Assembly: GCF_018320785.1 (NCBI RefSeq) | Contig: NC_054869.1 | Location: forward strand, 41,009,789 to 41,073,788 | Reading direction: 5' to 3' | From: Cheilinus undulatus | Taxonomy: Eukaryota; Chordata; Actinopteri; Labriformes; Labridae | Length of the DNA stretch: 64,000 nt | In this document: piece by piece, positions 1 through 64,000 of the stretch | How positions within the stretch are numbered: position 1 is the first letter of the stretch | Layout of the letters: each line of letters begins with the position of its first letter | Translations under genes and position numbers: made by a program | The notes under the pieces: model-generated | Told to the model about the DNA's origin: nothing | Seen by the model: the letters and a program-made list of their open reading frames with translations, nothing else | Database searches by the model: none

Positions 1-192
1 TTGTTTCATGTTCTAAGTAAAAGTAAATGCACCATAATCCAAATAACAGTGGTTCAAGAGACACCTTTTCAAGTAGTCTTGGTGTGGTGGTTTAGTCAGC
101 ACTAGGTTTCAATGGTCATCTTTCACACCACCAAAATGAAACAAACAAACTGGTAACAGATCTCAGACGCCCCCCAGGTTTTTCTTTTTTAA

Positions 193-590
193 ATACACTG
201 CTCAAAAAGAAAAGGTAAGACAATCATCACAATGTAACTCCAAGTCAATCACACTTTTGGAATATCAACCTGCCCAGTTAGGAAGCAACACTGATTGTGA
301 TCAGTTTCACCTGCTGTTATTCATATGGGACAGACAACAGTTGGAAAGGAGAGGCAATTAGCAAGACAACCCCTAGAAAGGAAAGGCTTTGCAGATGGTG
401 GCCACTGACCATTTCCCTCTCCTCATCCTAACGGAATCAGAATAATTTATTGTCATTGTAAACAGGTACAACGAAATTGTACGCAGTTCCATTCGGTGCA
501 ATTATCATTTATTATTGAAACTGCTCTGGGATATGTGCTGTTTTTCAGTCTGTTAGTTTTGGCTCTTATTGTCCTGAACCATCTTCCTGA
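193..590. repeat. Interspersed repeat fragments
   Basis: The stretch begins TACACTGCTCAAAAAG, which resembles the terminus of a common fish DNA transposon, and runs into AATTTATTGTCATTGTA..ACAACGAAATTGTA, a sequence often seen at fish retroelement ends. No coding capacity was seen. The class is uncertain. Confidence 0.35.
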
Positions 591-639
591 GGGTAGCAGT
601 TGGAACAGATGATGTGCTGGGTGGGATGGCTTAGCTATG

Positions 640-1135
640 CAAGTTTAGGCTAAGCTCAAATAGAGTCAACAGCTTTGGATTTAGCTATGCATGTAAACCT
701 AAAGCAAATGTAGCAAAAGCTAACATAACTTCATTAGCTTCATATTTACCTAAGTTAGCTATGTAGATATGTTATCCATGCAGCTGATGGTGCTTTGTTA
801 ACTTTAGATTTAGCTACGTTGGCTATGTAGCTTTGTTATCTACGTAGACAGTGTAGCATTGCTAGTTTTTTAATAAGCTATGTTAACTATATAGCTATAT
901 TATCTATATAGCTAATGAAGCATTAGATTTAGCCATGTAGCTATGTTATCTATGTCACTAACATAGCTTTGTTAGCTTTAGATCTAGCTACATTAGCAAT
1001 GTAGCTTTGTTATCAACATAGGTAATGTCGCTTCATTAGCCTCAGATTTAGTTATGTTAGCTATGTAGCTAGGTTATCTATGTACATAAGGTAGCGTTGT
1101 TAGCATTAGATTTAGCAACATTAGTTGTGTGAGAA
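640..1135. repeat. Degenerate minisatellite, unit about 60-70 bp
   Basis: Around seven or eight imperfect copies of a unit built from TTAGATTTAGCTAC, GTTAGCTATGTAGCT, TTGTTATCTA and GTAGCATTGTTAGC recur about every 60-70 bp. The repeat is rich in the palindromic tetramer AGCT. It lies in the terminal part of gkap1 or just past it. Confidence 0.7.
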
Positions 1136-2291
1136 TGTTTTCATGTAGGACAAGCTTTTTCCTGTCAGCAGACTGTTTATTTGGCTTTAGTAAGTGCTTT
1201 GAAATCAGGTTGAGCAGGTCAAGTTTTTGGCTTTAACTTTTGTCATCCTAACCCTTACCTTAACCCTCACTGGAAGTTTAATCCAATTTTATTTTCAAAG
1301 TTATAGTGTGTATCTCCGTCCTGACAGAGGCGGCATCTCACAGTCGTGGTCTGCAAGGGTTTCTACCTCTGAGAACTGAGGTCTACAGCCAGACTGTCTT
1401 GTACTAACTTGGTAAATCGACTTCAGTATGTTTTAACCAAAACCAAACAGATTAGGTGTGAAATCACCATTATGTCCCGTTCAGACCAAAGATTTGTGAC
1501 GAGACAAGCTAAAACTTGCATCATTCTAAAAGCCCATCAGTTCACACTGCTGCAACTGGGGGAGACAATGCATTTCTGTAGCAACTCCCACAATCACTCA
1601 GTTCAAATCGATTTATTTTATAAGTTACTGCGCAATAAATCTGTGTCTACATTAAAGTTTTTCCCCCTGTATTTTCCTGTATCTTTGTCATCTTAACAAT
1701 GTGTAACATCAGCCTGTATGATTCCCGCTCATAAGTAGTTCTTTTATTATCACCATTACGGCATTGCAGCCAAATTTCACAACCCATAAACACACAAAAA
1801 CAGTTTGCAAACCATGATACTTTTTCCACAGACAAATTTAATTTCTACAGCCTTGAATTTTTCATGTGTTAGCTCGTATAGCACCGCACGTACTGCATAC
1901 ATGCACAGATGATGGAGACACGAGTATTTATCAGACTGACATTTTCATGTTACAATAGAAAAAAGATGCAATAATCTCCTAAATTCACAATATGATTTAT
2001 CTAATCAAATATTTTACTCGATTTGTAGACATTTATAGCCTTTTGAAACAAGATTTCCATTTACCATTTACACTAATGCAACGCCCAGCAAAAACATTGT
2101 TGGGAACTGTAGAAGTGAATCACAAGCAACATCACCAGACAGCCTGATCTGAGCAGTGATGGCTCAGTTCAGACAGCTGCAACAATCCCCAGTAACGTTC
2201 AGAAATGGTATTGTTGTGTTGCTAATCTTTGATTTGAGCTTGGCTTTACATAAATATATGTTTTCTCTGTCTTTATCCCAATCCCACTCAC

Positions 2292-5200
2292 CTGTGATGA
2301 CAATTCTTCTTTTATATGTAGCAACTCTTCTACTTGTAGAAGGATTTCTGCTTTGTCTTTCACTAAAGGAGAGGAAAAAAGACACATCAGAAATCATCAG
2401 GCAATAGAGCAAAGTCATATTGAGGTGAGAGAAGGGTAAATAAAATAGGGCACAGAGCTATGAAATGTATTCCTGGTAATGTTTGACTCACTTTCTCCTT
2501 GTTGGAGCATCTTCAGAAGCTGAGAATTTCGTGCTTTCACTTCTTTGTATTTCACCTGAAAGAAGATCAGAAGAAAAACAAAGTACAAGGAATAAGCCTA
2601 AACAAAGAATCAACAGGAAATAATTATTTCAAACAGCCATGGGATTAGGATTTGATTTTGTACCATGCATGTCAAGGACTGTAGCCTTAATGCACAGAGG
2701 CCTGCTCTACCTGCTGAGCTAAACTGGCGCCCACAAACTGTTTTTATTTCAATCTGGGTTGAGTAAAATGCCATTAATAACAGCACTACAGTTAAAAAAA
2801 TCAAGTCTGTGTTGGATGTGGTTTTGGCTGACAGCTTCCATTCGATTGGTGGAGTGTTTGGTCGAAAAGCTTTTGTCCGACCAAGATCACTCTGGTTGGC
2901 GAGAGTTAACGCGCTGGGATCACAGAGATGAAAGGCAGGTGCACGCTGACCGTCTCTCTATTAATTAATTTTAAAGTACGATGTGTTGAGCCTAAGAAAA
3001 TGTATAAATGCTTCAAAAGGCTTGTTATGTTAATTTTAGGATCATTTAGACTACCAAACAGGTGCAGTGCAGTAAGGAACCTGTATGGATTAAGCTGGTC
3101 CCCAGCAAGGTGAATTTTTTTTTGGGCGCGATTTTGGTCGACCAAGTTTTTCTTTGGTTGACTACAGGCCTAGATGTGGTTGAAGTGACATTCATATCCA
3201 TGGAGTTGGTGGTTTGCAGTATTTGTGCAACGTCTCTTGAAACTGTCTCAGCCAACTTGCTATAAATCCAAGTTATATCCTCAGTCCATAGAGTATGACA
3301 GGTATGAGTTTTTCTCCTCCTCTTTCAAAAGTAATCCCATCTACACACGCTATGTTCTCAAAAAGCATCTTTGTCCACATGAAAATGCGAAACCACAATT
3401 TTACACGCCATAAGAAACATGCCATGTCAGCTGTGGTGTTCTATGAGGATTTACTTGTTTCTTTTAAAAAGTCCAGCTCACTCAGAACAACAATGTCCAT
3501 GATGTGAAAATGTCCTTGCTGTTCCTCTGCAAGGACCATTCTATTTTTATTTACAAAATTCCTGCACATAAAACCATCAATAAAGCTTAAAACATTTGTT
3601 TATACATTGCATATCGAGGTGCTTTAGACTATAATATATAAATTGGTCACTTCAACCCTCTGATTCTCAGAAAAAAATATTTAAAAGCATGGTCACAACA
3701 ACACAGTCAACTCTCCTATCCTTTGCTTTTCTAATGAAATACATGGGTTTCTTTATTCATCCTAAAGATGAATAAAACATTAACTTTGCACATTTCTGGT
3801 AGCTTGGATAAAGTTACAGATCCCAAGTGAAAACATAAATGTCAGACAAAAGTACTTCTGACCACTAACCTCCCACTGTGAAATGGTCTTCTTTAGCTTT
3901 TCGATTTCCTGGTCTTTTTTCTCCAGCTCGTACTTCAGCTGCTCTGCTCGGGGGTCCTAAAAAAGCCAGTGAAGGACGAAAGACTTGAGTTAGGACACTT
4001 TTATGCTGTGCAACTAACTTATAAGTAAAGAAACTAAAAACATTACTTTAGTGATGCTAATTTTAGAGACACAGTAGCATTGATATACCAGAAAGTGAGC
4101 CAAGAAATATCAGGAATTTTTTAGCAAATAGGAAAAAAGGGCAAGACCTTTTCAGAGCAATTTAAACTATTCCCCATCACCAACATCAACAATCAGTTCC
4201 AGATTTTTTTTTCAGTGAATGGCATACTGAACAGATGTCCATTGGTACAACTAGGTTGTCAACCTTGACCACAAATTAACAGTTAATTTAACAACAGAAA
4301 TGAAACCCCAAAATTTAAAACCTTGAGCTTAAAAGGTAATCTAAATTAGGCTTTCAGTTTTATACATGTGCTCTTGATATTTTCTACTAATGCATTCAGA
4401 AAAAAACAGTTTTCATAAATACTACAAAAGGTTTATTTCAGAAGAAATCTGTCCTGATTTATACAAACAGCCAAGAGATTAGGTTGTTCATATATGCGTG
4501 TTTCCATCCATCTCCTCACCGGTTCGTGTTCTGTAGAGGTGTTGACTTCCTGTCCCTGGCTGTTTGCGTACTGCTCGCGTCTCTTCTCCTGTTGGATGAT
4601 CCGACTGACGTCATCCTCCAGCTTATTGAAAAAACGTTCCTCTTGTCCCACTCCCAGCACTATGTTTGATGCCCTGGCATCCTGGAAAAGAACGTGGTCT
4701 ATATTACAACTTGCAAATAATACATCATACATGGCAGTTTAACAAACAAAATGCAAATTTCACAGGTAGGAAAATAATATTATATTATATAATAATAACT
4801 AACATTGTTTACCTAATTATATAATGTGTACTGTATGAGTTTTGACTGTTTTTGCTCTTGAAACTTGGTGCTGTTGCCAATCTTGGTCAGACCACTGAAA
4901 TAGAGATCTGTGATCTCAATGAGACTAACCTGGCTAAATAAAACGAAAAAATGTATCTGTGTTGTATTGACATAACAGAGCAAGAAATCCTAATTGGACA
5001 AATGTGTCTGATACAAGAAGAATTTTATGATTAATGTCAAAGAAAGACAAATGTTCTCAAGGATTTTCTTACCTCTTTCTCTTGTTTTCTACTCAAATGT
5101 TCTGCAAAGACACAAAAACACTGACATACATGTAATTCTGCAACATTGTCAACAAACAGGCTGCAGCACATAAACTTTGAAGCTAATAATTAGTGCTTCT

Positions 5201-8200
5201 CACCTGTGCTGCCCTCAGCCTGGAAGTCCTGCAGTGAAACAGTCTTTTTGTCTTTCCCCTGCTGGTTCTTTTTTTTGTCCTTCTTCCCTCCACCCTCTTT
5301 CCCTCCTCTGGACTTCGGTGAGGATGTGTTTGTGTTGATGTTCTGAGCGTATTAAACAAAAACTAAATCAATGTTCTTTCTCATACAATAAATTATTTAA
5401 AGGAATATAAGGTGATTTGAAATCTTAGACAATATTTGTTTTTTCTCTGTTTATCTTCATCTCAAGTCCACTGAGTTTCACATTAAACAGTGAGCATGCA
5501 TAAATGTGCAGACTCGAGGAGACAAAAAACTTCAACGCTGGGTGAACAGCTTTTCCTCTCTCTTAAAAGGTTCAGTAACTACTTTATCAATTAGAAACAT
5601 TATATTTACATAAGTGTGTAGAAAATTTACCTGTTTCTGTTGTTCGTATTCTAGTTTACTTAGAATCAAGGCCTTCTCCAAGTCTGCCTCATACAGCTCA
5701 GTGGTTATCTACAGCAGGAGAAAAAACACAGACCAGGAGGACGATTATGAAGCACTCCTGCTGGAGACATAGGGTTGGCTTTGTCTGTCAAATTAGACAC
5801 ATCAGTAACATGCAGTTTCATCAAAGAAAGGCAACTCGCACCTCAATTAGCTCTCACAAGCTGTCAAAGGCATTTCTTTTGTAATGAGAGCACAATCTGA
5901 ACATTTCTTTTGTGCCATTGTTCTTTACCTGTTCGTCCCTCTGCTTCCACTGCTGCCACCCCTCTGAAGGCACATCTTGATCCTGTGCTGCAGGACTGAG
6001 GAGTTCACTGGCTATTCCTGACAGCGTCATGCAGGGCGGCGGGGCACACGACTTCTGAGGAATCTTCTTGAAGGCCAAATTACGTAACTGAAAGAGAGAA
6101 ATCAAAATAAAATGCTGAGTTTAGATATGACCATCACTGCTACTATTATTAACTCTGTCTTGCACCATAAATAGCTGTACAGACCCATACTGTGTGTACA
6201 TAAATCTAATCAAAGTCACAGAATAAAAAAGCTCACCCATGACCCAGTCAGGCCTTTCACATGGTGCTTTCTAAATTGCTCCAGAATAGTTAAAGTTCAA
6301 GCATATTAATTTAGTGTACTCATACAGGAAACCATATCTAACTAATATTTAACCCTTAGGTATACTGAGGCAAATTCGTTGCATTCTGTTTTGGAATTCT
6401 TGAACCAGTTTAAGTTCTGTTGATGCGACTGACATGAAACTGCACCAATATGTGTATTTTTGCTCATTTTAGATTTTTCAAGCCAATTCATTACATTGAC
6501 CTGTTTGTTATTGTGCATACAAAAATCTAAACCCATTATAATTGCTTATTTTGATTGCAAATTTGCAATACCATGTATCACTGTTGCTGCCATTATCTGT
6601 GATGCAATTTTGAAGGAGACCTTAGACTTGCAAACCACTAGATGGCGCCATTACCCTTTTTGGATCAAGCGTGTATCCGAAGGGCACTTAAAAGACACTT
6701 ACAGTGGCATTTTCTATAGCTTTGTGAAATAAAGGCATAAAGAAGTGAAATTAAAAATGTCTGTGGGTGTTGATATGAATATAAACTGGGGTTTAGCATG
6801 TTAGATATGAGAAATTGCATCGCTGAAGCACCACTCCAACGTGCTTCGTTGGGGATATACTGCAGGTTTATGTTCAATGCGCTGCCAAATCACATCAATG
6901 CCCATTGATCAAAAATCTGCCAAGAGAAAGTCAAAAGTTAAGAGTATCATGCATTTCAAACGATGTCATGATGAGAAATGGAGGTGATTTTAAAAAATTA
7001 AATCGTTCAATTATAAAAACAAAAACAAATTATGAATATAACCATAAAAAATAGGAGTCAAAATGTTTCCTAGGGGTCCCTCTTTTGCATAATTTCCACT
7101 AATTTCTGGACACTGCAAAAGAAATGAAAATGCGTAAAACTTGACGTTGGTGGTAACTGATGATTTGTGACCGTCTTTGATAGTAATTTAAAAATCCAGT
7201 CAGCATTTTTTAATGGAAAATATCTCAATCTGCTGAATTGGAAATTAAATAAACTGGCATTAAAAGGGTTAAAAACACATAAAATCATGACAATGACCAA
7301 AGATTTGCTATGTCATGGTTAGAGTTGGAAGTGACAACAGAAAAAAAACTAAAATTGTTCTAAAAAATAATATAAATCATGAGTTTTAGCATTCAAAGTA
7401 GGAACAGAAAAGGACCCTGAGGGACATATGTGTGTAGCCATTTAAAGGGATACCTAAGGGCTAAAAGATACCAACTATAAATGTCTGTAAATTTAAAAAG
7501 TCTGTAATTACATAAATGTAACCTCTTAAAATGCCTTGTTTTCAAAAGTAGCACAGTTCAAACTTGCAAAAAATGAGATTTGAATCGTATAAGAGATTAA
7601 AATTAGAGAGGACAGTTTTTAAACAGGTGACGCTCAAAGAACATTTTTTATATCCCAGGATGAGTATTATTTACACGATGATCAATAAACAATAAATTAA
7701 GCTGCAAGCTGATGCTGCATGCAGAAATGCTAATCATCATGTATACGTTCTTTATAAAGCTTCAGATTGTAATATTGAAAACACTAATGAAAATGTTTTA
7801 CTCTTGTTTAACTAAATCCATCTGATTAGAAATCATAGCACAGGCAGCATTTCCCGTCATCCCTTATTTATATTTCAGAGTGCACTCACATTAGGCAATC
7901 CATACTTTTTGGTCCAAGCACATTTAACCCTCAAAGTCCAGTCTCTTGAACTAGTACTGTATGTGTGCTCCATACTGTGCTCAAGCAACATAAACTTCTT
8001 TGGCCCAGCCAAAGTCAGAGGAGGTGGGTTTTTGCACAGAAAAGCTGCTCATACACAAACACAGGGACCCAACACAGATTTGACATATCTGACCAAAATA
8101 AGTCACAGAGTCAGTAAGATTGCAGTAATGTTCTCAATGTTATTCTCAATTGAGATGACTCCCAGTCAAGCTTCTTAAGACCTACAAGAAAAAAAAATTA

Positions 8201-10556
8201 ACTTTCTGGCCTGGTTGAGCTTGCATGGTGAGCCACTGGATGGACCCAGTGTGATTGCACCCTTAGTTACTTAGGTCCAGCTGCAGATTCAGCCTGCCAG
8301 CATGCAGGACAAAAAGACTGAGGAACTTGTCATTCGTGGCTGACAGAGGTAATTTTTTTTAATGGGTGTGTTTTATCATTCATTGTTGTAGTTGAGTGCT
8401 ACCAATTAAACTACAACAACTAAAGTATAAATAGAATAATTGACTATGATGTAAACATTTTAACCAAAGCATCTTGATGGGACTCCTTCCAGAAAAATAC
8501 ATAATGTTGATGAGTACTAGTGCATCTCAAAAACTAGAGTATAATGATAAAGTTTACTTTTTCCTGTGATTTAATTCAAAAAGTTAAAATTCCGTGTATT
8601 CTTGATACATCTCATACAAAGTTAAATACTTCAAGACTTTTTGTTTTAATCTTGAGGATTATAGCTTACAGTTCACAAAAATCCAAAATCCACTATCTCA
8701 AAATATTAGTATATTGTGGAAAAGTCCAACTTGCAAAGGTTTCCTGACATTTCATTTTCCCATTCTGGTTCAGTATATGCAACTGCAATAGTGGGGGACT
8801 GACTGGACAGTTCTCAGAGTTCTGTATCAAAGCGTATTCCTGGAAAGTTGACTGGAAGGGAAAGTGTGGTAAGAAAAAGTGCACCAGTGAAAGTGATGGC
8901 CTCAGCCTTTACAGGGATGTCAAACAAAGCAGACTCAAGAATTTGGGGGAACTTCATATGGAGTGGACTGAAGCTGGAGTCAGTGGATCAGGAGCCACCA
9001 CACACAGATGTGTCCAGGACATGGGTTTCAAGTGGCGTGTTTCTAGTGTGGAGCCACTCTGAACCACAGACAGCATCATAAGCATCTCACCTGGGCTAAG
9101 GAGAAAAAGAACTGGACTGTTGCTCAGTGGTCCAAGTTCCTGTTTTCAGATGAAAGTCTATTTGGTATTCCATTTGGAAATCAAGGTCCCAGTCTGGAGG
9201 AAGATTGGAGAGGTACAGAATCCAAGGTGCTTGAAGTCCAGTGTTTCCAGTTTACACAGACAGTGATGGTTTGGGGCACCATCTCATCTGCTGCTGTTGG
9301 TCCACTGTGCTTTATCAAATTCAGAGTCAGTGCTGTCAGGCATCTACCAGGAGATTTTAGAGCACTTCATGCTTCCATCTGCTGAGAAGCTTTACGGAGA
9401 CAACGATTTCCCTTTCCAGCAGGACTTGGCACCTACCCACAGGGAAGCAAAAACTGTGAGGAACTGGTTTGCTGACCATGGTGTTACTGTGTTTGATCGG
9501 CCAGCCAACTGATCTGACCTGATCCCCATAGAGAATCTCTGGGAAAATGTCAAGAGGAAGATGAGAAACACCAGACTCAACAACACAGACGAGCTGAAGG
9601 CTGCTATTAGAGAAACCTGGGCCTCATAACACCCCAGCAGCACCACAGGCTGACTGGCTCTATGCCATGTGGCACAGATGCAGTAACTCCTGCAAAATGA
9701 GTCAGACCAAGTACTGAGTGCATACATGAGTATCATTTTCTAGAAGGTCAACATTTCTGTATCCTTTTATGAACTGATGTTCTGTGATATTCCAGTATTT
9801 TGAATTGAGGACTTTTTTTGAGCTGTAAGCCATAGACACTGACACTTAAACACAAACAGTCTTGAAATATTTCACTTCGTATACGATGAATCTAGAATAC
9901 ATGGAAGTTTCATTTCTTGAATAAAATCACAGGGAAAAAAACGTTTTCATGAAGTTCTGTTTTTCTTTTGATGCACTAGTAGGTAACTACTTGCCCAACT
10001 TTCTTGCTTAAAATAATAAATGCTTTTATTCTGGTTACCAAGGCGTTTAGCATGAGAAACAGACATACATTTTGGTGTGCTGTATCAAATGAAAAATACT
10101 GATAAACAATATCACTATAGTTAATTTGTGAGGTTCTTATAACACACGAAATCAGTTGTGTTAACCTGGCAGCATGCTCTATGGTTTCCTTTCAGATGAA
10201 ATGAAACCACAGAGGAGAACAATCTCGATTCAGCGTTACATAAATAAGAAGTCACGACGAGATTTCATCCTTGTGTTTGATTGTTTTGAGATGCTCCTGT
10301 CACTGACCTCATTTGCCTCACTCTGCTGCTGTTCCTTCTTCTTCTTTTTCTTGTCTTTCTTCTTGTCGTTTAGCTGACCACCTTTCCCCCCGGCTGCTCC
10401 TGTCTTTCCCTGCCGGGGCTTCCCAGAGGCTTCCCGTCCTCCTTTGGTGGTGGTCTTTCCCGCATCAGAGGCGTCGGAGTCCGAATCCGAGTCTATCTGG
10501 AGCAGGGCGAAGCGGGAGGCGGTGGTGGGGACATTTATCATCGCAGACGACGCCAT
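2292..10556 (-). CDS. gkap1: G kinase-anchoring protein 1 (GKAP1), 3' end outside window
   Basis: GKAP1 is a Golgi-associated anchor for cGMP-dependent protein kinase I. Nine coding exons were read on the minus strand: 10308-10556, 5929-6087, 5631-5708, 5204-5342, 5073-5101, 4520-4681, 3870-3956, 2492-2555 and 2292-2362. They join in phase to 346 codons; the mammalian protein is about 366 residues, so the last C-terminal exon or exons lie left of the window. The start is ATG at 10554-10556, giving MASSAMINVPTTASRFALLQ. An upstream in-frame ATG at 10581-10583 lies across the acceptor (AG at 10570-10571) and is rejected. Family marks are the Lys-rich stretch followed by EQQQSEANE, then LRNLAFKKIPQKS, ADLEKALILSKLEYE, the coiled coil and KDKAEILLQVEE. 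Exon 5073-5101 is only 29 nt. The order gkap1-kif27-qng1-hnrnpk on one strand matches human and supports the name. Confidence 0.95.
2640..2745 (-). repeat. tRNA-derived SINE relic
   Basis: Read on the minus strand it starts GGCGCCAGTTTAGCTCAGCA, followed by GGTAGAGCAGGC: a tRNA-like 5' half with a good A box. The B box is degraded. A second copy of the same head lies at about 48130-48215. It sits in a gkap1 intron. Confidence 0.5.
2805..3180. repeat. Possible hAT-like MITE
   Basis: Contains recurring TTGGTCGACC/TGGTCGAAAAG motifs near both ends (about 2860-2885 and 3130-3165), a pattern seen in short hAT-type elements of fish. No clear target duplication was found. Confidence 0.25.
6353..7460. 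mobile_element. piggyBac-like non-autonomous element
   Basis: The ends are inverted: TTAA then CCCTTAGGTAT at 6349-6363, and ATACCTAAGGG then CTAA at 7450-7464. The TTAA flank (one copy decayed to CTAA) and CCC-starting termini fit piggyBac. No transposase could be recognised in the 1.1 kb interior. It lies in the gkap1 intron 6088-10307. Confidence 0.5.
7878..8263. mobile_element. Short Harbinger-like MITE, diverged relative of 58355-59558
   Basis: The left end AGTGCACTCACATTAGGCAA and the right end (complement) GGGTGCAATCACACTGGG match the termini of the larger element at 58355 (GGGCGCACTCACACTAGGC). About 390 bp long and non-coding, in the gkap1 intron 6088-10307. Confidence 0.45.
8517..9979 (+). 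mobile_element. Full-length Tc1/mariner element with long terminal inverted repeats
   Basis: Both termini read CTAGTGCATC inward and are flanked by the TA target duplication (8515-8516 and 9980-9981). The inverted repeats are long, more than 200 bp with mismatches; the shared block TTTTTCCTGTGATTTAATTC or its variant occurs in both arms. Total 1463 bp, close to standard Tc1 size. Inserted in the gkap1 intron 6088-10307, plus orientation by its transposase relic. Confidence 0.8.
8840..9628 (+). pseudogene. Tc1-type transposase, broken
   Basis: Translation fragments in more than one frame show Tc1 transposase features: MVWGTISSAAVGPLCF, FPFQQDLAPTHREAKTVRNW (the NDFxxQQDxAPxH catalytic region, here with DLAPTHR) and IPIENLWENVKRKM. 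An in-frame TGA follows DRPAN, and frameshifts interrupt the N-terminal half, so no functional protein is made. Confidence 0.7.
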
Positions 10557-10918
10557 TGTGAAAGTAAAACTAAATGAAGACAATGAAAAACGTGAAGGAA
10601 AATACAGTCAGAATAACTTGAAACCAGTCATAAATCAAGAAGTTAGCCTACAGTTAAAGTCTCTTTCCTAATAAGAGGAAAGCTGTGTCTCAACCAATAG
10701 CTCTATATTAAGAATCACATACATGCGCCTTCAATATAACCTGTAGTGATGAGAAACGTACAGTGATTTCAGCTCTTCCGTTCCTATTAGTCTAGTATCA
10801 GACGCAGTTAGTATTTCATAGCAAGTTAACCTAGCTAACGCTTAGCCGGGTTTGTTAGCTCCTAAACAAGTGCAGCAATAGTTATGCATGACAGTCAAAA
10901 ACACGTAAAGAAACTCAC

Positions 10919-11060
10919 AGTGGTCGTTTCTCTAGGGTACAGTCACTGGTTTATTTGGGAGGTGCAGTATTCTCAAGAAAAGTTGCTAGAGAATAGTTTC
11001 ACCTGTTCGCAAAGGTGCCGTTAGTAACCGATGGTTTGCTAACAGACTGAATACAGAAGC
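10919..11060 (-). promoter_or_regulatory. gkap1: gkap1 5' non-coding exon and promoter region
   Basis: On the minus strand a good donor (GTGAGT) ends a non-coding exon at 10919. The matching acceptor (AG at 10570-10571) lies just upstream of the start codon, giving a 5'-UTR intron of about 350 nt. The upstream sequence is moderately GC-rich compared with the AT-rich surroundings. The transcription start was not determined; the outer limit is a guess. Confidence 0.45.
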
Positions 11061-11639
11061 CCGGAAGGACCAAAAAGGATGAAGACTCGTTTCTCTTTAA
11101 AGAGACGGCTGCTCAGAGGGAGAAAATAAGTTTTACTAGTGGTTATGTGGTTGTGTTTGAAATTGCATGTGGGGAATTCATTGGTAAAGATTTTTTTTTT
11201 AGACAGAGTAACCAGTTTGCACCGTTCTTCCTCTGAGCACTGAGTTTATTCAGTTGTCATGACATGTGCTGCATGGGGCGGACTCAGCAAATTTAGGGCC
11301 CAAGGCAAACACAGGCAATGCTTATTTATTGAAGAAAGAGCTGCTTGTAACTTCTACGTTTTGTCATTTACACAGCAAAGATGAAGGGATATCTGGAACA
11401 GTATAAAAACAGTTAAACAAATGCACTTATCATAGAAAACTATAAAAATGTTATTTCAGTATTTCTTTTGGCCATATAGTCTAATATGTATTTAATTTTA
11501 ATTTTCTTTTAGCAGTCTTCAAATGCTTTCAATATTTTGTTTTTAACTGTTAAATGTTATTTAGTTATTTCTGTGATATTTTAGCTTAGAGACTTAATGG
11601 AGCCATCGTTACATAGCTGCTCAAATTAAAGTTAAAACT

Positions 11640-12160
11640 GGAACCCCAGTTGAACCAAAATGACTGTTTAAAAATGTTTCTGTGTAGATGTAACAGATGG
11701 ATCTTCCAGAAACACAGCGATGGGAGTATTATGCTGTGGGGATGCTTTAGTTTGTCTGGAACTGGGAATTCCATAAAGGTAGAAGGAATCATAAAGAGAG
11801 AAGGATATGTGGAGATTTTGAAAGAAAACCTGTAGCAGTCAGTAACAAGACTAGGTTTGGGTCATTGCTTTTACTTCCAACACAAAGCATACGTAGCTCC
11901 CGGAGAAGGACTACCTTCAGTAGACCAAAGTGAGCGTTATTGACTGGTCTGCACAAAGCCCTGACTTGAATTCCATCAAAAATCGGTGGGCTAAACTGAA
12001 GACCAGGTTTCATGTCAGAAGATCATCAAATCTGGAGGAGCTTGAGAGATCGGCCAAAGAAGAATGGGCTGGGATTCCTCAGAGGTTATGTTGAAAACTA
12101 CAACAAACGACTGCAGGCTGTTATCCAACAAAAAGGAGACACAGCCTACATGGGGGGGGA
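11640..12160 (+). pseudogene. Tc1-type transposase relic
   Basis: Frame-shifted fragments keep Tc1 landmarks: GSIMLWGCFSLSGTG, WSAQSPDLNSI (read across a frame change near 11950), a WAKLKTRF stretch, then LEELERSAKEEWAGIPQ and YNKRLQAVIQQKG. At least two frame changes and a stop after LKENL break it. No terminal repeats were found. Confidence 0.65.
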
Positions 12161-13358
12161 GGGTAATTTAGACTCTGGTAGTTTTTGTGAAATAATTTTG
12201 TTTCTGTGTGTAAAGATAGAAAAATAAAACAAAGATGTTTGGAAAAGCGGTGTTAAAAAATCCTTGCTGTTTAACAGCACTTGAGAAATCTAAATTGTTC
12301 CTCATCTGTGGACTTAAAATCCTCTCCCAAGCATAAAACTTTTGATCACTTGTCAACAGGCTGTAAGTGGAAGCTGAAATGAGTCCACACAAATACGACA
12401 TAACAGTGAGATTTGTTATTACAAAGTTTAATAATAAGAGATTAATTTATTTAGAAAATAAATTAAAACAGAAATCACATACAGTAAAAAGTGCACTCAT
12501 AAAAGAATTGTACAAAAAAATCCAAAAAATTAAAAACACACATTATGCAGGTTATTATTTAATCCTTTGGTCATTTTAAGTGCTAAACAGTGCTGCTAAA
12601 TTTAAGTTGGAAGACAAATCAATTTGTTTTATGACAAATTTTATCATAACATAAAACAACAATTTAGTGGCAATGACTTTCCAAAGCGTTTCTATCTACT
12701 AAACCTTAAAATCTTTACATTCTGAAAAGGAGAATCAGTTCAGTGCATGTAGTGAGTGGTTACTATAAGTCTATCTACATTAGGACTGTCTTTTTACATA
12801 CTCTCTCATCCGTTTGTTGGAAATTAATTTGTGTGCCCATTTTATTTATGCCAGATTTGACACTTAAAAGCTGTTTCTTACAAAAAAATTGTCTGTACCT
12901 TGTATAAAAGCTTGAAATTAAGATTTAAAAATGTAAAAAGCAATCAAGCAAGAGCATTTCTCCCTGTATTTGTCCTTTATAAGGTCATCAGAATAAATTA
13001 CCCCAGCTCTGTGCTGTGGTATTTCTCTCACTGAACTGCCGAAGTAAACATTCTGCATGGTCAAAACAGGAAAGAACCAAACCAGTTCTGTCATATTACA
13101 CTTTAACTTAGACAACAGTTCCAGATTCATTAAAGACCCGTTCTCTTCAGCTCATAAACTTTGTAGCAGTAGGCTACTTTAATAAAGGACAAGTGTGAAT
13201 TCAATATGAGAAGCACAGCAATGCCTTTAAACCATATCCCTCTTTAACTCAACCTGTGGTATTTTTTTTACTGGCTGCAAAGCCCTAACATTACATTTTC
13301 AATAAATATTGCAGAAACATTTTGGTAAGACTATATTAGTTTTTTCCTCTTTCATTTG

Positions 13359-13364
13359 TTTATT
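13359..13364 (-). terminator. kif27: Candidate kif27 poly(A) signal
   Basis: AATAAA on the minus strand, about 75 nt past the kif27 stop codon. Further AATAAA hexamers lie deeper (for example near 12837), so the main cleavage site is uncertain. Confidence 0.35.
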
Positions 13365-13435
13365 CAGCATCTCCCTGTGGTTTTCTGTTCACACAGTGAC
13401 ACATATGTGCCATGATTTTTAAATTGGATGAAACA

Positions 13436-16400
13436 TCATCTGTCAGTGTTTTTAGCCACTTCAATGGAGTCTACTAGAATAGACTCTGAGCTCGTGTCCA
13501 AAGCAGACTGGCGTCTCCTTGAGTTAGAGCCGCACACCTTCAGCTCAGCTGGAAAGATCTGTCTGAGATCTTTGCGACAAAGACGAACCGGTTCCATTTC
13601 TAAACCGGCCCCTCTGTCCTTCCTCCCCTGTGATGATGTCTGTATCTGGTGGTGCTCGGGTGTTTCTGCGTCTTTGTGTACTTGGAGAGCAGCGGACGAG
13701 GAGGGGCAGGGGGCCTGCAATGAATAACTCTTCAAATGAGGACTGCTATGTGTCTGCTGGTCTATTTGTTCACTGTGTATCTTTGTGTAGGTTGTCACAA
13801 TATGTGTCCTTGTCTGTACCTCTTCACTGCGTGTCTGTGGTGTGTTTGCACTTGTATGTGTTTGTCTGTTCTCCTGTGCTGATGTGTGTTCTCCTAGCTG
13901 ATCAAAAGAGTGTGAGGCATCGCTGTGGAGCTCTCTGAGTTTCTTTTTCAGCTGTCTGCTGGAGCTTTTGTAGAAGAAAAGCTCTTTCTCCAGATGCTGC
14001 AGTCTTTCTTGGACAGCCTCTCCTGAAACGGCTTCTAAACATGCAGACAGTAAAAAATAAAATTAATAAAAACATTCAAAGAACAATCTTTTTCATGGAG
14101 GAATCCTGCAAGCTAGCTCCACTGACTAATATGTGTCATTCTGTAAAATCACCAGACAAACATCTGCCTAATTGGTGATCTTGTGAACCTGCAAGGTTTC
14201 TGGTCCTTTCCTCTGTTCTGTTACTGCCAGCCCTGCCCTGCATCAGTACTGTGCATCATCCACCAGCAGGCTATGACACTGGGGTTTAAACTACTATCAT
14301 CAATCCTCAAATGTGTGTGTGGTGGGTTGAAGATCAAATAGCCTTGGATTTACTCGTGTATGTTCACTGGAAGAGGAAAAAACTCCCACAGGACTCCGAA
14401 GTAAAACTGATAAAACAAATTCCTTTAATCCACAGTTTTGTTAAACAATTAAACTGGATGATTCAAAGTCAAGTTTTCCTAATCAATGAATTATATTATG
14501 GTAAAGAAACCATGTGGCTCAGTCCTTGATTGATCCTCAACTCCGTGACATCAGCCTCGCCCTGACACAGCAATTAAGAGCTCACTCTCTCTCTTAAAGA
14601 TGGTAACCTACCTCACTGCTGAAACAGCAATACCACATGAATTAAATCAAATTACTTTTATCTGACTTTTAACACGTTTTATAACTCAACTTATACAATG
14701 AAATCCCAAAATAAAGATTAACTTTCAACCGAAAATTACATTGATTATTTATTTTACTCTAACATGTATGAATGTAACCTGGCCCCTACAGTGTTCATAT
14801 AAAACAAATCTGCCAGGAGTGAAGAAGTCAGAGCCTTGACTGCTGTTGCAATAAACACAACAAACCATTACAAAAGAGAGTTTTCCACCTGTAATTCAGT
14901 TATTTTGCTATTTCTGGCCTAACCTCCTCACCTCTGAGTTTCTGCAGCAGCAGCTGGATATCGCTCTGGTGATCTCGTTGCTGTTGGGTGAGCCTGCGGT
15001 CTGCATTCAGGGTTACGCGCTGCATGGCTACCTTCAACTCCTTCACCACCACCTCTTGTTTTTCAGTATGAATCTGTTGCTCTTCACAATGCAAACGCAA
15101 ACGGTGCTCCATCTCTCGGAGATACACAACCTAGACAGTTTGATAAAGCAGTGTTGGAGACAGAAATTAGTGCTGAGAAACACAGTAAACTGTTTTTTCT
15201 TTTCACACCTGCACACATACCTGAGACAAATTAAGGTTAGAGCAAGACATTTGAAGGGAGTTTATTATCTCTCAGAGAGAGGTTCTTACTGTCTATTGAA
15301 CAGCAGTTTTTGAAGGAGACTACATCATCGAGTGCTATCAGAGGACTGTTCAAGGATCCACAAAATTCTTCAGAGGACTGAGTCCTTTGAAAAGAAAATT
15401 TTCAAGGATGCACATATGTATCATCTGCTCACAGGAATTACCCACAATCCAATGTACAGCTTTCCTTCTCTTAAAAAAAAAAAAGAATAGTGAAGGATAC
15501 CAGTGAAGCCTGGTATCAAAATAAAGCTGGACGGGTAAAAGCAGCTCAATCGAATATAATTATATAATATCATATGATAAATATGATTATATTAGGGCTG
15601 TTAACGTTAATGCATTACCATCGTAATTAATCTGATGGTACTTGGTAAAACATGATTAATTGCCCAACACTGTAATGTTCTATGAAGAGGATTTAGGACT
15701 TGTTTACAGAGCTTAATGCTGCATTTCTTCTTACCTTGTTGAAATATCTGATAAGTAGATCTAAAGCCTCAGGCTGTGACAGCTCCTTCAGCTTCCTGAT
15801 GACGCCACAGAGTTGGGCAGGTTCAGTGCTTTGTAACTGATGTGTAGAGGAGTCTGTGACTGACAGCTTCTTCTGCTTTTCCTGGATGAAGCCATTTTTA
15901 AACTCCAATGCTGCATCCAGAACTTCAATAGCTTCCTCCAGCTCTAGCAGGGAATGCTCGTCCTACATAAAGACATTCCCAAAAGTAAACAAACACTAAT
16001 GAATATTATAATGCATCATGAAAAAGGTGGGAAAAAAACATAGTTCACTAAACCCTCTGCATCATATACACACATATAGTGTTCCCTTATTCCTGACCTC
16101 AGTAGTGAGCACTCTATTGTCCTTCAGCTGAGTGTCCAGAGTGTCTTTTCGCTTTTTAAGTACTTCTCTTTCTTTCTCCAGTTCCTCTATGGTGACTCCT
16201 CCGGTCTGCCTCACACTGCTCCGTTTCATCTCCTCCTCCACAGACTCCAACTGCACCGATATACGGTGCAGATTGTGACTTAGAGCCTAAGGATTAATTT
16301 TGATAAAAACATTAAAGACTACAGCCGTAGTAACTCATTCCTCTCATCCAGTCATAAAAAGACAGGATAGAGTATTTTTGATATATTATAACTTCAGTGA

Positions 16401-19400
16401 TATACAAGCCAACCTGACTGGCACGTAGCTTCTTGATCTCTAGCTTGTTTTTCTGTTGAAGACAGGTCTCCTTATGCAGGAGCACCTCCTCTCTCCTCTC
16501 CAGCTCCTCCTCCAGCTCCTGCAGCTCTGCTCTTTTCTGAAGGACCTGGTCCTCCTCTTCATCCAGCCAACAGCTGCCATGAAGCTATAGTAAGGACAGA
16601 CAGTGACAGGTTTGAAGAAGAAGAAGAAGATGAGAGCATCGTGAAAAAGAGAATGAAACACTGTAAAACTGGTTACTCTACAAAAATGACTTTTATAGAC
16701 TCTATATTAAAGATTTGACCTTTTTCTCCAACTCTTCCAGGTGACTGCTTTTGCCCACAGTTATATCTTCTGCTCTTTGCTCCTACAAAAAGACGGATCA
16801 TCTTTACTCAAAAGAGTCACTGAGGTTTTTCCAGTCAGGAATCAGAAGCACTGTTACAGTCCCTTTATTATATTTTAAGGATGCTGAATAACTAACCCCT
16901 TTCTGGTCCAGCTGTCTGAGGCTGCTCTGAAGCTGTGCTCGCTGCACTCTCATGTGCTGGAGGCTGTGGTACACCTCTGATCGGGCCTTCTGCCTCTGCA
17001 TTGAGAGTCTGGTCAACACGTCATCTTCTTTGCCATGCCAGTCCACTGCTCTTGCTTCCTCGTCTGACAGACAAAAGCGCATATTTAGAGATTTAAATAT
17101 TGCTTTGAATCAGAAATATGACAATTAGAGTAGAATTTTTCAAAGTATTTTAATCCTAAAGGTCTGTATTTTCTGTCCTTTCGGCTCATTTCTAATGTCT
17201 CATTAAGAATTGGAAACTATGGAGGTGGCTGAGAGATTTACTAGCTGCACTGTATGCTTATTTGAGAACCCAACTAGAGCAGGGGACAAAGACATGTTTA
17301 AAATTTATAGTAACACTTGACCATCTCCCCCCAGATCTCATTAGTATTGCAGAAATATTTCAACTAACTTTGACCTTAAATGGCACACTTTTTTCTGATA
17401 CAAGAACTTTAGGGATACACAATGTTGGATTTTTGCTGATGTTTGATAAGCTGATTTTAGCTGATACTCTTATATGCACACCTTCTTTTATTGTAAAGAC
17501 AAAACACCAAGTGTCTCTAGTGCAAAAAGAGGCTGAGTCAAGAGGAGCTGAGAGAGGATCAGTCAATATGTATGGCTGATTTATCAGCTGTAAATATCTG
17601 CAGAAATGTTTAAATCTGCAGATACTGATATTAAACATTTTAAACTAATATCTGCCGACACTGATATCATGCCAATATTATGGCGCATCCCAATAAAACT
17701 TAGCAGCCAAAAACTGTCATTTTTTTAGCTTATACAAACAAATGAAGACAAAAATACATGAATAAGTGATGAAAGTATGTAATTATAATCGCACCAGTCT
17801 TGTTCAGTGCATTGATGAGGTCTTCTTTCATGTCGATGCTGACAGTCAGATTGTTGATCCTTCTCTGAGTAGCATTGGTTCTTAATCTCGGCTTCCTCAT
17901 TCCACTTTGCTTTATGCTCTTTTCTTTGTTTCCTGAGAAGACATTTCACAATACACACAGAAAGGAAACAACTTTCTGTTAATTAAGATCTCCTTGTACT
18001 GTTAAAGAAGAGAGACATCATCGTAGATAAGCAATGAAAAACATTAACTTTTGCTGTTTTCACACATTACTCCTGTAAATAGCCTACCACTGAGAGTTGA
18101 TGATTCACATGCGAGTAAAATTTTCTCTCTGGTGGTGGGAGGCAGGGAAAAAGGTAAGATGAAAAGGAGCTGTGGTAATTCACTTTGCCTTCAGTGCTGT
18201 ATGTAACTGAATCTATTTACAGTATCGACAAATCAGTGGAAAAGAACACATAAAGAAGCAAAAGAGGTTATGAAGTGGGACTGAATGGGTTCGAAAAAAC
18301 ATTTAGTTGCAATTACTTTGACTTACACTGCAATTTGTGGTATCAAAAAGAGACAATTTCATATGATCATTCTTTTTTTAATTGAAAAACACTGAAGGAT
18401 TATCACAGGAGAATAATGTGATTTTTTGCAGCATAATATTCAAATTAAATTGGTGTTTGAAATTGTGCTTTGACACACATATTACCTGTGAGAGACTTTG
18501 CACTTCCTGTGATTTGAAAATTGCAAAAGGTGATTCCAATAAAATTGGAATAAAATATATGACAAATGACTTGTTTTACATCCCCTTTCCCTATGATTAA
18601 GTGAAAATTTTTGCAATTTACACCATCTTTATAATACCCACGTAGTAGCTTTACATGGTTTACAGCTCAAAAAACTCCTCACGTTTCTCACACTGGCATC
18701 CTGAAAACCCTTTATTTTAATTTCTGTCTGAAATGCTTTGTTTTCGCTGCTGTCTCTTTAACACCCCACCGCTCCACGGACCTGCTTTCCTCCTATTAGC
18801 CGATTTTCCGGAGGCTGGCCGGCGGCAGGACTCAATGTTTTGTGCCTGCCCCTCCAATGTGGCTATGTTGTTATGCTAGTGGTTGAAAACTTTGAATGAA
18901 CCGGTCCGACTGAGTAAATGTGGCGAATTTTGATATACGTCCATACGTGTTAGACCCAGAGTCTGATCCTGATAGTTTGGAGAGTGAGGGGGATGGAAAC
19001 CAGCAGCAGTGAAGGACAGAGCAGGACGTATCTGTTTGGTAAGTGTTTAATTAATGTGTTTCAGTGGCTAAATGGCTAAGAGGCCTTGTGGGGGCAGTCT
19101 GTTCCGCTTTGCCGGCAGCACGGACGAACCAGTCAGGAGATAATATTGCGATGACCTCATCAGTTCACTCCATTGAAATCTCGTCTCGGGAGAATCTGGG
19201 AGAGATTTTCAATGAACCGTTTTCATCAGTTCACATGCTAATTCCAAGATTACTGCCACATACGTTTATCTTGCAGTTTGAAAATTTGCATACGTGGAGT
19301 ATGGACACCCAACATTGTGACTTTATATTTATGTTTTAAAAATCGAAAAAGTATAATACCCCCTCTTTAGGAACCACTGCTCTAGACCCTTCTCTCACTT

Positions 19401-22400
19401 TCAAAAAACACAATACCAAGATCACCAAAACAATCAAATTCAACTATCTAACTGCAGACAGATCAGGTCCTCCCTGACATTAATTGCAGCCAGAATGTTT
19501 CTGTATGCTATGATTTTCTCCAATAGCTGGTGTCATCACACTCAAACCCATAGAATCACTGTACAAGAAGGCCTTAAAAATGTCCACAGAAAACCATTAT
19601 TGCATCAACATTGTAGAATTCTTACGAAATACAATCTTTTAAGTTTTGACAGTTTTGAAAGTTTTAATATGCTTGCTCTGTATACAAGATACTACATGGA
19701 CTTTCCTCACCTCTATTCAGTGAATACATTAAGCTGAAAGCTAAAAGTGGCACACCCACCGGGACCACTGGCAGAAGTGACTGTGAGACTGTGAGAAGTG
19801 AGTTGCCGTTCAGAACATTTGGACAGACTGCGCAGTCAGTTAGGGGCAGTAATGTCTGGAACAATAAACCAACTGCAACTCAGGAATGTCCACACACACC
19901 ACCTTAAAAACCCTTCACAAAAATGGGCTCAAATCAAATCAAACCTGCACTCACTGTTAGGCGGATCTGCTGCAGCATGTGCGTACATGTAAGTATGTGT
20001 GATCATGCTGTACCAATGCAACTTTTACATGTATTTGTGACTATTGCTTTGTCTGTATGCATGATTCTATTGTTGCACACAAGTGTGGGGCATATGTCAG
20101 TGTTCCTTTTATGTAACATTTCCTCATTGTCTTGCCCCCCCTCAAGGCAGCAGGAGTGGGAAGAGTCAGTTAGAATGTTTTATTTACTCTTTTTTCATCT
20201 GCTATAACTACTGTAAGCTCCTTCTTTTGTATAACTTGTGGTAATTGGCCTGTGTCTGCAACACACACATTGAAAATTACTCCTTGCACTTAAAATAGCA
20301 TTTTACAACATGCACTTTACTCAGCAGTTTGCATTAATGTTGTTGTGTTTGCACACAGTAAGTATTGTTGTGCCAGCCAAATTAGTAGTTTCTAACTCCA
20401 ACATATTTACGTTTGTCTTTCATGCTTGTGTTCGTTAATGTGCTCTGTCCCTTTTAAATGAATAAATAAAATAAAAATGGAGTGTGTACCTTGGGCTCGC
20501 TGAGGCTGTTGCACACATGGGCTTTCATTGGAGGTTTGATCTGTCCCAGTGTTCTTCTCTTTCAGAGTTGACTTCTTCTGCCTGCTGCTGCATGTTTGGT
20601 TTAACGGATTTCTGGAATATAGTCACAATATCATAAGCCGGGTCATTTTAAACTTATAGGTGGCAACATTATCAAATAGAATTTAAACTGAAAGAACACA
20701 TTTCAATCATTGCATATCAGTAGCTATTATAGATTGTTTTTACCATTTAAATAAATGTGTGTCTAATCTACATCTGTTAGTGCCCATCTTTTTGCATTTA
20801 TGTATTTCCCTCTTAAATCATCTGGTCTGTATTAAACAACTAATCAGGATTATTTTCCACTAGAGCAGAACAATATACAATTTTACAGCTGGAATGGCAA
20901 TGTGCACATGTGCAATACGTGGGACATGTGTTGTCTGTCATGTGATCTGAAGCACTTCATACTGCCACTTTTGTGATGTTTGGTCAGAGGACCTCAGGGC
21001 TTACACAGACACTCACCTAAATCTCATTCCACCCTCTGATATGTCCCCCTCCTCCTCCTGGTGCTGTTCTCGGTCCCTGTCCTTCCTCTCTGCCTGCTGT
21101 TTTATGAACGGACAGTACACCTCATCCTTTTCCTCAATCTCAGCAAGCAGGAGGTGACCTCGCATCTTGAAGGCTGCTAACACCCTCTCCAGGGAATAAG
21201 CTGGAGGACTGGAGTGAATCTACAAATACACAAATGTTAGGATGGGAACATGCACAACCATTAGACAGAGAGATAGATGTTCCATATATGGCTACATGAA
21301 GCAACATTGCTTGGTCCCTTTTTAAAACGCTTTTACTGTTTAAGTCAAAGGGAAAAGTTCAGCAGGTACAACTAAAACACATTACACTCACAAACACACA
21401 AAACAATGCAGTTGCCTACCCTCCTGGGGGTCCCGTGCGCCCAGCTGTGTCCGATCAGAGGGACACTATGGGGTCTCCTCCCCATATTCCCAGAGGCTCC
21501 TGGGACTCCTGGACTCCTAAAGGCCATCAGGTCATTGCGGAGCCGATCGATCAGAATCTGCTGGTCCACGAGTTGTTCAGTCTGAAGAAATACACAACCC
21601 ATGAAATGCCAGCATTGATGTTATTACAGTGAGGTAAAGTTTTTACATTTAACTTGCAGAAAAATTAAAACTATAAGGGAGTCTGGATATTTTTGGATAC
21701 GGGGCTCTTCTTCTCACCTGTATTCGAGAGCGTTCCTTCTCCTCCTCTAGGGCCTGAAGTTGAGATTTGTTCTCTTTAAGAAGTTTCTCTACTTCTTTTT
21801 GGACTTGTCTTAATTCTGCATCTTTCTGCTTCAACAGCTGTTCCTCTATGGTGAGAGCCTCCTAAAAAACAGAGAAAAAGACAATAGACTCAAAATGATC
21901 AGATCAGCAGTATACCTTTTATTCTTGTGTTTTGGTGACTGATATTTTCTTCTCCTTTTTATCATAAAGTACATAACAGAGGAGACTTTAATACAAGGAA
22001 AAACTGATCATGTTGACGATTATTTAATTTATGGCTATGCTTCTCAATAATATTCCCTTTAAAAAAGGGAGGTTATGAGTCTTTTTTTTTCAGTTAGGGA
22101 GACAGTGCTTGCTTCTGTGTCTTAACTTAATAATAATCCTGCTGTTTCAAATGATTATAGAAGCATGTAAACACCTTTATCTGACACATTTATTTGCACG
22201 TTGTGCTTAACATCCCTGTGTTGCTTCTAAAGAGGAGCAGAGAATGCAATGTTGATGACATGCAGCAACACGTGTGTCACATTCAAAGAAATGCTTTAGT
22301 TTGTATATGGTCAGTGTATTTGACGGAATTTCATTTTGAAATTAAAAAATCTAAATCAAGAAACAAACCGCTTTCCAATTACCCTTTAAAAACAGCAACG

Positions 22401-25400
22401 TAAAACACAAAAAAAACATGCCTTAGAGCCTTTCAGTCAGTTGGATATTAAAAGGAGAATCAAAACACAATTTTCCATCTCAATGTTTTTTTTTGTTTTG
22501 TTTTCCATTTTCCCTTTTTTTCTGTTTCATTTGTCTTGATGTAAGGAGGAACCAGACTAAACCCGGCCATGAAACTGCTTGTCAGTTAACTGTCCAAATA
22601 CTTTAAGCCCCTGATAACGGAGGGTCATAAAACAGAAACGGGCACTTTTCTGTTCCTACCCTCCATTGGAAAAAAACTTTATGAATACAGTTTTTGTTTT
22701 TCAAATAAACAATTATACTCTTGAGTGATGAATTCTTTAATATTTTTACTTTGTCTAGTCACATGATTCCAAGCACCACACCAGTGCTATCCCTGCAATA
22801 ATGTATAAAGGGTGAGGGCAGTATAATGAGGTCAAAATAGGTTTTTATGCCATTAAAAAAAAACAATAGTTTATACATGGCCATCATCTATACAGCTTTA
22901 TCTGAAAAAAAAAATTCAAGTAAAAGTTTTTTTTTTTTTTTTCAGAAAGCGCTGGATTAATGGCAGTTAGCTCTAGTTATTTCAACCATTAGCCTGTTTA
23001 GAGACAAGAGGCACCACTGTAACAAACACTGGGTTAAAAGTGCTTCAATCATTGATTTGTTAAATAGAGTAAAAACATCATATCTGCGACAACTCAAAGC
23101 CCCTGTAAAGTGATTTTAAAATATATTTATTCTAGGTTTTTGGTATGACAGGCAGCTGTGTCATGAACCCCCAGTCATGAAAAACATCTCTACGTTTAAA
23201 AGAAGTAAACTTCAAAATCATGAATAATAAGGTGGTAAAATCTGCTCTAGGATGGTGTGGGCATGTTGGTTAAATGAGCTGAAGCCGCACCCACTCATGA
23301 GAAAGATGATTCTCTGATATTTAAAAAAAAAATACTACAGTGCACCAGCCTGGCTCTGTGCCAGAGCAGAGAGACAAAAGTTGGGGATTTAAAATTACTG
23401 TTTTCTGGTACAAAATGTCTCTGTTATGAGATGTTAAATGACCCGTAGGCCACCATGGCAACTATGTGAAATTTACGTCACAATGAATAAAAACACATGT
23501 AGCTGGCTGTTAACTTTCAATGAAGACAGTGACATGGGCTAATAAGAGACTGTACTGAGATGAACTGCTCTGTGATTTTATATCATTGTCGTGTAAGGGG
23601 GGCGGGGCAATTCCTCATCAAGACCGGTGATGTCATGGGCTCCTATATTAGCCTTGCTGAAATATAACCAAGCCAGGGAGGAGGTGAATGGTCTAATGGT
23701 ATGAATCCAAAATTCATTCATACATAGATCACAGCATTTTCATGTTTACAGAAACCTTATTCCAACACATCTAGTTTGTTAAGACAAAGCTTGGATTTCA
23801 CGTTAGGTTTTGTTTTGAAGCTGTGTATTGCTACGTTTCCTCTTGGCCAGGTCTCCCATAAAAAAGAGACCACTTATCTTAAGCCTGACTAAATAAAGGT
23901 TAAATAATGGTTTAAAACAGATTCTGTTATGGTGACACTAACACAAACAAACAACACAGTTTTTACTTTTAAAACTATTTTTTTAATACCTTGCATTTAC
24001 CGAGTTCCTTGTGGAGTGTGTTAACAAGAACATTTTGGGGCTGGCCATCACCTCCTTCTGAACAATCAACTTCATATGACAGATTGGCAGCTGTCAGTCT
24101 GTCCAGCCATTCCTGTATCTTCGGCTTGAATGAATGGCTGGAACCGGTCATCTCTACAAACAAGGCTGCAGCTTCCTGAGCTAGGAGGCGGTACTGTGTT
24201 ACTACCTCCTCCAGCTTCTCCTGACCTGGTCTTCCATTTTTCCTTGCCCTCCTAAGATCTCTCTTTTTGTCCCTCAGCTCCTGTCTTGGGGTCAGAGCTT
24301 CTGACTCAGTCTGACTCAGCCGAGCTTTACAGCGGTCCAAGCAGGTCTTGTACGTATATATCCTTCCAGGATGGGTATTAATTTCACGAGCCATTGAAGC
24401 ATACCGTAGGACACTCTCGGTCTCAGCTTCACTGTGATTGGAAGGGCTTACGCAAGCCATCATTAGAGTGTGTGCATTACCTCCCAGTGAGTCACGGAGA
24501 AGACGGGTGATCTTGGAGGCACGGAATGGTATAAATGTGTTGGGTTTTCGGGTAGATTCAGAGAGGGCACGGATGACTTTGCCCAGCATGAGCAGGTCTT
24601 TGTTGATAAAACAAGACTCTTTGAGTTGAACCCCCATGTTTCCAGTTTTCTCAGCACGCTCTGAACCTGCCAGGTCAACCAGACAGAGCTTGGAGAAGCA
24701 GTCAGAATTATTGAGAGAGAAACTCTGGTGAAGCTGGAAGGTGAAGATGGTGTGAGAGCGACTGGAGTGCTCATTCATTCCTGTGGTGGCAGTGTGGCGC
24801 AGGGCGTTGCCCATCTCTAGGGCATCAAGTACCTCTTCTGCTGATGTGACATTGATTGCTTTAGAACCAACCACAACTAAAAGCACAAACAAAAGATGCA
24901 GTGATCAGATTTAATCTATACTTTAAGACTAAGTTGAAGCACTGTTTTCTCAAGTGATCAAAAATCAATCATACAGCGTCAACACAGGAAAGTCAAAGGC
25001 CAAATATTAAGTTTGTATGGATCTGATAGCAATTTGATTTACAACAAATAGAAATGTCCCTACAGTGGGCAAATAAGAGTGTTTTTAATCAAATTATTTT
25101 TGTCTTTTCCTTAAGCAAGACGCTTTGCATAAAGTGCTGAGGAGATTAAATGAGGATAAATCCACACCTCTCATGACTGAGGTAAAAGCACTTTTAAAGA
25201 TCACACATATTGACAGAAACGTTGGTACCCTTCCATTAAAGAAAGAAAAAAATGCTATCATCACTGAAATAACTTTAAACTGAAAATTAAAATATAGATA
25301 AACATTTAATGAAAAATAACAACTGAAAATCAGGTATTCCTTCTTATCGGGTTAAACAGAATCATTAAAAAAAACAAACTAATGAAACTGGCCTGGATAA

Positions 25401-27564
25401 AACGGATGGTATTCTTACTTTAATATTTTGCTGCACAACCATTTGAGGCAATCAAGCAATTTCTGTAACTCTAGACTCCTGCACCTGTCGACAGGTATTT
25501 TGACCCACTCCTCATAAACAAACTGCTCCACCTGTCTTGCGTTTAAAGAGTGCCTTCTTCAGACTGCATGTTTCACCTCCTTCAACAGTTATTCAACAGG
25601 AATTGGGCTATGGCTCGTAGATGGCCACTTCAGAATAGTCCGATTTTTTGTTCTTAGCCATTCTCGGTTGTTTTTAGCTCTGTGTTTCGGTCATTATCCT
25701 GTTGGAGGACCCATGACCTGTGACTGAGTACATACTGCTCCAGAATGCCTTGATAGTATTGAGATTTCACTGTACCCTGTCTCTTCAATTTGGCATCAGC
25801 TTTCTTCTTGCTGCCATGTCCAGAGGTTGGCGACAGTCCCATGGACCTTAAACTTCTGAATAATATGGGCAACTGTACATGTGGTCCATGTTCAGTGTGG
25901 TGCACATCATGATACCAAACACCAAGGGGACTCCTTTTCACTCTTTAAATAGGCAGACTGACTGATTACAAGTTTGAAGACACCTGCGATGCTATTTATA
26001 GGACACACCTTAGTTTAACATGTCCCGATGGGTAAATCATTTTCAGTCATTTTTAGGGGTAACATCAACTTTGTCCAGGCCAGTTTAATTAGTTTTTAAA
26101 AAATGATTCTGTTGAATCACAATTCAAAAGCAATGTCTGATTTTCACGAGTTAATTTTCAGGGTATTTCTATTAATTATTACTTTTGTCAGTCTTAAGTT
26201 ATTTCAGTGATCATTGTGGAATTTTCTTTTTTCAAATGGAAGGGTACCAACAATTCTGTCCACGTGTACAACTCTTTCTGGGGTAAACCCATACGCTAAT
26301 TCAATTAAATGTAATCCATGTGAAAAAAATAATTATTGACATTTTCTTGCCACAAGAAATGCATTTCTAAATACCGGTGTTTCCCTTCTCGTCCTGTCTG
26401 ATATGCAGCGTTTTGTCCATGTTGAGCTCTTCTAGCAGGTCTCGCAGTTCGTCCTTGTGCAACTCAATGTATGACACTTGTACTGCTGCCCCAACACCAT
26501 CACTGCTTGCTCTCTTCTGCTCCAGCAACAAAAAAATGTCATGGGCCACATGTTCAATGATTCCTCCCTGCTCACCTAAGAGAGATTAGAAAGTAGGAGA
26601 TCAGGACAGCCAGCTTGCAAAACCAAAAGGGGAAACACATTATTGATCAACGTGAAATATCATTGGAAGAACAGCAAATCTCTTGTTTGTTTTGGCCATG
26701 GGATTGACTTTTTCAAGCCCAACATAGACCTATGCTTTTGGCTATGAAAACTCCTGATTTAAGCCTGAAGTGACTTTAAAAATCCAAACACATCCATACC
26801 CACTTTGACAGAAAGCAGTGAGAGCAAACTGGGGTCAACAGTCTTGCCCAAGAACATATCTAGATGTTTAATTTGTGGGGGCCAGAATTAAGTACTTGAC
26901 TGCGTTTGGGGATCTCTTTTTCTGAGCGCTTATCCTGAAGTAGGGCACAAGTACCGTTATCTTGGGCTAACTTTTCAAAAAAGTAGTTTGGTAAACTACA
27001 ACCCCAAATCTAAAAAGATTTGGGCAATGTGTAAAATACATAAAATGATATGCAAAAATCATAAACACATGTTTCTTTCACAACAAAACATTAACAACAT
27101 ATCAGATGTTGAAACTGAGATATTTTACAATTTCATGAATAATATGAACTCATTTTGCTTTAATAATACCTGTCTGTGTATTGTAGTACCAAACAACAGA
27201 ATAATAACTCATCCTACTGGACATTTTCCCTGTGTCTAAACTCACAGGTGTGCTGTGTAAACCTACCCCCGTATCCTCCTAACAAAGTGTACGTCTTCCC
27301 TGACCCTGTTTGTCCAAAACAGAAGACGGTGGCGTTGAAACCCTCCACCAGGTTCTCCACCAGCGGCCGAACGCAGGACTTGTACACATCCTCCTGACTG
27401 GCTGTCGGTCCAAAAGTGTGGTCGAATGTGAAAACTTTGTTAAGGCCGACTACCACCTGTGAGGTGTCCTTGTCCTCCCGGATACACTCCCTGTGGTGGC
27501 GGAGGATTTCTGTACGCAGCAGAGGACGGACACGCACCGCCACCCGGACACACTCCTCTCCCAT
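13436..27564 (-). CDS. kif27: Kinesin-4 family motor KIF27, complete
   Basis: KIF27 is a ciliary kinesin of the KIF7/Costal-2 branch. Fifteen coding exons on the minus strand: 27267-27564, 26375-26575, 23990-24876, 21718-21861, 21420-21581, 21017-21219, 20490-20611, 17795-17932, 16897-17063, 16720-16782, 16414-16584, 16098-16286, 15735-15962, 14932-15130, 13436-14034. They sum to 3771 nt, or 1256 residues plus stop, with phase kept at every junction. Motor: P-loop GQTGSGKT at residues 84-91, switch I NEHSSRSH at about 201-208, switch II DLAGSE at about 234-239. A long coiled coil follows, then a polar C-tail. Human KIF27 is about 1400 residues, so the stalk is shorter here. The donors after exons 8 (GTGCGA) and 10 (GTCAAA) are weak. 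KIF27 is chosen over KIF7 because of its place next to gkap1 and qng1. Confidence 0.92.
18590..19365. repeat. Unclassified repeat with a GC-rich core, in a kif27 intron
   Basis: AT-rich flanks surround a GC-rich core (18760-19150). In one frame the core reads NFDIRPYVLDPESDPDSLES followed by EGDGNQQQ and a stop: an acidic peptide like the N-termini of some transposon-linked proteins. No splice-compatible extension was found. Confidence 0.3.
19400..20480 (+). pseudogene. LINE ORF2 C-terminal relic (CR1/L2/Rex-like)
   Basis: Broken frames read NVHRKPLLHQHCRILTKYNL..LSFDSFESFNMLALYTRYYM and then ..FRTFGQTAQSVRGSNVWN, the pattern of the end of a non-LTR reverse transcriptase after the RT domain. 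It lies in the kif27 intron 17933-20489. Frameshifts separate the pieces. Confidence 0.5.
21862..23989. other. kif27 intron, 2.1 kb
   Basis: AT-rich, with poly(A)/poly(T) runs (for example near 22927-22943). No exon, repeat family or conserved element was recognised. Confidence 0.5.
23990..24876 (-). CDS. kif27: kif27 exon 3: kinesin motor C-half and neck, unusually long exon
   Basis: This 887-nt exon carries the second half of the motor (switch I NEHSSRSH, switch II DLAGSE, then KITRLLRDSLGGNA and MMACVSPS) and runs on without interruption into the neck and the start of the coiled coil, ending at GKCK. The acceptor is AG at 24877-24878 and the donor is GTATTA. It enters in phase 1, completing a Val codon with the G of exon 2, and leaves in phase 0. 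The residues after the motor are little like the KIF7/KIF27 neck as I remember it. Confidence 0.9.
25203..26269 (-). mobile_element. Degenerate Tc1-like element in a kif27 intron
   Basis: The ends are inverted repeats sharing ACAGAAnCGTTGGTACCCTT and ATCACTGAAATAACTT, about 130 bp long. The interior carries minus-strand Tc1 transposase remnants around 25650-25940 (SHRSWVLQQDNDRNTELKTT). The coding frame is heavily broken. Confidence 0.6.
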
Positions 27565-27799
27565 GACGGTGAAGTATGCTAGGAATTAGGAATAAACGTT
27601 TACGGTCTGCATCTCAAACTCTAAGGAAAACTTTGTTTACACTTTCAAACTTGGCTGGTACAAAAAATACACGACTAGTTATCTACAATTTACATTAACA
27701 ATCCTTCAAAAGTTATTGGTTGGGTTAAAATATGATATCGCCGTCGCTTAAATGTCAGTACCTGTCGTTTTGTTCACTGCCGTTTGTTGTCATTCATCT

Positions 27800-27813
27800 G
27801 TTGCCCGGGAAAC
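27800..27813 (+). promoter_or_regulatory. X-box-like RFX site upstream of kif27
   Basis: The sequence GTTGCCCGGGAAAC is a near-match to the RFX X-box (GTNRCC, spacer, RGYAAC), with one mismatch in the right half. It lies about 240 bp upstream of the kif27 start codon in a short GC-rich stretch. RFX factors drive many ciliary genes, so the site suits the gene. Function is inferred only. Confidence 0.4.
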
Positions 27814-27869
27814 CGCCGCCGTTGTGCCGCAGCGGTCGAAGAAAGCGCGAGGAGTTTCAAGAGAATCCT

Positions 27870-29770
27870 CAGAGAGAGGAACGAGGGGTACGAAGCTGCG
27901 ACAGCGCCCCCTTCTGCTGTATGGCAATCTCGCTAATACCATCAAATACCATGGATGTCCATCTATGCCACTTGAAAAAACACAAAGAGAAAGTTGAGTA
28001 ATTATTCAAAAAAAATCTTAGATAAAAATTCTGGGGAATAAATCAGAATCATGAGGAGGAAGTCCTCAGACAGAATTTTTTTTTTAGATAAAAATAAACA
28101 ATGACATAAAAAGGCCAAATTCTGAGATTAAAGTCATAATTTGGGATGGAAAGGCAAAATGATATGATTAAAGGCAAAATTATAAGAGTAAATCATAGTT
28201 ATGAGATGAAAATTGTCAAAATGTCAAAATGATTACTTTTCATCTCATGATTTAAACATAATTATGAATAACTTTTTAATAGTTTCAACTTTTTCCTCTT
28301 AATTTTCAAATTCATCTCATGATTAGGACTTTGTTTTTCATAATTCTGTCTTTTAACTCACTTTCACTTTTTATCTCAGTATTTGGCATTTTTTACAAAT
28401 TATTCTGCCTTTTTATGTCATTAACATGTCTTCTAAGTATCATAACTTTGACTTTCTATCATAATCATAACATGCTATCACATAATTTTGACTTTTTATG
28501 TCATTATTTTGACTATCTCATAATTTTGACTTTTTAATCGCATAGCTTTATATCATGCTATTTTGAATTTGATCCCATGTCAACATTTCATCTAAAAATT
28601 TAAATTATATTTTTTAAAAATAATTACCTAACTTTAATGTTTTTTTTCTTTTTAAGGGGTGGAAATGGGCTTGCTTACAAAACACAAAGCTGACTTTCCA
28701 ATGAATAAAAAGTAAACAAAAGTATTGCTGGGGGTCAAGTAGCCTTCAATTATTAAATGTAGCAGATTAATATAAATATAAATATAAATATAATATGAAA
28801 TGTATCAATCTTTTTTTTCAATTAATCTCTCATATTTTTCAGATATAATCTGTATATTTATATGTTTTTTCTTTTGAAAAAGTAAAGATTTTTTTTCTGA
28901 CATATATGCTGTTCACTAAAGGACCTAAGAACTTCACCTCCTTTTCCTACAAGCTAAATCTTTCTTAACTCAAAATTAACTTGGTTTAGTCTGATCATCT
29001 TATTTCAGTCAACTGTCCTACGAGGAAAGTTTGTCTGAGGCATAAAATCTGTAATGTAGCCCACATGGAGGAGGCTGTTGCTCCTTTTGAGTTTTTCTCA
29101 TTCCTCTTCAACTCATAGAAAGTCTGAGCTTAAGCTCTGAGCTTTTTCTGAACTTTAAAGTATTATAAATGTACTTTTCCAACATTATAGATAATGTAGC
29201 AACTAACCTGCTACTCTAAGCTACCAAATAATCATTTTTATGTCTCTGCTCTGCTTCTCCCTCAGTCAGTCCACTCAAGCCATTCTTGTGGACACAATAT
29301 CTCAGGAAGCTTTGACAGATATATCAACTTTACGAGTCTCTTTACATTTATTTCCAGTCATTTGACCCCAAGCTCCTCCTTAAAGCTTTGTGGGGTTTTC
29401 TTTGAATTGCACAAATGTCCACTGACTCATGAATGAGCGGATTATGTTTTGGGGGTTAAAGTCAATAGTCAGGTTCTTTGTGCCACATGTTAGTCCCTTG
29501 CTTGTGAGATCTATACCAATGACACTTCCACAGAAAACACACCCCAGAGTTTCTTCTTAACCTATCACTCAAATTTCTGGTTGTTGTGTACCTCACAGTT
29601 AATTTAGTAGTTAATTTTATTTGCACATTTCTTCCCGTCCTAAAAGACTATTTTACAAAGTTGCCCTGCTAACAAATTTCTTTTACTGTAGTTAAATAGT
29701 GATGTGAAATTTGATCCCACAAATAAAACAATAGCACAAATTTTGTACAAACAAAGAAGAATAGTGTATC
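27870..29770. other. Intergenic region between kif27 5' end and qng1 3' end
   Basis: It contains an AT-rich fold-back repeat (28060-28560) and otherwise unremarkable AT-rich sequence. I see no gene. Confidence 0.5.
28060..28560. repeat. AT-rich imperfect fold-back repeat
   Basis: The left half repeats motifs such as GAGATTAAAGTCATAATT and GGCAAAATTATAAGAG. The right half has their complements, CATAATTTTGACTTTTTA and CTCATGATTAGGACTTT. The two halves meet near 28235. Unit length is about 25-40 bp, so it could be a tandem array with an internal inversion. Confidence 0.5.
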
Positions 29771-29782
29771 TTACAAAAATAC

Positions 29783-29788
29783 TTTATT
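29783..29788 (-). terminator. qng1: qng1 poly(A) signal
   Basis: AATAAA on the minus strand, about 340 nt past the qng1 stop codon. It is followed within 30 nt by T-rich minus-strand sequence, as expected near a cleavage site. Confidence 0.55.
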
Positions 29789-30126
29789 CTTAACATTAAT
29801 TGTCAAATCACATGAACAAATTTCCTTTACTAGGCACATTTCTCTGGAATGGTTTGGTCAGACACAGTACAGTATTGAATACTCTTGTGGTAAATGATCA
29901 AGAATGATTGAATTAACTTTAAAAGGCAAACAGTAGCTTCATCCATACAGCCCTACAAGCTACATTAGAGCTTGACACCTTTTTTTAATGAGGACTAAAG
30001 AGCGGATCATTGATACATAAATCTGGCACAGAGGCATGCTCTGATTTATCCCAGAGAGAGACACCGATGCCAAGGCTGCACTCTGAGAATTGCCGCCTAC
30101 TGTATGTGCTGCTGCCAGCCCGCTCT

Positions 30127-33100
30127 TCAGTAGTAAATACAGCGCGTGTGGTGTATGGGAATGTGGGCCATCTCTTTGTGGTGCTGCTTGGCATACGGCC
30201 ACAGGTAGAAGTCAATGATTGCCGAATTGACGCTGCAGGTCTGTCCGTCTCTCTCCTGCACCATCTTACACAGACACTGTTTGATCTGCTCCACAGACCA
30301 GATCGAACAACCCCGGATCTCCACCTCTCTCCTGTCTCCTGAGCTCAGCAGCTCGCCTGGGAGAAATACGAAACAAACAGATAACAAACAGAGCAACAAG
30401 AGCTGGCTCTTTTTTAACCTGATACAGTTCTTTATTATGAAAGCACACACTCCTGTCTCACCTTTCTTCAGTGCTTGCATCAGTGCATCAGAATATCGAA
30501 GAGCCCCGAGGTAGACGAGAGCCTGAGGCACCCGGTAGTCTGCAAACATGGTCAGCCAGTCCATGTTGATGAGGTCTCCTTCACCTCGGGCTGCCATGAC
30601 ACCCCAGAAATCTGCCACCAGGATCTGAGCACGCTTGTAGAATGAGATTCTCCTGCCCTGAAACAAACACAAACTGCTCTAAATGCTGGATTGTCTGCTT
30701 ATTTATTCTGTTCTCCATCACTTTGTGTGCTTAAAGGCAAAGATTACATGAAAGCTACGACGTGTATGTCGTTAGTTCAACAACCGGGGAGTTTTTGAGT
30801 AGAGTTTTTGCAGTGCATTTACTATGCTATACTTTAAAACCTCATCCTCAAGTCCAAAGTATTGACACCTTCTTATACTTGAAGGCAGTGTGGCATGTTA
30901 AAATAAATATGCTTTATCCTATTTAAATCCAGCAGCTGCACCAGTTCCTGCAAATAATCAAACACATCAACACCATCACAAGTAAATGAACTGTAGGTCT
31001 TGATATTTGACATCTAACCAAGTTCTACACCATTTCCAGTTTTTCACATGCCAACACATGCTGCCACCACCACGATTCAGTGTTGGGATGGTTTTGGACA
31101 GATAATGATGGTGCCTGGTTTCCTCCAGACATCATGTTTAGGACTGGGGCCAAACAGACCAATTTTGGTTTCATCAGACCAGAGAATCTTGTTCCTCCTA
31201 GTCTGAGAGTCTTTCAGGTATTTTTTGAAAACTTCAACTAAGGAGAGGCTTCTGTCTAACCACTCTACCATGGATGGCTGCAGTGATGGTTGTCCTTCTG
31301 GAACCTCGTTCCAACCCTTACACAGGATATCTGTAGCTCAGTGACTATCGGGGTCTTGGTCACCTCTCTTACTAAGGCTCTTTTCCCCCAATTGCTCAGT
31401 TTGGGGGATGAAAACCTCTTAGAAGAGTCCTGGTTGTGCAAAACTGTCTTCCATTTGAGAATTACAGTGGCCAGTGTGCTCTTGAGAACCTTCAGCACAG
31501 CGGATTTTTTTCAGATCTGTGCCTTGCAACAATCCTGGCAGTTCTTCAGCTCATGGTGTGGTTTTTGCTCTGATATGCATTGTCAGTTGTGAGGCCTTCT
31601 TTAGAGAGTTGTGTGCCTTTCTAAATCATGTCCAATTAAATTGTTTCACCACAGGCGTACTTCAATCAAGGAGTAGAAACATCTCAGTGAAGATCAAGAG
31701 AAATGGGAGGCACCTGCAGCTAAATTTCAAGTGTTGTTGCAAAGGATCTGAATATTGTCTCAATGTGATATTCCAATTTTTCTTTTAAATGAATTTGCAG
31801 TAATTTCTAGAATTCTGTTTTCACTCTGTCATTATGGGGTACCGAGTCTAGATTAAGGAGAGAAAAAATGAACGATTGAGGCATCAGGTTACAAGATTAC
31901 AAAATTGAAAAAAAGTGAAGGAGGTCTGAATACTCTCTGAATGTACTGTATATTCAAACACATAAGCATCATGCAATGCTGTGTTTGCCCAGCAGAGGGA
32001 GCTCTCATATCACAATTTATCTCAACTTTTCCAGTTGCAGATAAATAATGCAACACATACCCTTTTAAATATACTTTTAAGATGTTTCATACCTCTTTCT
32101 TACTTCATGGTTTTATATATTCATTTTATATTAAACTAAAGAGGAGATTTATTGACCAATACATCTGAAAAATAAAGATTAAGCCATGACTTGACTGAAG
32201 CCTGTTATATTTCTGCAAATTAGATTGATATGTCCTTTAAAGGCCATGTACTCAAGCAATAAGTGTTCAAAGTGTGTACAATTTTGAATTATTAATGTCA
32301 CTGTTTACTGTTACTAGTAAAAATGGAATTATATTGATCTGTTTCAATATCACTGCAACAAAATAATGAACCCTATGGCATCTTATTTCATCTGAATTAT
32401 CTCGTTCCTCGTCCAGAGGACGTGTGGTGTCTGCAGATGTTTTTACTTTCTAACTCTATTCCTATAGGTGAGAGCAAAGCAGACACAAAAAACTCACTAT
32501 CTGTCTGCATATTTGTGCAGAGATATGAACATGTTCATAAGTTCTCAAACATCTGACTTTTTAGAAGAAAATAATGTCTTACCAATTTGTTTCCCCATTT
32601 ATCATTAACAGCTCTCGCTCTCCTTACTTCCTCCCTGCATCTCTCGACTACTGCTCTCTTTTTTTGGCTCATGACAACTGTGGGTTAAAAATATGACGGT
32701 AGCGCTTTGGTTTTTCAGAAGCTTTGGTATTTACTGTTAAGATCAAATAAAATTAGAGGAATTGTCTCATTTTAAAGCATGTGTTACTGAAAAGTACAGA
32801 AGAACTGAACATTTAGCCAACTTAATTAGGATATGAATCTCAAATCTTTGGAGCTTGGACTTATTTTATGTTGTTGGTCTATGATGTTTGGGTTCATCAC
32901 TGTTGGGGTTTTATAGTTGTAGTTTGGGTGTGTTCTTTCTGGTATTTGGTGCCTTTGCGTTTGTTTTCCTGCCTCTTGTAAAGGGGCAACACAAATACTA
33001 TTATTATACATATCTTGTCTGCAACCAAGATTATAATAATTACCATTTCATGTTTTACATCAGACTACTTAAATCAAACCAGTTGAAACTTGTTGTGAAG

Positions 33101-34766
33101 TAAAAATATAAACATACATTTTTGGATTGGATTTATATTGCAAATATTTACTTTAAAAAGTAAGTTAAAATAAAATAAAATCCTGAAAAATTGCAGTTTT
33201 CGCCCTTCTCTTACTCTAACCTCATATGTAGCCTCGTCCCTGTAGGATGGGATCTTCTCAACGATGAGCTCCACCATCTTCTGGGCGTCGTTCCCAGCTT
33301 TGCTGATAAAACTACGGAAGCTTCCACCGTTTTCCAACAGAACACGCCCCCCTTCAGTCAGCGCCTTGTGAGACAGGTTCAGCACACCATGCATTCAAAA
33401 AAAGACCTTTCAATCAAACATTAAATCCTTGTAATACAGAGAACGCTGTTAAGCCAGAAATATGGCTCTGGTAGAAATGATGTTAGATGTCAAAGGAGCT
33501 CAGGCTCATACTGAGGTAGGCAGTCACATTTAACAGATGATCAGGAGCCAGATCAGATAGCAGTGAACAATTTCATTTTTATCTGCTAATGCAACGATGG
33601 ATGTCCTTTGCAGAGGCAATTAAACAAATTCCCTTCATATGTTGACAAAAGACTTAATTCTACAGCAGTCAAAGTTCCTACATCTATCAGGAATCACACA
33701 CTTTATCTCACAGTTATCTTTATATCAAATAAATCTACAGCTGTTGCATCACATCGACCCCACAGTACAACGGAAATACAGTGACATTAGGTTATTATAC
33801 AAGACATCCCAGCCTCTTCGAATAAATGTAAGCTTCAATTTTGTTTTTCCTAATTGAAAATAAACTAAACAGAGAGGAGGCTGATAAAATATATAAACTA
33901 AGGTTGCCAGCATTAATGCATTTATGGCAATGCAGATGAGGTCCATAATTAATGCACTCATTTAAAAAAGGGTATTACTCACATGCTTTATTTGTCCCTT
34001 TCAGCATTGTCTCATCTCCTCACAGCCACAGTGATATAAAATAAGTCCACCACCACTCCCCCAATATCTCACTTATCTTAAAAACATTACAGACAGCACA
34101 TCAGACAATTAAAAAGTCATCTGCACCTTCTTTCATCAAACATTGACCCTTTCAGTGTTCCCTTATTTCTATTCAATCCATAGCAAGTTTTTCTGTGGTT
34201 GAGTTCATCCACCTGAAGTTCCTTATTTTCTTTCAAAAGCCCTGTGTTATCATCGCGTACTTATAAAGAGAATCTGTGAGTACCTTGTGTCGCTCCTGAA
34301 GCATTGGCATGGCGGTTTGGTTGTCTGATCGCAGGACGTGTCCCAGCTCCTCCTCACTCATCTGAGAGAAGTACTTCGGATCAGTGATCGGGACACCTGT
34401 AGGCAGGAATGGGACAAGGAATCACATTCTTAAAATTTTGCTGCCATCAGTGTCTCAATCAAAACAACAAAAAAGATGACATGTAAGGCTGTACTGCTCA
34501 ATTCTAACCACAACTGCTTAATTTTTTTTTTTTTAATTGAGCACTCAGTTCAATAAAACTACACATTTCAAGGCAATTTACCAGGACTGTCAAATGATCA
34601 AATGTAGGGGGGCAGGTGGCCTAGTGGTTGAAGGCGCTCCCCGTGTACGCGGGCGGCCTGGGTTCGAATCCAGCCTGAGGCCCTTTACCGTATGTCTCTC
34701 CCCCACTCTTGACCCTGTTTCCGACTCTATCCACTGTCCTCCTCTATCTAATAAAGGCCCAAAAAT

Positions 34767-34799
<33 letters not shown>

Positions 34800-37700
34800 G
34801 AAAGATCAAATGTACTAATAGCGGTTAATCTCCATTTTGGTCATATTTTTATATTTCCACTATGTAGCATTGTGATTAATGAATGAACGCTGACAGTGCT
34901 GCTGCTGCTACCTCTGTTTTGCAGAGGAGCATGGATGGACAGAAACCATCGACAGGTGTGCAGGAGGAATTTCGAAATAAAAGTATAGCTTAAATGTGAC
35001 TGTGTCAATCCATGTTCTGACTTTCTATTGATCTGGTTGGGGATAATCAATCAACCAATCAATGTATCAATACATATCTATCGTTACACCCCTAGTATTG
35101 GCTGAAATTGATTTGTAAATATTGGCCTATCTGATATAATCAAAATTCCAATGTCGTACAATCCTAGTTTTGGTATTTTTGGATACTATAGATTTTAACT
35201 ATAAAGAGGTTGTAGCATTAAAAACATGTGATATTGAAAAATGATTAAAGTATCAGCATTTATGGCAACATCCTGTCATCATCAGGCCGGTAATATTTTT
35301 TTTTTAATCATTATAAAAAGATTAATTTTGTGACAATTTACACTGCAGATGTTGAACCTTGCAACCCCTACTGCTTCTCAAGTTTTTTTCTTCAATAACA
35401 TTGTGTTTACTTTTATTAATGTGTTGTTCTTTTCAGTCACTTCCTGTTGCTCACCACTCTTACCGCTGCAAAGACAGTGAGTTTCACACTCAGTTTCTTT
35501 TATTGTTTTTCTGTTGTGTTATACAAAACCTTTTACTAAATTTTGACTAAATTAAGCTATGGGATAAATGCAGAGAAGTAAAGAAAAATTACTTGAAGTT
35601 AAAAAAGAAACAGCTGGAAGGCTTTATACTGACAAAAAAGAAATACTTAAGATAAAGAGAAACAAAGGATTCAAGGCCACTAACTCGCCAAGTTTTGTCG
35701 TCATAATGTAAAGGCTTGAATAAAACTCCACCGGTTCTAACAAGACATTCCAAAGACACAGTTTGTTCTGATCTCATGCTGTCACCCCTCAAGTCTCTAC
35801 CTGTGCTTTTCTTAAAGAATCTCTTGTAAATCAAAAAGGCCACAACGACCACACATTGAGAGCACTATTCCATATGAGACATAAGTGATTCATATCCGAA
35901 GTCATTCACGCTAATTATGGGTGAATCAAAGGCACACGCAGAGCTACAAGCAATTTCCCAGCAGTCCAAGTTCAAGTAAAGGGCACTTACACAATAATTG
36001 GTAATTGCAGTGCACAACAAAAGCTTTCAGAAAAAAAGGGAACAAAAAGACATAAAAAGGGCCTATACGTATGTTTATTCTCTAGCAGTGAACCTGCTAA
36101 AAAGAGGACGAAAGGAAAAGTTGTCAGGAAACACTGTATCAATCAAAGAATGACCTTCATATTTCTTTATAATTTTGACATTTTTTTGTCAACACAACAG
36201 TGATTTGAGAAGAATCTGCTTTCTCCTCCTACTCCAGCACCAAGGGCTTTTTATGTCTGTGGCTATAAAAAGAGGAAAAGTGTTGAAAACATATGTACAG
36301 TGCCTTTAAAAAGTATTCACCCCTCTGGATGTTTTACCCTTTTATTGATTTTAGAAATCAATCATGGCTGATATAATTTGGCTTAAAAAAAGATCCCTAA
36401 AACCTTTTTAATGCCAAAGTAAAAACAAATTTCTACAAAGTAATGTCAATTATATAAAAATATGCAATACCAAGAAAGTGATTCCATAAATATTCACCCC
36501 ATTCAAGTCAGTATTTAGTAGAGTCACCTTTGGTTGCAATCACAGCACTGAGTCTGTGTTGATAGGTCTAAATCAGGCTTGCATATCTGGACACTGTAAT
36601 TTTACTCAAATTTTCTCTTCTAAACTGCTCAAGCTCTGTCAGGTTGTACAAGAATCTGGTATGAACAGCCCTTTTCAAGTTCTGCCACAAATTCTCTATT
36701 GTATTGACGTCTAGGCTCTGACCCTACCACTCCAGAACATTCACCTTGTTGTCTTTTAACCATTTCTATGTAGCTTTCGCTGTATGCATCAGGTTATTGT
36801 CTTGCTGGAAAATAAATTTTCTCCCAAGCCGTAGTTCTCTTGCAGAGTGAATAAGATTGTCCTCCTGGATTTTTCTATATTTTGACACCCTCTACCTTTA
36901 CAAGCCTTCCAGGCAGCATGGTGCTGCCACCACCGTGCTTCACAGTGGGGATGGTGTGCTTGTGGTGTTGTGCAGTGTTTGGTGTCCACCAAAGAATAGC
37001 ATCTTGTCTGATGGCCAAAATGCACCATTTCTGACTCATCAGACCAAAGAACTTTCTTCCACTTGACCATGGAGTCTCTCACATGCCTTTCAGTGAACTC
37101 TAATGAAGATTTAATGAGTTTTCTTTAACAGTGGCTTTCTCTTTGCTACTCTGCCATAAAGCTTTGACTGGTGAAGAACCCAGGCAACAGTTGTTGTATG
37201 CAGAGTCTCTCACATCTCAGTTGCTGAGGCATGTTACTCCTTTAGAGTAGTCAGAGGTGTCTTGGTGGCCTCCCTCACTCGTCTCCTTCTTGCACGGTCC
37301 CTCGGTTTGTGAGGGCAGCCTGATCTAGACAGATTTACACATGCACCATATTCCTTAATTTCTTGATGATGGATTTGACTGAACTCTGAGGGATGTTCAG
37401 TGCTTTTAAATTATTTTTAGTATCCATCCCCTGAGTTATACTTTTCAATAAACTTTTTCTCTGAGTTGCTTAGAGTGTTCTTTTGTCTTCATGGTGCAAT
37501 GGATGCCAGGAATACTGATTAACCAGTGACTGGATCTTCCGAGCACAAGTGTCTTTATACTACGATCACTTGAAACAAATTCACTGCACTCAGGTAATCC
37601 CTAACTTGACACACCAGATGGATGTGTTTCACATGCAATTTATATCAAATTTGCAATATGAGCAATAATAATTGCAGTTATTTTTTAATCTTTCTGCCCT

Positions 37701-40465
37701 AGTTAAATTCATCTAATAGTAATTAAGCTTAGCATTAGTTCATTTAAGTCATACCCTTAGCTGGGATTGGCTGATAGCCAGCTGACACCAATTATTGCCT
37801 CCCAGCTCCTACAGCCAATCACAGCTATTTCTCTCAACACAGCGATCCATTTAAAGATGATGCACTGCTCACTAATCCCTGCTTGCATCAAAGCTGATGC
37901 ACCACACAGCTTCACCTCCTCCTTCCCAGCCTCCTCCTTTATAGCTTAAAGCTTGTTGCTCCCTCCTATTCAGATTCTGCTATGATGAATTATTTTTTCT
38001 GAATAATTTCATTGTATTCAATGCACATTGTCATAAATGCATCTATCAATATGGGGGTTTCTGGCCATGCACTCCCTGAAAAGTCAAAACATGCTGCTTG
38101 ACTAAGTTTAGGTTATAATATAGAATGATTTATTGCTTGAAATTGTTGAAAAAAAAAACACAAGATGGGGTACCTAGTAACAATTGCATATCAAATCGCA
38201 CATGCAATACTGGGGCAAAAAAAAATTGCAGTTAGATTATTTTTGCAAATTGTTTAGCCCTGTTAGGTATGTAAGAACAGGACTAAAAATATATACAACA
38301 GATGAGTTGTTGTTTAAATGATAGACATTTCAGTGCAAAAATCAGTTGATGAACACTACAATATTAAAATTTATGAAGAATCTAGTATTTGCAAAGTCAT
38401 CGAGCAAGTAGATCTTATTAATGTAGCATCTTTCACAGAATGAGGTCACAAAGTGCTTCACAAAAATTGAAATATTAATTAGAAACAAAAAGTTTACAAG
38501 CTTGCTATATCATCTTCAATGAAAAAGTTTCCTCTCACCTTCCTCCATGGCTCTGGTGATGGCAGCACACAGGGTCATGTAGCCTGTGTATGTGATCCCT
38601 TTAAAGGTCACCTCACACTGTTCAGTTTCCTTCTCTGGCCAAAAAGAAAAGTTCATGGTGTCCACCACAAACACCCAGTTCAGGGCCTGCAGACATGAAA
38701 CACACAAACCATCAAGTTCAAGAAAAAAGGCAGCGTTGTGTAAAACTGTCTGACAAAGAGGAAGCAGGCTGTACTACCACTCTAATGCTACAATAGATTA
38801 AAATATGTTTGATTAAAAAAAAGAACAGCTCCAATTATGATGAAGAATGGCGCGCCAACCCGACAAAGGCTGTCTGTCAACTTCATGTTATCTAGTTTCT
38901 AGTTTATTCCTCTAGAGGAGCGTTTGTCTTCACCAACAACCATTTTTACAGGTTTGAGGTTGATTCAACTAAACCACATCAATAGCTACTGCCTCTTTCT
39001 CCACAAATGATGCTGCCTGGTTTGCCGTTCTCTGACAGAGCATTTAAGCTTGAAGATTTGACAGCTGGATCAACCTGATGACTGATTTGGAATATGACCA
39101 ATAGGGCTTTGCAAGGTGAACGTTTGGCTCTTAAAAGACAGCATGATGAGTATTTTTGTTGAACACCACATTTACAGGACAAATATTGCCATGAGATATA
39201 AGGAACCACATAAACAGGGATCATCAAAGTCTCTAATGGGCTAATATTTATTCAATTTTTGAGGAGGTGAATATGTCGTAAATCTGCAGGAATAATTTAT
39301 GCTGCAATGCTAATTCACTGAAAGAGAAGCTCATGATTAAGTTTGAAGAAAAATGGCGTGAAAATGTTTTGTCCAAACCAAAACTAAGTACGTATGTGCT
39401 GATTAAAAACACATTTATGCCTGAACTGTACGTTACATTTTGACTATCTAGAAGCCATAGATCCTTGCTAGCACAGTTAAGGTCTGGTATTCTTCCTCTG
39501 GCTATTGAGATCGGTCGATTCAAAAATATCCCCAGAGAAAACAGACTCTGTGAGTTGTGTGATTCAGGAAAAATAGAAAGTGAGTCCCATTTTATTTTGC
39601 TTTTTTTTTTTTTTTTTCCCCAGATATGATGACCTAAGAGAAGTATTGTTTCATGAAATGACTTGTCAAAATCCTGAAATTCTGCAGTTGTTTATTCATT
39701 CAAAAATGAATGAATAAACCCTCACCTCGTCACTGCTGTAAAGGATGTCCGGCTCACGATCCTTTTTGGTCTTCACAGGCTCTCGTCGCTTAGTGATGTG
39801 ATGTTTTGGTAACAGATGGGCTCATTCTAAAATCTGAATGCTAGATGTCTCTAAAATTCCAATTTCTACACACTGCACCTTTAACTAATTAACTAATTTT
39901 TAGTTTGTCTCCATCTTCCTTTCTGTTCTATAATGATGACAGAACTACCATTGACTCTGATCCTGGTTTTGTCTGAATTCTTGGTGTCACGTAAGCCTAT
40001 GTGGGCTGGGCATATGATTGTATGTATGACACAATAATAAAATAAAAAACTTCTAACTTCTCTCACAGGAGCCTCAAATGGTCTGGATGAATGCAGCAGA
40101 GGAACGTATCAATCTGTGATAACTTTTTCATAGTCAAGCGCTAATGTGAAACCTCCTAGGTATCTATTTGTGATCACATTGGAATTTATTGGGACCCTCT
40201 CCATGAGTTTGTCCAGTTTTAACGCAGTACTAGTGATTTATCTTGAAAAAAAAAAACCTGATGTTGACTGACTCCCCTGGTCAGAGTCGGGTGCCGGAGC
40301 CAATGGGTTTGCTTTCTTCCAGCCACTGGCGGTCAGATCGTCACTGTGTCGCAGTTTGTAGAGCATCTCCGCCACCTTCTGCACGCCTTCCTCTTCCACA
40401 AACACATCCTGACTCCGCTCTGCTATGAACTGCCCAGACTCTCTGGGAAACAGGGGTGACTCCAT
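30127..40465 (-). CDS. qng1: Queuosine 5'-phosphate N-glycosylase/hydrolase (QNG1, C9orf64)
   Basis: QNG1 (the former DUF2419 family) releases queuine from queuosine 5'-phosphate, so that the base can be reused for tRNA modification. Seven coding exons on the minus strand: 40273-40465, 39726-39781, 38539-38686, 34284-34396, 33221-33364, 30462-30657 and 30127-30356. They total 1080 nt, or 359 residues, with phase kept; the human protein is 341. Landmarks in order: MESPLFPRES at the start, ALNWVFVVDTMNFSFW, TGYMTLCAAITRAMEEG, FYKRAQILVAD, TMFADYRVPQ (a conserved Asp-Tyr-Arg region), VEIRGCS, and the exact C-terminus TRCIYY. The 56-nt second exon was found by phase: exon 1 cannot join exon 3 directly. 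Its acceptor is weak and is the least certain junction. A 5'-UTR intron (about 40476-42786) separates the start from the promoter. Confidence 0.94.
31040..31950 (-). pseudogene. Tc1-type transposon relic in a qng1 intron
   Basis: The minus strand reads SQTRRNKILWSDETKIGLFG..PSPKHDVWRKPGT, the typical Tc1 WSDETK and VWRKPG blocks, with further fragments up to about 31550 in shifted frames. The right end carries a terminal sequence (CTGAATACTCTCTGAATGTA) ending at about 31949. The left end seems truncated. Confidence 0.6.
34607..34803 (+). repeat. tRNA-derived SINE with perfect target-site duplications
   Basis: It begins GGGGGCAGGTGGCCTAGTGG (A box) and has GGTTCGAATCC (B box), a C/T-rich body, an AATAAAGG stretch and an A tail. 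Perfect 11-bp duplications GATCAAATGTA flank it at 34596-34606 and 34804-34814. Inserted in the plus orientation in the qng1 intron 34397-38538. The intact duplications suggest a recent insertion. Confidence 0.85.
36298..37620 (-). pseudogene. Tc1-like element, truncated at the right
   Basis: The left end, TA then CAGTGCCTTTAAAAAGTATT, is a well-known fish Tc1-type terminus. Minus-strand fragments at 36789-37082 read MVKWKKVLWSDESEMVHFG and more, with broken frames. No matching right inverted repeat was found. In the qng1 intron 34397-38538. Confidence 0.6.
39240..39715 (+). pseudogene. L1-like LINE ORF2 C-terminal relic
   Basis: A shifted frame reads LRSGILPLAIEIGRFKNIPR then ENRLCELCDSGKIESESHFI, the Cys-x2-Cys ... 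His zinc-knuckle end of fish L1-type ORF2. A poly(T) run interrupts it at 39600-39617. It lies just upstream of the short qng1 exon 39726-39781. Confidence 0.5.
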
Positions 40466-41742
40466 GTTGAAATCTGTACAAAGAATATATGAAGTTTATA
40501 AATAGAACAACTTTCCATGGAAGAATATTGTTAACAAGTCTGTTAGCAGTGCTCCTTGTTAAATCAGACATGAGGAAACGCTTCTTCAATACTGGTTGTT
40601 GCAGGACGTGATGTAAAGCCAGTGCCCTTTACATACTATAACACCAATATCCCTCAAAACACCTCCAGGGAAGTGACATTTTAAAGATGATCTCTGAGCT
40701 TTATTAGATAATTTAAAATAAAAAAAGGGACATAATCAACAAGGGAGAGGTGTTACAAGGTGGGAACATTTCTTCTTGGAGAGGAAACCTGGAAGAGGTT
40801 CAAAAAGTAACTCACATATATGCAGTATTTTTTAAGAACTAGAATATTGTTTTCTCATATAGGAAATAATTAACTAAAATCAGAGTGTGCAAAAGAAAAA
40901 AATAAAAATAAATAAATAAAACAGAAGAATCGCCATGTCAAAAATTGTCAAAATGTTCAACATTTTAATATTCCTTGAAATTACATATTTTTAAAACGAT
41001 ATCTGAAATTATATATAGTAATGGAAAGTAGCAAGGCTTCTGGCTAACATATTTTTTTGGGTCATATTCTTCAAGTTGTTGTGACTGAGAAAGAGGGCTC
41101 CATCTAAATTGCACAGCTACGCTGTGAATGTTTAAGCACCAAAAAGGAAGTTTACCTAGTTTTGGTAATTAAAAAAAGAAAGTAATCAACACTAAGGGTG
41201 GTCAATTAATCGAAAATTAAGATCAAATCGCAATATGATCTACTGCGATTTTAAGATCACAGAACCTCAAATATCAATATTTCTTTGACCTGAAATATGC
41301 ATCATTATTAAAATACTCAGAGTGATATAAATCTACCCTTAACACATAAATTCAACTGCCTACTGAATGAAAATTTAGATTTTAGGTCACCAAATTTTTA
41401 AATAGCCTTATACTTCTTAAGACCAAAAACGGCAAATCTTTGGCCATAATTTAACCATCTAAATTGCAAAAAAAAGTTGGCAGTATTTCAGTACCAAAAT
41501 TCTGCAAACATAATTTTGCAAATTAGACAGTTTGCATGTGCTCGTCTCTATGTTTGGCAAAAATAAAGAATTTTTACAGTTTAAGGTACAGAGGACTTCA
41601 AATGTTGCTAAGTTATGCCACATGTATCATTATCATTTGTAGTTAGTTAGTGGTTAGTAGTAGTTGTATGGAAAATTAATTATTAAAAAATGGTGTCTTA
41701 ACAACTGTACTCTGTGGTTACTAATATGATTTACTCTTCACT

Positions 41743-41840
41743 AATAATTATTATTATTATTTGTTTTATCATTATCATTATTATAACTGTTTTTATTGCC
41801 ATTTTTATTATTATTGTTATTATTATTTGTTTTATCACCT
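41743..41840. repeat. (ATT)n microsatellite
   Basis: Imperfect ATT/TTATTATT repeat with short interruptions, in the qng1 5'-UTR intron. Confidence 0.7.
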
Positions 41841-42786
41841 CAGTAAATTTTCTGGATAAAAGATGGACAGATTATATTTTAAAAAAGCACAGTAACACCT
41901 CTGAGATGATATGGAGTCTTGTTAATTGAAAAGAACCTCTCTACTGAGTCAGGGAGTGTTTTTGATTTTGCGTTGGACATTATTTTGTAGTAAAAAAAAT
42001 CATAAAATTTCATAACATGATAATTTTGAAAAAGTGATCTGTTGGAGCATAACAGTCAGCCTTATTGATGATAGGTATGGCTCTTTTTTGCAATTTTACT
42101 GTTGGATTTAAGGTTGTTTTAAAGGCGGAGCCCCACAATTCCAAACAATTATTGAGTAATACATTAAATGCAGAGCCTTAGAATCTAATATATTTCTGGA
42201 TTTCTACAAGATTGCAACTGACTTTTAAATTTTCCCTTTAATGAATTCAATAATGTTTCCATGTTGACTTTTGGTCAGTTACAACCCCACAGAATTTGGT
42301 GTCAAAAACTCTTTCAATGTCAACATTACATATTTTTTAATATATCCATCACTTTCCTTTAGATTCCCAAAAAAACATAAATTTTGTCTTCTTAATATTT
42401 AGAGATAATTAATTGACATGAGTTGAAGGCATACAGTGTCCTACTTGGTGATTCATTCGTTTTTTTTTTCAGTAAGGACACGCCTGATAATACCTTTTCA
42501 TAAAATAAAAAAAACTAAATTGGAAGGAATTTGCATGACCTTTTATTACGACAACCACTAACGCATTCGAGCAGAAGTCGCCAGTTAACACGGCCACTTT
42601 CAAAATCGGAACACCTGGATAGGCTAACTGTATCTGATAGCTGCCTTTGGGCATTGACAGAAACGAACAGAGGCAGTGAATAGCTTTTAAACAATAATGT
42701 ATTGACATAAGCTTTCTGACAGAAAGTTTCTGTTACACAACATTTTTATTTGATCCGTAAATAAACACAAGTTACATTGTACTTAC

Positions 42787-43351
42787 CGTCAAATGCAGAG
42801 AAAGTTTACTCTACATCAAACTCGTGCAGCTTTTTTATTACACTCCGTTATTTCCGGGTTTGAACCACCAATCAGTGTCTGTTGTCTTGTAATCGTCACA
42901 ATCAGAAAGACCAATCATAATAAGACAGGAGAGGACCCCGGAAAGCAAAAGGCAAACATTTTGAAAAAAGCCGAACTCTTTATTTTAGCGGTCTTCCATC
43001 TGGATTAGCATGGTTCCACAGGTTGTTGCATTTTTGAAGCTTTAGCGTTTCTTGATCAGGAAGTGGCCATTGCTTTAGTTTATCGTAGTTTAGATTCATT
43101 TACTTAAAGACCAATGGCCCGTCCGTAGTTTCTCTCCTCTCCCTTTAGTTTTCCCCTCAAGACGTCGATACAAGGATTGACCAAGTATGCAAAACCTATT
43201 TTTAACTGTCCCGTTTCTATAAAGTAGGATAAACATTATAATTGTATCATGCAGAGGGGGGCAGTGGCGCACTTTTCCGTGTACAACCTGCCGGAATTTC
43301 AGTAGAAGAAGAAAAGATGTGTCACTCAGCTTCCTGTTAGCGTACGCGAAA
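42787..43351. promoter_or_regulatory. Shared promoter region between qng1 and the THAP gene
   Basis: A strong minus-strand donor (GTAAGT) ends a non-coding qng1 exon at 42787, and the THAP gene start codon is at 43352 on the plus strand. About 560 bp therefore hold both 5' ends, arranged head to head. No TATA box is evident next to either gene. The bidirectional promoter is inferred from geometry. Confidence 0.5.
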
Positions 43352-46300
43352 ATGGCTGAGACAAGGTCTAAATGTCACTGCAGTGTGCCTCTTTGCACTT
43401 CTAACAAACAGAAACAACCTTACTTAAGCTTCCATGGCTTCCCTAGGGACGAAGAGGAAAGGAGGAAGTGGGTCCAAGCGATTCGCAGGGAGGAAGGTCC
43501 GGATTTTAAGATACTACGAGGGAGTACATTCGTGTGTAGTCGCCATTTCGCTGAAGAAGACTACAGTCCTGTTAGCATCGTAGGGGATCGCAAACGGCTA
43601 AAAGCAGGGGTTGTTCCGTGGTGTTTTCAGTGGAATAACTGGGGGATGTCCCAAGGAGAGCCTGTTAATGACAAAAACAAAGTTTCTCTAACAAAACGCA
43701 AGAATGAGGAGGTCCCCCCTGCCCTGCTGGATCATAACTACTCCGGTTTTTCTGCTACAGGTATGATGATGTAGCAGTGTCTAGTAGTATCCTTAGGAGA
43801 CCAGATTCATGTTTGTTTACTGTAGGGGACATTAATCTTCAAAGAATATTCCTTCATGCTCAAGTAAAAGCACAGATACTTCAGTTAAAATGTACTTAAG
43901 TAGAAGTAAAAGTATTGGTCTATAAATCTACTCAAGTAAAAGTAAAAACAAGTAGATATTCAAAGTTTTCTGAGTAGCTACTTTAGATACCCAAGAAGAG
44001 GCGTCTTGTACAGTGAAATATGAAACTTTCTGAATGTGTAATAACAACAAGAGAACATGAATTTCCAACCACGTTGGTTATTTAATGGTGTGACTTCACC
44101 TGAAGTGAAATGTGGACCTATTCTCTCTCTGTGTTCTACTGACAGTCGTGTTGTCAAAGCCAAACTTTTGGCCCGTTTAGTGTTGTTGTCAGGAAGCTTG
44201 GACTTCCCCATTTTTGCTTTTAATGCATCATTTTTTTACTCATTGTTTGGCACTTTTTAAAATATGGTGCAGTTCAATATTCCCCCTAAAATAAACTTAG
44301 GTGAAAGTAAAATTACTGATTTTAAAAGTACTCAAGAGGTCAATTCAATTACAGTACTTTGAGTAAATACAATAAGTTAAGTTTATGAAAACCAAGAGAT
44401 TTACATAATTTTGTCAAATCTAAATTGGCTCCATTCCAGAGTTTACCCAAATGATAGAAATACATCTCCTGTTCTTCAACTTTTAGTTTGTTTTTTTGTT
44501 TGTTTGTTTTGTTTGTTTGTTTGTTTGTTTTTTTCCGTATATATACAAAAACCTCTAGGCTAAACCATACTGACTCTTCTAAATTGAAAATAAATGTGCA
44601 GACTCCGGGAGTGTCTTTGATTTTTCTCCGAATATTGTTTGCATCATTTTGTAGTAAAACAAGTCATAAAATGCCATGAAATGGGAAATTGAATGGATTT
44701 ATTAAAAAAAAAAGAAAAACGTGTAGATGCCAGGTCTAATGCTAAATAGACTGTTTATGAAAGCATCACCAACAATACTATGATTTTTGACTGCAAGATA
44801 ATCTATTTTAAATTTTAAGATTTTTATTTATGTATTTAATTTAGGAGCATTAGAAGGCCATTAAAAGGAAAGACAAATATGAAGAGGATCTAATAATTTC
44901 AAGAAAAAAATACATTTTTGAGATTGTAAAGTTGTAAATTCACTTAAACTCAAACATAGATTTTTAGGTTGAAAAATTGTAGTTAAGCAACTTTTTAACC
45001 TAGTCTTGTTTCAGTTTTTTTTATAGTTACAAAAGTCATAAATCCTGACTTTGTAAACTAAAAAAAAATGTTAGTTTATAATGTCATAAATTTATAACAT
45101 TATAAAGTCACAAATGTACAAGTAACCAAACTGATAACAGTAGTTAGAAAGCGTCAGTTTAGCCCATGTTCTTTTTCTAAGTTTAGATCAGTGTGATTAT
45201 TCTGGATTCAAATTATGATTATTTTCCTTTTTGCTTAGTCCCAGTAAAAAATATCATTTGATTACATTGTGCAGGACTTGTATAAGGAAAACTGCTTCAT
45301 CTGGTATGGTAAATGTGAAAATCGTCTGTTTTCAACTTTATAATCTCAACAGGCCATATATTCCTGAAATATATGGCCTGTTGAACTTCAGAATTTGTAT
45401 TTTTTCCTCATGAAATATGACTTTAAATGTAAAACATGTGGGTTTTTTTTTCTCATGAATTATGACTTTTAAACGTCATTTTTTTTCTCATAAATTATTA
45501 CTTTTAACCTTTTTTCTTTTTTTTTTCTAATAAAGTTCTGATTTTAAAGTCTGGATTTTTTTTTTGCTTTTCTCAACAAAGTGTGACTGTTAAACTTAAG
45601 AATTATGTGTGTTTTTTTAAAAATACAATTATGACTTTAAGAAATTAAGGGTTATTTTTCTCTTTAAGTATGACTTGGAAAAACATACAAAATAATGTCT
45701 TTTAAACTGAAAAATTGAGAGTTTTTTACCCATCAAATCATTACTTTTAATCCTAAACATTGTGGGGGGTTTCATATAAAATTTTGACTTTTAAGTTATT
45801 AAAATTAGAGCATTGTTCTACAAAATTTGGACTTTTGAACCAGAAAAGCTGGCCATTATCATTGTAAATTTCAGACTTTTTAAATTGAAATTGTTTTTTT
45901 TTTTTTTTTTTTTTTGGGGGGGGGGGGGGCTAAATTTTAAACTTGAAAATTTTGGAGTTTTCCTCATTAAAATTATGACTTTATAGTTTTTTTTTGTAAG
46001 TTTCATGTCAACAGATTGTCTTTATATTTAATTTCTTGGATTGGTCATAGTGTATGCTTTCATTTATCACCTCCCATTTTGTTGCCCCTCTCACAGGTAA
46101 ACCTGATGCTGCACCTTCACTCACAGAAGAGGAAGTTCAGGAGCCTGACATGAAGAAAGCATGCCTGGAAGTGGATCATTTGTTTTTCAACAAGTTTTGT
46201 GTCTCAGATGAGGAAATATGCTTTCATACAAGATTTCCTTCTAGAGACATCTTCTATTCTTTCTGGCGAGCGATTGAACCATCAGCATATTTGCTGGAGA

Positions 46301-47148
46301 ACTGGTCCAAAGCGCAGAAAGCAGGCCAAGTCGCTGCACTCTCTACACTCAAACCACAGCAGCACAGGTTGCAGTTGGTTGATGAGTTTTTCTTGTACTG
46401 TTGCTGTGTTGCTGCAGGCTTACCAGAGAAGGAACTAGCTGAGAATTTTGAGGTGGGGTTATTCACAGTCCGTCGTGTTGTCACAACTTGGGCGAATTAC
46501 CTCTACCTGCTTCTCAGCTCCACACCCATCTGGATGAGCAGAAATCAAGTGCAGTCAACCATGCCGCTCAAATTCAAGCGGTACAGTCCAGACGTGAGAG
46601 TGATGATCAGCTGTATGGAGGTACAGTGCCAAAGCTCATCGCTCGCTCTCCAGTCAGAGGGGTTGTCAAGCGGCAAAAAAGCTACAACCTTCAAGGGGTT
46701 AATAGGCATCGCCCCATGCGGTGCAGTGACATTTGTGTCCAACCTGTACTCCAGCTCGATCTCAGACGGCGAGCTCTCTGAACACTGTGGGATCTTTGAC
46801 CTGCTGGAGCCCGGCGATGCCTGCATCACAGGCAAAGGGACCACCATTGAGAAAGTGGTGGCTGAACACGGGGCGACGCTGGTCATTACCCCCTTAGAAT
46901 CACCAGCGGAGTTCAGCAGGGACGACGAGCTGAAAACACAAGCCATATCTCAGCTCCAAATCCTTATAAGAAGAGTGATCAGCAGAGTCAGAGAGTTTCA
47001 TATCTGGGACAGTCCTGTTCCTCTGACTCTGGCTGGGGTCGTCAACCAGCTGTGGACCAACTGCTGCCTGATGACTAACTTTCAGGGATCGCATGACTTG
47101 AGAGGCCACATACCTGTAGCTTTAGAGATGATGACAGGACAGTGGTAG
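43352..47148 (+). CDS. THAP zinc finger fused to a degenerate DDE_Tnp_4 transposase domain (probably domesticated)
   Basis: Two exons, 43352-43760 and 46097-47148, joined by a GTATGA donor and a TCTCACAG acceptor, make 486 residues. Residues 1-95 form a THAP C2CH finger: C10 and C15 (CSVPLC), SFHGFP, invariant W40, C62 and H65 (FVCSRHF), then a VPWCF motif near AVPTIF. From about residue 230 comes a helix-turn-helix (AENFEVGLFTVRRVV) and a DDE_Tnp_4 fold with its usual landmarks FKGLIGIAP.GAVTFVS and FDLLEPGD. The catalytic Asp-Asp-Glu appear lost: Ser308 (MISCME where IDCTE is usual), Gly382 (TGKGT for ADKGF) and Arg428 (IRRVIS for VERAIE). No terminal repeats flank it. The frame is intact, so selection for a non-transposase role, perhaps DNA binding, is likely. 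An in-frame ATG at 43319 would add 11 residues. Confidence 0.85.
43855..44360. repeat. Interspersed repeat in the THAP gene intron
   Basis: It begins with repeated ACTCAAGTAAAAGTA-type motifs and ends GTACTCAAGAGG..TACTTTGAGTAAAT. This pattern is common in fish DNA-transposon derivatives. No coding capacity was seen. Confidence 0.45.
44488..44535. repeat. (TTTG)n microsatellite
   Basis: Short tract of GTTTGTTT units in the THAP gene intron. Confidence 0.7.
45395..45995. repeat. AT-rich tandem array with a T22/G14 homopolymer junction
   Basis: Units resembling TTTTCTCATAAATTATGACTTTTAAAC recur about every 50 bp. At 45894-45929 a run of about 22 T passes directly into about 14 G. It ends about 100 bp before the acceptor of THAP exon 2. 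Confidence 0.55.
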
Positions 47149-47639
47149 AGTCAAACAGCACGTTTACTTGTGCTGTATTTAAGAACATTTTGACATAGTA
47201 CTTCTATTTAGTTTCATTTATACTTGTTCATAGGGCTGCAACGATCAATCAGTGAATTAAGTAATTGCCAGATGTTCTGATAAGCAATTGATTACAATTT
47301 TGTTAGGGGAAAATAGTCAAAATTGTTATTTCATCTTAATTTAGAATTTTTTACTCCTTTGCAACAGTAAAATGAATGTTTTTGGGTTTTGGACAAAAGG
47401 ATAAGGTTACAGACAGGTTTTGCATTACTAAGGATATGTGAGGATGCCATCGATGTTTTAGGAAAGAAAGATTGAAATTTTTCACCCTTTTCTACAGAAG
47501 TGTATTGCCCTATAAAATATTTTTTGCCCCCCCCCCCAGTGAAATTTGTTCTCTGTTTCTCTGAGTTCGTGACATCACGATCTCTGGATTGTTGCATTTT
47601 TTTTTCTTTTTTATAGGTTGTTTTTTGGCTTTTTTTTGC

Positions 47640-48140
47640 TAAACATAGACCAAACAGTGCAATTTTTAAATTTTAGTCTCAGTATTTAGATTAAATGTCT
47701 TTTAGTATTAGTCATTTTACCCTTTTAGTTTCAGTTTAGTTTTAGTTGATAAAAACTCAAAAACATTTTGTTCTACTTTTAGTCTATGATAAGCCCTGAC
47801 ATCATAGACTTTACTTTTAGTCCAGGTGTTTATTCTCTTACCTAAATCATGGTGGTATGTTCTATGCGCTCTGACACACCTGGGGTCCCTGCTTTCTACA
47901 GCTGAGAGGCAGAAAAAATACAGATGCCTTGTATTTTGAAAGATTTGCCCACAGTGGAGAAATATAATAGATTTTGAATGTTTGACAAAAACTAAATTAC
48001 ACTTTTTTTCATCTTGATGAAGTCTAAACTTAGTTTTAGTCATCAAAGATCTATTTTTGGCTAGTTGTAGTCCAGTCTTTCTCACAGAGAAAAGGCTGTC
48101 ACAAAAAATTTTTAGTTGACAAAATCAACACTGCCTACAA
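47640..48140. repeat. TTTTAGTC-rich interspersed repeat, copy 1
   Basis: Shares ordered blocks with copy 2 at 55640-56050: TTAGTTTTAGT near the start, TTTAGTCCA.GTGTTTATTCT in the middle, then GACAAAAACTAAA.TACAC and TTTTTAGTTGAC at the end. Non-coding. Confidence 0.55.
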
Positions 48141-48215
48141 CCAGTGTCACAAAGACTCCAGCCTCTGTATACAGGGGGCCTGCTCTACCAACTGAGCCAA
48201 ACCGGCACTTGTGAG
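48130..48215 (-). repeat. tRNA-derived SINE relic, second copy
   Basis: The minus strand reads GCCGGTTTGGCTCAGTTGG then TAGAGCAGGC, the same tRNA-like head as at 2640-2745 with an A box. Confidence 0.5.
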
Positions 48216-49116
48216 ATAGTAATAGTGACACTTTATTTACATGTCATGCACACAAAGAACCTCACACTCGTGGGGTTTTTATGACACTAGAGATACTGTT
48301 GCAGTTTTCCAACAAATGAAGTCATCGCAGGTCATTACTAAGATTTATAGTACTATTTAAGTATTGTACTTCAATAGTATATTCTGTTTTTTTCTCTCAG
48401 GCTTGAGAGAAAAAATCTGCTACAAAAATGGTTCCTTTTTGAAGTTATTCAGAATCTTCCAAACAGAAAAAGGAATGAAGTTGTGACAAATTTCATGTAA
48501 TTCTGAGATCAACTCAGAAAAACAGGGCAAACTTTTATTTTTACATGTGAGTATAATAAAGATGTTAATTGTGACAGTTCCAAACAAAAAGTTAAAAATT
48601 GACTCTAAAATATATTTTTTTGAAAATTTTGAAGAGTTTAAATCATATTTCTCAGCCCTACCTAGAGTGACAAAAAGCCACAGACTGAGAACCTGGTGCA
48701 CACCCGCCTCAATGTCATCATCATTTTGCAGTCCTGCTATGCCAACCCCACTATTTTAAGGTCTGATCGAGTTTTGCTATAAAAACAAAGCACCTGGTAT
48801 GAAAACAGATGAGCCGAGCCAAACAGGTACTACGTGTGGAAATGCACCGCAAGAGAACTACATCCTAGTACGCCGTCCTTGGAGAATGAACCAAGACAGT
48901 TGGAACTTTCAGGCCTCTGCATTTATAATTTCATCAGTTCAACACAACAAATGCACTGTTTTTGTAAGTTTGTGGTGTTTGTTTTTTCCCTCATTTTACT
49001 TTTTCATTTGTACTTAAATTTTACTTTTTTACTCAAAGTTGCATTTTCACGATTTTATTGCTTCGCCTTTTGGTTCTTATTTAGTTGAACTGATATTTCT
49101 TTGCATTAGTCTAAAT

Positions 49117-49433
49117 AAGGGGTTCTCAAACTTTTCAGCAAGTGACCCCCCAAAATAAAGGAGCCAGACTCTGGGAAGTGTACCTGAAGGTGGGCAAGGC
49201 ACAGTTGAACACAGCCATGCAAATTCAGTAGTTGTCATGGGAGGATTTTTTAAATATTGATTTGATTTCAGTCTAAATCTTGCCAAATTACTGTTTTTAA
49301 TTCAAATTTAACTTATTTTTAAAAAACTGGATAAAATATACAATGTGAAATCATTTTAAAATCTTCTTTTTCTGGGAAGGTATCTGACGACCCCCCCCTC
49401 AGTGTTTCGCCACCCCCACATTGAGAGCCACTG
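49117..49433. mobile_element. hAT-like MITE
   Basis: The ends AAGGGGTTCTCAAAC and, inverted, CAGTGGCTCTCAAT resemble the CAGTGGTTCTCAA termini of hAT elements. Flanking 8-mers GTCTAAAT and TTCTGAGT agree at five of eight positions, consistent with a decayed 8-bp duplication. About 317 bp and non-coding. Confidence 0.5.
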
Positions 49434-49710
49434 TTCTGAGTAACAGCATTATACCTTCTGTGGCTGAAAGCGGTGTTTTTGGGTTGTGGCTTTTGCTCAG
49501 ATATTTTTGTCACCATGTCTCGCTGAGCAGCGTAAGGTTGAGTACCAGCCTTATAAACAGACAAAGGCAACCTGTTGATGGGATAACAACTACATAAGTA
49601 AAGCCATGTGGCATTAGTGAACACAAACCAAACCATTCAATTTGAAAATTAGCCTTCAACCTTTATATTTGGTAACAAAGAAAACTGGTTCAGTAAAAAG
49701 TGGCACCATC

Positions 49711-49716
49711 TTTATT
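49711..49716 (-). terminator. hnrnpk: hnrnpk poly(A) signal
   Basis: AATAAA on the minus strand, about 870 nt past the stop at 50589. The region 49690-50588 is then the 3' UTR, which is repeat-free, as hnrnpk 3' UTRs usually are. Confidence 0.5.
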
Positions 49717-50588
49717 CATTTTACAATTTGACAATGTGAAGTCTACAGCATGGAGGGAAAACAAATGTAGATTACAGGAAATTACAGGGACAAATGGATA
49801 AGTTTGGTATTGGTCAAATCTCAAATAAAAAGGTCAAAAAAAACCTCTAGCTATTTATTTCTGTTTGTGAGGAGTTACTCAAATTAATCAGATTGTTTTC
49901 ATTACACAACTACCACAGAACCATCTGAGTTTTCTAACAAATTAGCCAGACTGTCCTGTAACCGGTGTACAACAGCTCAAACTTAAACACCTAAATTCAA
50001 TTCTAGTGGGTAAAAGTTCCCACAAACTCTTTTCAAAATAAAGCAAACAAAAAACATCATAATGGTTCAATATGAAAAGAAACAGCTTACATTCTGCATG
50101 GTGCTAATGTTAATAATGTGATAAACCCATGTGTGAAGGGACCCAAAAAAGACGCTGAAAGCAAACCAATCCACACACGCTAACATGCACACATGCTACA
50201 CACAGGACAGATCTAAACCGGAGACGCAAACATAGATGTCATTAAAAAACAAAACCATCAAAAATAAAGGTTATGTTTATTTTTGTCTGTCAGGAGACTG
50301 AAGAATAGTTGGATAGATTTAAATGTTAGAAAAAGAAAAAAAAGAGTATCTGATAAACTAATGGACTACACTCTTAAAAATGCAGAACATCTACATTTTG
50401 TTTTTATGCACAGGAATGTCGGACATTTATTTCATTAAAAAATACAAAAATAAAATTCAAAAAGACACCCACAATCCAGAGTAATAGTCTGAGGGGGATA
50501 TGTTGGACAAGGGCAGAAAGGTTTTGGGGGATTGGAGGTTCAGGGAGTGGGTAGGGGGGCGATCTGCTTCAATCTTAGTCTCCTGGGT

Positions 50589-61741
<11,153 letters not shown>

Positions 61742-64000
61742 CTGAAGGGGGAAAAAAATTAACATGCAATGACAGTTTTCTAACCATGTGCTTTAAATAA
61801 AAGAATGTGTCATTTGTAATGATTGACAGGATTGAAAATTGCCTTACATTAACAAAACATGAATAAAACTACAGATCTTCAGTCAGGAAACTGCTGAAGC
61901 AGAGAACACTGGGAAGAAGTCTTTGCAACTAAAACTTCTATATTCTTTCTTGTGGTATTGAAACAAGTGTTAAAATTTCTAGTATCATATCAAAGATTAA
62001 AATTCTAGTATTGTGACAACCACATCTCAAAGCCCTTCAAGGCAAATCATACATGTGATAAAATGATATATATATTCAAAAAAGACATTTCTTTCCAAGT
62101 TTGATACCATTTCAGTCTGACAAGACTCAAACTTGCCCAGCAATGCTGCTGACTGCACTTTTGCCTTTAATTGCCTATTAAGGTAAAAGGGTGTAAAGGA
62201 CAGGACTGATAGAGACCATAAAGACATTTAAATACTTTGATAATTTCTGATACCACACATTATTCAGAACATTGGTAATGTTATTTAAAAAGGAAGACCT
62301 GGAGTCTTTTTTTAAATCAAAAAGCTGTGCTGAGCAAAAGAAAGGGAACGAGTACTGTCTTTAGCACAAACACAAAAGCAATATTTCAAAAGCTTTCAAT
62401 GTCTTTGTGCAATTTTTGTTAATTAAAAGAAATAAGTTAAAATATACTGGGTGCTTAAGACTTTTATTTTTACTCCAATTGTACTGAAGCATTTACAAGT
62501 GACGTATCAAGGTCTAAAATTCCTATTATGACCACCCTACTATAGAGCAAATCTTAGCCATTTAGTCATTGATATGATGACTTGATTTGTGTAATGTGAC
62601 ACAATCCAGTAAACCAAAAGATTCAAAGCCTGGCACTACTTTTAGCAGTTTCTTACTCACAATTTCTGGTTAATGGAATAAATGTGGTGGTCAGACTGTA
62701 TGACCCAAGTCTGTCAAATCTGACAGACTGTATCATTTTGAAGCAATACAGTCTCCATTAAGAGTGGAAGTAATACAGTATCCCAGGGCAGTAAAAATTG
62801 CTACTGTATTGCTTCAATTACCATCATGACAACGATGCTGCATAATGAGCACTTTTAAAATAAATGCCTTGAGAATATGTGTCCATTTCCACCTGCAGCA
62901 CCCCTGCATGTGTGAGAAGATGCTTTAAAAGTCATAACAGAACTCCTGTTAATTATGCTGGGCAAATTTGGCATTAGATGAGCAGGCACATATGTACAGG
63001 TGCATAGAAATTCCCGTACCATGGATCGGCATGGTGCTTGCACCACAGTATGGTCTACTCCAAAATCAAACTTTTAAAAGTGCACCGCTTGTGAGTTTAA
63101 AAACACTATCATTTCTCATCACTGATCCAGACCTGGAAAGAAAATTTAAAGTTTATTGATAACCCCAGGCAGCAGCCATGCTAGGCACTCTCAAAACCAC
63201 CGAAGTTTTTTTTTTTTTTTTTTTTTTTTTAAATGTTAAACTGAACCTTTCTGACAGGAAATGTAGATCAAGTTTACTGGTGCTTGATGGTTATTTTTTG
63301 CTCTGAAGTATTCTGTAACTTTCTATAAGGTCTCCATAAAGTGAAATCTCGGCAGAAGGAAGCTCACCACTGAAACACAACACTAAAACAAATGCGTAGC
63401 CTAATATTTAAGTGGAATCTTTTTCTGTTTATCATTTCTCATTATCTCATTAAAGGGAAGTAAAAGAGAGCATGGATCTGCCATAGCCGAGAGGAACAAA
63501 GAAACTTCATTTCATTCTCTGTCCTAATGCAACTTATTTTATTTGTTAAGTAAAATAACAATGCCTTGACTGTAAATCACCGCCAGCGCTTCTGTAAACG
63601 CTGCCTTATAAACTTGAGTCATACTTTTAACCCAAAGTTGCTGCAAGTGAAAGAGAGAGGAAAGTCTAAATTTCTAATGTGAGTTTGGACAGTGTCCCAG
63701 AGTTTGCCTCTAATGTTGTGGAACTGAATTATCCAATATTTAGTGCCCAGGATGTGTATATTTCTGTTGATTTTGTGTCAAAAGGGAGACATTGTGATCG
63801 TTTACTTAAATTCAATCGAGGTTAAAAATCTTGTATATGACAGCCATAGAAACAACCATGTATGTGTTGCTTTATCCTAGTTCAAACATTTGTGGGTTAC
63901 AGTTTTCCACCTATAAACTACGGTTACAAAGCAAAAGTGCCATGAATGGCCTTGACGCATAGTGTAGAAAAACACATTTTGAGCTAGTGCAATTTAACCT
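61742..64000. other. hnrnpk: hnrnpk intron reaching the right edge
   Basis: It should separate the KH2 exon from the KH1-side exons, which are not in the window. A 28-nt poly(T) run lies near 63205-63232. No exon or repeat family was recognised. Confidence 0.5.

Follow-up and report, generated by a model that had tools for sequence, protein, structure and literature searches.

Domesticated transposases and the ISL2EU group

Second careers of transposases related to the one discussed here are already known. As described in the available part of PMC4671723, Arabidopsis ALP1 is a domesticated PIF/Harbinger transposase in which DGA replaces DDE and which is associated with PRC2. According to the available part of PMC9710019, the vertebrate host gene HARBI1, conserved from teleosts to mammals, derives from a domesticated Harbinger transposase, and in insects the domestication of Harbinger genes has been judged from synteny, from a lack of related copies and of element ends, and from dN/dS. 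The ISL2EU elements are recognized by the pairing of a THAP-DDE gene with a YqaJ gene, by an AT target duplication and by ends that start with GG (PMC4482050 and PMC9179366, both in part). A host gene domesticated from ISL2EU was not found in any title or abstract, which is weak evidence of absence, subscription journals being mostly outside the scope of the search.

The window (the whole 64-kb stretch of DNA that was analysed) contains a real, catalytically dead, ISL2EU-derived THAP-DDE gene that has probably been domesticated. The reading favoured here, with good but not full confidence, is that an ISL2EU-group transposase (PIF/Harbinger-like superfamily), no longer catalytic, is kept by the host as a nuclear DNA-binding protein. 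If this is confirmed, ISL2EU, which already combines a THAP finger with a transposase, would join Harbinger as a source of DNA-binding genes ready for use by the host, in the present case with all three catalytic residues lost.

With ISL2EU (PHIS / Harbinger-like superfamily) the window gene shares the THAP plus DDE_Tnp_4 transposase, and its same-genome relatives share the YqaJ reading frame and a left end with AT followed by GGG (PMC4482050, in part); unlike an ISL2EU element, it has no D/D/E, and neither a YqaJ partner, nor a recognizable end, nor a near-identical copy was found for it. ALP1 is the nearest characterized precedent, being also a transposase-derived protein retained after the loss of triad residues, but it is of plant PIF/Harbinger origin, has a function known from genetics and relatives across land plants, and the available part of its description does not mention a THAP finger (PMC4671723). 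HARBI1 has in common with the window gene the superfamily and, on the favoured reading, its standing as a host gene, whereas it originates from PIF/Harbinger and its partner is a separate Myb-like protein, NAIF1 (PMC9710019, in part). By the standards used for the insect Harbinger cases, the window gene is without a near-identical copy and without a recognizable end; unlike in those cases, many relatives, more distant ones, are still present in its genome (PMC9710019, in part). THAP9 and the P-element-derived THAP genes also combine THAP with a transposase domain of RNase-H-like type, with the difference that conserved acidic residues enable THAP9 to cleave DNA (PMC8230255, in part).

Gene structure and domains

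The window gene lies between pieces of qng1 upstream (minus strand; Pfam Q_salvage) and the hnRNP K gene downstream (minus strand), the latter recognized by its KH domain and by hnRNP K as best PDB match (E 8.9e-32). Its parts are:

43352..43760, plus strand: exon 1, with the ATG and the THAP finger (residues 1-136 plus the first base of Gly137)
43379..43627, plus strand: THAP domain (Pfam), residues 10-92, with C10, C15, C62 and H65
43761..46096, plus strand: intron of 2,336 bases, GT-AG, predicted from the sequence
46097..47148, plus strand: exon 2, with a linker, the remnant of a coiled-coil-like region (fuller in relatives) and the apparently dead DDE_Tnp_4 domain
46609..47079, plus strand: DDE_Tnp_4 domain (Pfam), residues 308-464
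47146-47148, plus strand: stop codon, end of exon 2

When 43352-43760 is joined to 46097-47148, the window letters translate into 486 residues and a stop with zero internal stops, so that the unbroken two-exon frame described in the sequence-only reading stands. The donor (AG/GTATGA) and acceptor (CACAG/G) split a Gly codon at a position identical to that of the junction inferred for the C1 paralogue, where exon 1 ends with ...CCAG/GTATGT and exon 2 is preceded by ...AACAG. The two domains that had been named for a Pfam check both score above cut-off, THAP (residues 10-92) with 63.8 bits against 23.9 and DDE_Tnp_4 (residues 308-464) with 67.9 bits against 24.8. The finger retains its Cys/His pattern and matches the solved THAP2, THAP11 and THAP1 fingers (PDB), with GVVPWCF replacing the AVPTIF-type box. 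To our knowledge HARBI1 has no THAP finger, and THAP9 and the P-element-derived THAP genes belong to another transposase superfamily than the window gene. The fold of the window protein is assigned by sequence profile, a PDB sequence search with exon 2 having returned zero matches; a single-sequence structure prediction of exon 2 (mean pLDDT 34.9) was discarded, and a weak, non-significant GntR/HTH match in the protein (Pfam, E 0.2) was given no weight.

Loss of the catalytic triad

Three codons of exon 2 occupy the positions of the catalytic residues in the alignment:

46609..46611, plus strand: Ser308 codon AGC, first catalytic Asp position
46831..46833, plus strand: Gly382 codon GGC, second catalytic Asp position
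46969..46971, plus strand: Arg428 codon AGA, catalytic Glu position

The alignment with same-genome relatives, in which D, D and E fall exactly on S308, G382 and R428, confirms these assignments, already made from the single sequence. The motifs IIDCTE, MADKGF and VERAIRRVK of the active-type copies correspond to ISCMEV, ITGKGT and IRRVISRVR of the window gene. An intact D/D/E elsewhere in the domain had been named as a possible refutation; the alignment, which includes a 52%-identical D/D/E and a 63%-identical D/D/Q paralogue (C1), fixes the triad columns at S/G/R and is gap-free to a distance of five residues around each of them. Judged from these residues, the window gene is a catalytically dead transposase from which all three metal-binding acidic residues are gone.

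The triad was surveyed in 25 chosen copies placed in one alignment, 16 of which show a residue at each catalytic site. Of these 16, 12 carry D/D/E; the exceptions are C1a (D/D/Q), the broken C6 (D/N/E), C4b (D/N/T) and the window gene (S/G/R). Six further copies, readable outside the 25-copy alignment, comprise four D/D/E, one G/D/E and one D/N/E. Total loss of the triad is found, among the copies examined, in the window gene only. One of the four extra D/D/E copies is the second copy at the C6 locus. An apparent R at the third catalytic position of C9 (L047) was left uncounted, that stretch having been aligned across its deletion, with no residue there in the 25-copy alignment.

As for the rest of the domain, the scaffold, which had been described as well kept, is for the most part retained: of 70 columns in which five other open copies do not vary, the window gene keeps 57. 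The motifs surrounding the triad are degraded as well. Of the invariant columns within 6 residues of the triad, 5/13 are changed, versus 8/57 elsewhere (p = 0.056), so that the changes concentrate only weakly near it and no weight was given to this clustering.

Relatives in the same genome

The copy number of the window gene was estimated by a protein search of its own genome. With the exon-2 protein as query, 91 matches were obtained (90 candidates, each of them scored), among them the window copy itself at 100%; 30 of the 91 were opened as loci. The best other long matches were C1 (63%), C3 (51%) and the broken C6 (66% at the amino acid level over part of the length), and short fragments reached 68%. 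A near-identical copy was not found in this search, in which the other long matches do not exceed 66%, so that the multiple near-identical copies with terminal repeats that could have refuted domestication did not appear. Plasmid and viral-contig searches returned zero relatives. Open D/D/E copies of other subfamilies are still present in the genome.

In a protein tree of the 25 chosen copies (LG+G4, midpoint root), the window gene falls within a 13-copy clade, with a support of 91 for the separating branch, and is nested among its siblings with node support of 56-82. Contrary to this nesting, the dS table makes the window copy the most distant branch, split earlier than the siblings: its dS is 0.68-1.24 to 10 of the 12 siblings (C1c and C4c left out), as compared with 0.05-0.62 between siblings for pairs of at least 50 codons, except for one 51-codon pair at 1.13. 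Under a stricter alignment, C1b has a dS of 0.76 to the window gene and of 0.19 to C1a. Since dS points to the earlier split, membership in the clade was used and the placement inside it was not.

Exon 2 is broken by stops or frame changes in 11 of the 13 clade copies, those still open being the window gene and C1a. Six copies (C11, C9, C1c, C8, C21b and C4c) have in common an internal deletion at approximately positions 110-285 of the exon-2 alignment, which removes most of the catalytic domain and fits a family that was once mobile and gave rise to deletion derivatives. The 11 broken copies are not independent events: one deletion is common to these six, and C1b has lesions in common with C13b, at matching positions.

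The ISL2EU origin and the flanks of the gene

In the relatives, the transposase gene is followed downstream by a second reading frame on the opposite strand. An open piece of this frame, in L052, was identified by Pfam as YqaJ (44.8 bits), and matches 13 other loci (E up to 0.05; some overlap each other, and two of the matches are weak); the D/D/E copy on C3 is among them. Moreover, four dispersed copies with differing flanks have a common start, TAT followed by GGG and GAGATTTGTCTC, which a fifth copy resembles; only the left end of these sibling elements was located, so that inverted repeats and a target duplication would be conjectural there. Thus, with relatives that keep the YqaJ partner and share an element end (AT then GGG), the ISL2EU source, initially proposed from the domain layout, is supported. 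YqaJ gave zero matches in L017, which spans approximately 5 kb downstream of C1a; a YqaJ piece approximately 10 kb past this gene (L010 4144-4467), beside the broken duplicate of C1a, may belong to either of the two.

Of the marks of the mobile element, the window retains THAP and DDE_Tnp_4, while D/D/E is lost and neither a YqaJ reading frame nor a recognizable end was found. Three peptides from relatives, the YqaJ piece of L052 and two more out of the same stretch, gave zero tblastn matches (E 0.05) anywhere in the 64 kb of the window, and the sibling element end was not found there even with 5 of its 22 positions allowed to differ. The gene is flanked by a marginal inverted repeat:

43187..43206, plus strand: left arm, 20 nt, possibly a relic end or chance
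47406..47425, minus strand: right arm, its 20-nt partner

The arms match at 17/20 positions, a value equalled or bettered in 3/200 Markov shuffles, and their longest perfect run of 11 was equalled in 17/200; the repeat is unlike the sibling element end. The earlier statement that terminal repeats are missing therefore stands as far as the sibling end is concerned, and needs to be qualified for this marginal repeat. The CpG-rich 5' end of the gene was dropped as evidence of a host promoter because broken copies are CpG-rich too.

Frame retention and selection

That the frame stayed open while the relatives decayed was borne out by a frameshift-aware re-check, in which six lesions were counted in C1b, six in C6 and two in C20, whereas the window gene, C1a and C3a were lesion-free. 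The 14 lesions of the three siblings accumulated while neutral sites changed by about 0.45 substitutions per site (codon-model branch lengths). At this rate, a lesion-free exon 2 allows neutral drift of at most about 0.10-0.11 per site at 95% (14 lesions; 12 by hand count), versus a length of the window branch of about 0.42-0.48 neutral substitutions per site. In simulations with 0.13 neutral substitutions per site, the whole frame was stop-free in 0.2% of the runs, frameshifts being uncounted.

Codon models on four copies yielded a dN/dS of 0.365 for the window branch and of 0.134 for the background (p = 0.003 versus 1 and p = 0.0002 versus background). With six copies, the value of the window branch was 0.42 (p = 0.06 versus 1), that of C1a 0.62 and that of the broken siblings 0.53, the last probably biased low by the trimming of the sequences around gaps and stops; on the short C1a branch the constraint is non-significant (p = 0.2-0.4). 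The outgroup of these models is saturated, the length of its branch having reached the bound in several of the fits, and the background omega is 0.08-0.13 in the fits that include it and 0.19 without it. By leaving it out, a whole-path dN/dS of 0.315 was obtained (p = 2e-11; path range, 0.25-0.32). For exon 1, the branch omega is 0.08 (p = 0.12 versus 1; saturated). Constraint on the window gene is relaxed relative to the transposon, and, with 0.42 (p = 0.06) for its branch and 0.53 for the broken siblings, substitutions alone do not prove that it persisted after catalysis was lost. Purifying selection is only partly supported: dN/dS is well below 1 over the whole path, but for the window branch the result depends on the set of copies.

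The open frame is the stronger argument, since the drift limit of approximately 0.10 per site is to be set against the 0.42-0.48 per site of the window branch. An open frame would also be expected of a transposon that is still mobile, yet such a lineage should leave close sisters and recognizable ends; neither was found, which points to upkeep by the host. From these considerations we infer that the host would have held the frame at its present locus for most of the window branch. The main support for host retention is that the frame, in a gene that has no close sisters, stayed open over a branch of approximately 0.4-0.5 neutral substitutions per site.

Proposed role and alternative readings

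The profile of a domesticated transposase, as put forward in the sequence-only reading, is supported in part: the dead triad, the kept finger and most of the scaffold, the ISL2EU source, the lack of a near-identical copy and a frame that stayed open where 11 of 13 clade copies broke agree with it, and purifying selection does so only partly. The host would keep the protein in the nucleus for DNA binding: the THAP finger would recognize DNA, and the RNase-H-like domain, unable to cut, may survive as an interaction scaffold. The protein might then work as a sequence-specific regulator or a chromatin adaptor, a role as DNA-binding adaptor or transcription regulator being, by analogy, the likeliest.

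The gene could instead be a dying relic, selected as a mobile transposase until recently and, after losing catalysis, drifting without having yet met a stop or a frameshift. The omega of the window branch (0.37-0.42), above background with or without the outgroup and near that of the broken siblings, and the degradation of the triad with its adjoining motifs would agree with such a history. However, a recently mobile lineage should leave sisters, and no long match is nearer than 63-66% at the amino acid level; the sibling element end and the YqaJ reading frame are both not found in the window, and the lesion rate calibrated on the siblings permits far less drift than the branch has undergone, making this history rather unlikely. 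An active nuclease that uses acidic residues elsewhere in the fold is extremely improbable, the triad columns being fixed by the D/D/Q and D/D/E paralogues, with nothing in its favour.

A different benefit to the host can also be envisaged. The P-element KP protein is a precedent for a repressor that blocks transposition, and the dead protein might likewise be kept for this purpose, with its THAP finger still binding ISL2EU ends. The finger is intact, the omega of exon 1 is low (although p = 0.12 versus 1) and the open D/D/E copies of other subfamilies remain as possible targets; but binding to element ends is conjectural, and the window lineage, having split well before its siblings, may not recognize their ends, so that we regard this role as quite unlikely. 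Unlikely as well is a broader proposal, in which the window gene (S/G/R) and the C1 paralogue (D/D/Q) would be a pair of host genes from the ISL2EU group that lost catalysis separately, kept THAP fingers and frames, and as DNA-binding repressors helped extinguish their own subfamily, with broken copies genome-wide.

As minor observations, two Tc1-like stretches had zero Pfam matches, and a dispersed repeat lies inside the intron of the window gene at about 43859-44379.

Relatives of the THAP gene in the fish genome

Two relatives of the window's THAP gene with open exons lie on contigs C1 and C3 of the same genome (G000):

C1:2997918-3008776 (loci L009 and L017/L020), closest paralogue, both exons open
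C3:47127862-47129662 (loci L011/L021), D/D/E relative, THAP and DDE exons open

The two open exons of the C1 paralogue are separated by an intron of approximately 9 kb, and its catalytic triad reads D/D/Q; a broken D/D/E duplicate (L010) begins approximately 12 kb beyond it. For the C3 relative (identity, 52%), a YqaJ partner is recognisable approximately 1.6 kb downstream, with stops interrupting this partner as read.

Two D/D/E copies with an open DDE exon (L015 on contig C21, L016 on C4) belong to another subfamily and share 88-91% identity across several kilobases. The open exons, taken with this identity, raise the possibility that these two copies were mobile more recently than the lineage of the window gene. 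Six dispersed copies (L043, L047, L049, L050, L051 and L052) lack most of the catalytic domain through the same internal deletion, and four of them (L043, L050, L051 and L052) start with the same element end. These six copies form a family of non-autonomous derivatives.

The qng1 5' end

The predicted first exon of the upstream neighbour qng1 (minus strand) seems to be non-coding, with a GTAAGT donor at 42786. The predicted start of qng1 and the THAP gene are arranged head to head (window 42400-43650), and the CpG observed/expected ratio is 0.69-0.91 across this region (window median, 0.30), which could be a shared two-way promoter of both genes.

Candidate repeats in the window

Two candidate decayed transposase stretches lie in the window:

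31077-31510, minus strand
36300-37600, minus strand

Both resemble decayed Tc1/mariner transposase; the two pieces of them that were tested gave no Pfam match. ARAGORN called no tRNA in the 64-kb window. By eye, 34605-34790 resembles a tRNA-derived short interspersed repeat with poly-A at its end.
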